This document shows positions 1-64,000 of a stretch of 64,000 bases of DNA, in pieces. The DNA is taken from assembly GCA_040702975.1 (NCBI GenBank), contig CP159990.1, forward strand, positions 2,232,001 to 2,296,000. The letters run 5' to 3'. The DNA comes from Roseburia hominis (GTDB taxonomy: Bacteria; Bacillota; Clostridia; Lachnospirales; Lachnospiraceae). The notes below the pieces were generated by a model, which made no database searches, was not told the origin of the DNA, and saw only the letters and a program-made list of their open reading frames with translations. The number at the start of each line of letters is the position of its first letter. Within the stretch, counting starts at the first letter, position 1. The translations under genes and the position numbers were made by a program.

Positions 1-1
1 T

Positions 2-367
2 AATAACACTTCCAATTCATCAAACACTGGGAATACTTCTGTAGCGTCTGCAATTGTGAGTGCAGCGTGGGGGCAGATTGGTACGCCGTATGTATGGGGC
101 GGGACATCTCCTGGAAAAGGACTTGATTGTTCCGGACTTACCCAGTATTGTCACCGTGTTGCAGGAATTTCAATTCCCAGAACCTCCGGACCGCAGGGCG
201 CCGGTGGAAAAGCAGTATCGAATCCGCAGCCGGGAGATATTGTATGTTATGTAGGACATGTTGGTATTTACATAGGCAATGGCCAGATGATTCATGCACC
301 CCAGCCGGGAGATGTGGTAAAGGTGCAGAAGGTCTACGGTAATCCCTGGTACAGAAGATACTGGTAG
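2..367 (+). CDS. NlpC/P60 cell-wall peptidase, C-terminal part (5' end outside window)
   Basis: The reading frame is open from the window edge, so the gene starts upstream. The first ~20 visible codons encode an Asn/Ser/Thr-rich linker, followed by a complete-looking NlpC/P60 domain of about 100 residues. The catalytic Cys lies in LDCSGLTQYC, the His in GHVGIYIG and the third polar residue is probably the His in MIHAPQPGD. These domains cleave gamma-D-Glu-diamino acid bonds in peptidoglycan stem peptides outside the cell. A low-complexity linker before a C-terminal NlpC/P60 domain is usual for secreted hydrolases with N-terminal binding or coiled-coil modules, which cannot be seen here. A terminator follows the stop codon. 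Confidence 0.9.
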   Translation, partial: NNTSNSSNTGNTSVASAIVSAAWGQIGTPYVWGGTSPGKGLDCSGLTQYCHRVAGISIPRTSGPQGAGGKAVSNPQPGDIVCYVGHVGIYIGNGQMIHAPQPGDVVKVQKVYGNPWYRRYW

Positions 368-390
368 AACAATTGTATATTGAATAGAAT

Positions 391-438
391 AGGGAAGGCT
401 GTGTCCGGAGCATGTTCCAGACAAGGCCTCCCCTTTTT
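391..438 (+). terminator. Rho-independent terminator after the NlpC/P60 gene
   Basis: A GC-rich interrupted stem (GGGAAGGC... pairing with ...GGCCTCCCC, with an inner TCCGGA/TTCCAGA part) is followed by CTTTTT. It ends the hydrolase gene before ispH. Confidence 0.6.
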
Positions 439-498
439 GGATTACCAGGGATAATCAAGTGTTCGAATATATTATGAGAGAAAAGGAGAGTAAAAAGG

Positions 499-1389
499 AT
501 GGAAGTGATCCGCGCAAAAAGCGCCGGCTTTTGTTTTGGGGTAAAGCGCGCAGTGGAAACCGTGTATGAGCAGGTGGAAGAAGGTGGCAGCAAACAAATC
601 TACACCTATGGACCGATCATTCACAATGAAGAGGTAGTGAAGGATCTGGAAAAGCATGGAGTCCGGGTATTGCGAAGTGAGGAAGAGTTGGAAAATCTGA
701 AGGATGGAAAAGTAATCATCCGTTCTCATGGAGTTCCCAGAAGAATCTGCGCCAGGCTGAAAGAAAAAGGAATTGAATATGTGGATGCGACCTGCCCCTT
801 TGTAAAACGGATCCACCGTATCGTGGAGGAAGAAGGAAGGAAGGGAAGCCATGTTCTGATCATCGGGAATCCGGAGCATCCGGAAGTGCAGGGGATCAGA
901 GGCTGGGCTGGAGAGGCGGTTACCGTACTGAATTCCCTGGAGGAGGCAGAGGCTTTTGTTCTGCCGCAGGACGCCGGAACAGAGGGCGAGAGGGAGAAAT
1001 CAGTGGCGACGCATCTTTGTATCGTGGCGCAAACGACATTTAATTACAATAAATTCAAAGATTTAGTTGAAATTATTTCTAAAAAGGGTTATGATATAAG
1101 TGTTTTAAATACGATTTGCAATGCAACGAAGGAACGTCAGGAAGAGGCGGGAAGGATTGCAGGAGTGGTGGATGCTATGATTGTGATTGGTGACAAGCAT
1201 AGTTCCAATACCCAAAAGCTATTTGAAATATGCAAGAACGCATGTAACAATACGTACTATATACAGACACTTGGCGATTTGGATACGAATCAATTAAGGT
1301 CCGTGGAAACAGTAGGTATTACAGCAGGGGCATCCACGCCCAATATTATAATTGAGGAGGTTCAAAATTATGTCAGAATTAACTTTTGA
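499..1389 (+). CDS. ispH: 4-hydroxy-3-methylbut-2-enyl diphosphate reductase (IspH/LytB)
   Basis: 296 residues. IspH is the last enzyme of the methylerythritol phosphate pathway; it reduces HMBPP to IPP and DMAPP with a [4Fe-4S] cluster. The cluster Cys residues are visible in AGFCFGVKRA near residue 12, DATCPFV near 96 and NTICNATKERQ near 206. The substrate-binding HxxxxH region IRSHGVPR and the GDKHSSNT segment are also present. The start follows AGGAGAG. The last 20 bases overlap the S1-domain gene, whose start is inside the final codons, so the two are probably translationally coupled. In Clostridia the two functions are often adjacent or fused. Electrons could come from ferredoxin, fitting the nearby Rnf genes. 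Confidence 0.97.
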   Translation: MEVIRAKSAGFCFGVKRAVETVYEQVEEGGSKQIYTYGPIIHNEEVVKDLEKHGVRVLRSEEELENLKDGKVIIRSHGVPRRICARLKEKGIEYVDATCPFVKRIHRIVEEEGRKGSHVLIIGNPEHPEVQGIRGWAGEAVTVLNSLEEAEAFVLPQDAGTEGEREKSVATHLCIVAQTTFNYNKFKDLVEIISKKGYDISVLNTICNATKERQEEAGRIAGVVDAMIVIGDKHSSNTQKLFEICKNACNNTYYIQTLGDLDTNQLRSVETVGITAGASTPNIIIEEVQNYVRINF

Positions 1390-2461
1390 GCAAATGTTAG
1401 AAGAATCTTTTAAAACAATCCATAACGGAGAGGTTGTAGATGGTACTGTAATCGATGTAAAACCAGATGAAATCATCTTGAATATAGGGTACAAGGCAGA
1501 CGGTATCATTACAAGAAGCGAGTATACGAATGAATCCGGTGTAGATTTGACGAAGGTTGTTTCCGTAGGTGATGCTATGACCGTGAAAGTTCTGAAGGTG
1601 AATGACGGAGAGGGACAGGTTCTTCTTACATACAGAAGGCTGGCTGCTGAGAAAGGCAACGAAAGACTTCGCGAGGCATTCGAGAACAAAGAAGTTCTGA
1701 AAGCACCGGTAACCCAGATTCTTGGCGGGGGCTTAAGCGTAGTTGTCGAGGAGGCCAGAGTATTTATTCCGGCAAGCCTGGTATCTGATACTTATGAGAA
1801 GGATTTATCCAAGTATAAAGATCAGGAGATTGAGTTCGTGATCAGTGAATTCAATCCGAGAAGAAACCGCATCATCGGTGACAGAAGACAACTTCTGGTC
1901 GCAGCGAGAGTAGAGAAACAGAAAGAACTTTTTGCGAAGCTGCAGATTGGCGATACGGTAGAAGGAACTGTTAAGAATATAACAGATTTTGGCGCATTTA
2001 TTGATTTAGGCGGAGTAGACGGATTGCTTCACATCTCCGAGATGTCATGGGGCAGAGTTGAGAATCCGAAGAAGGTCTTCACCGTTGGTGAGACTCTGAA
2101 GGTCCTTGTAAAAGATATCCGTGATACCAAGATCGCCCTTAGCCTGAAGTTCCCGGAGACGAATCCGTGGGTGAATGCAGCGGAGGATTATGCAGTCGGC
2201 AAGGAAGTAACAGGAAGAGTTGCAAGAATGACAGATTTCGGCGCATTCGTTGAACTGGCACCGGGCGTTGACGCACTTCTCCATGTATCTCAGATTTCCA
2301 GAGCACACGTTGAGAAACCGTCAGATGTGCTTTCTGTAGGACAGGAGATTACTGCTAAGGTAGTAGATCTGAATGAGGCTGAGAAGAAGATCAGCCTGAG
2401 CATGAAGGCTCTCGAGACTGCTGAACCGCAGCAGCCGGCAGAGGAAATGGTTGAAGAGTAA
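1370..2461 (+). CDS. rpsA: S1 RNA-binding domain protein (ribosomal protein S1-like)
   Basis: 363 residues with four S1 (OB-fold) repeats, roughly residues 15-80, 95-160, 180-250 and 265-335. The third and fourth repeats are canonical, with VKNITDFGAFIDL and VARMTDFGAFVEL. The protein is shorter than the six-repeat S1 of E. coli, as usual in Firmicutes, where it may not be a stable ribosome component. It ends in an acidic tail. The ATG at 1370 is chosen because GAGGAGG lies 9 bases upstream; an in-frame TTG at 1352 would sit inside that ribosome binding site. A terminator follows directly, so ispH and this gene form one unit. The symbol is by family. Confidence 0.9.
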   Translation: MSELTFEQMLEESFKTIHNGEVVDGTVIDVKPDEIILNIGYKADGIITRSEYTNESGVDLTKVVSVGDAMTVKVLKVNDGEGQVLLTYRRLAAEKGNERLREAFENKEVLKAPVTQILGGGLSVVVEEARVFIPASLVSDTYEKDLSKYKDQEIEFVISEFNPRRNRIIGDRRQLLVAARVEKQKELFAKLQIGDTVEGTVKNITDFGAFIDLGGVDGLLHISEMSWGRVENPKKVFTVGETLKVLVKDIRDTKIALSLKFPETNPWVNAAEDYAVGKEVTGRVARMTDFGAFVELAPGVDALLHVSQISRAHVEKPSDVLSVGQEITAKVVDLNEAEKKISLSMKALETAEPQQPAEEMVEE

Positions 2462-2475
2462 GCAGGATTAGGAAG

Positions 2476-2503
2476 TGGGGGATCAATGAGATCTCCCATT
2501 TTT
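2476..2503 (+). terminator. Rho-independent terminator after rpsA-like gene
   Basis: TGGGGGATC pairs with GATCTCCCA across a 5-base loop (one G-U pair) and is followed by TTTTT. Confidence 0.8.
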
Positions 2504-2595
2504 ATTGTATGCATACCGGGGTAAAGGGTAAGCAGACCTTTATATCGGGTGCCAAATATGTTTGAAAAAGCGTTAAAAAAACGACGGGCTGTATT

Positions 2596-2641
2596 ACAAA
2601 ATATACAATATTTTGTGGCAGATTGCTGGATTTTTGCCACA
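2596..2641 (+). promoter_or_regulatory. Two adjacent inverted repeats upstream of rnfC
   Basis: ACAAAATAT-aca-ATATTTTGT is a perfect 9-base inverted repeat at 2596-2616. It shares its last bases with TGTGGCA (2614-2620), which pairs with TGCCACA (2635-2641). A TATAGT that could be a -10 element lies at 2650-2655, but I see no good -35 box at the right distance. The first repeat has the shape of a repressor operator; the second could be an mRNA hairpin. They are the only strong signals between the terminator and rnfC. Confidence 0.5.
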
Positions 2642-2690
2642 GATTTATGTATAGTTATAAGAAGAGATTAAAGGAAGGAAGGAAGAAAAG

Positions 2691-4010
2691 ATGGGACTTT
2701 TGACATTTAAAGGCGGAGTGCACCCGAATGACGGAAAAAGCCTTGCAAAGGACAAAGCCATTGTAGAGCTGCTGCCTAAAGGGAATCTGGTATATCCTCT
2801 CTCCCAGCATATCGGAGCACCGGCCAATCCGATAGTACAAAAAGGTGACCGTGTTCTGAAAGGACAGAAGATCGCGGAGGCGGGAGGTTTTGTTTCCGCA
2901 CCGATTTATTCCTCTGTTTCCGGGACGGTGAAGGCGATCGAACCGCATGTGAACCCGACGGGAGCGAAGGTGAATTCCATCGTGATCGAGAACGATGGGC
3001 AGTATGAAGAGGCCGCTTACATGCCAGTGAAACCTATTAATGAGATGAGCAAGGAGGAGATACTTGGCCGGATCGGCGATGCAGGTATCGTTGGAATGGG
3101 CGGAGCCGGGTTCCCCACCCGTGTAAAGCTTTCCCCGAAGGAGCCGGATAAGATTGACTATATCATTGCCAACTGCGCGGAGTGTGAGCCTTACATCACA
3201 GCCGATTACAGAAGAATGATGGAGACTCCGGAACTTTTGGTCGAAGGCATGAAGGTCATTCTGAAACTTTTTGACAATGCAAAAGGTATTTTTGGCGTTG
3301 AGGACAACAAACCGGATTGTATTGCAAAGCTTGAGGAGCTGGTAAAAGATGAACCGCGCATGGAAGTAAAGAAGCTGATGACCAAGTACCCGCAGGGAGC
3401 AGAGCGGCAGCTTATTTTTGCTACCACAGGACGCGCGATCAATTCTACCATGCTTCCGGCAGACGCTGGCTGTGTAGTAGATAACGTGGAGACGATCATC
3501 AGCATTTACAATGCAGTCGTAAAGGGTATTCCCTCTATGGAGCGCGTTGTGACCGTCAGCGGTGACGGAGTCGTAAATCCGGGCAATTATAAAGTGCTTT
3601 TTGGCACCAATCAGATGGAACTGGTAGAAGCGGCAGGAGGTTTGAAGGAAGGCTGTGAGAAGGTGATCTCAGGCGGACCGATGATGGGATTTGCTATGTA
3701 TACACTGGATACGCCGATCACAAAGACATCTTCTTCCATTCTGTGCATGAGCAAAGATGAAGTATCCGCATGTAAGCCCACCGCATGTATCAACTGCGGA
3801 CGCTGCGTGGAGGCCTGTCCGAGCCGTATCATTCCCTCGCGTCTGGCTGATTTTGCAGAGCGCCACGATGAGGAGAGCTTTGTAAAACAGAACGGCCTGG
3901 AGTGCGTGGAATGCGGTTCATGCAGCTATGTATGTCCGGCGAAGAGACAGTTAAAACAGGCAATCGGCTCCATGAGAAAGACTGCTCTTGCGAACAAAAA
4001 GAAGAAATAG
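2691..4010 (+). CDS. rnfC: Rnf ion-translocating electron transport complex subunit C
   Basis: 439 residues. RnfC is the peripheral NADH-side subunit of Rnf, which couples electron flow between reduced ferredoxin and NAD+ to Na+ or H+ transport. The N-terminal FKGGVHP start, the flavin/NADH-binding GMGGAGFPTRVKL segment near residue 140 and the CAECEPYITADYR stretch are family hallmarks. Two [4Fe-4S] motifs lie near the C-terminus: CINCGRCVEACP near 366 and CVECGSCSYVCP near 405. It is the first gene of the rnfCDGEAB operon, with GGAAGGAAG before the ATG. Confidence 0.97.
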   Translation: MGLLTFKGGVHPNDGKSLAKDKAIVELLPKGNLVYPLSQHIGAPANPIVQKGDRVLKGQKIAEAGGFVSAPIYSSVSGTVKAIEPHVNPTGAKVNSIVIENDGQYEEAAYMPVKPINEMSKEEILGRIGDAGIVGMGGAGFPTRVKLSPKEPDKIDYIIANCAECEPYITADYRRMMETPELLVEGMKVILKLFDNAKGIFGVEDNKPDCIAKLEELVKDEPRMEVKKLMTKYPQGAERQLIFATTGRAINSTMLPADAGCVVDNVETIISIYNAVVKGIPSMERVVTVSGDGVVNPGNYKVLFGTNQMELVEAAGGLKEGCEKVISGGPMMGFAMYTLDTPITKTSSSILCMSKDEVSACKPTACINCGRCVEACPSRIIPSRLADFAERHDEESFVKQNGLECVECGSCSYVCPAKRQLKQAIGSMRKTALANKKKK

Positions 4011-4039
4011 AGAAGAATGAGAGGAAGAGGTGAATCAAC

Positions 4040-5011
4040 GTGAGTGAACAATTTAAAATATCATCTTCACCACATGTTCGTTCCAAAGACACCACTGGAA
4101 ATATTATGATGTGGGTTGTGATCGCACTTTTGCCGGCAACAGCCTTTGGAATCTATAATTTCCGCGATACCCATGCGTGGCTGGTCGTGATCCTGACCAC
4201 CCTTACAGCGGTACTTGCGGAGTACGTTTATGAGAAACTGATGCATAAACCCATCACAATTGACGATTTCAGTGCGGTTGTGACCGGACTTTTGCTGGCG
4301 CTTAATATGCCGCCTGGAGCACCGCTTTGGATGGGACCTTTGGGAAGCATCTTTGCGATTATCGTAGTTAAGCAGCTTTTTGGCGGTCTGGGACAGAATT
4401 TCATGAACCCGGCGCTTGCAGCGAGATGTTTTCTTTTGATTTCCTTTACCGGAAGAATGACGACGTTCGTATACGATGGTGTGTCTGGAGCGACTCCTTT
4501 GGCGACGATACGTGCCAACGTAGAGGGCGGTCAGGCTGCGCTTTCCGGTGTGAACAGTATGGATATGCTGCTTGGCAATATCGGAGGAACCATTGGTGAG
4601 ACTTCTGTGATTGCGATCATGATTGGAGCGATCATTCTGATTCTGAAGGGAATCATTGACCTGCGGATCCCGGGTATGTACATAGTGACCTTTGCCTTAT
4701 TTATCGGAATCTTCGGCGGATTCGTGGACGGTATCGGGTTCTTTAATGTGCAGTATATGACAGCGCAGCTTTGCGGCGGCGGTCTGATGCTGGGAGCATG
4801 GTTCATGGCGACCGATTATGTGACGACGCCGATCACCAAGACCGGCCAGATTGTGTATGGCGTGATTCTGGGCGTATTGACCGGGCTGTTCCGTCTCTTT
4901 GGCGGCTCTGCGGAAGGTGTTTCCTATGCGATCATCTTCAGTAACCTTCTGGTACCGCTGATCGAGAGGGTAACTCTCCCGAAACCATTTGGTAAAGGAG
5001 GAGAGAAGTAA
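4040..5011 (+). CDS. rnfD: Rnf complex subunit D (covalent FMN membrane subunit)
   Basis: 323 residues with about eight or nine membrane segments. RnfD carries FMN linked to a Thr; the expected site is in VSGATPLATI near residue 150. The conserved FMNPALAARCF and TDYVTTPIT segments are present. The GTG start at 4040 follows GAGGAAGAGG. Its stop overlaps the rnfG start as TAATG, which indicates coupled translation. The FMN would be attached by the ApbE encoded at 9386-10363. Confidence 0.97.
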   Translation: MSEQFKISSSPHVRSKDTTGNIMMWVVIALLPATAFGIYNFRDTHAWLVVILTTLTAVLAEYVYEKLMHKPITIDDFSAVVTGLLLALNMPPGAPLWMGPLGSIFAIIVVKQLFGGLGQNFMNPALAARCFLLISFTGRMTTFVYDGVSGATPLATIRANVEGGQAALSGVNSMDMLLGNIGGTIGETSVIAIMIGAIILILKGIIDLRIPGMYIVTFALFIGIFGGFVDGIGFFNVQYMTAQLCGGGLMLGAWFMATDYVTTPITKTGQIVYGVILGVLTGLFRLFGGSAEGVSYAIIFSNLLVPLIERVTLPKPFGKGGEK

Positions 5012-5613
5012 TGAATAAGATTATTAAAAATACATTGATCCTGACAGCAATTACAGTAATCGCCGGATTGGCCCTGGGTGCCGTTTACGAGGTGACCAAG
5101 GCTCCGATCGCGAAGGCGCAGGAGGCTGCAAAGCAGGAAGCCTGTCAGCAGGTATTTCCGGAGGCGGATTCCTTCGAAGCAATGGAAGTGGATGCAGATG
5201 CTGCGGCGAAAGCAATTGAAGCTATGGGTACGAATGCGACCGTTGACGAAGTTTACGCGGCAAAGGTTGACGGAAGTGATGCAGGATATGTAGTAACTAC
5301 GACAGACAAGGACGGTTACGGTGGAAATATCCAGATTTCTGTCGGCATCATGAATGACGGTACGATTAATGGTATCTCCATTTTGGATATCAACGAGACT
5401 GCAGGTCTTGGTATGCGTGCGAAAGAGCCGAAGTTCTACAACCAGTATGCGGAGAAGAAGGCAGAGCGCTTTTACGTGTCTAAAGATGGCGGCGACGGCG
5501 AGCCAATCGATGCTTTAAGCGGTGCCACCATCACCTCCCGTGCAGTGACAGGGGCTGTCAATACGGCACTTGGCTATTATCAGAATGCGTTAGGAGGTAG
5601 CGGAAATGAATAA
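5011..5613 (+). CDS. rnfG: Rnf complex subunit G (covalent FMN subunit)
   Basis: 200 residues: an N-terminal membrane anchor (residues 7-27) and an extracytoplasmic FMN-binding domain. The flavinylation motif is DALSGATITSRAVT, with the acceptor Thr near residue 172. GLGMRAKEPKFYNQY is also typical. The gene overlaps rnfE by 8 bases. ApbE transfers FMN from FAD to this Thr outside the membrane. Confidence 0.97.
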   Translation: MNKIIKNTLILTAITVIAGLALGAVYEVTKAPIAKAQEAAKQEACQQVFPEADSFEAMEVDADAAAKAIEAMGTNATVDEVYAAKVDGSDAGYVVTTTDKDGYGGNIQISVGIMNDGTINGISILDINETAGLGMRAKEPKFYNQYAEKKAERFYVSKDGGDGEPIDALSGATITSRAVTGAVNTALGYYQNALGGSGNE

Positions 5614-6307
5614 ATGTACCGAGAGATTATATAATGGTTTGATCAAAGAGAATCCGACCTTCGTCATGATGCTGGGTATGTGTCCGACTCTGGCGGTCAC
5701 CACCTCGGCCATCAATGGTATCGGTATGGGACTTTCCACAACCGTGGTACTTGTCCTTTCCAATATGCTGATTTCCATGCTCAGAAAGATCATTCCGGAT
5801 TCTGTCAGAATGCCGGCGTTCATCGTAGTCGTGGCGTCTTTTGTAACGATGGTGCAGTTCCTTTTGCAAGGGTTTATTCCCAGCCTTTATTCGGCACTGG
5901 GACTCTATATCCCACTGATCGTTGTAAACTGTATTATCCTGGGAAGAGCAGAGAGCTACGCTTCCAAGAATCCGGTTATTCCGTCTATTTTCGACGGCCT
6001 TGGCATGGGCCTTGGATTTACCTTCGGACTTACCTGTATCGGTATCGTCAGAGAGCTGATCGGTTCCGGCAAAGTCTTTGGATTCCAGATTATGCCGAGC
6101 TTCTATGAGCCGATCACGATCTTCATTCTGGCTCCGGGAGCCTTTCTGGTGCTGGCCTTCCTTGTTGCAGCAAGGAATAAGATTATGAAGAAGCTGGAAG
6201 AGAAGGGTAAAGAAGTACCGAAAGCGAAGGGCTGCGCAGAAGGCGGCTGTGCTTCATGCTCTGGCTGTGACGGTAAAGTGTTCCCGACGGGACAGGATAA
6301 GGAATAG
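5606..6307 (+). CDS. rnfE: Rnf complex subunit E with a Cys-rich C-terminal tail
   Basis: 233 residues; integral membrane subunit with six predicted helices, paired with RnfA in the core of the complex. The family segments NPTFVMMLGMCPTLAVT and PLIVVNCIILGRAE are clear. Unlike the basic family plan, the protein has a C-terminal extension of about 26 residues with C210-x4-C215-x2-C218-x2-C221, followed by a polar end. That spacing could hold a metal or Fe-S cluster. Rnf E tails vary, so this may be a clade feature rather than unique. Confidence 0.95.
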   Translation: MNKCTERLYNGLIKENPTFVMMLGMCPTLAVTTSAINGIGMGLSTTVVLVLSNMLISMLRKIIPDSVRMPAFIVVVASFVTMVQFLLQGFIPSLYSALGLYIPLIVVNCIILGRAESYASKNPVIPSIFDGLGMGLGFTFGLTCIGIVRELIGSGKVFGFQIMPSFYEPITIFILAPGAFLVLAFLVAARNKIMKKLEEKGKEVPKAKGCAEGGCASCSGCDGKVFPTGQDKE

Positions 6308-6319
6308 GAGGGGTGCGAG

Positions 6320-6895
6320 ATGAAAGAATTACTTATTATTGCAGTAGGTTCTGCGCTGGTAAACAACGTAGTCCTCAGCCAGTTCCTGGGAATATGTCCG
6401 TTCCTTGGCGTATCAAAGAAAATTGATACGGCGGCAGGTATGGGAGGAGCCGTTATCTTCGTTATTACGATCGCGTCATTTTTCACCAGCTTGATCTATC
6501 AGTTCATTCTGGTGCCGACAGGATTTGAATATTTGCAGACGATCGTATTTATTCTGGTAATCGCGGCTTTGGTACAGTTCGTTGAGATGTTTCTCAAGAA
6601 AGCAATGCCGCCGCTTTACAATGCACTGGGCGTTTATCTTCCGCTGATCACGACCAACTGTGCGGTGCTTGGCGTTGCACTTACGAACGTTCAGAAAGAG
6701 TACAATCTGCTCGAGGGTGTGGTGAATGGATTTGCGACAGCAGTCGGATTTACCATTGCAATCGTGATCATGGCAGGTGTGCGTGAGAAAACAGAACATA
6801 ATGATATTACAGAGTCCTTCCAGGGAACTCCCATCGTACTGCTTACCGCAGCTTTGATGTCGATCGCGTTCTTTGGATTCTCTGGAATTATTTAA
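6320..6895 (+). CDS. rnfA: Rnf complex subunit A
   Basis: 191 residues, six membrane segments. RnfA is the partner of RnfE; the two are homologous and insert with opposite topology, together binding an intramembrane iron-sulfur cluster. The expected segments are seen: NNVVLSQFLGICPFLGVS near the start (one conserved Cys) and PLITTNCAVLGVAL (second conserved Cys). GGAGGGGTGCGAG precedes the ATG, 12 bases after rnfE. Confidence 0.97.
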   Translation: MKELLIIAVGSALVNNVVLSQFLGICPFLGVSKKIDTAAGMGGAVIFVITIASFFTSLIYQFILVPTGFEYLQTIVFILVIAALVQFVEMFLKKAMPPLYNALGVYLPLITTNCAVLGVALTNVQKEYNLLEGVVNGFATAVGFTIAIVIMAGVREKTEHNDITESFQGTPIVLLTAALMSIAFFGFSGII

Positions 6896-6910
6896 GAGGA
6901 GGACTGAAAA

Positions 6911-7702
6911 ATGAGTATTACAGGAGTTTTGATCGCGGCCCTTATCGTAGGGGGAACCGGTCTCTTTATCGGCGTCTTCCTCGGGATCGCGGGAAAGAAG
7001 TTCGCAGTTCATGTAGATGAGACCGAAGCGGCGATTTTGGAAGCACTGCCGGGTAATAACTGCGGTGGCTGCGGATACGCAGGCTGTGCAGGCCTTGCGG
7101 CTGCTATCGCTAAGGGCGAAGCCCAGTATAACCGTTGTCCGGTAGGCGGCGCACCAGTCGCTGAGAAGATCGCAGCAATCGTTGGAAAAGAAGCAGGGGA
7201 GAATATCCGTGTAACTGCCTTTGTAAAATGTGCAGGAACCTGCGCGAGTGCCAAACAGGCGTATGAGTATACCGGAATCGAAGACTGTGTCATGGCAAGC
7301 CAGATGCAGAATGGAGGCCCGAAGGGCTGTACATACGGTTGTCTGGGCTTTGGAAACTGTGTGAAGGCATGTCAGTTCGACGCGATTCATATCGTGGACG
7401 GCATAGCGGTCGTGGACCCGGAAAAATGTAAGGCGTGTGGAAATTGTACCTATGCATGTCCGAAGCATTTGATCGAGATGGTAGTATATGACCAGAAGCA
7501 TCACGTACAGTGCAGCTCTAAGGATAAAGGAAAAGATGTGATGAGTGTCTGCTCTGTTGGCTGTATTGGCTGTCGCATGTGTGAGAAGGTCTGCGAAGCA
7601 GGCGCGATCACGGTCGTAAATAATATTGCACACATTGATCCGGAGAAATGTACGAACTGCGGAAAATGTGCGGAAAAATGTCCGAAAAAGATTATTAAAT
7701 AG
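6911..7702 (+). CDS. rnfB: Rnf complex subunit B (ferredoxin-type Fe-S subunit)
   Basis: 263 residues. An N-terminal membrane anchor (residues 5-28) is followed by the Fe-S domain NNCGGCGYAGCAGLA...NRCPVGG and then several [4Fe-4S] motifs, including CKACGNCTYACP, CIGCRMCEKVCEAG and CTNCGKCAEKCP. RnfB is the presumed entry point for electrons from reduced ferredoxin. It closes the operon, with a terminator just behind it. Confidence 0.97.
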   Translation: MSITGVLIAALIVGGTGLFIGVFLGIAGKKFAVHVDETEAAILEALPGNNCGGCGYAGCAGLAAAIAKGEAQYNRCPVGGAPVAEKIAAIVGKEAGENIRVTAFVKCAGTCASAKQAYEYTGIEDCVMASQMQNGGPKGCTYGCLGFGNCVKACQFDAIHIVDGIAVVDPEKCKACGNCTYACPKHLIEMVVYDQKHHVQCSSKDKGKDVMSVCSVGCIGCRMCEKVCEAGAITVVNNIAHIDPEKCTNCGKCAEKCPKKIIK

Positions 7703-7725
7703 TTAGAAAAGAATAGAGGAAACGG

Positions 7726-7752
7726 CGGTTCCATGGTAAATGGGACCGTTTT
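7726..7752 (+). terminator. Terminator at the end of the rnf operon
   Basis: CGGTTCCA pairs with TGGGACCG (one G-U) across a 7-base loop and is followed by TTTT. It rules out an ATG at 7740, which lies in the stem, as the start of the next gene. Confidence 0.75.
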
Positions 7753-7775
7753 CCCTTACTTGGAGGAGAACTTAT

Positions 7776-8252
7776 TTGGGGAGAGAAAGAATGCGCAGGA
7801 AAGTTGTAATCAGATTAAAAAGTGGCTGGGAGATTCTGAAAAGGGATATTCTGAATGCGCGGGTCGCATTTATCGTCCTTGGTGGATATTTCCTGGTGGG
7901 GAGGTATTTCCTGCATAGTTTGTGCCCTAGCGTTGCGGTGACTGGGTTTCCCTGTCCGGGGTGTGGCCTTACGCGGGCTATGCTCTCGATCTTCAGAGGA
8001 AATTTCACAGTCGCCTGGCAGATTCACCCATTTTCATATGTGATTTTGTTGTATATTGCGGTCTTTTTCTTCCGCCGTTATGTTCAGCAGAAAGAACTGA
8101 CTCATTTTTCAAAATATTTGATCGCCCTTTTGGTATTGATGGTCCTGTTTTACATCTACCGCATGATCCGTTATTTTCCGGGAGAGCCGCCCATGAGCTA
8201 TTATTATGGGAGTGTGCTGGGAAGGATGCTGAGGCGGTATTTTGGAAGATAG
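7776..8252 (+). CDS. DUF2752 family membrane protein
   Basis: 158 residues from the TTG at 7776, preferred because GGAGGAG lies 7 bases upstream; the ATG at 7791 is a second option. The segment CPSVAVTGFPCPGCGLTRA carries the CPxCGLTR motif of DUF2752. Three membrane helices are predicted, one before this motif and two after. Function is unknown. A cytosolic CxxC pair next to a membrane helix is the only clue. The gene follows rnfB by 73 bases but a terminator lies between, so it may be expressed by readthrough. Confidence 0.85.
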   Translation: MGRERMRRKVVIRLKSGWEILKRDILNARVAFIVLGGYFLVGRYFLHSLCPSVAVTGFPCPGCGLTRAMLSIFRGNFTVAWQIHPFSYVILLYIAVFFFRRYVQQKELTHFSKYLIALLVLMVLFYIYRMIRYFPGEPPMSYYYGSVLGRMLRRYFGR

Positions 8253-8335
8253 GGCCGGAAAGGAAAATGGCGCCTGAAGATGGCTCAAAAATAATGAAAA
8301 AAGTGTGTCTTGGAGGGAAATTGGCGGCAGGAGAG

Positions 8336-8364
8336 TTGTTTTTTAAAAGGGGTTGTGCTATGAT
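8336..8364 (+). promoter_or_regulatory. Sigma-A type promoter for the gene at 8406
   Basis: TTGTTT, a 17-base spacer and TATGAT. The start site would be near 8371, 35 bases before the ATG. Confidence 0.6.
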
Positions 8365-8405
8365 GAAGCAGAACGAACGGACCTTAAATACAGGAGGATA
8401 AGAAG

Positions 8406-9176
8406 ATGGACCAGAAATTTGAAAATGATACTCCCGAAGTACAGGAGAATCAGACTGAGAATACTTATGGCGATACGAACGAAGGAGCTTCGTATAGTAA
8501 TCCGTATGTGGATTCTGCAAGCAGCGACCCGAATGCAGGGGCAGCATATACGAATCCGTATGTAGATTCTGCAAATAACGATCAGAATGTGAATGCAGGA
8601 GGTCCGTACAGTGATCCGAATGCCGGAGCCACATACAGTGCGCCCGCAGGAACTGTCTGCAATAATCCGAACGCCGGAGCTTCCTACACATACGGAACAC
8701 CAGTGAACAAACCGGAAGAGAGGAAAGCAGCTGATCAGAATACGGCACAGAGCTATTCTTATGGAAATACAGAAGCCGGCCAGGCAGATCCCTTCCAGAA
8801 CCAGCAGTTCCAGAATACCCCGAATTATGAACAGCAGTGGTCACAGAACAATCCGGGATATGGTCAGCCACAGGGAAATTCCAATTATAACACGTACAAT
8901 AACCCGAATAATCAGGGGACAGGAAATTCAAACGATGGGTTCGATAACGCTCCGTTATCCATGGGAGAATTTGTGTTAATTGATATTCTTGCTTTAATTC
9001 CATGTGTGGGAATTATTGTTTGTCTGATCTGGGCATTTGGTAGCAGTGGAAATATTAACCGCCGCAATTTGTGTCGGGCTCATTTGATCGCGATGGCAGT
9101 GGTAATTGTAATTAATATTATTTTTACTTTGATCATAGTTTCTGCACTTATGAGTGTGATGCCCTATATGTATTAG
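8406..9176 (+). CDS. Repeat-rich protein with C-terminal membrane domain, function unknown
   Basis: 256 residues after AGGAGGATAAGAAG. Residues 1-180 are rich in Asn, Gln, Pro, Tyr, Ser and contain imperfect repeats of an 18-residue unit around SNPYVDSA and DPNAGA. The C-terminal ~70 residues form two hydrophobic segments separated by a polar WAFGSSGNINRRNLCRAHL stretch, a pattern I know from many small Lachnospiraceae membrane proteins. A disordered tail on a two-helix membrane domain could be a protein-interaction platform; this is inference. The gene has its own promoter and terminator and is convergent with apbE. Confidence 0.75.
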   Translation: MDQKFENDTPEVQENQTENTYGDTNEGASYSNPYVDSASSDPNAGAAYTNPYVDSANNDQNVNAGGPYSDPNAGATYSAPAGTVCNNPNAGASYTYGTPVNKPEERKAADQNTAQSYSYGNTEAGQADPFQNQQFQNTPNYEQQWSQNNPGYGQPQGNSNYNTYNNPNNQGTGNSNDGFDNAPLSMGEFVLIDILALIPCVGIIVCLIWAFGSSGNINRRNLCRAHLIAMAVVIVINIIFTLIIVSALMSVMPYMY

Positions 9177-9266
9177 GCAGATACGCATTGGAGAGAATAG
9201 ATATTTAGGTAAGAAAAGTATATGTGATGACAGAAAATACTGCGTAAGGGCAAGCGAAATGAAGTT

Positions 9267-9310
9267 CCCCCTTTTGTTAGACAAAATATAAGTCTAATGA
9301 AAGGGGGTTT
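9267..9310. terminator. Bidirectional terminator between convergent genes
   Basis: CCCCCTTTTGTTAGAC pairs with GTCTAATGAAAGGGGG across AAAATATAA (one internal mismatch); TTT follows on the plus strand and weaker T-rich sequence on the minus strand. It serves the gene at 8406 and possibly apbE. Confidence 0.8.
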
Positions 9311-9312
9311 GC

Positions 9313-9362
9313 GTTGCTAAGCAAACCTGAGTAAACGTCCATTGGACGTTCAGCTCGGTTTG
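9313..9362. repeat. Dispersed 48-base palindromic repeat, copy 1
   Basis: The 48-base unit (9313-9360) starts GTTGCTAAGC and holds the core palindrome AACGTCCA-T-TGGACGTT (9334-9350). Outer arms CAAACC.GAG and CTCGGTTTG extend the hairpin. Related copies lie at 24126-24173 and 25257-25304. All three begin directly after the T-tract of a terminator. Confidence 0.8.
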
Positions 9363-9385
9363 GAGGGAGAATGTGTAGTTTAATA

Positions 9386-10363
9386 CTACTTAGGAAAACC
9401 GTTGGAATAGTGAAGCTTCTGGTCATCGGTAATAAAAACGGCCTCGGCCGAGGGAAGTGAATCAATATACTTCATTCCTTCGTCAAGTCCCAGTGCGAAC
9501 AAGGTGGTGGAAAGCCCATCAGCATCTGCGGAGGAATCACAGAGTACCGTGACACTTTGCAGATGGTTTTCATAAGGGTAGCCGGTCTGAGGGTTCAGAA
9601 TATGATGGTAGATTTTGTCCTCTATTTTAAAGTACCTTTGATAGTTCCCGGAGGTCACTACCGCCTGGTTCTTGATCTTTACGGAAGTGATGGCCTCCCC
9701 CGTTTCGGAAAATGGTTTCTGAATTCCGATGTGGAATGCGCTGCCGTCCGGTTTTGCGCCGATGACCAGAACGTTGCCGCCCAGATCGATGAGCGCATGC
9801 TGGGTGCCCTGCGTTTCCATGTAGGCCTTCAACTGGTCGGCAATATAACCTTTGGCGATGCCGCCCAGATCGATCGCAGCGTCTGGATTTAAGAGCTGTA
9901 CCTGATTTCCCTCCACGCGTACATTTCGATAATCGATCAGGGACAGGGCCTCATCGATGGATTCTTTGGCAGGAATCGTTCCGGTATTATGCTTGAAGTC
10001 CCAAAGCTCTGCAAGCGGGGCTATCGTGATGTCAAAGCGTCCTTCGGAAAGTTCGGAGTATTTAAGACCAAGCTTTATGAGCTCCACCGTGTCGTCGGAT
10101 AATTCCAGAGCTTCTCCGCCCGCGTGGTTTAGGCGGTAGATCTCGCTTTCCGGCAGGGTGCGGCTGAATTTTTTTTCGTATTCCTCACATTTTTGAATGC
10201 AGTGCGTCAGGACCTCTTCTGAATTCTTATCATAGATGTGAATACTGATCACGGTATCAAACAGCGTTGTCGTCTGGGAAAGAGGCGTGTCTGAAGCCGA
10301 AGAGCAGCTAGAAAGAAGCAGTGCCACAAGTATAAATAATATTACATACGTTCTCTTTTTCAT
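9386..10363 (-). CDS. apbE: FAD:protein FMN transferase, lipoprotein (ApbE)
   Basis: 325 residues after AGGAGGACTTT. The signal peptide ends in lipobox LLSSC, so the enzyme is anchored on the outer face of the membrane. ApbE uses FAD and Mg2+ to attach FMN to a Thr in the S-G-A-T motif. Family segments seen: TTTLFDTVISIHIYD, FDITIAPLAELWDF, AIDLGGIAKGYIAD and DADGLSTTLFALG near the C-terminus, where the metal-binding Asp lies. RnfG and RnfD, encoded 3 to 6 kb away, carry the target motif, so these are its likely substrates. Its start is divergent from the NusG_II gene, each with its own promoter. Confidence 0.95.
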   Translation of the reverse strand: MKKRTYVILFILVALLLSSCSSASDTPLSQTTTLFDTVISIHIYDKNSEEVLTHCIQKCEEYEKKFSRTLPESEIYRLNHAGGEALELSDDTVELIKLGLKYSELSEGRFDITIAPLAELWDFKHNTGTIPAKESIDEALSLIDYRNVRVEGNQVQLLNPDAAIDLGGIAKGYIADQLKAYMETQGTQHALIDLGGNVLVIGAKPDGSAFHIGIQKPFSETGEAITSVKIKNQAVVTSGNYQRYFKIEDKIYHHILNPQTGYPYENHLQSVTVLCDSSADADGLSTTLFALGLDEGMKYIDSLPSAEAVFITDDQKLHYSNGFPK

Positions 10364-10428
10364 AAAGTCCTCCTGGTTTTCGTGGTCAATACAGTAGAAA
10401 ATGTATCGCTTTCTGACTTTAGAACCTT

Positions 10429-10457
10429 ATTATAAAAGCTATACTAAGAAAAATCAA
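10429..10457 (-). promoter_or_regulatory. Promoter of apbE
   Basis: On the minus strand: TTGATT, 17 bases, TATAAT (perfect -10). The start site is near 10422, about 60 bases before the apbE ATG. Confidence 0.8.
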
Positions 10458-10469
10458 TCGAACGTTTGG

Positions 10470-10498
10470 TTGCATTTTGAAATGTACTGTGCTAGAAT
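10470..10498 (+). promoter_or_regulatory. Promoter of the NusG_II/Gx gene pair
   Basis: TTGCAT, 17 bases, TAGAAT, 21 bases before the ATG at 10520. The -35 box lies only 12 bases from that of the divergent apbE promoter, so one regulator could control both. Confidence 0.75.
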
Positions 10499-10519
10499 AA
10501 ACAAGGAAGAGGTAGATTT

Positions 10520-10897
10520 ATGAATATTTTTAAGAATGCGAAGAAAAATGACTGGATCCTTCTGGGAATCGTGTTGGGAGCGGCACTTGTGATCTTTGCA
10601 GTGCGGTATTTTACAGGCAGTACGGACTCGGGGTATGTGGAGGTTCGAGTGGACGGAGAAGTGACAGGGACCTATGACCTGGCTAAGGATCAGGAGATCG
10701 TGCTTGGCGGCGGAAAGAATACGATGACGATCCGGGACGGCAAGGTGAAGATGACAGAGGCGAACTGCCCGGATCAGTTGTGTATGCATCAGAAGGCGAT
10801 CTCCCGGAATCAGGAGAGTATTATCTGTCTTCCGAATAAAATTGTACTGCAAATTGTAAACCAAGATCAGGCAGAATTAGATGCGGTGGCAAAGTAG
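10520..10897 (+). CDS. NusG domain II-containing membrane protein
   Basis: 125 residues: one N-terminal membrane helix (about 12-32) and an extracytoplasmic NusG_II-type domain with VEVRVDGEVTGTYDLAKDQEI and TMTIRDGKVKMTEANCPDQLC. Two Cys residues (CPDQLC) and a third in SIICLPNKI are conserved in this family. Function is not established; in Firmicutes the gene commonly sits beside the Gx-transporter gene and often near rnf or apbE. It overlaps the ribosome binding site of the next gene, forming a pair. Confidence 0.85.
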   Translation: MNIFKNAKKNDWILLGIVLGAALVIFAVRYFTGSTDSGYVEVRVDGEVTGTYDLAKDQEIVLGGGKNTMTIRDGKVKMTEANCPDQLCMHQKAISRNQESIICLPNKIVLQIVNQDQAELDAVAK

Positions 10898-10907
10898 GAG
10901 GAAGACA

Positions 10908-11399
10908 TTGAAGAAGGTAGCGTATTTTGGAGTATTTACGGCGTTGGCGCTGATTTTCAGCTATGTGGAGGCGCTGATTCCGTTTCATATCGGCATTCCG
11001 GGAGTCAAGCTGGGGCTGGCGAATCTGATCGTAGTGATCGCGCTATATAAGCTGGGGCCGCAGGAGGCGCTGTGTTTATCTGTGACCCGTATTATCCTGT
11101 CCGGCTTTTTATTTGCCAATTTGTTCAGTATTATTTACAGCCTGGCAGGCGGCGTCCTGAGTTTTGCGATTATGGCGTTGCTAAAAAAGCGGGGTACATT
11201 CAGCGTTTACGGCATCAGCATGGCTGGAGGCGTTTTTCACAATATCGGGCAGCTTCTGATCGCGATGATTGTAGTAGAGAGCTTTAGTGTGGCATACTAT
11301 GTCCCGGTTCTTCTGGTCGCGGGAGTTCTGACCGGGCTGGTGATTGGGATTGCGGCCAGTGAGATGTTAAAGAGGCTTACGCGCCTGGAATTCGAATAA
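10908..11399 (+). CDS. Gx transporter family protein (annotated elsewhere as heptaprenyl diphosphate synthase component I)
   Basis: 163 residues from a TTG at 10908, chosen because AGGAGG ends 6 bases upstream; an in-frame ATG at 10881 lies inside the preceding gene. Five or six membrane helices; GLANLIVVIALYKLG, SLAGGVLSFAIMALL and GGVFHNIGQL are typical of the Hpre_diP_synt_I family. The fold resembles ECF-type substrate-binding membrane proteins. The synthase name is historical: this protein has no prenyltransferase motif (DDxxD). The neighbouring flavin-transfer genes hint at a cofactor-related cargo, which is inference. Confidence 0.85.
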   Translation: MKKVAYFGVFTALALIFSYVEALIPFHIGIPGVKLGLANLIVVIALYKLGPQEALCLSVTRIILSGFLFANLFSIIYSLAGGVLSFAIMALLKKRGTFSVYGISMAGGVFHNIGQLLIAMIVVESFSVAYYVPVLLVAGVLTGLVIGIAASEMLKRLTRLEFE

Positions 11400-11480
11400 G
11401 CATTCCGCGTGTTTTAATATAGTTATTTGATGAATGTTGTACTAAGTCAGAGAAGGGAAAGGTTCTTAAGGAGAAGCGTT

Positions 11481-12086
11481 ATGATTTCATACATACGGGG
11501 AGAATTGGTCTCCATTGAAGAAGATAAAGTCATCGTAGATGTGGGTGGAGTCGGATATGGGATTTTTATGCCGGGCTCATCTATGGACAGGCTGCCGCCC
11601 ATTGGCAGCGAGGTGAAGATCCATACGTATCTGAACGTAAAGGAAGATGCGATGCAGTTGTACGGATTTCTGAGCCGGGACGCGCTGCGTGTATTTAAGC
11701 TGGTGATCGGCGTGAGCGGGATCGGGCCGAAGGGAGGACTTGGAATTTTGTCCCAACTGACGCCGGATGATCTGCGTTTTGCCGTGATGGCGGGGGATGC
11801 TAAGGCAATCTCAGCCGCGCCGGGGATTGGCAAGAAGACAGCAGAGAAGCTGATTCTGGAGCTTAAGGATAAGCTGAGCATTGAGGATACGCTGGAGCAT
11901 TATGAGGAAAGCTCTGTAGGGTACACTGAAAGTGGCGGACAGGAGAATCAGTCGGAGGCCGTGCAGGCGCTGGTCGCTCTGGGGTACGGAAGTACGGAAG
12001 CACTGCGTGCAGTAAGACAGGTGGAAGCAAGTGGAGAGCTCACTGTGGAAGAACTGCTCAAGCAGGCGTTAAAATATTTGATCTGA
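11481..12086 (+). CDS. ruvA: Holliday junction branch migration protein RuvA
   Basis: 201 residues. RuvA binds the four-way junction as a tetramer and loads RuvB. Domain I OB fold ([26 protein letters not shown]), domain II helix-hairpin-helix pairs ([14 protein letters not shown] and [17 protein letters not shown]) and domain III ([21 protein letters not shown]) that contacts RuvB are all present. The ATG at 11481 follows AAGGAG and aligns with the usual N-terminus; an upstream ATG at 11427 would add 18 unrelated residues. Confidence 0.97.
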
Positions 12087-12099
12087 TAAGGGGCTGCAT

Positions 12100-13107
12100 A
12101 TGGGAAAACGGATTATTACCACGGAGAATCTGGAAGAAGACATTAAAATAGAGAATCATCTGCGTCCCCAGATGCTGGAAGACTATATCGGCCAGCAGAA
12201 GGCGAAGGAGACGCTTAAGATTTATATCGAGGCGGCAAAGTCCAGAGGGGAATCCCTGGATCATGTCCTGTTTTATGGACCGCCCGGACTGGGAAAGACG
12301 ACGCTTGCAGGAATTATAGCCAACGAGATGGGAGTCAACATTAAGATCACGTCAGGACCGGCAATCGAGAAGCCGGGTGAGATGGCGGCGATTCTGAATA
12401 ACCTTCAGGAGGGCGATGTGCTTTTTGTGGACGAGATCCATCGGCTGAACAGGCAGGTGGAAGAGGTGCTTTATCCTGCGATGGAGGATTACGCGATTGA
12501 TATTATGATCGGAAAAGGAGCTTCGGCCAGATCCATCAGGCTGGAACTGCCCCGGTTCACCCTGGTGGGGGCTACGACCAGGGCTGGTATGCTGACGGCT
12601 CCGCTACGTGACCGGTTTGGCGTGGTGAATCGTCTGGAGTTCTACACGGAGAGGGAACTGAAACAGATCATTCTGCGTTCAGCAAGGGTGCTGGAGGTGG
12701 AGATAGAAGAAGGCGGTGCACTGGAGATGGCGAAGCGATCCAGAGGGACGCCGCGGCTTGCGAACAGACTGCTCAAAAGGGTGCGGGATTTTGCACAGGT
12801 GAAGTATGACGGTGTGATCACAAAAGAAGTTGCGGTCAGTGCGCTGGACCTTTTGGACGTGGATCCCATGGGACTGGATCACATTGACCGGAATATTCTT
12901 CTTACGATGATTCACAAGTTTCAGGGAGGTCCGGTGGGACTGGATACCCTGGCGGCGTCCATTGGAGAGGACGCGGGAACCATTGAAGATGTGTATGAAC
13001 CCTATCTTTTGATGAATGGTTTTATTCAAAGAACCCCTCGGGGGCGCCAGGTGACACCTCTTTGTTACAGACATTTAGGAATTTCTGCTGAAAATATCGA
13101 AAAGTAG
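12100..13107 (+). CDS. ruvB: Holliday junction branch migration helicase RuvB
   Basis: 335 residues; AAA+ ATPase motor that drives branch migration with RuvA. Walker [10 protein letters not shown] near residue 60, Walker B DEIHRL near 110, sensor 1 GATTRAGML and arginine-finger region APLRDRFG, and a C-terminal winged helix ([16 protein letters not shown]). It begins 13 bases after ruvA and ends at the zapA promoter. Confidence 0.98.
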
Positions 13108-13136
13108 TTGGTTTTTGTGAGAATATGGTTTATAAT
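13108..13136 (+). promoter_or_regulatory. Promoter of zapA
   Basis: TTGGTT begins one base after the ruvB stop; 17-base spacer; TATAAT. Strong sigma-A consensus at the -10. Confidence 0.8.
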
Positions 13137-13171
13137 AGAACGAGGAATTGGAGCGGGTAAGGAGGTTCTTT

Positions 13172-13585
13172 ATGGCATCGTCTAAAAATTACACGGAAGT
13201 TCTGATAGGAGGAAAAGTATTTACGCTCAGCGGCTTTGAGAGTGAGGATTATTTGCAGAAGGTTTCTACCTATCTGAACCACAAAATTGAAGAATGTTCC
13301 AGCAGTGACGGTTACCGCAAGCAGAGTGCAGAGGCAAGGAGCATGCTTCTGGCACTTAACATAGCAGATGACTATTTCAAGGCAAAGAAACAGGGCGGAG
13401 CTTTGGAGAGCGACATTGAGGCGAAAGATAAAGAGATGTACGACTTGAAACATGAACTGATCTCCACCCAGATTAAGTATGAGAATGCGGAGAAAGCATT
13501 GGATCGGCTGAAGGAAGAGAACCGTGAACTGCAGATGAAGATCGTACAATTAGAAACTGAGATGAAGAATCATCGTAAAAAATAG
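13172..13585 (+). CDS. zapA: Cell division protein ZapA
   Basis: 137 residues from the ATG at 13172 (GGAGG upstream). ZapA cross-links FtsZ filaments at the division site. The N-terminal head shows VLIGGKVFTLSGFESEDYLQKV and the rest is helical, ending in a coiled coil (about 70-137) with heptad-like Glu/Lys/Leu pattern. The C-terminal coiled coil is longer than in E. coli ZapA (109 residues), as common in Clostridia. The stop codon sits in the terminator stem. Confidence 0.88.
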   Translation: MASSKNYTEVLIGGKVFTLSGFESEDYLQKVSTYLNHKIEECSSSDGYRKQSAEARSMLLALNIADDYFKAKKQGGALESDIEAKDKEMYDLKHELISTQIKYENAEKALDRLKEENRELQMKIVQLETEMKNHRKK

Positions 13586-13608
13586 ACTGTCTTAGGACAG
13601 TCTTTTTT
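13585..13608 (+). terminator. Terminator of zapA
   Basis: GACTGTC - TTAG - GACAGTC followed by TTTTTT. Confidence 0.9.
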
Positions 13609-13627
13609 ATCAGGGACGGGGAGACAG

Positions 13628-16201
13628 ATGGAAAAGATGGTTGAGATATTAGCGCCGGCAGGTTCGGCGGAAAGTTTGTATGCCGCGGTTGCGGCGGGCG
13701 CCGATGCAGTCTATATCGGCGGGCAGATGTTCGGAGCCAGGGCTTATGCGAAGAATCTTACAGAGGAGGAGCTTCTTAAGGCCATTGATTTTGTGCATCT
13801 GCATGGAAGGAAGATCTATCTGACGGTCAATACTTTGCTGAAGGAAAGAGAAATAGAATCTGAGCTGTTTCGGTATCTGCAGCCGTATTATGAGCAGGGG
13901 CTGGACGCCGTGATCGTGCAGGACGTTGGGGTACTTCACTTTATCCGTAAGTATTTTCCGAATCTGGCGATTCATGCTAGTACGCAGATGACGATTACAG
14001 GCGTAGATGGCGCGCGTTTTATGGAGGAACAGGGCGTCACGAGAGTCGTGCCGGCCAGAGAGATTGGCCTTGAGGAAATCAGGAAGATATCCCGGGGAAC
14101 GGATCTGGAGATTGAATGCTTTGTACATGGGGCGCTTTGCTACTGTTATTCGGGTCAATGCCTGCTCAGCAGTTTTATTGGCGGAAGAAGCGGGAACCGG
14201 GGGCAGTGTGCCCAGCCATGCCGGCTTCCATGGCAGCTTGAAGGAGCAGGAAGGTCGCAGTATCTCATGAGCCTTAAGGATATCTGTACGCTGGAGATGA
14301 TTCCCGAGCTGGTGGAGGCCGGAATCGACTCGTTCAAAATAGAAGGAAGAATGAAGAAGCCGGAGTATGTGGCCGCGGTGACGGCAATGTACAGAAAATA
14401 CACGGATCTGTATTTAAAATACAGAGAGGAAGCAGTAGGAAGAGGGGAGGATTCGGAGGCGGCGAAGGCGCGCTTTCGGGTGAGCGAGGCAGACCTTCAG
14501 ATGCTTCTGGACCTGTATAACCGGGGCGGCTCCCATACCGGGTATTACCATACCAGAAATGGCAGGGAGATGGTATCGCTTACGCGGCCGAACCATGCGG
14601 GGATACCGGCGTTTAGGGTAGAGAAGAGGCAGGGGCGCTCTGTGATCGGAACGGCGATAGTGGACCTGTCTCCACAAGATGTCATAGAGCTGCCCCTTCG
14701 CAGAGGGCAGGAGAAGGCGGATAATTATACCTGTAAAGAGAAAGTGAGAGCAGGGCAGAGGATACAGATACCGGTATTTGCAGATACGAGCGTACAGCAC
14801 GGCGATGTGTGGAAGCGTACACGGAATGCCGCTCTGATCGAAGAGATGCAGGAAAATTATCTGCGTAGAAAAATAAAAGAAAAACTTAATGGAAAATTTA
14901 TACTTTCTGTGGGAGATTCTGCTAAACTGTCTGTAAGCTGCAAGGATCATGCCGTCACGGTTTACGGAGACATCGTGCAGGAGGCGCTGAAGCAGCCGAT
15001 GGTGCCAGAACGCATCGAAAAACAGCTCCGAAAGACCGGAAATTCAGAATTTGAATTTGAACACCTGGAAATAGAGATAAATGGGGCGGGATTTCTTCCT
15101 TTGCAGAGCCTGAATGAGATCAGGCGGCGGGCGCTGGAAGAATTGGAGGCTGAGATAACAAGTGCGTTTAGAAGAAAGATGCCCCTGTGCGAAGAAGGAG
15201 AAAGCGGGGCAGAGAAAGTATTCCTGCGCGAAGAGGGAGAAAGTCGGGCAGAGAAAGTATTCCTGCGCGAAGAGGGAAAAAGCCGAACAGAGAAAGTATT
15301 CCTGCGCGAAGAGGGAAAAAGCCGAACAGAGAGAAAAGAACAGAAGGAAAGAACGGGAAGCCTGCCGGGAAAGGTCGATGCGAGTGAAGGCACACGTCCG
15401 GGATTTACCGCTTCTGCGGAGACGATGGAGCAGGTGGAGGTCCTTCTTGAGCCGGATCTGATCCGGCGAATCTATGTAGATTCTGCTGCATTTCCGCAGA
15501 TATGGAAGCAGGAAGGAATCGATCGCTGGATTCGGAATGCACGAAAATACGGGAAAGAACTGTATCTGATCCTTCCTTACATTTTTCGGGAGAATACGAG
15601 GGAACGGTTTGAGAACGCATATGGCCGGATTCTGGAGGCGGATTGGGACGGTGTTTTGATCAGAAATTACGAAAGCAGCTTTTTCTTGCACCGTCACGGG
15701 TTTACAAAACCGGTGGTAACGGATTATAATTTATATCAGTGCAACCATTTTGCCAAAGAATTCTGGCAGGAAAGAGGTGCGGCGGAATTTACGGTGCCGC
15801 TGGAATTAAATGAGAAAGAGATCGCCATGCTTGGCGCGTCAGGCGGGGAGATGGTAGTCTACGGATATCTGCCGATGATGGTATCTGCGGGCTGTATCCG
15901 CAAAACAACGGGTGGCTGCAGCAGGGAAAGCGGCTGTCTGGCAATCCTTGACCGATATCAGAAACGGTTTTTGGTCAGGAACGTATGTGACTATTGTTAC
16001 AATATTTTATATAATCATGTCCCTCTGTATCTGGCGGACAGGCTCCGGGAAGTGAGGAGCACAGGCGTTTCTTCCATGCGGCTTAGTTTTACCACGGAAG
16101 ATGGAAAAGAGGTGGGACGGATACTTAAGTTATACAGACAGGAAAGTGCGTATCCGGACGGGGAGTTTACCCGGGGGCACTTTAAACGAGGCATAAAGTA
16201 G
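13628..16201 (+). CDS. U32 family peptidase-like protein (RlhA/YegQ type) with repeat insertion
   Basis: 857 residues. The N-terminal ~300 residues are a U32 domain: ILAPAGSAESLYAAVAAGADAVYIGG, VNTLLKERE, HASTQMTITG and the cluster-type Cys signature ECFVHGALCYCYSGQC...GNRGQCAQPCR near residues 165-200. A DUF3656-like middle part follows, then a second TIM-like part with VTDYNLYQCNHF and YLPMMVSAGCIRKT. Family members act in tRNA/23S rRNA hydroxylation (TrhP, RlhA) rather than as proven proteases. Between the middle and last parts lies a charged tandem-repeat insertion (residues ~520-575). The downstream start of the FtsW gene is 9 bases away, so it is probably in one operon with it. Confidence 0.85.
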   Translation: MEKMVEILAPAGSAESLYAAVAAGADAVYIGGQMFGARAYAKNLTEEELLKAIDFVHLHGRKIYLTVNTLLKEREIESELFRYLQPYYEQGLDAVIVQDVGVLHFIRKYFPNLAIHASTQMTITGVDGARFMEEQGVTRVVPAREIGLEEIRKISRGTDLEIECFVHGALCYCYSGQCLLSSFIGGRSGNRGQCAQPCRLPWQLEGAGRSQYLMSLKDICTLEMIPELVEAGIDSFKIEGRMKKPEYVAAVTAMYRKYTDLYLKYREEAVGRGEDSEAAKARFRVSEADLQMLLDLYNRGGSHTGYYHTRNGREMVSLTRPNHAGIPAFRVEKRQGRSVIGTAIVDLSPQDVIELPLRRGQEKADNYTCKEKVRAGQRIQIPVFADTSVQHGDVWKRTRNAALIEEMQENYLRRKIKEKLNGKFILSVGDSAKLSVSCKDHAVTVYGDIVQEALKQPMVPERIEKQLRKTGNSEFEFEHLEIEINGAGFLPLQSLNEIRRRALEELEAEITSAFRRKMPLCEEGESGAEKVFLREEGESRAEKVFLREEGKSRTEKVFLREEGKSRTERKEQKERTGSLPGKVDASEGTRPGFTASAETMEQVEVLLEPDLIRRIYVDSAAFPQIWKQEGIDRWIRNARKYGKELYLILPYIFRENTRERFENAYGRILEADWDGVLIRNYESSFFLHRHGFTKPVVTDYNLYQCNHFAKEFWQERGAAEFTVPLELNEKEIAMLGASGGEMVVYGYLPMMVSAGCIRKTTGGCSRESGCLAILDRYQKRFLVRNVCDYCYNILYNHVPLYLADRLREVRSTGVSSMRLSFTTEDGKEVGRILKLYRQESAYPDGEFTRGHFKRGIK
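15185..15340 (+). repeat. In-frame tandem repeat, 4 x 39 bases, inside the U32 gene
   Basis: Four units start at 15185, 15224, 15263 and 15302, each coding for a 13-residue unit close to LREEGESRAEKVF. Units 2 and 3 differ at few bases; the last is diverged at its end. The period of 39 keeps the frame whatever the copy number. Confidence 0.9.
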
Positions 16202-16209
16202 GTGGAATT

Positions 16210-17829
16210 TTGGTAAATATTGTTGTAGAGCTGTCAAAATATCTCATGATCATTATGATCGCAGTGTATACATTTGAGTGTTTTGCAGTGTTCAATTTTC
16301 AGGACGAGCGCACGAAGCGCAGCATTATGCGGAGACAGAACATTTTGATGTTCATGATTCATTTTGTGGCGTTTCTGGTGATGTACTTACAGACAGAAGA
16401 AAAGAAGATGATCGGGTTCTATGGAATGCAGGTCGGGCTTTTCCTGGCGATCATTCTCCTTTATACCCTTATCTACCCAAGGATTTCGAGGCTGGTAGTG
16501 AATAATATGTGCATGCTTCTTGCCATTGGCTTTATCATGATCACAAGACTTTCCTATTCTTTGGCGGTCAAGCAGTTTGTAATCGCCTCCGGAGCGGTGG
16601 GGCTCAGCCTGGTGGTTCCGGTGATTATTCGGAAAGTTAAGGTGCTTTCCGAGTGGCGGAAGTTCTATGCGATAGCCGGCGTGGTTATGCTGGGCGTGGT
16701 TCTTGTTCTGGGACAGGTCTCCGGAGGTGCGCTTCTGGGAATCAAGGTGGCCGGGTTCAATATTCAGCCTTCGGAGCTTGTGAAAATCATTTTTGTGTTT
16801 TTTGTGTCAGCCAGCCTTAAGATCGACACCAGTTTTAAGAATGTGGTGATCACCACTGTGATTGCGGCTCTTCATGTGCTGATTTTGGTGATATCCAAGG
16901 ATTTGGGGGCGGCGCTGATTATTTTTGCCGTATATCTGGTTATGCTTTATGTAGCGACAAGGCAGCCGCTTTATGTGCTTGCCGGCGTGAGCGCAGGGGC
17001 CGCCGCGTCGGTGGTGGCATACTATTTATTCAATCATGTGCGGGTCAGAGTGATCGTGTGGAAGGATCCGTTTGCGGTCTATGACAGGGGCGGCATGCAG
17101 GTGGCGCAGTCCCTGATGGCGATTGGCACGGGAAGCTGGTTCGGAATGGGACTGTGTCAGGGTGCGGCAAATAAGATTCCGGTGGCGGAGTCGGATTTTA
17201 TTTTCTCGGCGATCGCGGAGGAGATGGGACTTATCTTTGCGTTATGCCTGATCTTGATCTGTGTCAGCGTGTATATTATGTTTTTGAATATTGCGATGCA
17301 GCTTAGGGACAGTTTTTATAAGCTGGTAGCGCTGGGACTTGGGACCTGTTATATTTTCCAGGTGTTTCTTACCATTGGAGGCGTGACAAAGTTTATCCCG
17401 TCCACAGGGGTGACACTGCCTTTGGTAAGCTACGGAGGAAGCTCCGTGCTCAGTACGGTGATCATGTTTGCAATCATTCAGGGATTATATGTGTTAAGAG
17501 AAGACGAGGAAGAGGATATTGAAAGAAAAAAAGCGCAGCAACTTAGAAATGAACGAATTGGACAGAGAGCTTCAGAATCTGCCGGACGAAAGCAAGCGTC
17601 AAAAGGCGGCAGGACAGTCCACCGGGAAGAAGCCAAAGGCAGACGCCCGGCGGCAGGAAGTGAAGAAGACAGGCACGAAGAAAGCCGGCGCAGGCAGGAA
17701 AACGGCGGACGGCGCAGGGCAGATTCAGGTTCCGCCGGCCGCAGACCGGAAAAAGGTGCACAAGAAGGAAAAGGCAGACGAGCGCAAGAAGGAGAAAGAA
17801 GAGCTGCGGGGGCAAAAAAGAGAAGCTAG
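16210..17829 (+). CDS. FtsW/RodA/SpoVE family peptidoglycan polymerase with charged C-terminal tail
   Basis: 539 residues from a TTG start after GGTGG. SEDS glycosyltransferase: about ten membrane helices, with the signatures NIQPSELVKIIFVFF, SKDLGAALIIFAVYLVML, AVAESDFIFSAIAEEMG-like VAESDFIFSAIAEEMG and STGVTLPLVSYGGSS. SEDS proteins polymerise lipid II together with a class B PBP, which is the next gene. The membrane core ends near residue 430; the last ~105 residues are Arg/Glu/Ala/Gly-rich and overlap the PBP gene in another frame. Whether it is the division (FtsW), elongation (RodA) or sporulation (SpoVE) paralogue cannot be decided here. Confidence 0.92.
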   Translation: MVNIVVELSKYLMIIMIAVYTFECFAVFNFQDERTKRSIMRRQNILMFMIHFVAFLVMYLQTEEKKMIGFYGMQVGLFLAIILLYTLIYPRISRLVVNNMCMLLAIGFIMITRLSYSLAVKQFVIASGAVGLSLVVPVIIRKVKVLSEWRKFYAIAGVVMLGVVLVLGQVSGGALLGIKVAGFNIQPSELVKIIFVFFVSASLKIDTSFKNVVITTVIAALHVLILVISKDLGAALIIFAVYLVMLYVATRQPLYVLAGVSAGAAASVVAYYLFNHVRVRVIVWKDPFAVYDRGGMQVAQSLMAIGTGSWFGMGLCQGAANKIPVAESDFIFSAIAEEMGLIFALCLILICVSVYIMFLNIAMQLRDSFYKLVALGLGTCYIFQVFLTIGGVTKFIPSTGVTLPLVSYGGSSVLSTVIMFAIIQGLYVLREDEEEDIERKKAQQLRNERIGQRASESAGRKQASKGGRTVHREEAKGRRPAAGSEEDRHEESRRRQENGGRRRADSGSAGRRPEKGAQEGKGRRAQEGERRAAGAKKRS

Positions 17830-19234
17830 GAAAAAGAAGATGACCAACAAGGAATTTGCCAGGGTCACCTATATGTTCGTGACGCTGTTCCTTGTTATGA
17901 TCGGCTATCTGGTGTATTTTAATGTGGTGAAAAGCAAGGAAGTCATCAACAGTCCTTATAATGTCAGACAGGATCTTCTGGCAAAACGTGTTATTCGCGG
18001 CAAGATTCTGGATAAAGACGGGGAAGTGCTGGCTCAGACGGTCACATCGGAAGATGGTACCGAGACCCGTGAATATCCCTATGGTGATCTGTTTGCTCAT
18101 GCGGTCGGATATTCGGTAAAAGGAAAATACGGGATCGAGTCCGTGCAGAATTTTCCGCTGCTTACTTCCAACGCGTTTTTCCTGGAAAAGCTGATGAAGG
18201 AGTTCCGGGGAGAGAAGAACATGGGAGATACCGTGGTCACTACTTTAGATGCGGATCTGCAGCAGGCAGCTTATCAGGCGCTTGGTAATAATAAAGGGGC
18301 AGTGGTGGTGATGGAGGCGAGCACCGGGAAGATCCTGGTGATGCTCTCTAAGCCCACGTTTGATGCGAATACGCTGGCGGAGGATTGGGAGGCGCTCAAT
18401 AATGATGGGGACAGTGCCCTTTTGAATCGGGCGACTTTGGGACAATATGCGCCGGGGTCTACGTTTAAGCTGGTGACGGCTCTGGAATATATACGTGAGA
18501 ATCCGGACTATGAGAATTATAGCTTTGACTGTGGCGGAGAAATTACACGGGACGGCGCTACGATTCATTGTTATGGAAGCGAGGTTCACGGACAGGAGAA
18601 TCTGGCGGATTCTGTGGCGAATTCCTGTAACGCGTCATTTTCCAATATTGGACTTGATCTGGATAAGAAGAAATGGAAGGAGACGACGGAGGATCTCTTG
18701 TTTGACAGCAAACTCCCGAGCGATCTTCCTTATCGGGAAGGAAAGTTCCGGCTTAAGGAGGGGGCAGATACGGCGGAAACGATGATGACGGCTATGGGAC
18801 AGGGAAAGACGCAGGTAAGTCCTTACCATATGGCGCTGATCACCGCTGCGATCGCGAACGGAGGGAAACTTATGCGTCCGTATCTGGTGAGTGAGATCAC
18901 GAATTATACGGGAACGACCGTTAAGAAATATATGCCTGAGAACTATGCGGATCTGATGACGTCGCAGGAGGCAGCAAAGCTTACGGAATATATGAAAGGC
19001 GTTGTCGATCACGGCACAGGGGCGGCTCTTTCCGGGGAAAGCTATACCGTAGCAGGAAAGACCGGAACAGCCGAATATAGTGTTGACAAGGAGAATGTAC
19101 ACTCCTGGTTCGTGGGATTTTCTAATGTGGATAATCCGGAACTTGTGGTGAGCGTTGTGGTTGAAAATGCAGATACCGCCAGTATAACGGGGGTAAGTGT
19201 TGCAAAGCAGATTTTTAATGCGTATTACTATTAG
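17519..19234 (+). CDS. Class B penicillin-binding protein (PBP2/PbpA type)
   Basis: 571 residues if the TTG at 17519 is used (GAGGAAGAGG upstream); ATGs at 17549 and 17840 are alternatives, the last directly before the membrane helix. A Lys/Arg-rich cytoplasmic segment of ~115 residues precedes one helix (RVTYMFVTLFLVMIGYLVYF). The transpeptidase domain has the three active-site motifs: STFK (in APGSTFK, near 310), SCN (near 369) and KTG (in AGKTGTAEY, near 513). It cross-links peptide stems as partner of the upstream SEDS protein. The first 311 bases overlap the SEDS gene in a different frame on the same strand. Confidence 0.92.
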   Translation: MKEKKRSNLEMNELDRELQNLPDESKRQKAAGQSTGKKPKADARRQEVKKTGTKKAGAGRKTADGAGQIQVPPAADRKKVHKKEKADERKKEKEELRGQKREARKKKMTNKEFARVTYMFVTLFLVMIGYLVYFNVVKSKEVINSPYNVRQDLLAKRVIRGKILDKDGEVLAQTVTSEDGTETREYPYGDLFAHAVGYSVKGKYGIESVQNFPLLTSNAFFLEKLMKEFRGEKNMGDTVVTTLDADLQQAAYQALGNNKGAVVVMEASTGKILVMLSKPTFDANTLAEDWEALNNDGDSALLNRATLGQYAPGSTFKLVTALEYIRENPDYENYSFDCGGEITRDGATIHCYGSEVHGQENLADSVANSCNASFSNIGLDLDKKKWKETTEDLLFDSKLPSDLPYREGKFRLKEGADTAETMMTAMGQGKTQVSPYHMALITAAIANGGKLMRPYLVSEITNYTGTTVKKYMPENYADLMTSQEAAKLTEYMKGVVDHGTGAALSGESYTVAGKTGTAEYSVDKENVHSWFVGFSNVDNPELVVSVVVENADTASITGVSVAKQIFNAYYY

Positions 19235-19355
19235 ATGATAAATATATCTGAGTGAAAATTCGGTGGTGCTTTAGGTTGATATGAAGTAAATGGCTAGAGA
19301 ATATTTATTTTGGCGGTTAAGTGTATTTGAGTAGCCGGGGGTGGGAGAGGAAGAC

Positions 19356-19709
19356 ATGAGATTTTATCGTGAGTTGTACCTCAGTGAGAATCTGAGAAAG
19401 AAGAAAGACAAAATAATAAAGAAGATGGAGCAGGGAAAGTTTCCGCTTAAGCTCTACGTGCTGGTGATGCCCTCTGACGGCGAAAACCCACTGGAATATT
19501 ACAGAACAGCCCTCATGCGCCAGGGGATTTTCCCGCATGATGATATGCTGGTGGTAGGGATTGCTTCCTGTGAGGCGGACGCGATGTATATGGTGGAAGA
19601 AATCGCGGAGGAAGTGTACCATAAGACCGGTGACCTGGATATCCGCGGATATCTGACGAACAAGTTGAATGAGACAGGTGAGGAGAACGCAAGATGCTGC
19701 ACATCATAG
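19356..19709 (+). CDS. Conserved hypothetical protein
   Basis: 117 residues from the ATG at 19356 (GGGAGAGGAAG upstream); an in-frame GTG at 19341 is less likely. Soluble, charged N-terminal helix (ENLRKKKDKIIKKMEQG) followed by an alternating strand/helix pattern (KLYVLVMPSDGENPLEYY, DDMLVVGIASCEADAMYMVEEIAEEVY). I do not recognise the family. It overlaps the DUF2953 gene by 16 bases and so belongs to the same operon as DUF2953 and probably gerW. Confidence 0.7.
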   Translation: MRFYRELYLSENLRKKKDKIIKKMEQGKFPLKLYVLVMPSDGENPLEYYRTALMRQGIFPHDDMLVVGIASCEADAMYMVEEIAEEVYHKTGDLDIRGYLTNKLNETGEENARCCTS

Positions 19710-20752
19710 GATTGATTCTCAAAATAATAGGTGTGATTTTGGCGGTGATACTGGGTATCCTGGTATTGCTGGTCTGTATTGTCCTTTTTGTGCCGGTGCG
19801 CTATGAGATTCGGGGACAATTTTCCGGTAAGCTGGAAGAGGCGAAGGCTTCGCTTGCGATATCATGGCTTTTGCATTTGATTGCCGTGAGGGTGCGTTAT
19901 GAGGAGGGAAACCTGCGCTGGAAGGTGCGAGCCGCGTGGATCAGGCGTGACAGTGGGAAAACGATGGAGAAGAAAGTCATCGCAGAGAGCAAAAAGAAGG
20001 AAAAGATTGACGGGAATGCTGCCGAGGGAGCAGAGAAGGAACTGCTTGAGGAGAAGAAGTTATCTGAACAAAAGAGTGATTTAGAAAGAAAGACTTCTGA
20101 AGGTGAGAAACAGTGCCGGGAGGGAGAACAGACAGAAAACGAAACTGATAGGGTGAAGTGTGAAACGGAGGCTGACAAGAAAGGAGTCGGCGAAGAGACG
20201 GAAGCGCTCGGGGAGGCTCCCAGAGATAAGCAGAGCAAGGAACAGGGCAGGAAAAAGCGAAAAAGGAAAAAACGCAAACCGTTAAGGCTCATCTTAAGGG
20301 AATTGATAGAAAAAATAAAGGGATTTTTTGCAAAGATCAAATATACATTCGGAAGAATATGTGATAAACTAAAGACAGTTTCCAGGAAGAAAGAGCAGAT
20401 TGCAGAATTTCTTGAGAATGAGATGCATAAAAGCGCACTTGCCAGAGTGAAAAAAGAATTCGTGTGGGTGAAGCGTTTTTTGAAACCCAAAAAGTTCAGA
20501 GCGGATCTGCAGTTTGGATTTGAAGACCCCTACCATACAGGGCAGGCACTGGCAGTTCTCGGTATGATTTATCCATTTACAGGTAATCATATGAATATCA
20601 ACCCGGATTTTTCACGGAGAATGCTGGAAGGAGAAGCCTATCTGAAAGGGAATCTGCGTGCGGTACATTTGATGATGTTTGCGCTGAAAGTCCTTTTGGA
20701 TAAGAATGTAAGAAGGACATACCGTGATGTGCGAAGAGTATTGAACCGGTAA
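19694..20752 (+). CDS. DUF2953 domain-containing membrane protein (YtfI-like)
   Basis: 352 residues. N-terminal membrane helix (about 8-32) then PVRYEIRGQF and the DUF2953 strands; the C-terminal part has FGFEDPYHTGQALAVLGMIYPF and MNINPDFSRRMLEGEAYLKG. In B. subtilis the homologue ytfI precedes ytfJ (gerW), the same order as here. Between the two conserved parts is a low-complexity charged insertion of about 110 residues (Glu/Lys/Arg, ending in KKRKRKKRK). Function is unknown; the link with gerW suggests sporulation or germination. Confidence 0.85.
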   Translation: MLHIIGLILKIIGVILAVILGILVLLVCIVLFVPVRYEIRGQFSGKLEEAKASLAISWLLHLIAVRVRYEEGNLRWKVRAAWIRRDSGKTMEKKVIAESKKKEKIDGNAAEGAEKELLEEKKLSEQKSDLERKTSEGEKQCREGEQTENETDRVKCETEADKKGVGEETEALGEAPRDKQSKEQGRKKRKRKKRKPLRLILRELIEKIKGFFAKIKYTFGRICDKLKTVSRKKEQIAEFLENEMHKSALARVKKEFVWVKRFLKPKKFRADLQFGFEDPYHTGQALAVLGMIYPFTGNHMNINPDFSRRMLEGEAYLKGNLRAVHLMMFALKVLLDKNVRRTYRDVRRVLNR

Positions 20753-20830
20753 GTGTAGTCCGAAGACGAAGTAAAAAGTAAAATCGCTGTGCCCATATAT
20801 AGGAAAACAAAAAACAGGAGGAAATGAGAT

Positions 20831-21277
20831 ATGGCAGTTGACAATCGATTCAAAGAAACAATGGAGTCCCTTTTCAAGGGTATGAATGGCGTCGTTTCAT
20901 CTAAGACGGTAGTAGGAGACGCGATTCATATCGGTGATACGATCATTCTTCCGCTGGTCGATGTATCTTTCGCCATCGGAGCAGGGTCATTTAACCAGGA
21001 GAAGAAGGACCGGGGAGCCGGAGGTCTTGGAGGAAAGATGACTCCGTGCGCAGTTCTGGTTATTCAGAATGGAACGACCCGCCTTGTAAATGTAAAAAAT
21101 CAGGATACGATGACAAAGATTCTCGATATGGTGCCTGATGTGATCGACAAGTTCAAATCTCCAAAGAGTGAGAAGATGACGGAAGAAGATGTGGTGGATA
21201 TTTTAAATGAAGCCGACGAGGCTGCTGAGGCTGCTGCGGATGCAGTGATAAACGGTATGGCTGAAAAAGAGAATTAG
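20831..21277 (+). CDS. gerW: GerW family sporulation protein (YtfJ)
   Basis: 148 residues after AGGAGGAAATGAGAT. Family signatures: MESLFKGMNGVVSSKTVVGD, GDTIILPLVDVSFAIGAGSF and GGLGGKMTPCAVLVIQNGTTRLVNV. GerW/YtfJ is needed in B. subtilis for germination through certain receptors; its biochemical role is not known. It marks the organism as belonging to a spore-forming lineage. Confidence 0.93.
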   Translation: MAVDNRFKETMESLFKGMNGVVSSKTVVGDAIHIGDTIILPLVDVSFAIGAGSFNQEKKDRGAGGLGGKMTPCAVLVIQNGTTRLVNVKNQDTMTKILDMVPDVIDKFKSPKSEKMTEEDVVDILNEADEAAEAAADAVINGMAEKEN

Positions 21278-21357
21278 ATCAGACCGGTATAAAAGATCGG
21301 CATTATGAAGTTGGTGGCTGCATATAGTATATCAATGATGTGCAGGCGGCGTAAGTA

Positions 21358-21498
21358 ATGAATCGTGTGATAGGATTTGCACTGTTTTTTGTGGCAGTAG
21401 GAATCGTGATTGGTCTTTTTATGCCGAATCTCTTTGTGAGTATATTAGTCGTGATTTTGTGTCTGCTTGTGGGATTTCATCTGTTTTGCCGATGTTAG
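21358..21498 (+). CDS. Small hydrophobic membrane protein, 46 residues
   Basis: ATG at 21358 after a modest AGGCGG; stop at 21496-21498. The peptide starts MNRVIGFALFFVAVGIVIG and continues with a second hydrophobic stretch ending FHLFCRC, that is two membrane helices with two Cys at the very end. Similar ~45-residue proteins of this pattern are common in Lachnospiraceae. No function can be given. Confidence 0.65.
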   Translation: MNRVIGFALFFVAVGIVIGLFMPNLFVSILVVILCLLVGFHLFCRC

Positions 21499-21616
21499 AC
21501 AAAAAGAACAGGAGAATAAGCAATATAATTGTAGATGAATATGCGGAGAATAGAAAAGTTTTACACTATTAAAAAGGGTGGATTGGAATAAACCATCTGT
21601 GAATGAGAGGTACATC

Positions 21617-22180
21617 GTGAAAAGGAAAGTGATTATTTTATTAAGTGCATTGACATTAGTTCTTAGCTTTAGCAGTTGTGGAAAAAAGGAACAGCCTGAT
21701 ACACAGAGTCCAAAAGAGGACCAGAAAGTAGAGGCTGAGACTTTAGAAACTGATGAGGAAGAAGAAAAGAAAGAAGAGAATAAAGAAGAAAAGGAAGAGG
21801 AGATTGTTTATATTTCCTGTAGTGCAGATGAGATGATGCAGGAATTTGTAGATGATTTTGATGCAGCGAAGGAAAAATATGCCGATCAGTATGTGAAAAT
21901 TACCGGGACTTTGAAAGAATTTGATGTTGATGAAGATGCAACTCCGAAAGGCAGAATCATTCGTTTGGATACATCTTTGGAGATTCAAAATGCTGCAGCG
22001 AATATTTCCGGGATTACATGGGAGGAAGAGGATTATCCGATGGAAGAATTTGAAAAAGATAGGAGTCAAATACAGCCGGGGGATACAGTTACTATGTTGG
22101 TGCATATTGATGAGTATAGTTTGGAAAGAGGTCATAGTTTTTACGATTTCCTTTTTGATCTTTACGGCATTGAAAAATAG
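21617..22180 (+). CDS. Predicted lipoprotein, OB-fold-like domain
   Basis: 187 residues from a GTG at 21617 (GAGAGG, 6-base spacing). Signal peptide KRKVIILLSALTLVLSFSSC with lipobox FSSC. An acidic, Glu-rich linker (residues 25-65) is followed by a domain with YADQYVKITGTLKEFDVDE and GDTVTMLVHIDEYS, which resembles the tRNA_anti-like/OB-fold domain found in other clostridial lipoproteins. The role is unknown; surface attached by its acyl anchor. Its own terminator follows, so it is separate from rpsB. Confidence 0.75.
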   Translation: MKRKVIILLSALTLVLSFSSCGKKEQPDTQSPKEDQKVEAETLETDEEEEKKEENKEEKEEEIVYISCSADEMMQEFVDDFDAAKEKYADQYVKITGTLKEFDVDEDATPKGRIIRLDTSLEIQNAAANISGITWEEEDYPMEEFEKDRSQIQPGDTVTMLVHIDEYSLERGHSFYDFLFDLYGIEK

Positions 22181-22206
22181 TGGCAATAAAAATTGTGTTT
22201 GGAAAG

Positions 22207-22235
22207 AAAAGCCTTGCGTAAGCAGGGCTTTTGTG
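22207..22235 (+). terminator. Terminator of the lipoprotein gene
   Basis: AAAAGCCTTGC - GTAA - GCAGGGCTTTT, one G-U pair, then TTTTG. Confidence 0.8.
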
Positions 22236-22242
22236 TTATACT
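22214..22242 (+). promoter_or_regulatory. Possible promoter of rpsB-tsf
   Basis: TTGCGT, 17 bases, TATACT. The -35 box is weak (only TTG conserved) and lies in the terminator stem above. It is the only -10-like box well placed before the structured leader. Confidence 0.4.
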
Positions 22243-22262
22243 GCTAATGTTGCAAAAAAACA

Positions 22263-22327
22263 CGTATGCGGTTAATTCCAGTGGTGCCAACGCAGAAGCT
22301 GCACGGTTTTGGGATCGGAAGCATACG
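22263..22327 (+). promoter_or_regulatory. Structured leader of rpsB
   Basis: CGTATGC (22263-22269) and GCATACG (22321-22327) are perfectly complementary and would close a ~65-base structure containing the inner hairpin GCAG-AAG-CTGC. No T-tract follows, and the ribosome binding site lies ~20 bases downstream. Shape and position fit an autoregulatory ribosomal protein leader that binds S2; this is inference. Confidence 0.5.
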
Positions 22328-22357
22328 GAAGTAGAAAACCAAATGGAGGAAAGAAAC

Positions 22358-23101
22358 ATGAGCGTTATTTCAATGAAACAGCTTTTAGAAGCAGGTGTTC
22401 ATTTCGGACACCAGACCAGAAGATGGAACCCTAAGATGGCAGAGTACATCTACACCGAGAGAAACGGGATCTACATCATCGACCTGCAGAAATCCGTTGG
22501 AAAAGTAGATGAGGCTTATCAGGCAGTTGCTGACATCGCAGCAGAGGGCGGCAAGATCCTTTTCGTAGGAACCAAGAAACAGGCTCAGGATGCAATCCGT
22601 ACAGAGGCTGAGCGCTGTGGAATGTACTTTGTAAATGAGAGATGGCTTGGTGGTATGCTTACCAACTTCAAGACCATTCAGAGCAGAATCGCTCGTCTGA
22701 AAGAGATCGAGACTATGGCAGAGGACGGAACATTTGACGTACTGCCGAAGAAAGAAGTAATCGCTCTTAAGAAAGAGTGGGAGAAGCTGGAGAAGAACCT
22801 TGGCGGAATCAAAGACATGAAGAGAGTACCGGACGCAATCTTCGTAGTAGACCCGAAGAAGGAAAGAATCTGTGTTCAGGAAGCTCATGCACTGGGAATC
22901 CCGCTGATCGGTATTGCAGATACAAACTGTGATCCGGAAGAACTTGACTATGTAATTCCGGGTAACGATGACGCTATCAGAGCCGTTAAACTGATTGTTT
23001 CCAAGATGGCAGACGCTGTAATCGAGGCAAATCAGGGAGCAGCCGAGGATTATTATGAAGAGCCGGCTGAAGAATATGTTGAGGAAAGCGTAGAAGAATA
23101 A
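22358..23101 (+). CDS. rpsB: 30S ribosomal protein S2
   Basis: 247 residues; start at the ATG after GGAGGAAAGAAAC. Family signatures [49 protein letters not shown] and [12 protein letters not shown] are all present. S2 binds late in 30S assembly. The acidic C-terminal tail ([20 protein letters not shown]) is usual for clostridial S2. Codon use is strongly biased, as expected for a highly expressed gene. It is followed 24 bases later by tsf. Confidence 0.98.
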
Positions 23102-23125
23102 TCGTTAAGTTTGGAGGAAAAGATC

Positions 23126-24046
23126 ATGGCAATTACAGCAAGCATGGTAAAAGAATTAAGAGAGATGACCGGCGCCGGCATGATGGACTGCAAAAAGGCC
23201 CTGAATGAGACGAACGGAGATATGGATGCAGCCGTTGAATACTTAAGAAAGAACGGACAGGCTAAAGCTGAGAAGAAAGCCGGACGTATCGCAGCAGAAG
23301 GTATCGTTATGGCTGAGGTTAAAGAAGACAAGACAGCAGCAATCGTAGAAGTAAACTCTGAGACAGACTTCGTAGCTAAGAATGCTGAATTCCAGGGATT
23401 CGTAAAAGCTGTTGTAAACCAGGCTATGAATACAAGTGCAGCAGATATTGATGCATTTCTTGCAGAAGCATGGAATGAGGACAACAGCAAGACTGTGAAC
23501 GATGCACTGACAGAGAAGATCGCTGTAATCGGCGAGAAACTGAGCATCAGAAGATTTGAGCAGATCAAGACAGAAGGCTGTGTTGTTTCATATATCCACG
23601 GCGGCGGACGTATCGGCGTTCTTGTAGAGGCTGATACAGACGTAGTAAATGATGCGATCAGAACATGTCTGAAGAACGTAGCTATGCAGGTAGCAGCTAT
23701 GTATCCGAAGTATGTATCCCGTGATGAAGTATCACAGGAATACATGGATCATGAGAAAGAGATCCTTCTTGCTCAGGCTAAGCTGGAGAACCCGAATAAG
23801 CCAGAGAACATCATCGAGAAGATGATTATTGGACGTCTTAATAAAGAGTTAAAAGAGATCTGCCTGCTTGACCAGGTATACGTTCAGGACAGCGATCTGA
23901 CCGTTGCTAAGTATGTTGAGAAGGTAGCAAAAGAGAACGGTGCTAACGTTACCGTTAAGAAGTTCGTTCGTTTCGAGACTGGGGAAGGTCTTGAGAAGAA
24001 GAATGAAGATTTCGCAGCAGAAGTTGCAGCTCAGATGGCTAAATAA
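23126..24046 (+). CDS. tsf: Translation elongation factor Ts
   Basis: 306 residues; ATG at 23126 after GGAGGAAAAG. EF-Ts recharges EF-Tu by displacing GDP. N-terminal UBA-like part (MVKELREMTGAGMMDCKKAL) and core TDFVAKNAEFQ are canonical, as are EGCVVSYIHGGGRIGVLVE and the C-terminal LLDQVYVQD. rpsB-tsf is a universal pair. A strong terminator follows. Confidence 0.98.
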   Translation: MAITASMVKELREMTGAGMMDCKKALNETNGDMDAAVEYLRKNGQAKAEKKAGRIAAEGIVMAEVKEDKTAAIVEVNSETDFVAKNAEFQGFVKAVVNQAMNTSAADIDAFLAEAWNEDNSKTVNDALTEKIAVIGEKLSIRRFEQIKTEGCVVSYIHGGGRIGVLVEADTDVVNDAIRTCLKNVAMQVAAMYPKYVSRDEVSQEYMDHEKEILLAQAKLENPNKPENIIEKMIIGRLNKELKEICLLDQVYVQDSDLTVAKYVEKVAKENGANVTVKKFVRFETGEGLEKKNEDFAAEVAAQMAK

Positions 24047-24081
24047 GTTAGATTTTGCTTGATTTTTTGAAACTGGTTATG

Positions 24082-24124
24082 GCCCTTGCGAATGGTATAA
24101 ATATACTGTTTGCAAGGGCTTTTT
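24082..24124 (+). terminator. Terminator of rpsB-tsf
   Basis: GCCCTTGCGAA pairs with TTTGCAAGGGC, loop of 16-17 bases, followed by TTTTT. Confidence 0.88.
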
Positions 24125-24125
24125 G

Positions 24126-24173
24126 GTTGCTAAGCATACCTGCGTGAACGTCCAGTGGACATTCATCCCGGTT
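24126..24173. repeat. Dispersed 48-base palindromic repeat, copy 2
   Basis: 43 of 48 bases match copy 3 (25257-25304). Core AACGTCCA-G-TGGACATT. It starts two bases after the T-tract of the tsf terminator. Confidence 0.85.
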
Positions 24174-24205
24174 TTCAGGTTTGGGCGGCATGTCAAGCGC
24201 AAACG

Positions 24206-24234
24206 TTGACATTGCAGGTTGAAATGTGTATACT
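24206..24234 (+). promoter_or_regulatory. Consensus sigma-A promoter before araC
   Basis: TTGACA, exactly 17 bases, TATACT. It would give a 5' leader of about 138 bases before the AraC-family gene; that leader holds the hairpin at 24235-24278 and the box at 24308-24342. Confidence 0.85.
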
Positions 24235-24278
24235 CTAGTTTAGTACACAATGTTGAATGACATGATGCACTAAATTAG
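24235..24278 (+). promoter_or_regulatory. Symmetrical hairpin or operator at the araC transcription start
   Basis: CTAGTTTAGT (24235-24244) pairs with ACTAAATTAG (24269-24278); inside, CA/TG and ATGT/ACAT pair as well, around the loop TGAATG. The structure begins at the base after the -10 box, so as DNA it could be a repressor operator and as RNA a 5'-terminal stem-loop. Confidence 0.55.
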
Positions 24279-24307
24279 TATGAAGAATTTTTATAAATTA
24301 CATTATG

Positions 24308-24342
24308 AAAAGTTACGAACTATTTATCAAAACTTTTACACA
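24308..24342 (+). promoter_or_regulatory. Candidate AraC-family binding site upstream of araC
   Basis: AAAAGTTAC (24308-24316) and AACTTTTACACA (24331-24342) form an inverted repeat. The same two words occur, with 5 more bases between them, at 30908-30947 upstream of the sugar transporter operon. It lies 37 bases before the araC ATG. Confidence 0.5.
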
Positions 24343-24378
24343 CCTAGGGATTCTAATGTTTAGAAGGAGCTGAGTATT

Positions 24379-25233
24379 ATGGAAACACATCACATCTCAC
24401 TTTTCCCCCATGAGCATTTTTTGGATATTCGTCCCTATCAATATGGCTGGGAAGAGTGTGAACCCCTCCATTCTTTCGGCCCTTTTGTCCGCAATCACTA
24501 TCTGTTTCACTACATTATCAGCGGAAAGGGAATGTTATACTCCCACTCTACCAATGGTGAGATACATGAATACCACCTGGAAGCAAACCAGGGATTCCTG
24601 ATTTGTCCCGGGCAGATTAACTTGTATACTGCGGACGAGAAGGATCCGTGGACATACGTCTGGATAGAGTTTGACGGAATGCGGGCGGAGGAATGCCTGC
24701 TTCAGGCTGGCCTAAAGCAAGATCAGCCCATTTATCAGCCCCGGAGTATAGAAGAAGGAGAATTGCTGCGGAATCGGATGATGTATTTTTCTGAAAATTC
24801 TGCAAGATCCCCTATTCATCTGGTAGGCTGTTTATACCTGCTCCTGGATGAACTCATCGAGTTTTCCCGCAGCAGGCAGAGTATTGAGGAAAAAAAGCAA
24901 CAGGATTTTTATATCAATGAAGCTGTAGTCTATATCCAGCAGAACTGTCATCGAGAGCTGACAGTAGATGAAGTGGCCGGCTTTTGTAAACTGAACCGTA
25001 ACTATTTCAGCCGTAAATTTAAAAAGGCGATGGGCTGCACTCCCCAGGAATTTATGATTCGTCAGCGCCTGACGAATGCGGCTGAGCTAATGCGTCTCAC
25101 CGATCTGCCTATTAAGACGGTGGCCGCGCAGTGCGGATACCCCAACCAATTCCATTTTTCTCAGGCTTTCAAGAAATATTACGGCTTGCCGCCCCAGGAG
25201 TGGCGAAAGCAGAATCATTCTAAAACGGACTGA
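24379..25233 (+). CDS. AraC family transcriptional regulator (MsmR-like)
   Basis: 284 residues. The N-terminal ~150 residues form a cupin sugar-sensing domain (HYLFHYIISGKGMLYSH, FLICPGQINLYTAD, WTYVWIEFDG). The C-terminal part is an AraC-type double helix-turn-helix: INEAVVYIQQNCHRELTVDEVAGFCKLNRNYFSRKFKKAMG and AELMRLTDLPIKTVAAQCGYPNQFHFSQAFKKYYGLPPQEWR. It is convergent with the alpha-galactosidase operon, the arrangement of msmR with raffinose/melibiose genes in streptococci, and is the likely activator of that operon. The stop codon lies in its terminator stem. Confidence 0.93.
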   Translation: METHHISLFPHEHFLDIRPYQYGWEECEPLHSFGPFVRNHYLFHYIISGKGMLYSHSTNGEIHEYHLEANQGFLICPGQINLYTADEKDPWTYVWIEFDGMRAEECLLQAGLKQDQPIYQPRSIEEGELLRNRMMYFSENSARSPIHLVGCLYLLLDELIEFSRSRQSIEEKKQQDFYINEAVVYIQQNCHRELTVDEVAGFCKLNRNYFSRKFKKAMGCTPQEFMIRQRLTNAAELMRLTDLPIKTVAAQCGYPNQFHFSQAFKKYYGLPPQEWRKQNHSKTD

Positions 25234-25255
25234 CCGTCATGGGCCAGTCCGTTTT
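25222..25255. terminator. Terminator of araC
   Basis: AAAACGGACTG pairs with CAGTCCGTTTT across 12 bases; symmetrical, so it may act on both strands. Confidence 0.85.
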
Positions 25256-25256
25256 G

Positions 25257-25336
25257 GTTGCCAAGCATACCTGAGTGAATGTCCAGTGGACGTTCATCTC
25301 GGTTACTAAGTATATCTGGGTACGTTCATCTCGGTT
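25257..25336. repeat. Dispersed palindromic repeat, copy 3, with a deleted tandem copy
   Basis: 25257-25304 is the full 48-base unit (core AATGTCCA-G-TGGACGTT). It is followed at 25302-25336 by a 35-base version that keeps both ends (GTTACTAAGTATATCTG... and ACGTTCATCTCGGTT) but lacks about 13 bases of the palindrome. Confidence 0.8.
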
Positions 25337-25337
25337 C

Positions 25338-27530
25338 TTACTCAATTGCTTTCAGGTAAATCTGGAAAGCAGGGTAGTCTCCCTGCATCTGAGGGAGAGG
25401 ATAGCCGGCCTTCATCAATGCCTCGCCGCTGCAAAGAGGCCCGTTCCCATTGATCTGGTATTGGAACGAAGGATTAAGCCCTTTAAGACGTAATGTGCGG
25501 TACGGTGACGCGGCATGGGTACAGCCCAGCACCACATTGACCAAAGCCTCTCTCTGATCAGGAGACACCTGCTCCCAGGCCGTGTAAGAGTTATCCTGGA
25601 AAGGACTGCTGAGTCGGTAGCAGTCTCCATGATGGAGCAGACGATAGTGGGTCTTATACCTTTCCACCTGACACCGAATCTCCATTTTCTCTTCTTCCGT
25701 ACATTTACCCAAATCCATCTCGTAACCAAAAGCCCCGCTCATGGCGGTGATTCCCCGCGTCTCCAGAGGAGTGATTCGTCCATTCTGCTCATTGGGAACC
25801 GCCGAGACATGAGCGCCCATGGTACAAACCGGATAACAGAAGGAGGTGCCGTACTGGATGCGCAGGCGGTCAATCGCGTCTGTATCGTCGCTGCACCAGA
25901 TCTGGGGCGTGTAGTAGAGCATACCACCGTCAAATCTGCCTCCGCCACCGCAGCAGCCTTCAATGAGTATGTGAGGATAATCACGATGTAGTCGCTCCAA
26001 CAGGTCGTATACGCCCAGGACATACCTATGGTAGACCTCTCCCTGGCGACAAGATGGCAGACTAGCGGACCAGACATCGGTGAGACTTCGGTTCATATCC
26101 CATTTGATGTAGGAAATGTCCGCGCTTCCAAGTACCGCCTTTATCTGATCATAGATATAATCCCGTACATCCTTACGGGAGAAATCCAACACCAGTTGGC
26201 CTCTGCCCCGGGAAGGAGAACGGCCCGGAACATGCAGCACCCAGTCCGGGTGAGCACGATAGAGGTTACTGTCCTCATTGACCATCTCCGGTTCCACCCA
26301 AATACCGAATTTCATCCCCAACTCTTTGATACGGGGAACCAAAGCCTCCAGCCCGCCGGGGAGTTTTTCCTGATTTACCTGCCAGTCACCAAGACCGCTG
26401 TTGTCATCATTCCGGGATCCGAACCAGCCGTCGTCCATGACAAACAGTTCAATCCCAAGAGCAGCGGCCTCCCGGGCGATTTCGATCAGTCTGTCGGCAG
26501 TGAAATCAAAGTAAGTAGCCTCCCAGTTGTTCACCAGAATCGGTTTACGTTCACCATAGTAAGGATCGCGAATAAGATGCTTACGGATCACCCTGTGATA
26601 CTGGCGGCTCATTTCGCCAAATCCGTTGGGAGAGCAGACCATAGCCGTTTCCGGAACTGTGAACGTCTCGCCCGGGGCCAGTGTCCAGCAGAAATGATAG
26701 GGGTGTATCCCCATGACCAGGCGGCTGTTCTCATATTGACTGCATTCCACGGCTGCCTCAAAGTTGCCGCTATATAGCAGCATGGCACCGTAGCATATAC
26801 CGGTATCTTCGTCGGCATCATGGTCGCAGAGCATCACAAACGGATTATGCTGATGACTGGAGGTTCCGCGCATACTGCCGACACTTTGTATTCCGGACCG
26901 CAGCGGCCATCTGTCCAGACAACGCTCCATCAAATGGTGGCCGTTAAAGGTGATCATGTCCAGATCAGACCGAAGAAAATCCAGACAAAGGGAGGCACAC
27001 CGGCATAAACGAACCGTCTCCGTCCCCAGGTTGGTGATTCGCACGGCACGGGTGATGAGGTCGAAAGTCTCAAACACGCCATAATAGAGTTCCACCGCTA
27101 CTTGAGCAGCAGAGTCCTTCAGGAAAATCACCAGCGTTTCCGCCTCGTCTTCATCACTATAAAAACCAGGCAGACCATCCGGCATGTATTTACCCTTCTC
27201 CAGGCGGAAACCTTCATAACGCAGATCCGCTGTATGGCTGCCATTTGGAAGCTCCAGTTCAATAGATGGCAAACGGAAATCTCCAACGCCGCAGGTGGAA
27301 TACTCCTGTGGGACAACATCCAGTGAATAGTCCCGGTTACTTCCCGCTTCGTTTGGATTGGGAGAGAAACTGCGGTCACCGCACTGGATCAGCCCTGACA
27401 GATCACAGTCATCAATCCTGGGTCCATAGTAGGTGTGCAGGAGTACATTGTATTGGTCCGCCTTCATCTGGTATGTGGTATTTCGGGTGTGCAGCGTAAA
27501 AATTCTGTTTTCTTGATCAAGTACAATCAT
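25338..27530 (-). CDS. aga: Alpha-galactosidase, GH36
   Basis: 730 residues from the ATG at 27530, which has AAGGAGG 7 bases upstream. GH36 retaining alpha-galactosidase acting on raffinose, stachyose or melibiose. Catalytic nucleophile Asp in YIKWDMNR near residue 478 and acid/base Asp in CSDDTDAIDR near 548; the LFVMDDGWFG segment and the N-terminal beta-sandwich (HTYYGPRIDDCDL) fit. No signal peptide: cytoplasmic, so the ABC transporter would import the intact oligosaccharide. Last gene of the operon, separated from the permease by a hairpin. Confidence 0.95.
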   Translation of the reverse strand: MIVLDQENRIFTLHTRNTTYQMKADQYNVLLHTYYGPRIDDCDLSGLIQCGDRSFSPNPNEAGSNRDYSLDVVPQEYSTCGVGDFRLPSIELELPNGSHTADLRYEGFRLEKGKYMPDGLPGFYSDEDEAETLVIFLKDSAAQVAVELYYGVFETFDLITRAVRITNLGTETVRLCRCASLCLDFLRSDLDMITFNGHHLMERCLDRWPLRSGIQSVGSMRGTSSHQHNPFVMLCDHDADEDTGICYGAMLLYSGNFEAAVECSQYENSRLVMGIHPYHFCWTLAPGETFTVPETAMVCSPNGFGEMSRQYHRVIRKHLIRDPYYGERKPILVNNWEATYFDFTADRLIEIAREAAALGIELFVMDDGWFGSRNDDNSGLGDWQVNQEKLPGGLEALVPRIKELGMKFGIWVEPEMVNEDSNLYRAHPDWVLHVPGRSPSRGRGQLVLDFSRKDVRDYIYDQIKAVLGSADISYIKWDMNRSLTDVWSASLPSCRQGEVYHRYVLGVYDLLERLHRDYPHILIEGCCGGGGRFDGGMLYYTPQIWCSDDTDAIDRLRIQYGTSFCYPVCTMGAHVSAVPNEQNGRITPLETRGITAMSGAFGYEMDLGKCTEEEKMEIRCQVERYKTHYRLLHHGDCYRLSSPFQDNSYTAWEQVSPDQREALVNVVLGCTHAASPYRTLRLKGLNPSFQYQINGNGPLCSGEALMKAGYPLPQMQGDYPAFQIYLKAIE

Positions 27531-27604
27531 ATAGAAACCTCCTTGTAAATCATTGACACAGAAAGAGTGCTGTTGGCAGCCTTCCTGCACATATTATGGT
27601 ATAG

Positions 27605-27639
27605 AAACAGTCCTGGCAGTTTATCTGCCTGGACTGTTT
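27605..27639 (-). terminator. Intercistronic hairpin between permease and alpha-galactosidase genes
   Basis: AAACAGTCC-GGCAG pairs with CTGCC-GGACTGTTT with one internal T-T mismatch and a short loop. T-tracts are modest on both strands. In this position it may cause partial termination or protect the upstream message from 3' decay, lowering enzyme relative to transporter. Confidence 0.7.
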
Positions 27640-27662
27640 TAAAAAGGTTATAATAGTAATGT

Positions 27663-28505
27663 TTATTTTCCGCCAGTGCCGGCAATACCTTCCACGAATT
27701 GACGCTGGAAGATCAGATACAGTACCACCATTGGCAGCATAGCCAGCAAGGAACCGGCCATCAGCACAGGGAAGTTGGTGGTGAACTGGCCGCGCAGGGT
27801 GGAAAGACCGGAGGACAACGTCATCATCTTTAGGTCAGAGTTCACTACCAGCGGCCACATCAAGTCGCCGTATGCAAAGACGGCCGTAAAGATAGTCAGG
27901 GCCGCTACGGAAGTGCCCGTCAGCGGAAACATGATCTTATAGAAAGTCTGCCACTGATTGCATCCGTCCAAATAGGCAGCCTCGCCCACTTCATCCGGAA
28001 TACTCATATAGGCCTGACGCAGAAAGAACACACCAAAAGCACTGACCAGACCTGGGAATACCAGGGCAAAAATCGTATTGGCCATGCCCATTTTCGCAAC
28101 CATCTGATACTGCGGAATAATGAAAATCTGGCTGGGCAGAGACATCTGAATCAGCACGATGCCGAAAAGTAGCTTCTTGCCTCTGAATTCCAGCTTGGCA
28201 AATGCATAACCTGCCATAGAACTGAACAGGACGGCACAGACCACACGGAAGAAGACCATCAGTATGGTGTTTATATACAGGTTAGCAAAAGGCAGACTGG
28301 CAATTGCTTCCTTAAAGTTATCCAGCATGAGCTGTTTGGGCAAAATGGTCGGTGGAATCAGCATACTCTCAGGAACCGTTTTGGAACTGGTGAGAATCAT
28401 CCACACGAACGGGAATATCATAATAACTGCGCCTAAGATCAGGAAAAAATAGGTAAGGGTCTTGTTGATTCTATAGGAGCGTTTCAAAGAATTTGTGCTT
28501 TTCAT
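27663..28505 (-). CDS. msmG: Carbohydrate ABC transporter permease (MsmG/MalG type)
   Basis: 280 residues, six membrane helices. The cytoplasmic EAA loop that docks the ATPase reads EVGEAAYLDGCNQWQTFYKIMFPL near residue 180. Short N-terminal cytoplasmic segment, as usual for MalG-like subunits. Starts 12 bases after the MsmF gene with AAGGAGG before the ATG. No ATPase gene lies in the operon, so a shared MsmK/MsiK-type ATPase encoded elsewhere is expected. Symbol by analogy with the streptococcal msm system. Confidence 0.9.
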   Translation of the reverse strand: MKSTNSLKRSYRINKTLTYFFLILGAVIMIFPFVWMILTSSKTVPESMLIPPTILPKQLMLDNFKEAIASLPFANLYINTILMVFFRVVCAVLFSSMAGYAFAKLEFRGKKLLFGIVLIQMSLPSQIFIIPQYQMVAKMGMANTIFALVFPGLVSAFGVFFLRQAYMSIPDEVGEAAYLDGCNQWQTFYKIMFPLTGTSVAALTIFTAVFAYGDLMWPLVVNSDLKMMTLSSGLSTLRGQFTTNFPVLMAGSLLAMLPMVVLYLIFQRQFVEGIAGTGGK

Positions 28506-28517
28506 TTTAATACCTCC

Positions 28518-29411
28518 TTAAATATCGTATGTAACCCATTTCTTCTGTCCCTGGAACTGTACCAGAGTCACAATAAGGATCAAACCAACAGTCCAAATGA
28601 CGATAGCGGAACCATAACCGCGGTCTCCGGCCACGAAAGAGGAACGATAGAACAGGTACATCAGACTCTGCATATCGGTCAGTGCCGGATTTGTCTCATC
28701 AGCCATCATGTAAATGAGGTCGTAAATCTTCATGGAGGCCATCAAACGCATGATCAGAACGGAGAACAGGGTCGGGGACACCATAGGCAGGGTAATAGTG
28801 AAAAACTGCTGAATCTTACCCGCACCGTCGATGCTGTTGGCCTCGTAAAGAGATTTTGGAATGTTCTGCAATCCGGCCAGCAGAAGAACTGCGTCATAAC
28901 CAACACTGCTCCAAACAGACACGATGGCAACAGCCAGCACAGCCGTCTTCGGGTCGGTGATCCATTGGATCTTGGTGCCCAGTATCTGGTTGAGGATGCC
29001 GTACTCACCGTTGAAGATCCAGCGCCACACCATAGCCACGGCCGCAGGGGCACAAACCAGGGGCAGGAAAAAGATGGTACGGAAGCCGCCTTTAAATTTT
29101 ACGTGTGCATTGAGCAGCATGGCGATCAGCAATGCCAGGGCGATGCCCACAGGTACGGTCAAAATACAAAAGTAAATCGTGTTCCAGGTGGCTTTCCAGA
29201 ACTCAGCATTTCCGAACATATCCACATAGTTCTGCAGGCCGATAAACTTGTAATGCCCGAAGCCCTCATGCTCGCAGAAGCTGGCGTACAGTGTCTGTAC
29301 AAAGGGCCACAGATTCAAAACGACCAGACCGATGATGGTCGGCGCGACCATGAACCAGCCCCAGTTTTCTTCCCGCCGTGCAGCGAGAGATAATTTCTTA
29401 TTCACCTTCAC
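28518..29411 (-). CDS. msmF: Carbohydrate ABC transporter permease (MsmF/MalF type)
   Basis: 297 residues, six membrane helices, first helix MVAPTIIGLVVLNLWPFVQTLYASF. EAA loop: SLYEANSIDGAGKIQQFFTITLPM near residue 190. GTG start with GGAGGG upstream. Forms the translocation pore with the MsmG-type subunit. Confidence 0.9.
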   Translation of the reverse strand: MKVNKKLSLAARREENWGWFMVAPTIIGLVVLNLWPFVQTLYASFCEHEGFGHYKFIGLQNYVDMFGNAEFWKATWNTIYFCILTVPVGIALALLIAMLLNAHVKFKGGFRTIFFLPLVCAPAAVAMVWRWIFNGEYGILNQILGTKIQWITDPKTAVLAVAIVSVWSSVGYDAVLLLAGLQNIPKSLYEANSIDGAGKIQQFFTITLPMVSPTLFSVLIMRLMASMKIYDLIYMMADETNPALTDMQSLMYLFYRSSFVAGDRGYGSAIVIWTVGLILIVTLVQFQGQKKWVTYDI

Positions 29412-29425
29412 CTAAATCCCTCCTC

Positions 29426-30745
29426 TCAGTCATCTGCCAATTTCTTGGCGGTTTCCTTATTGACAATACGCTCCATATTCTTGAGACCGGTTTTAAGATC
29501 CCGTTCGCCAGAATAGACACGGGTCAATTCATCCAGCACCTGGCTTTTCCACTTGGGACTGGCAGAATTATAAACCGCCTGTACCGCGTAGTCGAACTGT
29601 TCGAAGATGATGTCCAGATTCAGCTTTTCGTTGTAAGAGTCAAAGGCAGCGCGCCAGGTTTCCTCACAGCCGATATATGCGGGGATTGCAGCGCCCTTCT
29701 CTCCCTGAATACGCTGAGCCTCCTCGGTACCGAAAAACTTGATTACATTCAGGGCAATCTCGCGATTTTTGCCACGGGCTGCAGTAGAATAGCACAGACC
29801 GTTGGACAAGGTAGCACGTCCATCTTTGTCCAGGCTTTCACTGTCCTCGATAGGATCCGCACATCTTGGCAGCTTAGCTATATCCCATTTGCCTCGCATT
29901 TCCGGGTAGTTCTCCATTAACTGTGGCAAGTTCCAGTTGCCCTCCAGATACATGGCTCCCGCCTCAGAGAAGAAAGCAGTTGAGGGTGCGGTTTCGGTAA
30001 AATAGGTCTGGTCAGGACACCAGTCTTCCTTCTGCATATTCACATAAAACTCCATACCCTTGACAGAGCCGGGGTTGGTGTAGCCGGCCTTAGTACGATC
30101 AGCGGTAAGAATATGTCCGCCGGCCTGGTAAACGAAACACCAGTAGCCCAACTGATCGTCGTTATAGGCCATGAATCCATACTTGCCGGTTTTGTCGTGA
30201 ATCTTTTGGGAAGCATCCCTCAAATCTCCCCAGGTCCAGTCCTCGGTGGGATAGGGAACGCCGGCGGCGTCAAACATTTCTTTGTTGTACACCAGCAAAC
30301 CATTATCCTTGTCCTTTGGTACCCCATAGAGCTTTCCATCGCTGCCGCTGGCGTTGTTGCGGGAAATCTCAGAGAAATGCTTTTCATAATAATCAGACTC
30401 TACATCATCGTAGAGATTGGTCACATCAGCTAACATGCCGAAGTCAGCATAATATAGAAGCTGATTGGTGTGCATCCAGAAAATGTCCGGCATGGTATTA
30501 CTCTCGGCAGAAGCCTCCAGTTTAGTCCAGTATTCGCTCCAACTGGTAGCCTGTACCTCGATAACTACATCAGGGTGTTTGGCAGTATAAGCGTCGCACA
30601 TAGCCTGCATTCCAGGACGTTGATAGACATCCCAGATCTGGAAGGTGAGATGGGTCTTTCCGTCCGAGGAACTGCCGCATCCGGTGAGCGACAGCAACAG
30701 GAGCAACATCAGGACTGCTATTTTTATACGAGATAACTTCATCAT
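29426..30745 (-). CDS. msmE: Sugar ABC transporter substrate-binding lipoprotein (MsmE type)
   Basis: 439 residues. Signal peptide with lipobox LTGC; family 1 solute-binding protein: LTFQIWDVYQRPGMQAMCDAYTAKHPDVVIEV at the N-terminus, GAMYLEGNWNLPQLMENYPEM in the middle. It captures the oligosaccharide outside the membrane. First gene of the minus-strand operon; AAAGGAGTGGAG precedes the tandem ATG ATG. The linked GH36 enzyme points to raffinose-family sugars. Confidence 0.93.
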   Translation of the reverse strand: MMKLSRIKIAVLMLLLLLSLTGCGSSSDGKTHLTFQIWDVYQRPGMQAMCDAYTAKHPDVVIEVQATSWSEYWTKLEASAESNTMPDIFWMHTNQLLYYADFGMLADVTNLYDDVESDYYEKHFSEISRNNASGSDGKLYGVPKDKDNGLLVYNKEMFDAAGVPYPTEDWTWGDLRDASQKIHDKTGKYGFMAYNDDQLGYWCFVYQAGGHILTADRTKAGYTNPGSVKGMEFYVNMQKEDWCPDQTYFTETAPSTAFFSEAGAMYLEGNWNLPQLMENYPEMRGKWDIAKLPRCADPIEDSESLDKDGRATLSNGLCYSTAARGKNREIALNVIKFFGTEEAQRIQGEKGAAIPAYIGCEETWRAAFDSYNEKLNLDIIFEQFDYAVQAVYNSASPKWKSQVLDELTRVYSGERDLKTGLKNMERIVNKETAKKLADD

Positions 30746-30789
30746 AACTCCACTCCTTTACTTTAAATGGTTTCATATACGGTCACAAG

Positions 30790-30820
30790 CATGAAAGCAG
30801 CCCGGGCCTGCCTTTTCATG
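30790..30820 (-). promoter_or_regulatory. Inverted repeat in the msmE leader
   Basis: CATGAAA.GCAG ... CTGC..TTTTCATG around a CCCGGG centre. It lies between the promoter start site (about 30837) and the msmE start, with no T-tract after it, so an mRNA stem-loop or an operator is more likely than a terminator. Confidence 0.5.
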
Positions 30821-30843
30821 TATAACCACTCAAATCAATTAGA

Positions 30844-30887
30844 ATTATAATAAAAGGGCACTCTGCTGTAAATTAAACAGTGTGCCC
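30844..30887 (-). promoter_or_regulatory. Promoter of the msmEFG-aga operon, overlapped by an inverted repeat
   Basis: On the minus strand: TTTACA (30872-30867), 17 bases, TATAAT (30849-30844). The inverted repeat GGGCACACTG ... CAGAGTGCCC (30887-30878 and 30865-30856) spans the -35 box and spacer. It could be an operator, or in a longer transcript a terminator, since TTTTATT follows it. The nearby gene start and perfect -10 favour promoter plus operator. Confidence 0.75.
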
Positions 30888-30906
30888 AACATATATCATA
30901 ATTTTC

Positions 30907-30947
30907 AAAAAGTTACATTTTTATATAAATATATTAACTTTTACACA
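30907..30947 (-). promoter_or_regulatory. Candidate AraC-family binding site upstream of the msm promoter
   Basis: Plus-strand words AAAAGTTAC (30908-30916) and AACTTTTACACA (30936-30947), as at araC. Relative to the predicted start site it covers about -70 to -110, a normal activator position. Confidence 0.5.
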
Positions 30948-31039
30948 TATAAAGAAAGATTTGTAAAAAATAGCAAAAAATCAACATCAATTTTTGTACA
31001 AAACAACCAAAGTAGAATCACGATGTAACTCGGAGGGAG

Positions 31040-31170
31040 GTTTGTTTCCCTTCCATTATCTTACAGAAAATAACCGCTTCCCAGTCTATGTTTCTTCCTC
31101 CCAGCGGTATTGGGGGAAGAAGTAAAAGTGGCAAGGTGCGAAGAAAGTTGTGCCTTGTCTTTTTCATAGG
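31040..31170 (+). other. Structured non-coding stretch in the divergent msmE/kinase gap
   Basis: The 546-base gap 30746-31291 has no gene. Apart from the msm control region, this stretch has competing hairpins: CCGCT/AGCGG, and TTTCTTCCTCCC with GGGGGAAGAA, then a terminator-like GGCAAGG ... CCTTGTC followed by TTTTT (31129-31165). It could be a small RNA or an attenuated leader; no known riboswitch core was recognised. Confidence 0.35.
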
Positions 31171-31229
31171 AGGACCATTTTGTAAGGCATATAATACTCA
31201 ATATTTTTTGAAAAAATGCCGTTTTTTTG

Positions 31230-31258
31230 TTGACGTTCGGAAACGATAATAATAAAAT
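31230..31258 (+). promoter_or_regulatory. Promoter of the first kinase gene
   Basis: TTGACG, 17 bases, TAAAAT; start site near 31265, 27 bases before the ATG. Confidence 0.75.
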
Positions 31259-31291
31259 CAATATAGAGAAAAATAAATGGGGGGATAGAAG

Positions 31292-34051
31292 ATGTATCAC
31301 TGTCAGCTTCATATTAATCTAATAGGACAACCATGCAGAACCTTTGAAATTATCAAAGAACTGCCTCCCGTGGAACATTTTATACATATTTTTCAGGATG
31401 GAAAGCCAGATGTTGTTTTTGCAAATTTGCAGGGAGCAGATGCCGGGGACATGATGAGAAAGGTAATATCTGATCTTCCGAAGGAAACAGAACTGATCAT
31501 CCTCGCGCAGCAGGAGCAGAAGGATGAAATCCTCGAATATCTGCCGGCTGTTTCTGACCTGTGGACACTGCCTATGCAGGAGGAGGAATTGAAGTACCGC
31601 ATACTGAAATGGCAGATGGCGTGCAAAAAGGCCAGAGAGGAATGGGAGATGAGCCAGTTCTTAGAAGCAGCAATTAACGGGATGCCGCATCTGGTCTGGT
31701 TTAAAGATAAGGATGGGATTCATCAGAAGGTGAATGACAGCTTCTGCAGAACCGTGAATAAGCCAAAAAAACTGGTAGAAGGCCGGGATCACTATTTCAT
31801 CTGGGATGTGGATCCGAATGACCCGGGAAATGAGGGGCATGACTGCGCAGATTCGGAGCGAGAGGTATTCGAGACGAGACAGATGTGCATATCGGAGGAG
31901 ATGGTAAAAACGGGGGAAGGCATGAAGCTTCTTACCACCTATAAATCTCCGCTGTATGATCTGGACGGAAGTGTTATGGGGACAGTTGGGATTGGAGTTG
32001 ACATTACCCAGGAGAGGGCATACGAACATGAGCTTGTAAAAAAGAACCGAACGCTGGAAACGATTTTTTCTTATATTGATTGTGGAGTGCTCTGCCATTC
32101 CCTGGATGGAAACCGTCTGATTCGTGTGAACCAGGCAGCCCTGCGGATTCTGGGCTATGAGACACAGGAAGAGATGGAGGAAGATGGATTCCATATGGTG
32201 GCACAATCCGTGATGGATGAGGATAAACCTAAGATACGGGCATGTATCCAGGAACTGAAGAATGTAGGAGATAGTGTCAGTATTGAGTACAGGGTGGAGC
32301 ATCCGAACGGTGAGATCATTCATGTTATGGGAAATGTAAAGCTGCTCAGAGAAAACGGTGAGTTGTACTATCAGAGATTCCTTCTTGACTGTACCAGCCA
32401 AAAGCAGGAGGAGAAGAAGAACAGACACAGGCAGATGGAATTGATGCGGGCGCTGAGCGTGGATTATAATCTGGTCTGTTATTTTGACCTTGATACGGAG
32501 ATGGGGATGCTGCTGCGGGTAAAGGACGACAGCCAGAGCTTTGCGGAGGCGTTCTCCGGTGACCTGATCTTTGATGACTGCATGGAAAACTATATTAGCC
32601 GGTATGTAGTGGAAGAGGATCGGAAGATTTTGCGAGAGACGATTCGCCCTGAGAGAATCAAAAAAGAATTGTCCGGGAAAAAACTATTTTGTATGAACTA
32701 CCGGGCTATTTCTGGAAACGATATCGATTACTATGAGATGAAAGTCGTGCGTACCGGATCATGGAAGGATGGGAAACGGATCGTTATTGGTTTCAGGAGC
32801 GTGGATGAACAGATACGCCGCGAGATGGAGCAGAAAGAGCTGCTGGAGGATGCGCTGGTGCAGGTAAACCGGGCGAGCCAGGCAAAGGGAATCTTTCTTT
32901 CCAACATGTCGCATGATATCCGGACTCCGATGAACGCGATTATGGGCTTTACCAATCTGGCATCGGTCCATCTGGATGACCAGGGCAGGGTGAAGGAGTA
33001 TCTTGAGAAAATTCAGGTTTCCGGGAATTATCTGCTGAGCCTGATTAACAACGTACTGGATATGAGCCAGATAGAGAGTGGAAATATGTGTCTGGAGGAG
33101 ACTCTCTGCAGCCTTCCGGAGATTCTTAAGAACCTGAATGACATGATGCAGATTGAGGCAGAGAAAAAGCTCCTTCAGCTCAGAATGCATCTGACGGGTG
33201 TAGATGATAAGAGGATTTACTGTGACAGAATGAGGCTGAGCCAGATTCTCTTGAATGTGGTAGAGAATTCACTCAAGTATACGAGGCCGGGAGGCAGGAT
33301 TGATCTGGATGTCGTGCGGCAGAAGGGTACTGCGCCGGGATTTGTTAATTATGATTTTTGTGTGAAAGACAGTGGAATCGGCATGAGCCCTGAGTTCCTG
33401 GAGCATGTGTTCGATCTCTTTGAAAGAGAAAAGAACACTACAATCAGCGGAGTCGGGGGAACCGGGTTGGGATTGGCTCTCACCAAAAGCCTTGTGGAAA
33501 TGATGAATGGAAAAATCGAGGTAGAAAGTGAGCCGGAGCATGGAACAACGGTGCGGATTTCTTTAACCTTCCGTGTTGAAAAAGAGGAGGATGAAATTTG
33601 GAAGGAGAGCGTGGAAAAACAGGAGGAAAGTGAGCATTATGCAGGCAGAATCCTGTTGGTGGAGGATAATGAACTGAACATGGAAATTGCCCAGACGATT
33701 CTGGAGGATGTCGGATTTGAGACGGAATCGGCAGAGAACGGGCAGATTGCAGTGGATATGGTGAAGCGGTCTCCTCGCGGCTATTATGAACTTGTTCTCA
33801 TGGACATCCAGATGCCGGTGATGAATGGATATGAGGCCGCAAAAGCCATCCGCAGTCTGGAAGATCCTGAGCTTGCCTCAATTCCGATTATTGCCATGAC
33901 AGCTAATGCTTTTGAGGAGGACCGGGAAAAGGCCCTCAGAAGTGGTATGGATGACCACCTTGCCAAGCCCATTGACGTAAAGCTGTTACTGGAAATGATG
34001 GATCTTGTAAGGAAAAAGAAAGGTAGTAAATTTTACAATGAAAATAAATGA
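31292..34051 (+). CDS. PAS-containing hybrid sensor histidine kinase with C-terminal receiver
   Basis: 919 residues, no membrane helix, so a cytoplasmic sensor. Order: receiver-like N-terminal segment (1-110, without a clear phosphoacceptor), PAS domains around 125-255 and 262-380, a further PAS-like region to ~510, HisKA with H-box SNMSHDIRTPMNAI (His near 540), HATPase with N-box VVENSLKYTRPGG and G-boxes DSGIGMS and GVGGTGLGLAL, then a receiver at 785-905 with LMDIQMPVMNGYEA (Asp near 837). Phosphate would pass His to Asp and on to an Hpt protein such as the one at 41521. First gene of a same-strand signalling island; it has its own promoter. Confidence 0.93.
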   Translation: MYHCQLHINLIGQPCRTFEIIKELPPVEHFIHIFQDGKPDVVFANLQGADAGDMMRKVISDLPKETELIILAQQEQKDEILEYLPAVSDLWTLPMQEEELKYRILKWQMACKKAREEWEMSQFLEAAINGMPHLVWFKDKDGIHQKVNDSFCRTVNKPKKLVEGRDHYFIWDVDPNDPGNEGHDCADSEREVFETRQMCISEEMVKTGEGMKLLTTYKSPLYDLDGSVMGTVGIGVDITQERAYEHELVKKNRTLETIFSYIDCGVLCHSLDGNRLIRVNQAALRILGYETQEEMEEDGFHMVAQSVMDEDKPKIRACIQELKNVGDSVSIEYRVEHPNGEIIHVMGNVKLLRENGELYYQRFLLDCTSQKQEEKKNRHRQMELMRALSVDYNLVCYFDLDTEMGMLLRVKDDSQSFAEAFSGDLIFDDCMENYISRYVVEEDRKILRETIRPERIKKELSGKKLFCMNYRAISGNDIDYYEMKVVRTGSWKDGKRIVIGFRSVDEQIRREMEQKELLEDALVQVNRASQAKGIFLSNMSHDIRTPMNAIMGFTNLASVHLDDQGRVKEYLEKIQVSGNYLLSLINNVLDMSQIESGNMCLEETLCSLPEILKNLNDMMQIEAEKKLLQLRMHLTGVDDKRIYCDRMRLSQILLNVVENSLKYTRPGGRIDLDVVRQKGTAPGFVNYDFCVKDSGIGMSPEFLEHVFDLFEREKNTTISGVGGTGLGLALTKSLVEMMNGKIEVESEPEHGTTVRISLTFRVEKEEDEIWKESVEKQEESEHYAGRILLVEDNELNMEIAQTILEDVGFETESAENGQIAVDMVKRSPRGYYELVLMDIQMPVMNGYEAAKAIRSLEDPELASIPIIAMTANAFEEDREKALRSGMDDHLAKPIDVKLLLEMMDLVRKKKGSKFYNENK

Positions 34052-34077
34052 ACCCGTAGACGAGAGCCTGCGGGTTT
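34051..34077 (+). terminator. Weak terminator after the first kinase gene
   Basis: AACCCG.AG ... CT.CGGGTT with a short loop, followed only by TTTCCCC. Confidence 0.5.
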
Positions 34078-34143
34078 CCCCGTCATCTTTATATGTGGGG
34101 ATTTGTTGGGAAAATACTAAAAATGATTTGGAAGGATGTTTTT

Positions 34144-35655
34144 ATGAAAAGGTACAAAAGATGCATTGCTGTTTTTTTATGTATATGTTTGGCAGCTGTC
34201 TGCCTGTCTGCCTGTAAGAAGGAGACAAAGTCAAAGCAGCCGGAAAGCGTAAAAAAAGGGGAAAGTAAAGAGGAGGTTCCAGAGAAAAAAGAACAAGATT
34301 CTGAGGAAGGAGAGGAAAAGCAGGAAGAAAAATCGGAAATACCATCACCTTCTGTCTGTGGTAAGCTCTCCGTAAAAGGTACGAAGCTTGTGGACGAAAA
34401 GGGCGAGGCTGTGCAGCTCAGAGGATTAAGTACCCATGGGCTGGCGAGTTTCCCTCAGTATGTGAATGAAGAGCTTTTTTGCCAGTTCCGTCAGGAGTGG
34501 AAGGCGAATGTGATTCGCCTTGCGATGTATACAGCGGAATATGGCGGTTACTGTACAGATGGTGACAAAGAGTATTTGAAGAAGCTGGTTCGAAGCGGTG
34601 TGGAATATGCCACCAACCAGGATATGTATGTCATTGTTGACTGGCATATTTTGATGGACCAGAATCCCAACCTATACAAAGGTGAGGCCATGGAATTCTT
34701 TAAGCAGATGTCAAAAGAATTCGCCGGCCACAATAATGTGATTTATGAAATCTGTAATGAACCAAACGGAGGCACTTCCTGGTCGGAAGTAAAATCCTAC
34801 GCCCAGGAAGTCATACCGATCATTCGTGCCAATGATCCGGATGCGGTGATTCTTGTGGGAACGCCCAATTGGTCACAGTTTGTCAATGAAGCAGCGGCAG
34901 ATCCCATTACCGGCTATGATAACATTATGTACACGCTCCATTTTTACGCGGCAACGCACACGGAGGCTCTGCGGAATACCATGACGGCGGCTATTGATGC
35001 AGGTCTTCCGGTATTTGTGTCGGAGTACGGAATCTGTGATGCCAGCGGCAACGGTGCAATTGACGAGGCGCAGGCTGACGCATGGGTACAGGTAATGGAT
35101 CAGTATCAGGTCAGCTATGTGGCCTGGAACATCTCCAATAAGAATGAAACATCGGCGATTTTTAAGAGCACGGTGGAAAAGACATCCGGGTTTACCGGGG
35201 AGGATTTAAGCGATTCCGGCAAATGGCTGTATCGGATGCTGACCAGAGATGACAGTGGATTGTCCGGCAAGGAAGGTACTGATGACCAGGAGGGCTCAGA
35301 CAAGGGAAATGCTTCGAAGACGGAGAACAGTTCGTCACAGAGCAATGTGATAAAAAATGGAACTATTGAGGCTATGGCTAAACTGGCCAACAGCTGGGAG
35401 GCCAATGGCCAGCAGTTCTATCAGTATGAACTGACAGTAAAAAATACTTCGGATCAGCCGTGCAGGAACTGGGAGGTGGACGTGAAGTTCAGCAGTGATA
35501 TTTCCTTGTCTGACAGTTGGAATGGGCAGTATATTGTGAAAGGCGATGTGCTTCACATTTCCTCGGTAGATTATAACGGGAATCTTGCAGCGGGTGGCAG
35601 CACGGGCGATGTGGGCTTTATCGTCAGCGGTGCGGCAGGACTTAAGCTCCAATAG
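34144..35655 (+). CDS. GH5 cellulase (endoglucanase) lipoprotein with C-terminal CBM2-like module
   Basis: 503 residues from the ATG at 34144 (GGAAGG upstream). Signal peptide with lipobox LSAC, then a Lys/Glu-rich linker (25-65). The GH5 subfamily 2-like domain (about 70-365) opens with LRGLSTHGLASFPQYVN; acid/base Glu in IYEICNEPNGG and nucleophile Glu in PVFVSEYGICD. A Ser/Asp/Gly-rich linker leads to a C-terminal ~95-residue module with WEANGQQFYQYELTVKN, NWEVDVKF, SWNG and GDVGFIVSG, like CBM2 cellulose-binding modules. It hydrolyses beta-1,4-glucan at the cell surface. Oddly it sits between two hybrid-kinase genes. Confidence 0.93.
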   Translation: MKRYKRCIAVFLCICLAAVCLSACKKETKSKQPESVKKGESKEEVPEKKEQDSEEGEEKQEEKSEIPSPSVCGKLSVKGTKLVDEKGEAVQLRGLSTHGLASFPQYVNEELFCQFRQEWKANVIRLAMYTAEYGGYCTDGDKEYLKKLVRSGVEYATNQDMYVIVDWHILMDQNPNLYKGEAMEFFKQMSKEFAGHNNVIYEICNEPNGGTSWSEVKSYAQEVIPIIRANDPDAVILVGTPNWSQFVNEAAADPITGYDNIMYTLHFYAATHTEALRNTMTAAIDAGLPVFVSEYGICDASGNGAIDEAQADAWVQVMDQYQVSYVAWNISNKNETSAIFKSTVEKTSGFTGEDLSDSGKWLYRMLTRDDSGLSGKEGTDDQEGSDKGNASKTENSSSQSNVIKNGTIEAMAKLANSWEANGQQFYQYELTVKNTSDQPCRNWEVDVKFSSDISLSDSWNGQYIVKGDVLHISSVDYNGNLAAGGSTGDVGFIVSGAAGLKLQ

Positions 35656-35704
35656 AAGCCGGCAAAAAAATGATTCTTTGCAAAGTGGAGATTCATTTAT
35701 AGAT

Positions 35705-35733
35705 TTTATATGAGAATTGTGGTAGGATATAAT
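35705..35733 (+). promoter_or_regulatory. Possible promoter of the second kinase gene
   Basis: TTTATA, 17 bases, TATAAT, 43 bases before the ATG at 35776. Confidence 0.6.
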
Positions 35734-35775
35734 AAGGAATATATAGTGAGTATTTTATAAGTTTGGAGAGAGGAC

Positions 35776-38700
35776 ATGAAGTCAAAGGATTATGAGCTGG
35801 TTTTAGATGCTCTTGATACAACTGCCATTTATGTGATCAGTGAAGAGCGCCATGAAATCTTATATTATAATCAAAGAGTGAAAAATGTGGCCCCTAACGT
35901 TGAAAAAGGGATGGTCTGTCACAAACTGTGGGCCGGCAAATGTGATAACTGCCCCTTGAATGGAATTGGGGACAAGAAGAAGAATTCTGTTACAAATTAT
36001 AACGATCCTTTTGGAAAAGCAGTAGATATTGTGGCGAACAGGATTCTGTGGAAGGATACGATTCCGGCTTTTGTGATTTCAATCACCCCGCATCAGGAGT
36101 CGGCCAGCTATTCTTATCATAAGATATTCAAAGGAAATCTAACATTGGACAGATATGAGGTAGTCAAGGTTCCGGTGGAGGAGAGGAATACCTCTCTTTA
36201 TAAGACGGTCAGGATATCGGAGTGGTTTGGACTGCTCGAAAATGGCGGATATATACATACGGAAGATGTAGAAAGATTTCGGGAATTCGTCCAGTTATCT
36301 CATCTGAGGGAGGAGTTGCGCGCGGGGAAGAATATGCTTTCATGTAATTACCGGCGCAGATCGGGAAAGGAATATCGGTGGAATACTCTGGAAGTGCTGC
36401 CGGATGCGGAGTATTCGGATAAGAACCAGTCTGTGATGATCTATGTAAAAGATGTACAGGATATGTATAAAGAAGGACTGGGATATGAAGAACTGAATCT
36501 GAAAAATGAGGCTATACTTAAAACTCTTGGTGAAGAGAATTTTGGAATCTATCTCATTGATCTGAATGAGGATAGGGTATCTTCTGTGCGTGTGGCAGCA
36601 GAAGACGAAGAACTGGTGGGTGGCAGAAGAAAAAACTGGGATAAAGTGATGGAGGCTCTGCTGGAAAATCGATATCACCCGAATTATTGGAACAGATTCC
36701 GCAGCTTTTTTGCAAGGGAAGTATTATTAAAGAGTGCAAGGGAAGGGAAAAAGAAACTGGAGCTTGTGGCAGAGCGCAGAATAGGGGGTGCGTACCACTA
36801 TATAAGTGCTACCGCGTATTTTTACAATTATGGAAGAGAAAAGAGCTATGCGGTCATGGCGTTCCAGGATGTTGATGCGCGTATCCGAAGCGAGATCGAG
36901 CGTGCCCAGAATGATAGAAGGATGGCAGCGATCATTCAGTCGAGATACGGGGTCATGAATACCCTGCATCTGTCGTCGGGAATATGTGAAAGAGTTTACC
37001 TGCATGGTTCGGATCGGGTTGGCAAAATAGAGAGAGGCGAGTATGCCAGATATATTGAAAGAGCAGTCGAAGAATATGTCAGAGATGAGGACAGGGAAAG
37101 GTTTCTTTTGGCATTTTCTCTGGAAAATTTGCGCAGAAAGGCAGAAGAGGTCAAGGAGTTTGAAGAAATCATCTTTGAGTATCAGCAAAAAAAAGCACCG
37201 TACCCGTGGCTGGAGGAACATATTTTCTTTATACGCCAGGAAACGGGTGTGTCTGTAAATATTCTCGGCAGAGATATCACATTGAAAAAGCAACGGGAAG
37301 AAAAGGTAACAAGAGAGGCGAGAGAAAAGGCCTATATCATCAACAGTCTGAGCAGCATGTTTTTTGCGACCTATTATGTTGATCTGCAAAATTGTACTTT
37401 TCAGGCAGTTGTCCAGAGGGACGATGTGAAACAGATGCTTGGAGAGCAGTGGAATTATACAGAAGGAATGGAACAGTATGCCGACCGGTTCATTCACCCG
37501 GACGATCGGGAAGAGTATAAGGAAAAATTGGGATATAGCAGGCTGTTGAAGGAATTAAGTCCGGAGCATCCGAGTGTGGCATTTGAGTATCGGAAAGCTG
37601 AGAAATTAAATGGAAAAACGCAGTGGACACGCGCCAGTGTTGTGATAGCGGAGTGCGAGAACGGCAGACCGAAAACAGCCATATATGTAGCGCAGGATAT
37701 CACGGAAAGTAAAGAGAAGGAAGAGCGCGACCGTAATGCATTGAAGGAGGCATGTGATGCTGCAAATCATGCCAATGCAGCAAAGAGTGAGTTCCTGTCA
37801 AGGATGAGCCATGATATAAGAACACCGATGAACGCGATCATTGGTATGACTGCGATTGCCGGGACCCATTTGGAGGACAGAGAAAAGGTTTCAGACTGTT
37901 TGGGTAAGATTACGATCGCAAGCAGACATTTGCTGTCACTCATCAATGAAGTTCTGGATATGAGTAAGATCGAGTCAGGTAAGATCGATCTTATGGAGGA
38001 AGAGTTCAGCCTTTCGGATCTGCTTGAAAGTATTCTGACGATGATTCATCCGTCCATGAAGGCGAAGGAACAGCATCTTGAGGCCCGGCTCTTTAAGGTA
38101 GAGCATGAAAATGTGGTTGGTGATGCGATCCGCCTGCAGCAGGTGTTTATGAACATCTTATCGAATGCTGTCAAATACACTCAGGTCGGAGGAAAAGTGG
38201 AGATTGAGATTACGGAGAAGCCCTCGAAGATATATGGCTATGGATGTTATGAATTTGTTTTTCAGGACAATGGAATCGGCATGTCCGAGGAGTATCAGAA
38301 AAAGATATTTGAACCATTTACCAGGGCAGAGGACTGCCGTGTCAGCAAGATTGAGGGAACAGGGCTTGGCATGACGATCGCACAGAATATCGTGCGGATG
38401 ATGAGCGGAAGCATCAGTGTTGAAAGCAAGGAGAATGAAGGCTCCAGATTCACAGTGACCTTGTTCCTGAAGCAGCAGAGTTTAGAGAGCTTGGATGTCA
38501 GAGAATTGCAGCAGCTCCGTGTTCTTGTGGCGGACGATGACGAATGCTCCTGTGAGGCGGCCTGCAAGATATTGACGGATATCGGAATGTACGGGGAATG
38601 GGTGCTTTCCGGTGAGGAAGCAGTCGGAAGAACGAAGAAGGCCTGTGATGAGGGAAAAGAGTTCTTTGCGGTGATCCTGGACTGGAAGATGCCGGGAATG

Positions 38701-39315
38701 GACGGGATTGAGACTGCAAGAGCAATCCGTAAGCTCCTGGGAGAAGAGGTGCCCATCATTATCCTGTCAGCCTATGACTGGTCAGATGTGGAAGACGAAG
38801 CGAGAGAAGCTGGTGTGAACGGATTTATCTTAAAGCCATTGTTCAAATCACGGCTCGTCTATATGTTCAAGCAGTTTGTCGGAACGGCAGAGGGCAGGAA
38901 AGATGAGAAGGAAAAAGTCTATGCGGACAGGGATTATTCAAAGAAGAGAATCCTGCTAGTAGAGGACAATGAACTGAACCGTGAGATCGCCCAGGAGATT
39001 ATCGGAGAGACAGGAGTTTCCATTGAGTGCGCTGTGAATGGTCAAGAGGCTGTGTGGATGTATGAAGACCACGAAGAGGAGTATTATGATCTCATCTTTA
39101 TGGATATTCAGATGCCGGTGATGGACGGATATACGGCTGCCCGGATGATCAGGTGTTCCAATAAGGGTGATGCAGCCCGTATTCCGATCATTGCCATGAC
39201 GGCCAATGCTTTTTCGGAGGATATTACACAGAGCAGACGATCCGGGATGAATGAGCATATCACGAAGCCGCTCGACATTGGAGAACTGATGCGGTGTATG
39301 GATAAGTGGCTGTAA
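35776..39315 (+). CDS. Hybrid sensor histidine kinase with two receiver domains
   Basis: 1179 residues, cytoplasmic. N-terminal PAS-like domain with three Cys (C48, C56, C59: MVCHKLWAGKCDNCPL), then two or three further PAS-like sensor segments (120-640; several with the pattern NYRRRSGKEYRWNTLEV). HisKA H-box SRMSHDIRTPMNAI with His near 678, HATPase (N-box ILSNAVKYTQVGG; DNGIGMSEE; EGTGLGM), receiver 1 (VLVADDDE, acceptor in ILDWKMPGMDG near 968) and receiver 2 (ILLVEDNELNREIA, acceptor in FMDIQMPVMDG near 1108). Domain order and receiver sequences closely match the kinase at 41888, so the two are paralogues. Confidence 0.93.
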   Translation: MKSKDYELVLDALDTTAIYVISEERHEILYYNQRVKNVAPNVEKGMVCHKLWAGKCDNCPLNGIGDKKKNSVTNYNDPFGKAVDIVANRILWKDTIPAFVISITPHQESASYSYHKIFKGNLTLDRYEVVKVPVEERNTSLYKTVRISEWFGLLENGGYIHTEDVERFREFVQLSHLREELRAGKNMLSCNYRRRSGKEYRWNTLEVLPDAEYSDKNQSVMIYVKDVQDMYKEGLGYEELNLKNEAILKTLGEENFGIYLIDLNEDRVSSVRVAAEDEELVGGRRKNWDKVMEALLENRYHPNYWNRFRSFFAREVLLKSAREGKKKLELVAERRIGGAYHYISATAYFYNYGREKSYAVMAFQDVDARIRSEIERAQNDRRMAAIIQSRYGVMNTLHLSSGICERVYLHGSDRVGKIERGEYARYIERAVEEYVRDEDRERFLLAFSLENLRRKAEEVKEFEEIIFEYQQKKAPYPWLEEHIFFIRQETGVSVNILGRDITLKKQREEKVTREAREKAYIINSLSSMFFATYYVDLQNCTFQAVVQRDDVKQMLGEQWNYTEGMEQYADRFIHPDDREEYKEKLGYSRLLKELSPEHPSVAFEYRKAEKLNGKTQWTRASVVIAECENGRPKTAIYVAQDITESKEKEERDRNALKEACDAANHANAAKSEFLSRMSHDIRTPMNAIIGMTAIAGTHLEDREKVSDCLGKITIASRHLLSLINEVLDMSKIESGKIDLMEEEFSLSDLLESILTMIHPSMKAKEQHLEARLFKVEHENVVGDAIRLQQVFMNILSNAVKYTQVGGKVEIEITEKPSKIYGYGCYEFVFQDNGIGMSEEYQKKIFEPFTRAEDCRVSKIEGTGLGMTIAQNIVRMMSGSISVESKENEGSRFTVTLFLKQQSLESLDVRELQQLRVLVADDDECSCEAACKILTDIGMYGEWVLSGEEAVGRTKKACDEGKEFFAVILDWKMPGMDGIETARAIRKLLGEEVPIIILSAYDWSDVEDEAREAGVNGFILKPLFKSRLVYMFKQFVGTAEGRKDEKEKVYADRDYSKKRILLVEDNELNREIAQEIIGETGVSIECAVNGQEAVWMYEDHEEEYYDLIFMDIQMPVMDGYTAARMIRCSNKGDAARIPIIAMTANAFSEDITQSRRSGMNEHITKPLDIGELMRCMDKWL

Positions 39316-39356
39316 AAATGAGTTTGAGAGAAGCCGCAGTATCCTTGGTTTTTCTG

Positions 39357-39385
39357 TTGAAATAGATGAATTTATATAGTAGAAT
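39357..39385 (+). promoter_or_regulatory. Promoter of the HD-GYP/Hpt/kinase/EAL unit
   Basis: TTGAAA, 17 bases, TAGAAT; ~45 bases before the predicted start of the next gene. Confidence 0.75.
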
Positions 39386-39436
39386 AAAAATGTTGTTTAG
39401 ATCGTTACTACCCTTTACGGAAGGAAGTGTTTTGTT

Positions 39437-41506
39437 ATTAACCGGGATGATTTACAAAAACAGAAAATTTTGATCGTGGACGATTCGGAAATGAATCGTT
39501 CGATTTTAGCAGATATTCTGGGAGAGGAATATGAGATTCTGGAAGCGGAGGATGGAGTCCAGGCAATTTCCATGCTTCAGAAGCATGCTATAGAGATTTC
39601 TGCCGTATTGCTTGATATTGTAATGCCACATATGGATGGCTTTGAAGTACTGAAGGTGATGAATCAGAGGCACTGGATCGATGATATCCCTGTTATCATG
39701 ATTTCTGCCGAGAACAGCTCCAAGCAGGTCGAGCAGGCGTATGAACTGGGAGTTACGGATTTTATTATACGGCCTTTTGATGCACTTGTTGTCCATCGCC
39801 GGGTGGTCAATACTGTGCTGCTCTACACAAAACAGAAGAGACTGCTCGCAATCGTAGCAGCTCAGATAGATGAGAAGGAGTACCGTAACAGTTTGATGGT
39901 CGATATTCTCAGCCATCTTGTAGAATTTCGAAATGGAGAGAGCAGCCAGCACATTCTCAATGTACGTACTTTGACGGAGGTACTTTTGCGGCAATTGCAG
40001 AAAAGGACGGATCGTTACCAGTTGACTCAGGCAGACATCTCCAGTATCAATACAGCCGCTGCACTTCATGATATCGGAAAAATTGCGATTGACGAGAAAA
40101 TTCTTAACAAACCTGGCAGGTTAACTAAAGAAGAATTTGAAGTGATGAAGACGCACGCGCTGACGGGGGCAGAGATGCTGGGGAATCTGCCGGCCTATCA
40201 GAATGAGCCATTGGTCAAATTCGCCTATGAGATTTGTCGGTGGCATCACGAAAGATACGACGGAAAGGGGTACCCGGACGGGCTGGTAGGAGAAGAAATT
40301 CCCATTTCGGCCCAGGTGGTGGCTCTTGCGGATGTGTATGATGCATTGACAAGCAAACGATGCTATAAAGAGGCGTTTCCCCATGCACAGGCAATCCAGA
40401 TGATCCTGAATGGGGAGTGCGGGACCTTCAACCCATTGCTTCTGGAGTGTCTGCAGAGTGTGGAGGGCAACCTGGAAAATGAGCTTATAAATGCTCAGGG
40501 AAGAGGAAGACAGATCGTGCGGTGCAACCTGATGAGGGAGATGCTCCATGGCGAGAAGCTGTTTGCCTCAGAGCGGTCCGTACATTTGTTATATCAGGAG
40601 CGGATGAAGTACAATTTCTTTTCTGCGATGACAGAAGAAATACAGTTTGAATATACGCTGGCTTCGGATATGCTCAATCTGTCCAGCTGGGGAGCATCAA
40701 AGCTTGGGCTGAGTGAGGATATTATAGATCCGATTCATGATGAAAACGTGACACGAGTCCTGGGAGAAAATGTATGGCGTAACCTTTTAGAAAAATTACT
40801 TGCCACGACTCCTGAGCAGCCACTGATCAACTATGAATGCCCGATTCGTATTGGCGGAGAGTCACGCTGGTACCGGATTATTTCACAGGCAATTTGGTCG
40901 GGAGACGATCCGCCACAGTGTACCGGTGCCATTGGAAAAGCTGTTGATATTCATGACTCTCGAATCAAGATGGAGGAACTGGAGAAGAGAGCGGCTCATG
41001 ATGCACTCACGGGTCTTCTTAATCTTACCAGCGCCAAGGAAATGATTCAAAAAAAGATTTCGCGAAATCCGGGCGGAAAGTTTGCACTTGCAATTTTTGA
41101 TTTAGATGAATTTAAAATGGTCAACGATACATATGGACATGCATTTGGAAATCAGGTCCTGCAATATATGGCGGACAAACTGCACCATACGATTCGCGGT
41201 GAGGATATTATTGCGCGGGTCGGCGGCGATGAATTTATGATTTTTCTGGAATACGAGATGAAGATTGAGGCGGTGATCAAGCGGCTTTTCAATGCTCTTA
41301 CCGGGAATTACGAAAGTATTTCTATTTCTGTCAGTATGGGTGTCGCTAAAAGTGATGTGGTGGGAAAGGAATATGATGCATTGTTCCATGCCGCTGACCA
41401 GGCACTCTACTCTGCAAAACGGACAGGGCGTGGCCAGTATGTGTTTTATGACGAATCAATGAAGGGGATGCTTTCGGTCATCTCTGTTGCAGAAAGTGAT
41501 GCATAA
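39437..41506 (+). CDS. Receiver - HD-GYP - PAS - GGDEF cyclic-di-GMP regulator
   Basis: About 689 residues if an ATT at 39437 is the start (INRDDLQKQKILIVDDSEMN). AAGGAAG lies 9 bases upstream of it; the first standard start, TTG 39470, would remove part of the first receiver strand. Receiver acceptor Asp in VLLDIVMPHMDG. HD-GYP phosphodiesterase with ALHDIGKIAI and WHHERYDGKGYP intact. A PAS-like segment, then an intact GGDEF: FDLDEFKMVNDTYGHAFGN and RVGGDEFMIF. The protein can thus in principle both degrade and make cyclic-di-GMP under control of phosphorylation by the neighbouring kinases. Confidence 0.9.
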   Translation: MNRDDLQKQKILIVDDSEMNRSILADILGEEYEILEAEDGVQAISMLQKHAIEISAVLLDIVMPHMDGFEVLKVMNQRHWIDDIPVIMISAENSSKQVEQAYELGVTDFIIRPFDALVVHRRVVNTVLLYTKQKRLLAIVAAQIDEKEYRNSLMVDILSHLVEFRNGESSQHILNVRTLTEVLLRQLQKRTDRYQLTQADISSINTAAALHDIGKIAIDEKILNKPGRLTKEEFEVMKTHALTGAEMLGNLPAYQNEPLVKFAYEICRWHHERYDGKGYPDGLVGEEIPISAQVVALADVYDALTSKRCYKEAFPHAQAIQMILNGECGTFNPLLLECLQSVEGNLENELINAQGRGRQIVRCNLMREMLHGEKLFASERSVHLLYQERMKYNFFSAMTEEIQFEYTLASDMLNLSSWGASKLGLSEDIIDPIHDENVTRVLGENVWRNLLEKLLATTPEQPLINYECPIRIGGESRWYRIISQAIWSGDDPPQCTGAIGKAVDIHDSRIKMEELEKRAAHDALTGLLNLTSAKEMIQKKISRNPGGKFALAIFDLDEFKMVNDTYGHAFGNQVLQYMADKLHHTIRGEDIIARVGGDEFMIFLEYEMKIEAVIKRLFNALTGNYESISISVSMGVAKSDVVGKEYDALFHAADQALYSAKRTGRGQYVFYDESMKGMLSVISVAESDA

Positions 41507-41520
41507 AGGAGGAAATACAG

Positions 41521-41886
41521 ATGACTTTACAGGAATGTTATAATGCCATAGGCGGTAATTATGCGGAGGTGTTCGCGCGGTTACATAGTGAACGGCTGGT
41601 GCGCAAATTTGTTCTGAAATTTTTAGATGATAAAAGTTATGAGCTTCTCTGTGTTTCGATGGCAGAGAAAGACTATGATGAGGCATTTCGGGCAGCACAT
41701 ACAATAAAGGGTGTGTGTCAGAATCTTGGTTTTGACCGGTTGCTGGAGTCAAGCAGCAAGTTATCTGATGCGCTGCGCCATGGCTGGACTCCGGAGGCTG
41801 ATGTTCTCGTTGAGCAGGTGAAAGAGGATTATTGTGTTACGACTGCTGCAATTCGGGAATATGAAAAAGAATGCGAGGAACATTAA
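41521..41886 (+). CDS. Hpt domain phosphotransfer protein
   Basis: 121 residues. A stand-alone histidine phosphotransfer protein: AFRAAHTIKGVCQNLGFDRL carries the phosphoacceptor His near residue 60. It relays phosphate between receivers of hybrid kinases and output receivers. Starts 15 bases after the HD-GYP gene with AAAGGAGG and is followed by the kinase gene only 1 base after its stop, so the three form a coupled unit. Confidence 0.93.
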   Translation: MTLQECYNAIGGNYAEVFARLHSERLVRKFVLKFLDDKSYELLCVSMAEKDYDEAFRAAHTIKGVCQNLGFDRLLESSSKLSDALRHGWTPEADVLVEQVKEDYCVTTAAIREYEKECEEH

Positions 41887-41887
41887 T

Positions 41888-44491
41888 ATGCAGAAGCGGA
41901 ATAAGACTATGCGTTATTTGACGCTTAGTTTGATTGGTGTCAGTATTTCCTGTGTTTGCGTTTTTTGTTTTCTGGTAAAGTATATGAACCGGCAGAGTGA
42001 GAATACCATTAATCAGTTGGGAAACGTCTATATGGCCAGTATCAATGAGAGAATTTCCAAGCATTTTGAGACGATGATCGATCTGCGCCTGACACAGCTG
42101 GAAACGTTGGTGGAGACGATCCCGTCAAATACAAATAGTGATTCCGACAGCAAAGAATTGAGAGAGTGGCTGGAATACAGTGCTAAAGCCCGCGGTTTTG
42201 AGTCCCTGGCGTACTATTTTGAAGACGGAAGCTTTGAAATGCTCTACGGAGAGCAGGTGCGGTCGCTGAACCCGGAACCATTCCAGGAAGCTATGCAGAA
42301 TGGAGAACGGAAGGTATCCGTGGGAGTGGGCGAACAGGAAGAGAAAGTTGCTGTCATGGGAATTCCGTTTGACGTGGAGATGCAGGATGGAAGAGATTGC
42401 ATTGCGTTGGTAGGAAAGCTGCCTATTGAATATCTTTCGAGTACGCTTTCTCTGGGGGACAGAGATACCATGGTGTATTCTTTCGTTATCCGCAAAGATG
42501 GAAGTTTTGTTGTCAGCAGCTATGACAGTGTCCGGGACAATTATTTCGATCGCATCCGCGCCCTTTATGAGGAGGTAGATGGAAAAGGGGCAGAGCAGTT
42601 GATCGTGGAACTACAGGAAGCGATGGAAAGTAACAAAGACTATGCATCTATGGTACAATTGTATGGGGAACGGCGTCAGCTCTATTGTTCAAAGATGCCG
42701 ATGTCAGAATGGTATCTGGTAACGGTGATGCCGTATGGAACCCTGAATCGCACGATTGAGGATATGGGAGGCAGATCTCTAAAAGTTTTTGTGGTAAGCT
42801 GTGCTGTGATTCTGCTCGTATTGCTTTTTGTTTTTCAGAGATATTTCAAATTAAACCGGGATCAGATGCTGGAACTGGAAAGGGCCCGGCAACAGGCAGA
42901 GGAGGCCAACCGGTCCAAGGGAGAATTTCTTTCTAATATGAGCCATGACATCCGTACGCCGATGAATGCAATCGTGGGCATGAATGCCATTGCCATGGCA
43001 AATATTAATGATACCAAGCGGGTACAGGATTGCCTGAAAAAGATTGGCCTCTCCAGCAGACATTTGTTGGGGCTTATCAATGATGTGCTGGATATGTCAA
43101 AAATCGAGAGCGGTAAGATGACACTAAATGTGGAGTTGGTGTCTCTGCGCGAAGCCATGGATAGTATTGTCAGTATTATACAGCCGCAGGTCAAAGAGAA
43201 ACAGCAGAAATTCAATGTATTTATTTACGATATTTTTTCTGAGAATGTTCGATGTGACAGTGTAAGGCTTAATCAGGTTCTGTTAAATCTATTGTCAAAC
43301 GCGGTAAAATTCACACCGGAGGGCGGTTCGATCGAAGTGTCCCTGCATGAAGTGGAATCCCCGAAAGGAGAAGGATTCGTCCGTATTCTGATGCGGGTGA
43401 AGGATGACGGTATCGGTATGTCGGAAGAATTCCAGGCACGTATTTTTGATTCCTTCAGCAGGGAGGACAGCAAGAGGGTACAAAAAACAGAAGGAACCGG
43501 CCTGGGAATGGCAATCACGAAATACATTGTGGATGCTATGGGCGGTGAAATTGAGGTGAAAAGCGCCCATGGCGAGGGTACGGAGTTCTGTGTGACTCTG
43601 GATTTTGAAAGAGCGGAGGAAATGGAGGACGATATGGTCCTGCCTGATTTTACGATGTTGGTGGTGGATGATGACCAGCAGCTCTGCGAAAGTACCGTAG
43701 CGTCCCTGAAATCGATTGGAGTTCGGACAGAGTGGGCTTTAGATGGCGAGACGGCCATTCAGATGGTGAATGAACATCATAAGAATCATTCGGATTATCA
43801 CGTGATTCTTCTGGACTGGAAGCTGCCCGGTATGGATGGTATCCGAACAGCCCGGGAGTTGAGAAGACAGTTGGGGAATGACGTTCCTATTCTGTTGATC
43901 TCTGCCTATGATTGCAGTGAGATTGAGGCGGAAGCGCGTGCGGCGGGAATCAGTGGATTCTTGTCAAAACCACTGTTCAGATCCACCTTGTATTATGGAT
44001 TGAAGCCTTATAGTGAGCCTGCTTCTGAACTGCCGCAACCGGAGAAGGTGGAAGTAGATTTCTCTGGCAGGCGTATTTTGCTTGCGGAGGATAATGAACT
44101 CAACTGGGAGATTGCAAATGAGCTGCTTCAGGATCTGGGACTGAAACTGGATTGGGCGGAAAACGGGCAGATCTGTGTGGATATGTTCAGTCAATCCGAG
44201 GTAGGCTTTTATGATGCCGTGCTGATGGATATCCGGATGCCGGTCATGAATGGGTATGAGGCGACGGATGTGATTCGCGGCATGGACCGCCCGGATGCGT
44301 CCCTTCCAATTATCGCTATGACGGCAGATGCGTTTTCCGAGGATATTCAAAGGTGTATGGAGCATGGCATGAATGCGCATATGTCAAAGCCGATTGATAT
44401 GAAAGAGATTACCCGCATTTTGAGTAAATGTTTTTTCGGGGGGGGGCAGGAGTCCCGGCCGATAGATAGTGTAGAATGGAGAGAAGTCTGA
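41888..44491 (+). CDS. Membrane hybrid histidine kinase with extracellular sensor and two receivers
   Basis: 867 residues from the ATG at 41888 (GAGGA upstream). Membrane helices at about 10-30 and 300-320 enclose a ~270-residue extracellular domain of Cache-like pattern. HisKA H-box SNMSHDIRTPMNAI (His near 353), HATPase (LLSNAVKFTPEGG; DDGIGMSEE; EGTGLGMAI), receiver 1 (LVVDDDQQ; LLDWKLPGMDG) and receiver 2 (ILLAEDNELNWEIA; LMDIRMPVMNG). It is the only member of the island that can sense outside the cell directly, and the Hpt gene precedes it. A run of nine G lies in the last codons. Confidence 0.94.
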   Translation: MQKRNKTMRYLTLSLIGVSISCVCVFCFLVKYMNRQSENTINQLGNVYMASINERISKHFETMIDLRLTQLETLVETIPSNTNSDSDSKELREWLEYSAKARGFESLAYYFEDGSFEMLYGEQVRSLNPEPFQEAMQNGERKVSVGVGEQEEKVAVMGIPFDVEMQDGRDCIALVGKLPIEYLSSTLSLGDRDTMVYSFVIRKDGSFVVSSYDSVRDNYFDRIRALYEEVDGKGAEQLIVELQEAMESNKDYASMVQLYGERRQLYCSKMPMSEWYLVTVMPYGTLNRTIEDMGGRSLKVFVVSCAVILLVLLFVFQRYFKLNRDQMLELERARQQAEEANRSKGEFLSNMSHDIRTPMNAIVGMNAIAMANINDTKRVQDCLKKIGLSSRHLLGLINDVLDMSKIESGKMTLNVELVSLREAMDSIVSIIQPQVKEKQQKFNVFIYDIFSENVRCDSVRLNQVLLNLLSNAVKFTPEGGSIEVSLHEVESPKGEGFVRILMRVKDDGIGMSEEFQARIFDSFSREDSKRVQKTEGTGLGMAITKYIVDAMGGEIEVKSAHGEGTEFCVTLDFERAEEMEDDMVLPDFTMLVVDDDQQLCESTVASLKSIGVRTEWALDGETAIQMVNEHHKNHSDYHVILLDWKLPGMDGIRTARELRRQLGNDVPILLISAYDCSEIEAEARAAGISGFLSKPLFRSTLYYGLKPYSEPASELPQPEKVEVDFSGRRILLAEDNELNWEIANELLQDLGLKLDWAENGQICVDMFSQSEVGFYDAVLMDIRMPVMNGYEATDVIRGMDRPDASLPIIAMTADAFSEDIQRCMEHGMNAHMSKPIDMKEITRILSKCFFGGGQESRPIDSVEWREV
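44438..44446 (+). repeat. Homopolymer of nine G near the end of the kinase gene
   Basis: The run codes for Gly residues 16 codons before the stop. Slippage by one base would alter only the last ~15 residues and end within 20-25 bases in either frame. Confidence 0.9.
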
Positions 44492-44492
44492 T

Positions 44493-47003
44493 ATGCGTGG
44501 AATGCATGACAGGCAAGAGAGGAAAATCATGAGAGGGAAAAGAGAATGTGTCTGGAATCCGGAGGCTCTCCAGGATGACAGGCAACAGGATATTGCAGAT
44601 ATTATTTCTCATAATTTTTTGAAAATCTTGAAGGTTAATCTGACCACTGATACGCATCTGGATGTTCTGGTAGCGGCAGATGAACTTGAGGGAGAAAATG
44701 GATATGCAGATCGGTTCTCAGAATGGCTTGAAAGATTTGCCGGGACAGGATATGTAAGTGAGGAAGACAGGAACAATTACCTGTCTTTCTGTAATCTGAA
44801 CCATTTGAGAAAGCGGTTCAAGACCGGAAGTAAATTCATAAGTTGTCATTACCGGAGAAAAGTAGACGGAGAGTTTCGCTGGGTATCCATGGAAGTGGTA
44901 GCCGGCAAGGAATACAGAGATGACAATCAGGTTGTTTTTCTGTATGTGAGAGATATCCATAGCGATTATCTGCAGCAGCTTAACTTTACTGTGCAAAAGA
45001 CGGAAAACGCACTGAGTGTTATAAATCTGAACCTGACCGGCAATATGTACGGGGCAGGCTGCGGGGATTATGTAAATCTTGTCATGAATCGGACAAATGG
45101 TACTACAGATGACTATTTGAATTATCTGAGTAGCTTTATTCAGGGGGAGAAAGAAAAACAGGAGTTTCAGGAAATCTTTAACCGGGAGAATCTGATCCGT
45201 CTTTTTGAGAGAGGAGAGACACTCGTGACTTTCCTGGCAACTTTCATGCTGAAGGAGGAGACAAGAAGGACTCTGAAATTTACGGTGGCAATGGAGCAGA
45301 ATAGTTTTTCTGGCGATGTAGAGGCAGTACTCTACACGATGGATGTGACCCGGGAATACCTGCGGAGCCATCTGATTCCGATGCTGTACCGGACGAATTT
45401 CCAGACAATCGGTGTGATCGATTTAAAGCGTGGGACAATCGCTTTGAATAAAGGGGAGCTAAAAGATATTTCCCAGCTGATTGATTCAGAAGAATCCTAT
45501 GAGGAGGTAAGACGAAAGGTCAGCATAGAATATATCGCGCCTGTGGACCGGGAAGGTTATCTTTTGAAGACAACTACAGAGAATTTGAAGAAAAACCTTG
45601 CAGAAAATGACTACTATGCTTTCCCAATATATTATGAGGAAGATGGAGAGAAGCGAATCAAGAATTACCGCTATCGTTATCTGTCGAAGGAATTTGAATT
45701 GGTGATTGCCACGGTGGAGGATGTGACGACACTCGCCGAGAAGGATGCTCTGACTGGTGGACTGAATCAGCAGGGCTTCATCAGGAATGTAGAGTTATTG
45801 ATGGAAAGGCAGGAGCTGAAAGACAAATATGCGATTTTGTGTCTGGATGTCAAAGGCTTTAAAGCGATCAATGAGCTTTTTGGAATTCTCGAAGGAAATG
45901 ACCTTCTGAGGGCATTGTACAGAAGTCTGGAAAAATCTTTCCTGGAGCCTGAGATCGTGGCGAGAGTGGAGGCAGATCAGTATTTGTGTCTGGTGGAATG
46001 GGGAAAGCTGGATTTCGAGAAATTGGTATCCTGGTGTGAAAAGGATTTCTGCATCAAAGGAAAACCATTTCGTGTCTCGAAAAGATGCGGTATATATTTG
46101 ATCCGGGAACATACGATGGCAGTAAGAAGTATGTGTGACCGGGCAAGGCTCGCGCTGTCTATTGCAAAAAGTGAGCGGAGTATCAAACCGTATATCATTT
46201 TCGATGATATGATGAATGCGGAATATGTTGACCGCTCTGAGATTTTGGGGCAGTTCGATAACAGCTTGAAAAACAGAGAATTCTGCATATATCTGCAGCC
46301 GGTCATGGATCCGGTGAGCGGGCAGATCTCGGCAGCGGAAGCACTTGTGCGCTGGAAGCATCCGGAAAAAGGGTTTATTTCGCCGCAGCATTTTATTCCG
46401 GCATTGGAGGGAAATGGTTATATTTCCCAGCTGGATCTGTATGTAGTGCATGAGGTAGAAAGATTCCAGCAGCAAAGGGCGGAGCAGGGACTTCCGGTTG
46501 TGCCAATCTCCGTCAATCTGTCCTGGATGGATTTTTATGATGAAGAGTTGGTATCGTGGCTTCACAATTATGCGGAATCCCAAAAAGATCAAAAGCATAG
46601 GATATATTTTGAGATTACAGAAACCTCCTATGCTGCAGTGGCGGAAAACAAAAGTCAGCTTTTGGAACAGATTCGGGAGTATGGCGTTGCATTTTCGCTT
46701 GACGACTTTGGAAGTGGGTATTCTTCGTTCAGCACTCTGCAGAACTATGATTTTGATATTCTGAAGATTGACATTGGCTTTGTGAGAAGAATCGAACAGT
46801 GTGATAAAACGAAGAGTATCATTGACTCTATCATTAAGATGGTACATCAGATGGATGCCAAAGTAGTGGCAGAGGGGGCAGAGACCTTGGAACAGGTAGA
46901 GTTTTTGAAAGAAAGAGGATGTGACTATGTTCAGGGATATTACTATTACAAACCAATGCCCATGGAGATATTTGCTGAGCTTCTGAATCAGCAGATGGCA
47001 TAA
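44493..47003 (+). CDS. Degenerate GGDEF - EAL cyclic-di-GMP phosphodiesterase
   Basis: 836 residues; the ATG at 44493 follows GGAGAGAAG, with an ATG at 44529 as alternative. Residues 1-410 are PAS-like sensor segments, the first with HYRRKVDGEFRWVSMEV as in the kinase at 35776. The GGDEF-like domain has VEADQ instead of GGDEF and so should not make cyclic-di-GMP. The EAL domain keeps the catalytic set: AAEALVRWKHP, ISVNLS, EITET, LDDFGSGYSS, LKIDIGFV, EGAET and QGYYYYKP. It is likely an active phosphodiesterase, balancing the GGDEF of the gene at 39437. One base separates it from the kinase. Confidence 0.92.
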   Translation: MRGMHDRQERKIMRGKRECVWNPEALQDDRQQDIADIISHNFLKILKVNLTTDTHLDVLVAADELEGENGYADRFSEWLERFAGTGYVSEEDRNNYLSFCNLNHLRKRFKTGSKFISCHYRRKVDGEFRWVSMEVVAGKEYRDDNQVVFLYVRDIHSDYLQQLNFTVQKTENALSVINLNLTGNMYGAGCGDYVNLVMNRTNGTTDDYLNYLSSFIQGEKEKQEFQEIFNRENLIRLFERGETLVTFLATFMLKEETRRTLKFTVAMEQNSFSGDVEAVLYTMDVTREYLRSHLIPMLYRTNFQTIGVIDLKRGTIALNKGELKDISQLIDSEESYEEVRRKVSIEYIAPVDREGYLLKTTTENLKKNLAENDYYAFPIYYEEDGEKRIKNYRYRYLSKEFELVIATVEDVTTLAEKDALTGGLNQQGFIRNVELLMERQELKDKYAILCLDVKGFKAINELFGILEGNDLLRALYRSLEKSFLEPEIVARVEADQYLCLVEWGKLDFEKLVSWCEKDFCIKGKPFRVSKRCGIYLIREHTMAVRSMCDRARLALSIAKSERSIKPYIIFDDMMNAEYVDRSEILGQFDNSLKNREFCIYLQPVMDPVSGQISAAEALVRWKHPEKGFISPQHFIPALEGNGYISQLDLYVVHEVERFQQQRAEQGLPVVPISVNLSWMDFYDEELVSWLHNYAESQKDQKHRIYFEITETSYAAVAENKSQLLEQIREYGVAFSLDDFGSGYSSFSTLQNYDFDILKIDIGFVRRIEQCDKTKSIIDSIIKMVHQMDAKVVAEGAETLEQVEFLKERGCDYVQGYYYYKPMPMEIFAELLNQQMA

Positions 47004-47088
47004 TGCAGCAACCTGCCAGATAATATCATTATAGAAAGTCTATCTGTTATAAATGGAAAAATCAATATGTGTATTTGAAACGATATAT

Positions 47089-47124
47089 AAAACAGCAAGC
47101 CGAAAAGAATCGGCTTGCTGTTTT
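47089..47124. terminator. Bidirectional terminator at the end of the signalling island
   Basis: AAAACAGCAAGCCGA pairs perfectly with TCGGCTTGCTGTTTT across a 6-base loop. Confidence 0.93.
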
Positions 47125-47145
47125 GCTGCAAAGATTTAAGAAATA

Positions 47146-48781
47146 GAGGGCGTAAAAAATCTTGTGTCTATAAAAAATGAATTTTTCTGATAAGAATTAG
47201 ATATGTAATATTTTGCTGTCGAATTCATGCCTTTACTGTTGTCGAATTAGTTGTTCTATTTATAATATAACCATTTGGCAAGATTTTATACATCTTTTTT
47301 GATTTTTTGCATAGCAAACAAGGCATTGTGCTTATTGCTCTTTTGTGGGCTCTGCCCACACCCGACCTCTGGAATAAGATTGGGATTTTTTGGCAATAAT
47401 ACAAATGCCGACGGAATAAAGGAGAGGCGGGAATGGGGGCTTCAGGAGCGTTGCCATTCCTGCCTTTTCTATTTACAGATAATCGGTAAGCCTTTCTCCA
47501 TATAAAACAATCAGCTGATTCAATACCTGATCCCAGTTCCGATATCTCTGTGTCCACTTCTTAACTACATTTTCACTGGCAAGATATAACATCTTTTCCA
47601 ATGCCGTATCGCTCGGGAATACACTTTTAGTTTTCGTGACTTTCCGATACTGCCGATTCAATCCCTCTATAATATTCGTTGTGTACATGATCCGTCGGAT
47701 ATCATTTGAAAACTGGAAAAAGGAACTCAAATCTTCCCAGTTGTTTTCCCAGTTACTGATTGCATAGGGATATTTCTTTCCCCATTTTTCTTTAATGGCA
47801 TCAAGCTCTGACAAAGCTGCTGCTTCAGTTGGGGCATTATATACTGCTTTGAAATCGGAGGAAAATTTTTTTAAATCATTATAGTTTACATATTTGAAGG
47901 AATTACGCAGCATATGGATGATACATCTCTGGATCTCTGCCTGAGGATAGACTGCCTGTATTGCTTCTTTAAATCCTGGCAACCCATCTACACAGAAAAA
48001 GAGAACATCTTTTACCCCACGATTTTTCAGATCATTCAGCATCCCCAGCCAGAACTTGCTGGTCTCATTGGCACCTACTGTAATGCTCAGGATATCTTTA
48101 TAACCTTCCACAGTAACCCCAAGGACCACATAGGCAGCACGGCTTAAGATTCTTCCGTCTTCCCTGACCTTGTAATGGATGCAGTCCATAAAAACAAAAG
48201 GATAAACCGGATTCAGAGGGCGAGACTGCCATTCTTTGACCTGTGGGAGGATCTTATCAGTAATCTTGCTGACCATTTCTGCTGATAATTCAATTCCATA
48301 AAGATCCTGAAGCTGGTCATGAATATCACGTGTACTCATACCACGGGCATATAAAGAAATCACTTTTTCTTCAATCCCGGAAATGTCCCGTTGATATTTA
48401 GGAATCAGTTTTGGCTCAAACTCTCCATTGCGGTCTCTCGGGACATCAATTTGAAATTCACCATACTGACTTTTCAGGTTTTTCGTAGAATAACCATTTC
48501 TTTTATTGCCGGTGCTCAAATCCCCTTTATGATTTTTTTCATAACCGAGGGTTGCATCCAACTCAGCCTCCATAAGCTCCTGAAGGATGTCTTTGAAACT
48601 GTCTTTGAGAAGTGCATATACATCTGCAACGCTGTTGATGTTATTTTCTGAGATAATCTGTCGAATTTGTTCCTTTGCTACTGCCATAAAAATACTCCTT
48701 TTCGATAAGAATTGTCATATCTGAATTCTTACCAAAAAGGAGCCATTTTTTACCAAAAAACACAAACTATTTTACACTACC
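47146..48781 (-). mobile_element. IS256-family insertion sequence
   Basis: 1636 bases. The left end GAGGGCGTAAAAAATCTTGTG and the reverse complement of the right end GGTAGTGTAAAATAGTTTGTG match at 15 of 21 positions. AAGAAATA occurs on both sides (47138-47145 and 48782-48789), an 8-base target duplication as expected for the family. The 327 bases behind the transposase gene (47146-47472) are longer than usual; they hold a plus-strand hairpin GGCGGGAATGG ... CCATTCCTGCC with TTTT (47426-47468) that would stop transcription entering from the left. Confidence 0.85.
47473..48687 (-). CDS. IS256 family transposase
   Basis: 404 residues, full length for the family. Mutator-type DDE transposase: Asp168 in PFVFMDCIHYK, Asp234 in FFCVDGLPGF and Glu341 in TNIIEGLNRQYRK. 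The C/D-H signature IQRCIIHMLRNS is also present. No frame damage, so it may be active. Gene reads leftward within the element. Confidence 0.95.
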   Translation of the reverse strand: MAVAKEQIRQIISENNINSVADVYALLKDSFKDILQELMEAELDATLGYEKNHKGDLSTGNKRNGYSTKNLKSQYGEFQIDVPRDRNGEFEPKLIPKYQRDISGIEEKVISLYARGMSTRDIHDQLQDLYGIELSAEMVSKITDKILPQVKEWQSRPLNPVYPFVFMDCIHYKVREDGRILSRAAYVVLGVTVEGYKDILSITVGANETSKFWLGMLNDLKNRGVKDVLFFCVDGLPGFKEAIQAVYPQAEIQRCIIHMLRNSFKYVNYNDLKKFSSDFKAVYNAPTEAAALSELDAIKEKWGKKYPYAISNWENNWEDLSSFFQFSNDIRRIMYTTNIIEGLNRQYRKVTKTKSVFPSDTALEKMLYLASENVVKKWTQRYRNWDQVLNQLIVLYGERLTDYL

Positions 48782-48792
48782 AAGAAATACAA

Positions 48793-49230
48793 TTAGGTCG
48801 TCTGCTTTTCACTATTCCCAGTCTTTTTAAGAATCTGTATGACTCCTAGTATCTGCTGTTGTTCCTCTTGATTCATGCTCAATAATACGTCCTGCAATTC
48901 AGGGAGAATGTTTACCTGATTTGTGGCTTCTTTTTGAAGTCTATATAGAACAGACTTTTGTTGTTCCACATCCATCTTTGCCAATAACTGTTGTAATTCT
49001 GGTAAAATGGAGTTCCTCTCACTGGGAAGTCCCGTCAATTCGTCGATGGATACGTTCAATTTTTTTGCATAGCTGATCAATGCCTGGGCACTGCATTTGT
49101 TGCAGCCACGTTCCAATGCGGAGATATGGTTTTTTGTTAAACCGCAGGCTATTGCCATCTCCTGCTGTGTGATTTTGCCTTTTTCGCGAAACATCTGTAA
49201 ACGCTGTCCTAAATTTGTCTCTTTATCCAT
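48793..49230 (-). CDS. XRE family transcriptional regulator
   Basis: 145 residues. Helix-turn-helix at 8-62: LGQRLQMFREKGKITQQEMAIACGLTKNHISALERGCNKCSA. The C-terminal half contains two copies of a helix motif, SILPELQQLLAKMDVEQQK and NILPELQDVLLSMNQEEQQ, about 40 residues apart, probably for oligomerisation. It is divergent from the pilus operon and is the likely regulator of it. The IS target duplication ends 3 bases after its stop codon, so the gene itself is undamaged. Confidence 0.88.
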   Translation of the reverse strand: MDKETNLGQRLQMFREKGKITQQEMAIACGLTKNHISALERGCNKCSAQALISYAKKLNVSIDELTGLPSERNSILPELQQLLAKMDVEQQKSVLYRLQKEATNQVNILPELQDVLLSMNQEEQQQILGVIQILKKTGNSEKQTT

Positions 49231-49263
49231 AATATTCCTCGCTTATTTACTGATATTTTGATG

Positions 49264-49363
49264 TATTGTATCATTCACATTTTGCCAAATGACTTGCTTG
49301 AAGGTAAAGGATACAATATACTGGTATTTTTATATTATAACTATATTTCGTGACTTGTTTCAA
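49264..49363 (-). promoter_or_regulatory. Promoter and possible operator of the XRE gene
   Basis: Minus strand: TTGAAA (49363-49358), 18 bases, TATAAT (49339-49334). Downstream in the leader, TATTGTATC (49264-49272) and GATACAATA (49310-49318) form a perfect 9-base inverted repeat with wide spacing, a candidate autoregulatory site. Confidence 0.5.
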
Positions 49364-49401
49364 TAGAAAACAAAAAATAATGATTTATAATGATTTTTAT
49401 C

Positions 49402-49447
49402 TTGACTTTGTAATTTCATGCGTGTATAATCTGCGTTACAAGTAACG
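49402..49447 (+). promoter_or_regulatory. Promoter of the pilus operon with start-site palindrome
   Basis: TTGACT, 17 bases, TATAAT (49425-49430). CGTTAC-AA-GTAACG at 49434-49447 covers the expected start site and would block transcription if bound. A second small hairpin TAATGA-AATA-TCATTA lies at 49473-49488. Confidence 0.8.
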
Positions 49448-49506
49448 GAAAACAATTACTTGGTGCAGATGATAATGAAATATCATTAGAAAGGAGGCGC
49501 GCTGAT

Positions 49507-49527
49507 ATGATGTTACATAAATCGTGA
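49507..49527 (+). CDS. Possible six-codon leader peptide
   Basis: AAAGGAGG (49490-49497), the strongest ribosome binding site in this region, is followed after 9 bases by ATG ATG TTA CAT AAA TCG TGA (MMLHKS). The sortase gene starts 34 bases after the stop with a weaker site. This may be a translated leader that affects downstream translation, or the remains of a gene start. Confidence 0.45.
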   Translation: MMLHKS

Positions 49528-49561
49528 AAAGCAAATTATGAATTTAGGAGCAGGATAAAAG

Positions 49562-50545
49562 ATGGGGAAGAAGAAAAGACTTCTATTGGGTATCGTTTTC
49601 ATTCTGATCGGAACGGGTTGTTTTTTATATCCTGATTTTCGCGAGTGGAAGTTGCAACAGAAAGTGGACCAGATGATAGAGAAGTTCGAAAATGAGCATT
49701 CACAATCTGGGAACCAGCCCGGGAAAAGGGAGGAAAGGAGGAAAACGACTTTTCCTGTGTCAGGTGAATTACAAAAAGAAGAGATAAAGCCTGGATCCGG
49801 GATGACGGAAGAACTATACCTGGAGATGAAGCGTTATAATGAGAATTTAGTTGCTTTCGGGCAGAGTATTGCAGATGCATGGAGTTATGAGCAGGCGCCG
49901 GTGGGAATCACATCATTGGAGAGTGATGAGTCGGTAATAGGATATATTGAGATACCGGATATGGAAGTGAGGCTGCCGCTATTTTTAGGTGCCTCTGATG
50001 CGAATCTTGCGAAGGGCGCGGCAGTGTTATCCGGGACTAGTATGCCAATTGGGGGAAAGAATACGAATTGTGTGATCGCCGGTCACAGGGGATGGAGGGG
50101 GAGTGCCTGTTTCCTTTATATCGAGAATGCCAAAATCGGTTCGGAAGTTTATATCACGAATCCCTGGGAAACTTTGACCTATAAGGTGACGGATAGGGAA
50201 GTCGTAGACCCTTGGGACAGTGATTCTATCATGATTCGGGAAGGAAAAGATATGGTAACACTGATTACCTGCCATCCCTACACTTTGGGTAATAGCCCCT
50301 ATCGCTATCTGGTATTCTGTGAGCGTATGGAAGCGGAGGATACCAAGAGTGCGGCTAAAGAAATTGAAAAAGGGAACAAAAGTTTCGATATCTTATCGGA
50401 CGAACGCGAATGGAAGGCTTCTAATGGTCTGATTTACTGGGAATCCTGTATTAGGATCGGGATGCCGATTATTGGATTGATTACAGTTGTAATCCTGATG
50501 TTAGTCAGGAGCAAAAGCAATAGGAGGCAGGAAAGAGAACGTTAA
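49562..50545 (+). CDS. Class C (pilin-type) sortase 1
   Basis: 327 residues. N-terminal membrane anchor (6-24), charged linker, then the sortase barrel: His in CVIAGHRGW near residue 173, Cys in TLITCHPYTLG near 236 and Arg in SPYRYLVF near 248. A second membrane helix lies at about 293-315, the usual class C plan. It joins pilin subunits by a Thr-Lys isopeptide bond. First gene of the pilus operon. Confidence 0.92.
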   Translation: MGKKKRLLLGIVFILIGTGCFLYPDFREWKLQQKVDQMIEKFENEHSQSGNQPGKREERRKTTFPVSGELQKEEIKPGSGMTEELYLEMKRYNENLVAFGQSIADAWSYEQAPVGITSLESDESVIGYIEIPDMEVRLPLFLGASDANLAKGAAVLSGTSMPIGGKNTNCVIAGHRGWRGSACFLYIENAKIGSEVYITNPWETLTYKVTDREVVDPWDSDSIMIREGKDMVTLITCHPYTLGNSPYRYLVFCERMEAEDTKSAAKEIEKGNKSFDILSDEREWKASNGLIYWESCIRIGMPIIGLITVVILMLVRSKSNRRQERER

Positions 50546-50592
50546 CAGCTTTATGTATAAACATGCAAAAAAAGAAAGAAGGAGAATGATTT

Positions 50593-52455
50593 ATGAATGC
50601 AATTTTGAAAAAGTTAAGTGCATTGGCTCTTGTAGCAGCCTGTGCAGTAATGCCTGCAGCCAGTGTTATGGCAGCACCGGAAGATATTATTGATACCAGC
50701 AGGACGGCAACGCTGACTATTCATAAATATGATTTGACGGCAGCAACGAATGATGGAGTCGATGTTACGCAGTTTACAGCGAATGGAGAAAAGAATACAG
50801 CGGCTGAAAATGCTCTGCAACGGTATGTAATTGAAGGAGTAGAATTTACCTACGTAAAAGTTGGGAACATTCATACGGAGAGCAGTGATGGTCATGTGAA
50901 TCTTCTGTATGATATTCCTTCAGCATTGGAGAATGTGTTAGAGATGCGAGATGCCCGCGGAAATCATAAGTATACAGCCGATGAATTAAACAAGGCATTG
51001 AAGGATACACTGTCTCATTCGACGGCGGGGAAAAATGCATTGGAGAAGTATATAGCAAGCGCGTCCGGCAGAATGGCAATGCCTCTGACAGGTGAAGATG
51101 GAATGACAAGAACAACGGGCCTGCCCTTGGGACTTTATTTGCTAGTGGAAACGAAGGTACCGGCCAATGTGCATACTACGGTAGATCCGTTTTTTGTATC
51201 TCTGCCAATGACAAATGATAAGGGTGAATACTGGTTCTATGATGTAGATGTATACCCGAAAAATCAGACGGATATTCCGAATCTGGATAAACTGGTCAGA
51301 CAAAATGATGATGCGGTTCTGTATCAAAAGCCGGAATATCGGGATATAGCGACAGCATCTGAAGGGGATAAAGTAGATTACATTTTTGTCAGCCATCTGC
51401 CGAAGATCACATCGGAAGCAACATATCTAACGCAGTATACTTTTGTGGATAAGATGGACAAGGGACTTACTTACAATAGAGATGCGGTCATCTATTTCTA
51501 TGACAATGAAGTAGATGCAAGAGCGAACAATACTGCAAAGGCGGTCAAGACATGGAAACATGGTGCGACGCAGTTTACAGAGGTTTATGAAGGCAGTAAT
51601 TCGGAATATAATCAGATGACGGTAAGCCCGACAAAAGGAGGGCTAAAAGAAATTGATCCCAGCCTTTCACAGCATTGGATTGTCGTGTCTTACAGTGCGA
51701 CAGTCAATTCAGATGCGAGTCTGATTTTGGGCGATACCGGTAACACGAATGATGTAAAACTGACCTGGAAACGTACAAGCATGGATTTTGTGGATACTTT
51801 GGAAGACCGGGCCAGAGTATATGCATTTGGCATTCACTTGAAAAAGGAATTCAGTGATAGGGAGAAGCCGGGGGATGCATCGAAGGTGCAGTTTGTGTTA
51901 CAGAATAAGACGGACGGGCACTATATTAAAGCGAAGAAAGGTGAAGCTGGCAGATACTATGTGGCAGACGCCGGGAAAGGGGCATCTGAAAAGGAGGGAA
52001 CAGTGTTTACTCCTGCCGTGGACGGGACATTGTTTATTAATGGGCTGGAAGCGGATACCTACATTTTGACAGAAATACATACTTCAGACGGATATTCATT
52101 GCTGAAAGAACCTATGACAATCAATATTGTATGTACAGAAGATGAGTTCACACCTTCACAGACAACACTTTATGATATTCTGGATATCTCAAATAATCCA
52201 CATAAGAAGATGATAGAAATAAATGGAAACCGGGCCCATGCAACAGTAGATGGAAAGGTGACGAATATGAGCACGGAATCTGTAAAGAATACCTCGTCGA
52301 CCAATGCGTGTGTTGATATGACGGTCCTGAATACGCCTTCCTTTACATTACCTAATACCGGTGGATATGGGACTATTGTTTTCACTTTGTCAGGATGTAT
52401 CGCAGCCTTTATCGGAATTGGTCTTGTGACAAAGAAGCCGAAGAAAGAAGCGTAA
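50593..52455 (+). CDS. Major pilin (shaft subunit) with LPNTG sorting signal
   Basis: 620 residues. Signal peptide to about 27 (ending SVMAAPED). The pilin motif VYPKN, whose Lys (near 221) accepts the bond to the next subunit, is in YDVDVYPKNQTDIPN. Several Cna-B/SpaA-type domains, with an E-box-like YILTEIHTSDGY near 491. C-terminal LPNTG (near 585), hydrophobic helix and KKPKKEA tail. The two flanking sortases are its expected enzymes. Confidence 0.93.
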   Translation: MNAILKKLSALALVAACAVMPAASVMAAPEDIIDTSRTATLTIHKYDLTAATNDGVDVTQFTANGEKNTAAENALQRYVIEGVEFTYVKVGNIHTESSDGHVNLLYDIPSALENVLEMRDARGNHKYTADELNKALKDTLSHSTAGKNALEKYIASASGRMAMPLTGEDGMTRTTGLPLGLYLLVETKVPANVHTTVDPFFVSLPMTNDKGEYWFYDVDVYPKNQTDIPNLDKLVRQNDDAVLYQKPEYRDIATASEGDKVDYIFVSHLPKITSEATYLTQYTFVDKMDKGLTYNRDAVIYFYDNEVDARANNTAKAVKTWKHGATQFTEVYEGSNSEYNQMTVSPTKGGLKEIDPSLSQHWIVVSYSATVNSDASLILGDTGNTNDVKLTWKRTSMDFVDTLEDRARVYAFGIHLKKEFSDREKPGDASKVQFVLQNKTDGHYIKAKKGEAGRYYVADAGKGASEKEGTVFTPAVDGTLFINGLEADTYILTEIHTSDGYSLLKEPMTINIVCTEDEFTPSQTTLYDILDISNNPHKKMIEINGNRAHATVDGKVTNMSTESVKNTSSTNACVDMTVLNTPSFTLPNTGGYGTIVFTLSGCIAAFIGIGLVTKKPKKEA

Positions 52456-52462
52456 TGACGAT

Positions 52463-53326
52463 ATGAGAAGAGGGGGTATTGTTAGAAAACTACTGATATT
52501 CCTGCTTTTTGAAATTGCAATTATTCTTTTAATTTATCCATATCTTTCTAACTATCTATTTGAAAATCGGGCGGATTCCATTGTAAGTACAGTAAATCGG
52601 ATTACTCAGGAAGCAGACGACTCTGAAAGACAGTCTGAAATGAAAGCTGCCAGAAACTATAATCATATGATAGCCGGTGGGCATATACAGTTAAAGGATC
52701 CTTTTATAGAGGATCAGCTCCATGAGGAAGCCGGGGAATACGCATCTCTTCTTAGTATGACAGAGGACGGGGTTATGGGATTCCTTGAGATCCCGTCGAT
52801 TGCTGTCTCCCTGCCTATCTATCATGGGACATCGGAGCGTGTGCTCGAAAACGGAGCAGGTCATTTGCAGGGAACGTCTCTTCCGATTGGCGGGGAGGGT
52901 ACACATACTGTGTTGACAGGGCATACAGGTTTGAGTCATGCGAAGTTGTTTAGTGATTTGACAGAACTTGTGAAAGGGGATATTTTCTTTCTGAATGTAT
53001 GGGGAGAAAGGTTGGCATATGAAGTTGATCAGATCAACGTAGTGTTGCCGGGTGAATTAAGCAATCTCAGAGTAGAGAGTGGAAAGGACTACTGTACCTT
53101 GGTTACCTGTACACCGTATGGCGTGAATACACACCGTTTGTTGGTTCGGGGAAGCAGGACGGAAGCTAAGGAAGGTGTAGAGAAATCCGAGATTTTGCAG
53201 GAGAAGAAAAGGGAATCGAGGTGGCTGGCCGAATATAAGCTGGCATTAAGACTAAGCGGAAGCTGTTTTGTGATTTGCCTGCTGGTCATGAAATGGGTTC
53301 GATATTTCAGAAAGGGTCAACGTTAA
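52463..53326 (+). CDS. Class C sortase 2
   Basis: 287 residues; ATG 7 bases after the pilin stop. N-terminal membrane helix (8-28). Catalytic His in VLTGHTGLSHAK near 153, Cys in TLVTCTPYGVNTHR near 215 and Arg directly after it near 223. C-terminal helix at 258-275. Sequence is clearly different from sortase 1, so the two may have separate tasks, polymerising the shaft and adding the large subunit or anchoring. Confidence 0.92.
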   Translation: MRRGGIVRKLLIFLLFEIAIILLIYPYLSNYLFENRADSIVSTVNRITQEADDSERQSEMKAARNYNHMIAGGHIQLKDPFIEDQLHEEAGEYASLLSMTEDGVMGFLEIPSIAVSLPIYHGTSERVLENGAGHLQGTSLPIGGEGTHTVLTGHTGLSHAKLFSDLTELVKGDIFFLNVWGERLAYEVDQINVVLPGELSNLRVESGKDYCTLVTCTPYGVNTHRLLVRGSRTEAKEGVEKSEILQEKKRESRWLAEYKLALRLSGSCFVICLLVMKWVRYFRKGQR

Positions 53327-53401
53327 ATGGCAGAGGTGTTATATGATACAAATAAAAAGTTGTATTCGGTCTAAATGCAGGCAGAAAGGAGAAGAAAAAG
53401 T

Positions 53402-55756
53402 ATGAAACGCAGGGTAAAGCAATTTGCATATCTGGTGTTGGTGTTTGTTGCGTTAGAGTCGGTTTTACTTTCTGGAGGAGCGAATCGTGTGTTTGCGGTG
53501 GAACAAAATATCAGCAGCCATATGGCTCAGGATGGTACAGAAAGAAACGTCTACGAGGATAGGACAAGAATAGCGGAAAAGAACGAAGGCATGGAGCAAG
53601 GTGAGAATAAAGTCGAAGAAGGGGATAAGGAGGAAGAATGCGAGAATTCGGAGAAACAGATGGAAACAGAAGAATCATATAAAATAGTAGAGATTCTGGG
53701 TATTGATAAGGAAAATCTGATGGAATTTGAGGCGGGCACAGTAACGATAGAAGAGGCACTGGCCATGCTGCCTGCTTCAACTGAGGTAAAACTGAATAAT
53801 GGAAAAATTGTTCGGGTTGATATTAAGTGGAACTACGAATACTATAATGTACGAACAGAGCGTTATCACCTTGAACCTGTTTCAGAGCAATATTCGTTAG
53901 GTTTGCCTGTTGAGGAACTACCTTATGTGGATATTCTATTGGATGGAATCCGTCCTCTGGTGGCGTATGACCCTAATACGAACAGTACAGTGAAGTTGGA
54001 TAAATCTTTGGGGTGTACGAAAGATGTGCTGACGTATCTGGAATCACATCAATCTACTTATTTGGGAACTCCATATTCTCATTTGGGCACAGGGCTTACG
54101 GTAAATAATTGTATGGTGCCGGGAGCAAAAGGAAGCATGAACTGCACAGGATTTGTCGCACATGTCTTAAAAGCCTGCGGAGCAGATCTAAATAAAATTC
54201 CTAAAAGACTTCCTGGACATTATCTGAATGCAAGTAATTGGAATGACTATGCACATAGTCAGAGTATAAAATCCTATCGTTTCAATACGATTTCAGAGGC
54301 GCTTAAAAGTGGTAGGTTGGAAAAGGGAGATGTGATCTACTTTGAACCAAAGGACTGGAGCGAAGGAGGTGATTGCCATATAGGTTTCTTTTGGGGAGAC
54401 AATTCCTCTCAGAATCGGTTTTGGCACTCCGATCACAAAGGAAATCGGATTTCAGAGATTGTAGCCAAAACGGCTAATTCCTATGTCTATTTATTTAAAA
54501 CAAATCATGAGCCGCAGAAAGGCTATTTGAAGCTGCATAAAGACTCTGCTCTTGGTGATATTACATCGGGCAATTCATGCTATTCCTTGGCGGGAGCCGT
54601 ATATACGATTTATAATAAGAATCAGGAAGGCATACTTAGCGGTAAGGTCGGCGAAGTTAAAACAGATCAAAATGGCAATACGGAAGCAATCGAATTGCCG
54701 CTTGGTACTTATTATATAAAAGAAACAGAAGTGCCACAGGGGTATCAGGCTGATGATAAGATCTATACTGTGAAAATCACGGCCGGAGCAACGAAAGCGA
54801 CACCGGTCATGGTTCAGGTAAAAGATGTTCCTGAGTATGCCTCAGGCGGTATTAATATAACAAAAATCGTAGAGGGGGAGTGTACATCTACCTGCCCGTC
54901 TTTGGAGGGAACCGAGTTTACAATCCGGTATTTTGATGGTTATTATACAAAAGAAACGCTTCCGGATTCCGCAACGCGTACCTGGGTGGTTGGTATTCGA
55001 AAAGATGCTTCGGGGTATTACAAAGCAGAGTTAAATGATGCTCATCTTATGAAAGAAGTAAGTGATGAACTGTACTATGTCAATCAGACTCCTGTTCTCC
55101 CATATGGAACGATTGCCATCCAGGAGACAAAACCTGCAGCGGGCTACACTCTGAAAGGATATCTGACGGATGCCAAGGGGAATAGAATCGCTTCGGATAG
55201 TGAGGTTTATGTTTCACAGGTCAGGAAGGAGGCTGGCTGGCTCCGGCTTAATGGTGGCAATGTGTATACTGCCAGTGATAAACCAATGGAAGGCAGTGTC
55301 CGGATTCGGAAGTACGATGTAAATGGCACTTCGCCACTAAAAGGGGTAACTTTTGAAATCACGAACAGTAAAGGGAAAGTTGTGGCAGAAGCGGCGACTA
55401 ATCAGGAGGGTGAGGCAGTATTTGAACATTTGTATCCTGATGTTTATACGATTACGGAAACAAAGACTGTAGATGGACATATGCTTCTAAAAGATGCAAT
55501 CACAGTGGAAATTCCTATGCAGATGACGGAAAAGGAGGTTACAGAGCATAAGATTGATAAAGACCAGTGCATATACGATCAGGCGGGTGATATTTATTAT
55601 GTCTATGATTTGACCTATGAGATTTCGAATGATGTATCACTGGAGATGCCAATGACAGGTGGAGGTTATACAGTGTGGACCTGGGTGCCGATGGCAGCAG
55701 GTATGTGTTTATTATGTCTGGCAAGTGCCCTGGTATTTAGAAAAAAACGGTTGTGA
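53402..55756 (+). CDS. Large sortase-anchored adhesin: NlpC/P60-like domain plus three Cna-B domains
   Basis: 784 residues from the ATG at 53402. Signal peptide, acidic low-complexity segment (40-95), a conserved N-terminal domain, then an NlpC/P60-like cysteine peptidase domain (~200-370) with Cys248 (GSMNCTGFVAHVLKACG), His326 (GGDCHIGFFWGD) and His342 (RFWHSDHKGN). Cna-B/SpaA domains follow at about 374-460 (KETEVPQGY), 480-600 (QETKPAAGY) and 628-710 (TETKTVDGH). The sorting signal is MPMTG, helix, RKKRL. Probable tip or minor pilin; the enzyme domain suggests cell-wall or thioester/amide chemistry at the pilus tip. Confidence 0.88.
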   Translation: MKRRVKQFAYLVLVFVALESVLLSGGANRVFAVEQNISSHMAQDGTERNVYEDRTRIAEKNEGMEQGENKVEEGDKEEECENSEKQMETEESYKIVEILGIDKENLMEFEAGTVTIEEALAMLPASTEVKLNNGKIVRVDIKWNYEYYNVRTERYHLEPVSEQYSLGLPVEELPYVDILLDGIRPLVAYDPNTNSTVKLDKSLGCTKDVLTYLESHQSTYLGTPYSHLGTGLTVNNCMVPGAKGSMNCTGFVAHVLKACGADLNKIPKRLPGHYLNASNWNDYAHSQSIKSYRFNTISEALKSGRLEKGDVIYFEPKDWSEGGDCHIGFFWGDNSSQNRFWHSDHKGNRISEIVAKTANSYVYLFKTNHEPQKGYLKLHKDSALGDITSGNSCYSLAGAVYTIYNKNQEGILSGKVGEVKTDQNGNTEAIELPLGTYYIKETEVPQGYQADDKIYTVKITAGATKATPVMVQVKDVPEYASGGINITKIVEGECTSTCPSLEGTEFTIRYFDGYYTKETLPDSATRTWVVGIRKDASGYYKAELNDAHLMKEVSDELYYVNQTPVLPYGTIAIQETKPAAGYTLKGYLTDAKGNRIASDSEVYVSQVRKEAGWLRLNGGNVYTASDKPMEGSVRIRKYDVNGTSPLKGVTFEITNSKGKVVAEAATNQEGEAVFEHLYPDVYTITETKTVDGHMLLKDAITVEIPMQMTEKEVTEHKIDKDQCIYDQAGDIYYVYDLTYEISNDVSLEMPMTGGGYTVWTWVPMAAGMCLLCLASALVFRKKRL

Positions 55757-55804
55757 ATTGCCATTGACACAGCAAATTGTTCATAAAATGGATAAAGAAA
55801 TCCG

Positions 55805-56653
55805 TTAGCGCCGAATACTATACCCACGTCCTCCTACATAATTTACTTGGTTGATTACCGTAAATGCATAAGGATCCACATCGTAGATCATTTTCTTTAT
55901 AGAATTAACTTTATTATAAGGAAGAATCGTCAGAATAATTTTAGCTTCTTTCTTTTGGAAGCCGGTTTCAGCATCAAGTAATGTAACACCTGTATCAAAA
56001 GTGTAAAGCAGCTTTTCCCGAATCGCTTCCCGATTTTTTGAGAATACCAAAAGCTGTACCTTTGACTCACCATGAGTAATAATCTTATTTGTTACGATGC
56101 TGCAACAAAGAATGACAACAATACCATACATAGTAGAAAGCAGAGGCTTTGTGATCGCCTGGCACAGGATAATCGTAAAATCGCAGACATACATTACCGC
56201 GGAGATCGGAATCTGGAATTTCTTGTTGAGCACAACGCCCAGAGTATCAAAACCACCACTGGAACCATTGGCGCGGAGAATCAGGCCGGAGCCCAAGCCG
56301 AGCATACAACCGGCAATCAAGCTGCTCATCAGAGGGTCTGCGGTTAATTCGTCAAACCAGGAGAGCGTGTTGAAAATGTCCAATAGAATTGGAAAAAGGA
56401 ATGTCATGATTAATGTTTTGAAGATAAACTCTTTTCCTGCAAATAGCCAGCCAAGGATAAAGAGCAGGAGGTTTATTGCGAGGACAATCCAGGAAACCGG
56501 CAGTCTAAAAATAGGGGACAGTATTACGGAAAGACCGGTAACGCCGCCCGCAACAAAGTTCTGCGGAAGGATAAAGAGTCCAAAAGCAGCGGCTGTAAGG
56601 CCTCCGCCTATTATAATAGTAAAATAGGAAAGAAATCTATTTTTTATATTCAT
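55805..56653 (-). CDS. YitT family membrane protein (DUF161/DUF2179)
   Basis: 282 residues from the ATG at 56653 (AGAGGTG upstream). Five or six N-terminal helices, with GLFILPQNFVAGGVTGLSVIL and LRANGSSGGFDTLGVVLNKKF, then a cytoplasmic DUF2179 domain (LTILPYNKVNSIKKMIYDVDPYAFTVINQVNYVGG). Function is not established. It lies 50 bases downstream of the Crp/Fnr gene in the same direction and is probably controlled by it. Confidence 0.92.
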   Translation of the reverse strand: MNIKNRFLSYFTIIIGGGLTAAAFGLFILPQNFVAGGVTGLSVILSPIFRLPVSWIVLAINLLLFILGWLFAGKEFIFKTLIMTFLFPILLDIFNTLSWFDELTADPLMSSLIAGCMLGLGSGLILRANGSSGGFDTLGVVLNKKFQIPISAVMYVCDFTIILCQAITKPLLSTMYGIVVILCCSIVTNKIITHGESKVQLLVFSKNREAIREKLLYTFDTGVTLLDAETGFQKKEAKIILTILPYNKVNSIKKMIYDVDPYAFTVINQVNYVGGRGYSIRR

Positions 56654-56703
56654 CGTGTTCACCTCTCTGCAAATTATACAAATTGAACAGAGAGAAAACT
56701 GTA

Positions 56704-57366
56704 TCATATGCTACATTCTATGGATTGTTGTTCGATTTTTTTTAAACTCTCCCGGTCAAGAATTACGATTTTTCCATATTTGCTTTGAATGAGGTTCTGT
56801 TTGGCAAAATGTGATAGAACTTTGGAGACAGTCACTCGGTTCATTCCTAGAGTTTCGGCAATTTCTTCATGTGTATAGGGAAGCATATTCTGTTCAATGC
56901 CCTTATCTTGATTGGGAATCAAAGTCTCTTCCAGCAGGAAACTGGAAATTTTCTGATAACGATCATAGTTCGTCAGTCTGTGAATCTGGCGGGACAAGTG
57001 GTTACAGGTTTCGCTCAGATGTTGAAAGATAAGAGTCATCAGTTCCGTAGAGTTGCTGAGTACAGGGATTAAATCCTGAATAGAGCAAGAGACAAGGAGG
57101 ACCTGATTGACGGCAGCTACGGTAGTTGGTCGAATATGTTCGCTCAAAAAAGACGACTCACCAAAAATGCGTCCCTTTTCAATAATTTCAAGTGTTGTTT
57201 CCTTCCCAGAGGAAGCGAGAGTGTAGACGCGAACTCTTCCGGATAGAACCAGATAAAGAAAATCGGCAGAGTCATTCTGAAAATAGATGATCTCATCCTT
57301 GCAATATGATTTTTGTATCCCTATGCTGCAAAATAAATCAAAGAATTTTTCGGGTATTTTGGTCAT
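56704..57366 (-). CDS. Crp/Fnr family transcriptional regulator
   Basis: 220 residues. Cyclic-nucleotide-type sensor barrel (FLYLVLSGRVRVYTLASSGKETTLEIIEKGRIFGESSFL) and C-terminal winged helix (YTHEEIAETLGMNRVTVSKVLSHFAKQNLIQSKYGKIVILD). No N-terminal Cys cluster as in Fnr: Cys residues at 13 and 22 are too few. The ligand cannot be told. Start follows GAGGAACGC. Confidence 0.92.
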   Translation of the reverse strand: MTKIPEKFFDLFCSIGIQKSYCKDEIIYFQNDSADFLYLVLSGRVRVYTLASSGKETTLEIIEKGRIFGESSFLSEHIRPTTVAAVNQVLLVSCSIQDLIPVLSNSTELMTLIFQHLSETCNHLSRQIHRLTNYDRYQKISSFLLEETLIPNQDKGIEQNMLPYTHEEIAETLGMNRVTVSKVLSHFAKQNLIQSKYGKIVILDRESLKKIEQQSIECSI

Positions 57367-57552
57367 GATGATGCGTTCCTCACATTTTCCTTCTTTATCC
57401 TAATTATAGAGTATTGTGGTGATATATTCCATATATTTTTATTCAGACTAATATCTACGAGGATTATTTACAGGGTTATTTTAAGAGTGATGGAAGGATG
57501 AAAAGCCAGAGAATGTGTAAAGTAGAAAGCGGTCACAAAAGGGCAAAATGTC

Positions 57553-57616
57553 TTGACATACATATATCGCAGTGCTATAGTAGAATCATAGTATTGCAGT
57601 GCGATATATCGCACTG
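57553..57616 (+). promoter_or_regulatory. padR promoter with 20-base perfect palindrome
   Basis: TTGACA (57553-57558), 17 bases, TATAGT (57576-57581). The palindrome CAGTGCGATATATCGCACTG occupies 57597-57616; the related word ATATATCGCAGTGC lies in the spacer (57562-57575). Two related sites in and after the promoter fit autorepression by the PadR protein encoded directly downstream. Confidence 0.85.
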
Positions 57617-57634
57617 AGATGTTGAGGTGATGGT

Positions 57635-57949
57635 ATGGATGCGCATATAAAAAAAGTGTATGTACCGATGACAGAGACAGGATTTTACATTCTATTGTGC
57701 CTGCGGGAGGAGTCTCATGGTTATGGAATTGTACAAAAAGTAGATGAACTGACAAAAGGAGAGATTCGCATCAGCCCGGGCACGATGTACGGAAGCCTGT
57801 CTAAAATGGAAAAGGATGGCCTGATCCAGTTTGTAAGAGAAGAGGAGAAGAGGAAGATCTACCGTATAACGGTGCTGGGAAATCAGGTATTGGACTTGGA
57901 AATGAAGCGGATTGAGCGTTTGTATCATACTATGGTGGAGGTGCGGTGA
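57635..57949 (+). CDS. PadR family transcriptional regulator
   Basis: 104 residues. Winged helix with MTETGFYILLCLREESHGYGIVQKVDEL and SPGTMYGSLSKMEKDGLIQFV; short C-terminal helix for dimerisation (PadR-s2 type). Start after GAGG. Its stop is 1 base before the next ATG. PadR proteins usually repress their own operon. Confidence 0.95.
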   Translation: MDAHIKKVYVPMTETGFYILLCLREESHGYGIVQKVDELTKGEIRISPGTMYGSLSKMEKDGLIQFVREEEKRKIYRITVLGNQVLDLEMKRIERLYHTMVEVR

Positions 57950-57950
57950 G

Positions 57951-58499
57951 ATGAAAGATACAAAAACAGAATTTAGATTTTTTACGGTTCCCGAATGGAA
58001 GAAGGAGGAGGAGTATCTGCGCCAGCGGCATAAGAGCGGATGGAAATTTGTCAGAGTCACTTTCCCAGGAATGTATCATTTTGAAAAATGTGAACCAGAA
58101 GATGTGATTTATCAATTGGACTATAATCAGGAAGGACTGGCGCATAAGGAAGAATATGTCCAGATGTTCCGGGATTGTGGCTGGGAATATTTGCAGGATT
58201 TTGTAGGTTACAGTTATTTCAAAAAATCTGCCTTGGAGATGAATGGGGAAGAAGAAATTTTTTGTGATGATGCTTCCAGGCTCGATATGATGAAAAGAGT
58301 GATTAAAGGACGTATGCTTCCTTTACTTATCATGTTTTTCCTGGTCATTCTTCCAAATATATATATCCAGAGTCGAATTGATAGCCCGATCAATCATGTT
58401 TTGACATGTGTATTTATTGGGTTGCTTGTAGCATATCTTACATTATTCGGATGGATTGGATACCATTACTGGAAATATCGGAACTCTTTGCTTCATTAG
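57951..58499 (+). CDS. DUF2812 domain membrane protein
   Basis: 182 residues from the ATG at 57951 (GGAGG inside padR). Soluble N-terminal domain with FFTVPEWKKEEEYLRQRHKSGWKF and CEPEDVIYQLDYN, then two membrane helices (~123-140 and 150-172). padR-DUF2812 pairs are common in Firmicutes. The role is unknown; a membrane effector whose level is set by PadR is the simplest reading. Confidence 0.9.
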   Translation: MKDTKTEFRFFTVPEWKKEEEYLRQRHKSGWKFVRVTFPGMYHFEKCEPEDVIYQLDYNQEGLAHKEEYVQMFRDCGWEYLQDFVGYSYFKKSALEMNGEEEIFCDDASRLDMMKRVIKGRMLPLLIMFFLVILPNIYIQSRIDSPINHVLTCVFIGLLVAYLTLFGWIGYHYWKYRNSLLH

Positions 58500-58593
58500 C
58501 CACTGAATTTGTACAAACGTAACTTTTACTGTTCTACTATGATGTTGGAATACAAGATAGAAGAGGTGTTTATAAACGAGGAGGGTCAGAAAG

Positions 58594-58689
58594 GTGATCA
58601 GTGATTTTATAGAAGCGGCGTTCCCATGGATTTTGATGGGCGTGTTTGTGGCAATCAGTTGTTCTTTTATTGGTAAAAAAGGGCATTAG
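58594..58689 (+). CDS. Small membrane peptide, 31 residues
   Basis: GTG at 58594 with GAGGAGGG 10 bases upstream; product begins MISDFIEAAFPWILMG, has one hydrophobic helix and ends GKKGH. The strong ribosome binding site and TM-plus-positive-tail layout support a real gene. Function unknown. Confidence 0.6.
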   Translation: MISDFIEAAFPWILMGVFVAISCSFIGKKGH

Positions 58690-58764
58690 ATGTTATGTTT
58701 ATTCATAATTTCAAGATGGTATAAGGATTTGTAAGCTGCCAGAGAAATGTCTGATAGAAGCACA

Positions 58765-59295
58765 TTAAATATATGGCAGCTTCAACCGGACTAAGTCAAC
58801 ATGGGGATTTGGCTTGGAAAGTCCGATATGAGTTATCTGTCCGTCAAAAGCAGCAAAATGTTCCTGTAAGGTACTAAAAGCGGCAAGCATCTCCTCTTTT
58901 GTTAGTTTTTTCCCGAGCGTCGTATGGGGAAACCACTGCGTCGGGCGATAAAGAGGGCTAATTTTTACATCGTCCAAAGTGACCAGCGTCTCATAGATTT
59001 TTGTGGAAAGATTCTGGAGATATCCATTCAAAACAGGTGCGATGTGAAGGACATAGGGAAGAAATGCGCCAACAGAACACCAGGTAAGGGAACCAGAGTC
59101 AAGATGAGCGGCAGTTTTTTCCAGTGCCGGTATAATCTCAGAAACCCGGCGGGTCTCAAAGGCGGAAAGAGTCAGATGCGGCGGGACGTTTGCATCAAGC
59201 ATAAAGGTATTTCCGCTTTTAGAAGCGGCGAGATTGATATATTTTTGAATGCGTTTATTTGTTTTTTCATCAAAATATGCAGTGACTAAGTACAT
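58765..59295 (-). CDS. 2H phosphoesterase superfamily protein (2'-5' RNA ligase-like)
   Basis: 176 residues from the ATG at 59295 (GGAGG upstream). Two HxT/S motifs, HLTLS near residue 52 and HTTLG near 137, define the 2H fold; both are intact. Such proteins hydrolyse or form 2',3'-cyclic or 2'-5' phosphodiesters in RNA or nucleotides. The substrate cannot be inferred. Single-gene unit. Confidence 0.85.
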   Translation of the reverse strand: MYLVTAYFDEKTNKRIQKYINLAASKSGNTFMLDANVPPHLTLSAFETRRVSEIIPALEKTAAHLDSGSLTWCSVGAFLPYVLHIAPVLNGYLQNLSTKIYETLVTLDDVKISPLYRPTQWFPHTTLGKKLTKEEMLAAFSTLQEHFAAFDGQITHIGLSKPNPHVDLVRLKLPYI

Positions 59296-59386
59296 AATGA
59301 TGCCTCCAGTAAAATGTGTGAAAATATACATGATTCTTTTATTCTAACATAATATCATATAAAGAGCTATTTGGAGAGCATTTATT

Positions 59387-59935
59387 ATGGAAGAAAAAAG
59401 GAATTCACTGGTTATGAATTGTAATTTTATGGAGATAAAGCCGATTATGATGGATTTGCCTTATCCTCCGACCCAGGTAAGAGAAAGGAACCAGGCGTAT
59501 GCCAATTTGCTTAGTGTCGATTATTGTGGCTCGGTATCGGAGATGACTGCGATCACGCAGTACATTAATAACGAGAATCGTCTGGCTGGTGAAAAATGCC
59601 AGATTGCGAGGATTCTTTTGGGAATCGCGATGGCGGAGATGATGCATTTACAGAAGTTGGGAGAGCTGATTAATCTGTTGGGAGGAACTATTGATTTTAC
59701 GGCAAAGTACCAGAACGGAATGCAAAAAATGTGGACGCCAGGATATCTGAATATACCGCAGCAACCAGGGAAGATGTTGTTTGCGGATATAGAAGCGGAA
59801 AAAGCGGCGATCAGCCAATACCGAATGCACATGAAAATGATAAATGACTGTGATGTCAACGCTGTACTGGCGAGAATCATTAAGGACGAAGAGTACCACA
59901 TTATGCTGCTGCAGACGCTAATGAAGGAATGTTGA
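59387..59935 (+). CDS. Ferritin-like di-iron protein
   Basis: 182 residues. Four-helix pattern with the metal-binding series Glu in SVSEMTAITQY, ExxH in AMAEMMHLQK, Glu in IEAEKAAISQY and ExxH in KDEEYHIML. An unusual 45-residue N-terminal extension (EIKPIMMDLPYPPTQVRERNQAY) precedes the first helix. Could store iron or reduce peroxide; related clostridial proteins are annotated as ferritin-like or manganese-catalase-like. Its own terminator follows. Confidence 0.85.
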   Translation: MEEKRNSLVMNCNFMEIKPIMMDLPYPPTQVRERNQAYANLLSVDYCGSVSEMTAITQYINNENRLAGEKCQIARILLGIAMAEMMHLQKLGELINLLGGTIDFTAKYQNGMQKMWTPGYLNIPQQPGKMLFADIEAEKAAISQYRMHMKMINDCDVNAVLARIIKDEEYHIMLLQTLMKEC

Positions 59936-59963
59936 TTAAACCTAATAATGTTTTGAAAAACTG

Positions 59964-60008
59964 GAAAGAGCTTGACTTCTTTATAATAAGGAGCAGGCTC
60001 TTTCTTGT
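59964..60008 (+). terminator. Terminator of the ferritin-like gene
   Basis: GAAAGAGC pairs with GCTCTTTC; inner stem CTTCTT/AAGGAG; then TTGTTGTT. Confidence 0.7.
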
Positions 60009-60073
60009 TGTTAAAGCAAATGTTTGGCAACAGTTTACCCTGGTATGCATGTGCAAAAAGCGAAAGCAAATGA

Positions 60074-60102
60074 TTGAAATTTAGCACAAGTCATATTATT
60101 AT
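60074..60102 (+). promoter_or_regulatory. Promoter of the helicase fusion gene
   Basis: TTGAAA, 17 bases, TATTAT, 25 bases before the ATG at 60127. Confidence 0.7.
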
Positions 60103-60126
60103 TGGATAACAGGGAGGAAGAGGACG

Positions 60127-63100
60127 ATGAGAAAAGAAGAGACATTCCGCACGCTTCCGGGATTGAGCCGCGAAGAGGAAGAACAGCAGCTGGCAGATAT
60201 TATTAAAGTGGCCCAGGATAATCTGGACAAAACACAGGGCTATGTCACTGAGTTATCGGACGAGCTGCATGAGTTGATGGAGACATACGGAACAAAAGAC
60301 AAGGAGGCACTGGCATTTTTTCATAATACGCAGTCACAGCTAAGGGAGAATCAGAGGGATTTACTGCGATGTAAAAAGGCGAGGAAGAAACCTTATTTTG
60401 GAAGAATTGATTTTAAGGATCCAAAGCAAAAGGAGGACGAGTCTTATTATGTGGGGCGGGTCGGTATCTCCGAAGGCGGAGTCAGGCCGCTTGTCATAGA
60501 TTGGAGAGCACCGGTGGCATCTATTTATTATGAAAATGCTATGGGCCCTTGCGAGTACGTGGTGAAAAGCGAGGGGACTTATCAGATTGATCTGAAGCGC
60601 AAACGGACTTACGAAATAGCAGAGGACAGGCTGGTCGATTTCTTTGATTCCGACGTGGTGGCAAATGATGAGCTTCTGACAAAATATCTTGCAAAGAGTA
60701 AAAAGGCAGTGTTAGGAGAAATTATTGCCACGATACAGAAAGAGCAGAATGCGATTATCCGCAAATCACCGAAAACGAATCTGATTGTGCAGGGAGTGGC
60801 AGGTTCCGGAAAGACGACTGTAGCAATGCATCGTATTTCCTATATTTTATACAATTATAAAAAAGAATTCCGCCCACAGGATTTTTATATCATCGGCAGT
60901 AATCGGATTTTGCTGAATTATATTACCAGTGTATTGCCGGATCTGGACGTGTACGGTATTTCTCAAATGACGATTGAACAGCTCTTTGTGCGGCTCCTCT
61001 ATGAAGACTGGGATCCGCGGACTTATCGTATTTCTCCGATTGACAGAAAGAATGAGTCGCTCTACATCAAAGGAAGCTATGAATGGTTCCGGGATATGGA
61101 ACGATTTTGCAATGGATACGAAGATATGCGAATCTCACAGAAGGAGATTCGACTGGAGAAAAATGGGGTTCTTCTTGTGAGAGAGACGACGATACGCAAC
61201 TACCTGGACAATAATCAGCAGATGTCTATGCAGAGCAAGATTAACATGCTAAATGAAATCCTGTTGTCAAGGCTGGAAAACGAATTGACAGGAAAATACG
61301 TTTCCTATACTCCAGAGGAGAAAAAGGAGCTCAGGCGTACCTATCGGTGGCATTTCGGAAAAGATGTCTGGAAAGGTTCCATATTTAAGGTCTATCAGGA
61401 GTTCCTTAACAGTCAGGCGTTAAAAGGCAAGGAGGTAGCGTTTACAGAGAATACGTTCGATATATATGATCTGGCTGCGCTTGCCTATTTGTATAAGCGC
61501 ATCAAAGAAACAGACGGAATCCGCGAGGCGAGCCATGTGATCATCGATGAGGCCCAGGACTTTGGTATGATGGCATATGCCGTACTCAAGTATTGTCTTC
61601 GCGGCTGTACCTACACCATCATGGGCGATGTATCACAGAATATTTATTTCGGCTATGGGCTGAACGACTGGAATGAGCTGCAGGAACTGATGCTGACCGG
61701 ATTAGATGACAGTTTCGGTCTGCTAAGGAAAAGCTATCGGAATACGGTGGAGATTTCTGATTTTGCAACAGAGATCCTGCGCCACGGGAGTTTCTCCATT
61801 TATCCGGTGGAGCCGATCAGTCGTCACGGCAATAAGGTGCAGGTAAAGGCGTGTGCCGATGAGAACGCTATGCTGTGTGAGACGGCCGGGACGGTCGAAA
61901 TCTGGCAGAGGGAGGGGCGTGAGACGATCGCGGTCATCTGTCGTGATGAGTCGGAAGCGTCAAGAGTAAGCAACTATCTTGGTGAGAAAATGCCTATCGT
62001 GGACAGTAATCTGGAAACGACTGAGTTTGGAAGCGGAATCATGGTGCTTCCGGTGGAATATACGAAGGGCCTGGAATTTGATGCGGTCCTTATTTACAAT
62101 CCCTCTGCGGAAAATTATCCGGCCACGGATCAGTATGTCAAGCTGCTTTACGTGGCGGCAACGAGGGCGCTGCATGAGCTGACGGTCGTTCATCAGGGAG
62201 ATCTGACGGATCTGATCGGGAAAGTGGTGCCGGAAGAGAAGCGCATGAGGTCGCTGGAAAAAGAGGGGAAACCGGAGGTAAAACGCCACAAAAAACAGGA
62301 AATCTCTGCAAAAGAGCAGGCGGTCATGGACGCTCTGCAGGGAGAGAAGGAACGGGCGGCGCGGAACTATTTGGGGCCGAAGCCGATTGTAGTACAGCAG
62401 GAGAAAGGACAAGATAACAGAGAAAAAAGGAGTTCGGCAAATCAGAATGATGGTATAAACAGTGTGTTGGCAGGAATGTCCGAAAAGAGGCAGCACGACC
62501 CAGGACAAAGAACTTCGATTCGTCAGTTGGAAAGAGAAAAATCTGTTCAGGGAAAGTATGGTAAGATTCTGCCCCAAAAGCCGCCAGAGGAAACAGAGAA
62601 TCTCCTGAATCCATCGCCCTACCAGTTCAGAGACGTACCGGAGGGCAGTGCACTGACTCCAAAAGGGCATAGCCGCATTGATAACGCTGTCCGTATCGTA
62701 AAAAAGACGAAGAGATATATTGATTTGATCAGCCGCTACGGAACACTGCGGCTGACGCCTTTGGAGGACACCATCATTCGGGTGCAGTTTTTAAAGGGCT
62801 CTCTGGCGGAATTTGAACCGGGCTACTGGAATTATCAACCCTCAAAGCAGGTCACATGGACGGCAAGAGAAGGAAAAAGCCTGGTGGAAATTTCGACGGC
62901 AAAGCTGGCAGTCCGGATCGAGAAGAAGACAGGCGCGCTAAAGTTCTATAATGGGGAGAAGAAGCTGCTGCTTGCCGAGAAGGCTGCTCTTCCGCGGCAG
63001 GTGGAGACGACTCCGTATGATCAGAACTGGGTGTATTTTGACTGGGAGAAGAAGGAGAAACTCTCGGCAAAGGGAATTCTGGCAGACGAATTGGAACGTA

Positions 63101-63336
63101 TGGAGCACAAGGCAAGATATATCAGCTTCGGAGGGAAAAGGCTGCGCATGCCATTTCTTGTATCTGTGTATGGTTACGGAATCGGCATCGCCGCGAGAAA
63201 GACGGTGATGTGCTGTAATATTCCGATGTATGGAACTTACATTTACACAGATGGCGAACCGCAGATCGACTACTATTTCCTCTATGGAGGGGACTATAAG
63301 GCGACACTGGAGTTATATAAAAGATTGACTTCTTAA
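60127..63336 (+). CDS. HelD-like UvrD-superfamily helicase fused to a GH31 N-terminal-type domain
   Basis: 1069 residues in one uninterrupted frame, after GGGAGGAAGAGG. Residues 1-700 match HelD/HelR, the ATPase that frees stalled RNA polymerase: N-terminal coiled coil, VGRVGISEGGVRPLVIDWRAP, Walker A GVAGSGKTT (near 224), DEAQDFGMM (near 471), GDVSQNIYFGYG, LRKSYRN and LYVAATRAL (near 675). A charged linker (~705-840) follows. Residues ~840-1069 resemble the beta-sandwich that precedes the catalytic barrel in GH31 glycosidases: TLRLTPLEDTIIRVQFL, FYNGEKKLLL, RMPFLVSVYGYGIGIA and IDYYFLYGGDYKATLELYKRLT, where GH31 enzymes continue into the barrel. Here the protein stops; no catalytic Asp is present. 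Confidence 0.85.
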   Translation: MRKEETFRTLPGLSREEEEQQLADIIKVAQDNLDKTQGYVTELSDELHELMETYGTKDKEALAFFHNTQSQLRENQRDLLRCKKARKKPYFGRIDFKDPKQKEDESYYVGRVGISEGGVRPLVIDWRAPVASIYYENAMGPCEYVVKSEGTYQIDLKRKRTYEIAEDRLVDFFDSDVVANDELLTKYLAKSKKAVLGEIIATIQKEQNAIIRKSPKTNLIVQGVAGSGKTTVAMHRISYILYNYKKEFRPQDFYIIGSNRILLNYITSVLPDLDVYGISQMTIEQLFVRLLYEDWDPRTYRISPIDRKNESLYIKGSYEWFRDMERFCNGYEDMRISQKEIRLEKNGVLLVRETTIRNYLDNNQQMSMQSKINMLNEILLSRLENELTGKYVSYTPEEKKELRRTYRWHFGKDVWKGSIFKVYQEFLNSQALKGKEVAFTENTFDIYDLAALAYLYKRIKETDGIREASHVIIDEAQDFGMMAYAVLKYCLRGCTYTIMGDVSQNIYFGYGLNDWNELQELMLTGLDDSFGLLRKSYRNTVEISDFATEILRHGSFSIYPVEPISRHGNKVQVKACADENAMLCETAGTVEIWQREGRETIAVICRDESEASRVSNYLGEKMPIVDSNLETTEFGSGIMVLPVEYTKGLEFDAVLIYNPSAENYPATDQYVKLLYVAATRALHELTVVHQGDLTDLIGKVVPEEKRMRSLEKEGKPEVKRHKKQEISAKEQAVMDALQGEKERAARNYLGPKPIVVQQEKGQDNREKRSSANQNDGINSVLAGMSEKRQHDPGQRTSIRQLEREKSVQGKYGKILPQKPPEETENLLNPSPYQFRDVPEGSALTPKGHSRIDNAVRIVKKTKRYIDLISRYGTLRLTPLEDTIIRVQFLKGSLAEFEPGYWNYQPSKQVTWTAREGKSLVEISTAKLAVRIEKKTGALKFYNGEKKLLLAEKAALPRQVETTPYDQNWVYFDWEKKEKLSAKGILADELERMEHKARYISFGGKRLRMPFLVSVYGYGIGIAARKTVMCCNIPMYGTYIYTDGEPQIDYYFLYGGDYKATLELYKRLTS

Positions 63337-63354
63337 GGCGTTCTGCTTTATTAT
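63325..63354 (+). promoter_or_regulatory. Possible promoter of iorA
   Basis: TTGACT (in the last helicase codons), 18 bases, TATTAT. The leader contains a second copy of GTTCTGCTTTATTA (63340-63353 and about 63403-63416). Confidence 0.5.
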
Positions 63355-63438
63355 GATGTGAAGGGGTATAGAAAAAGCTGGAGATGAAGGAAATGGAACT
63401 TCGGTTCTGCTTTATTAAGGTGAGAAGAGGTGAACAAT

Positions 63439-64000
63439 ATGCATAGAGAATTCTTAATGGGAAATGAGGCGATTGCTCTTGGGGCGATCGCGGCAGGAGT
63501 GAATTTGATTACTGGTTATCCGGGAACGCCTTCCACGGAGGTCCTGGAAACGGTGGCGAAGAACCGTCAGGAGAATCAATATGTGGAATGGTCGGTGAAT
63601 GAAAAAGCAGCCATGGAGGTTGCAGCAGGAGCGGCATACTGTGGGGCAAGAGTGATGGTCACGATGAAACAGGTCGGACTTAATGTGGCGTCCGATCCGC
63701 TCATGAGCCTGGAATATATTGGAGTGAAAGGCGGAATGGTGATTTTGGTGGCGGACGATCCGGGACCGATTTCTTCTCAGACGGAGCAGGATACCAGGCG
63801 TTTTTCCGCATTTTCAAAGCTTCCGTGTTTTGATCCGTCCTCGGCTCAGGAAGCGTATGAGATGGTGCAGGAGGCGTTTGCGTATTCGGAAGAATATGGA
63901 ACGCCGGTATTCTTCCGGCCGACAACAAGGGTCTGTCACGGCTATGCTTCGATTCTGGTAAAAGATGTGGAGGAATATTCGTTACATAAGGCGGAGGGAT
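63439..64000 (+). CDS. iorA: Indolepyruvate:ferredoxin oxidoreductase alpha subunit (3' end outside window)
   Basis: The first 187 residues are visible; the frame runs off the window. GAAGAGGTGAACAAT precedes the ATG. MGNEAIALGAIAAGVNLITGYPGTPSTEVLE and VEWSVNEKAAMEVAAGAAYCGARVMVTMKQVGLNVASDP are the pyrimidine-domain signatures of IorA. The enzyme oxidises arylpyruvates from aromatic amino acid breakdown to acyl-CoA and reduces ferredoxin, which could be re-oxidised by the Rnf complex. The thiamine-binding and ferredoxin domains would lie beyond the window, and iorB is expected next. Confidence 0.95.
   Translation, partial: MHREFLMGNEAIALGAIAAGVNLITGYPGTPSTEVLETVAKNRQENQYVEWSVNEKAAMEVAAGAAYCGARVMVTMKQVGLNVASDPLMSLEYIGVKGGMVILVADDPGPISSQTEQDTRRFSAFSKLPCFDPSSAQEAYEMVQEAFAYSEEYGTPVFFRPTTRVCHGYASILVKDVEEYSLHKAEG

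What the first reader, a model, noticed from the sequence alone, without database searches (positions are those of the whole stretch)
60127..63336. HelD-type helicase fused to a GH31 N-terminal beta-sandwich without the catalytic barrel
Seen: one open frame joins a full set of helicase motifs to a ~230-residue C-terminal part that I recognise as the region preceding the barrel in GH31 glycosidases, ending just where the barrel should begin. Known: HelD removes stalled RNA polymerase; GH31 N-domains contribute to substrate binding. Inference: either a carbohydrate- or nucleotide-sugar-binding domain now tunes a transcription-recycling motor, or a chromosomal event fused helD to a truncated glycosidase gene and the tail is a passenger. 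I know of no described system of this type.
Basis: partly seen in the sequence, partly recalled or inferred. Interest (0 to 1): 0.8.

Follow-up and report, generated by a model that had tools for sequence, protein, structure and literature searches.

The report
HelD motor with captured glycosidase domain
A bacterial motor related to HelD, which pulls stuck RNA polymerase off DNA, carries in a group of gut bacteria a folded domain that stems from a sugar-cutting enzyme; the domain lacks the cutting part, is basic where the enzymes are acidic, and is kept by selection, so it probably has a new binding job.

Summary
The ORF at 60127-63336 encodes a class I HelD-type motor (residues 1-698), a variable linker of about 130 residues and a 240-residue C-terminal domain. 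That domain is the N-terminal beta-sandwich (DUF4968/Gal_mutarotas_2) of GH31 glycosidases, ending where the barrel would begin. It is neither an assembly join nor a passenger. The fusion occurs in 24 of 299 sampled family genomes and was not found outside the family in samples of 344 (order) and 341 (class) genomes. The helicase tree puts every tailed row in one clade, with no confirmed loss. Tail dN/dS has a median of 0.13 (41 pairs, none above 1). Tails form one clade among BoGH31A-type enzymes, so one capture is likely. Tails have median pI 9.2 against 5.2 in GH31 N-domains, eight conserved basic positions that are seldom basic in the nearest enzymes, and have lost several columns constant in those enzymes. 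This speaks against a sugar sensor. It fits a tethered binding module for RNA polymerase or nucleic acid, comparable in role (not fold) to PcrA's C-terminal RNAP-binding domain. That function is inferred, not shown. A 2020 Methods line counts DUF4968 HelD-like hits, but I found no description of the fusion.

The parts
60127..63336 (+). whole fusion gene, 1069 aa
   Evidence: helicase domains in all 120 listed proteins found with the tail region, the window's own included (of 325 found); one fusion ORF above 900 aa in 98 of 105 loci checked
60111..60121 (+). probable ribosome-binding site (AGGGAGG...) ahead of the ATG
   Evidence: read; inference
60127..60720 (+). secondary-channel arm with acidic tip D45, E46, E49 (60259-60273) and conserved Trp W126 (60502-60504); end approximate
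   Evidence: alignment to 6wvk_H; residue roles from passages of PMC7749165 and PMC7749167
60793..60819 (+). Walker A, residues 223-231, K229 aligned to K239 of B. subtilis HelD
60973..61524 (+). clamp-arm region splitting domain 1A (boundaries approximate)
   Evidence: mapped from the 6wvk_H alignment and the domain limits in PMC7749167
61546..61560 (+). Walker B DEAQD, residues 474-478
61729..62220 (+). domain 2A (head), the C-terminal end of ordinary HelD (start approximate)
   Evidence: 19 fetched tail-less orthologs match up to about this point
62221..62613 (+). variable Pro/Lys/Gly/Ser-rich linker, residues 699-829
   Evidence: conservation profile; composition; dN/dS 0.21
62614..63333 (+). 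tail, residues 830-1069: GH31 N-terminal beta-sandwich (DUF4968/PF13802) without barrel
63055..63153 (+). segment residues 977-1009, where the GH31 YGLGQ...Q.N stretch is largely replaced (second Gly kept) and K982, R997, R1007 are conserved basic positions
63214..63216 (+). C1030, Cys in 93 of 94 tails, in a column that is a gap in the 19 nearest GH31 enzymes

Best explanation
It is a class I HelD-type RNA-polymerase recycling motor whose lineage, in Lachnospiraceae, once captured the N-terminal beta-sandwich of a BoGH31A-like GH31 enzyme at its C-terminus. Shown here: the homology, one clade of carriers, purifying selection, a basic charge where the related enzymes are acidic, the loss of columns constant in those enzymes, and the lack of a barrel. 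Inferred: the motor works as in B. subtilis HelD (arm into the secondary channel, clamp arm forcing open the main channel, ATP). The basic domain, hanging on a flexible linker from the head at the downstream side of RNA polymerase, then acts as a second hand. It binds RNA polymerase or the released or downstream nucleic acid, thereby recruiting HelD to stalled complexes or holding the nucleic acid away. This is the same logic as the PcrA/UvrD C-terminal domain behind a disordered stretch, with an unrelated fold.
For: Motor hallmarks aligned to solved HelD. Confidently predicted GH31 N-domain. One helicase clade of 52 rows holds all 50 tailed rows used (SH-aLRT 99, quick tree); the other two rows in it are a frame-split copy and a contig-end copy. 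Helicase and tail distances correlate, Spearman 0.90 over 91 loci, 0 of 300 permutations as high. Median dN/dS helicase 0.09, tail 0.13, linker 0.21. Tail pI above 8 in 92 of 94 distinct tails against 1 of 33 control ORFs cut at residues 21-260 and 1 of 20 nearest GH31. 14 columns are K/R in at least 80% of tails, of which 8 are K/R in at most 26% of the 19 nearest enzymes. Head at the C-terminal end, positive clamp-arm patch proposed to meet downstream DNA, delta absent in Clostridia (PMC7749167 passages). Own genome (97% complete) has no HARE-HTH hit while the B. subtilis control rings. PcrA precedent: PMC5397179 passages.
Against: No binding partner is shown. A basic charge can also serve protein contacts, solubility or localisation. 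L038 (pI 6.9) and L036 (7.7) are exceptions, and L039 has diverged to 23% identity with the usual loop rewritten. The score is under NCBIfam's HelD cut-off, so recycling activity is not certain. 6 of the 14 conserved basic columns are already basic in 37-95% of the nearest enzymes (K860, R875, R885, K890, K933, R957). The whole gene is patchy: 24 of 299 family genomes, and a congener lacks it, so it is dispensable.
Confidence: 0.58

Rival explanations
1. The tail is a carbohydrate or nucleotide-sugar sensor that tunes the motor to nutrient state.
For: It is a true GH31 N-domain, and by their record titles many carriers are gut bacteria.
Against: Columns constant in the 19 nearest GH31 enzymes are lost: G182 kept in 1 of 94 tails, Q202 in 0 of 92, N204 in 2 of 94, D232 in 0 of 94. 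Tails are basic. No neighbour family at a fixed offset exceeds 11 of 98 loci. In XacXyl31 the PA14 domain is the only accessory domain at the active-site interface (PMC8245568 passages).
Confidence: 0.12
2. The tail is a protein-contact or localisation module for a partner other than RNA polymerase or nucleic acid, so the motor is brought to a different job.
For: Some columns lost from GH31 carry new frequent residues (F1001 in 70 of 92, I1032 in 74 of 94; C1030 in 93 of 94), as a new interface might. The genome also keeps a second, tail-less HelD.
Against: No partner gene was seen to travel with it (6 genes to either side, limited by contig ends).
Confidence: 0.22
3. A passenger or decaying glycosidase remnant.
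For: The catalytic barrel is absent; the tail drifts faster than the helicase (median distance 0.56 against 0.37).
Against: dN/dS 0.13, none of 41 pairs above 1. One clade without confirmed loss. Fold confidence 93.7.
Confidence: 0.03
4. An assembly join or mis-called frame.
For: None found.
Against: One-contig genome; 98 of 105 loci with one fusion ORF above 900 aa.
Confidence: 0.01

Closest known systems
Class I HelD (B. subtilis HelD, PDB 6wvk/6zca)
   Same: secondary-channel arm with acidic tip, split 1A, clamp arm, continuous 2A head, Walker motifs, caged Trp (domain scheme from PMC7749167 passages)
   Different: 1069 aa against 774; a linker of about 130 residues and a GH31-derived domain after the head; NCBIfam score under the equivalog cut-off
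GH31 enzymes of the BoGH31A alpha-xylosidase type (5jou, 7kmp, 2xvg)
   Same: N-terminal DUF4968 beta-sandwich, homologous over nearly its whole length; one nearest relative, L175, has BoGH31A as its best PDB match, E 4.9e-145
   Different: no barrel and nothing beyond it; basic instead of acidic; enzyme columns G182, G189, R194, Q202, N204, D232 lost
PcrA/UvrD C-terminal RNAP interaction domain
   Same: all-beta domain after a poorly conserved, predicted disordered stretch at the C-terminus of an SF1 helicase (PMC5397179 passages); analogy only
   Different: Tudor fold of about 50 residues, not this fold; RNAP binding shown there and not here
HelD-like 'DUF4968 domain-containing' proteins in Newing et al. 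2020
   Same: most likely the same architecture (my inference), named in the Methods as 74 + 37 CDART hits (PMC7749167)
   Different: no discussion of the domain, its origin, distribution or role in the passages that I saw; supplements were not open to me

Membership tests
HelD (class I RNA polymerase recycling motor) | SF1 1A and 2A domains with Walker A/B | tested here: met
   K229 = K239, DEAQD; PF13245, PF00580, PF13538 over cut-off
HelD (class I RNA polymerase recycling motor) | N-terminal secondary-channel arm with acidic tip and conserved Trp | tested here: met
   D45/E46/E49 and W126 aligned to 6wvk_H; by sequence only
HelD (class I RNA polymerase recycling motor) | NCBIfam NF041464 equivalog cut-off | tested here: not met
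   370.6 bits against 419; hence called HelD-type, not filed as an equivalog
HelD (class I RNA polymerase recycling motor) | ATP-dependent removal and recycling of stalled RNAP | not testable with these tools
   needs biochemistry
GH31 N-terminal domain (DUF4968 / Gal_mutarotas_2) | sequence homology over the domain up to the barrel | tested here: met
   the single-sequence Pfam score is under the cut-off (24.6 against 27), 28 of 41 alignment members match at E up to 1
GH31 N-terminal domain (DUF4968 / Gal_mutarotas_2) | beta-sandwich fold | tested here: inconclusive
GH31 glycosidase | catalytic barrel with nucleophile Asp | tested here: not met
   the ORF stops at the barrel start
PcrA/UvrD RNAP interaction domain | Tudor-like fold that binds RNAP | tested here: not met
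   the tail is homologous to GH31, 240 residues; comparison is by role only

The most novel reading that the evidence does not exclude
A sugar-enzyme accessory domain was turned, by charge reversal and loss of its GH31-specific loop residues, into a nucleic-acid or RNA-polymerase binding hand of a transcription-recycling motor. In Lachnospiraceae, where the delta subunit is missing, it would take over the second prong that delta supplies in B. subtilis by catching or keeping away the nucleic acid that HelD ejects.
Probability: 0.35. Interest if true: 0.75.

Novelty: new variant of a known kind. Interest (0 to 1): 0.55.

Why it matters
It is a single-origin case of domain capture in which a glycosidase accessory domain appears to have changed trade and was then kept wherever the sampled carriers of its clade could be read whole. 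It gives HelD a third arm that the class scheme I saw in print does not mention, in gut bacteria whose RNAP appears to lack delta. Because tail-less orthologs survive as sisters, its role can be tested by simple domain deletion and swap. It also shows why annotation misses it: the window's own tail falls under Pfam's cut-off, none of the 120 listed proteins bears PF13802, and some are named after the DUF or as an exonuclease rather than HelD.

Tried and rejected
Passenger, assembly join and sugar sensor: weighed above. Sugar operon: across 98 loci (6 genes to either side, ORFs of 80 aa or more) the commonest neighbour cluster occurs in 28 loci but scatters over many offsets, and the best fixed position is 11 of 98. 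Phage origin: a viral-contig scan found no relative (six peptide patterns from one sequence, so weak). Defence system: PADLOC hits are only helicase matches of the UvrD kind, best 47 bits. Detached tails: a search at tail length gave 52 proteins; 13 of the 52 also match the HelD end or linker, the other 39 do not show what lay upstream, and several sit on long contigs, so a few real stand-alone tails are not excluded. A regex for the GH31 nucleophile caught only 8 of 33 ORFs and was replaced by a positional cut for the charge control (34 loci, one dropped as too short; 4 of the 33 ORFs are the own genome's PF01055 hits, three of them weak). In the 20 nearest GH31 the charge of L178 was taken over nearly the whole protein. 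In the first GH31 motif count (20 and 13 of 26 GH31, 3 and 0 of 94 tails) the N.D motif proved absent from the nearest subfamily too (found in 1 of 20), so I dropped it and used the nearest enzymes' own conserved columns (outlying L182 left out, 19 of 20 used). Of 28 tail-less orthologs that I count, 19 were fetched for the tree; the other 9, at 39-45% identity, were not. The trees are quick ones and no test of alternative topologies was run. Promoter scan: 6 sites against 5.4 expected; no terminator, 2.5 expected. Two counts in my notebook are slips: entry 1 says 19 full fusions (20 plus the own gene), entry 3 says 5 of 344 (it is 6).
Full report
WHAT IS THERE. The frame at 60127-63336 is open for 1069 codons in a one-contig genome of 4,257,935 bases. 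Residues 1-698 are a HelD-type motor: best PDB match B. subtilis HelD 6wvk_H, E 4.3e-73, ahead of 6yxu_H HelD at 8.9e-31, with the Walker A lysine, caged Trp and acidic arm tip in register. NCBIfam gives HelD_BACSU 370.6 bits, under its 419 cut-off. Residues 699-829 are a variable, Pro/Lys/Gly/Ser-rich linker. Residues 830-1069 are the GH31 N-terminal beta-sandwich. The evidence for the last point: PF13802 24.6 bits for the single sequence, under the cut-off of 27; a 41-member profile that finds the alpha-xylosidases 7kmp, 5jou and 2xvg in the PDB, in two blocks in the two aligned in full; hhalign Prob 97.7 to 26 GH31 proteins; in L040 the tail match ends at residue 268 and the Pfam barrel starts at 271; AlphaFold2 pLDDT 93.7. 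PMC8245568 (passages) describes the same kind of layout for XacXyl31: DUF4968 in two pieces around PA14, then the barrel. I did not check whether 7kmp is that protein.

HOW WIDESPREAD. A search with the tail region found 325 proteins. The 120 listed (the window's own among them) all carry helicase domains; the other 119 have 57-79% tail identity. In 299 genomes of the family, the window's own included, 42 have a tail-like match. By frame length and, 24 of these are the fusion: 21 as one ORF, one frame-split (L030), two cut by contig ends (L033, L035). The other 18 have weaker matches (best E from 2e-13 to 3e-4), 16 of them in frames of 764-860 aa, as GH31 enzymes would have. A congener of the window's genome, G232, lacks the fusion. 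In an order-wide sample 6 of 344 genomes hold the fusion at E up to 1e-90, all in the same family; 10 genomes of another family have HelD matches that stop at query residue 697-723. In a class-wide sample no genome but the window's own holds it; the other 10 matching genomes of 341 match in frames of 412-845 aa. Named carriers include Blautia, Roseburia, Mediterraneibacter, Hungatella, Kineothrix and Catenibacillus records (best 80 of 543 confirmed matches, some with the tail cut by contig ends). That the window's family is Lachnospiraceae is inferred: G046, in the same family, has the length and match place of the Hungatella hathewayi record. Loci of the two collections overlap in part; 91 distinct HelD ORFs above 900 aa were counted.

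HOW IT AROSE. A helicase-only tree of 50 tailed rows (thinned from 93), 19 tail-less orthologs, the two incomplete copies and 2 paralogs puts all tailed rows in one clade of 52 (SH-aLRT 99; quick method). Tail-less orthologs stand outside, the nearest as sisters, so one gain and no loss suffice. In none of the 19 tail-less loci did a neighbouring ORF match the tail. A tree of N-domains puts 31 tails in one clade (support 100) nested among BoGH31A-like enzymes, in a group with L175-L177, 791-803-residue proteins of another family of the same class (support 97). The exact sister is unsure (support 46 and below, long stem). The tail profile hits the two nearest of those at E 1e-53 or better.

SELECTION. 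Nei-Gojobori estimates (own script) on 41 pairs with dS under 1.5 (of 58 tested) give median dN/dS of 0.09 for the helicase, 0.13 for the tail and 0.21 for the linker; the highest tail value is 0.48. Many pairs share branches, so they are not 41 independent tests. Helicase and tail distances agree (Spearman 0.90, 91 loci).

WHAT CHANGED. Tails are basic: pI above 8 in 92 of 94 distinct tails, and in all 115 proteins above 950 aa of the 120. The controls are acidic: 1 of 33 GH31-type ORFs above 8, median 5.2, and 1 of 20 nearest GH31. Among 32 columns conserved in the 19 nearest enzymes, many stay (E951, E977, G983, Y998, P1009, S1013, Y1017, G1036, D1048), while others are almost wholly lost (enzyme G182, G189, R194, Q202, N204, D232; kept in 0 to 3 of 92-94 tails). 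New near-constant residues appear (S1000, A996, W968, C1030), and eight conserved basic positions are basic in at most 26% of those enzymes (R856, K862, R914, K934, K975, K982, R997, R1007). That the lost columns face the old active site is inference from their place in conserved GH31 loops.

MECHANISM. The motor part most likely acts as HelD. In B. [quoted passage not shown] a positive patch on the clamp arm was proposed to meet downstream DNA; delta, which helps HelD there, is absent in many HelD-bearing organisms such as Clostridia (PMC7749167 passages). The window's genome has no delta-type HARE-HTH domain. A basic domain on a tether of about 130 residues from the head could therefore reach RNAP or nucleic acid. 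PcrA shows a comparable layout with a Tudor domain that binds RNAP (PMC5397179 passages). I commit to a binding module for RNAP or nucleic acid at 0.58; the partner is not shown.

PRINT. DUF4968 occurs in 2 papers of the library: PMC7749167, whose Methods count 74 + 37 HelD-like DUF4968 hits, and the xyloglucan paper PMC8245568. The listings showed no description of the fusion; several are swamped by the English word 'held'. In PMC8655204 (abstract and passages only) the HelD lengths that I saw reach 872 aa, and the word C-terminal does not occur. Subscription papers, preprints and supplements were not searched, so absence from print is not claimed beyond this.

Noticed in passing
P0081 and P0085: Two relatives carry an additional N-terminal acyltransferase-like part (PF18082 NAT_N; PF18164 GNAT_C) ahead of HelD and tail, about 1300 aa.
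   Followed up: no
L144:3254-6298 (-): A tail-less HelD paralog frame joined at its N-terminus to ketopantoate-reductase domains (ApbA, ApbA_C), 1014 aa in one frame.
   Followed up: partly
P0157 and P0172: Proteins in which HelD pieces join the linker or tail directly at short shared stretches (YFG, YGYG), much of the motor missing; P0157 stands for 1482 member sequences. Deletion or assembly chimera, unexplained.
   Followed up: no
L030:5782-8890 (+): In one carrier genome the fusion is split in the linker into two overlapping frames (749 and 323 aa); the tail frame still matches over 219 aligned residues.
   Followed up: partly
window 25338-27590 (-): A GH31-like ORF (750 aa; PF01055 29.6 bits, partial) lies 32.5 kb upstream of the fusion; its N-terminal part is acidic and it did not match the tail profile.
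   Followed up: partly
G000:C1:2462960-2464897 (L042): A second, tail-less HelD (674 aa, about 30% identical) in the same genome.
   Followed up: partly
window 57635-58499 (+): PadR-type regulator gene overlapping a DUF2812 gene, perhaps a regulatory pair.
   Followed up: no
window 59387-59935 (+): Ferritin-like protein with partial similarity to manganese catalase just upstream of the fusion.
   Followed up: no
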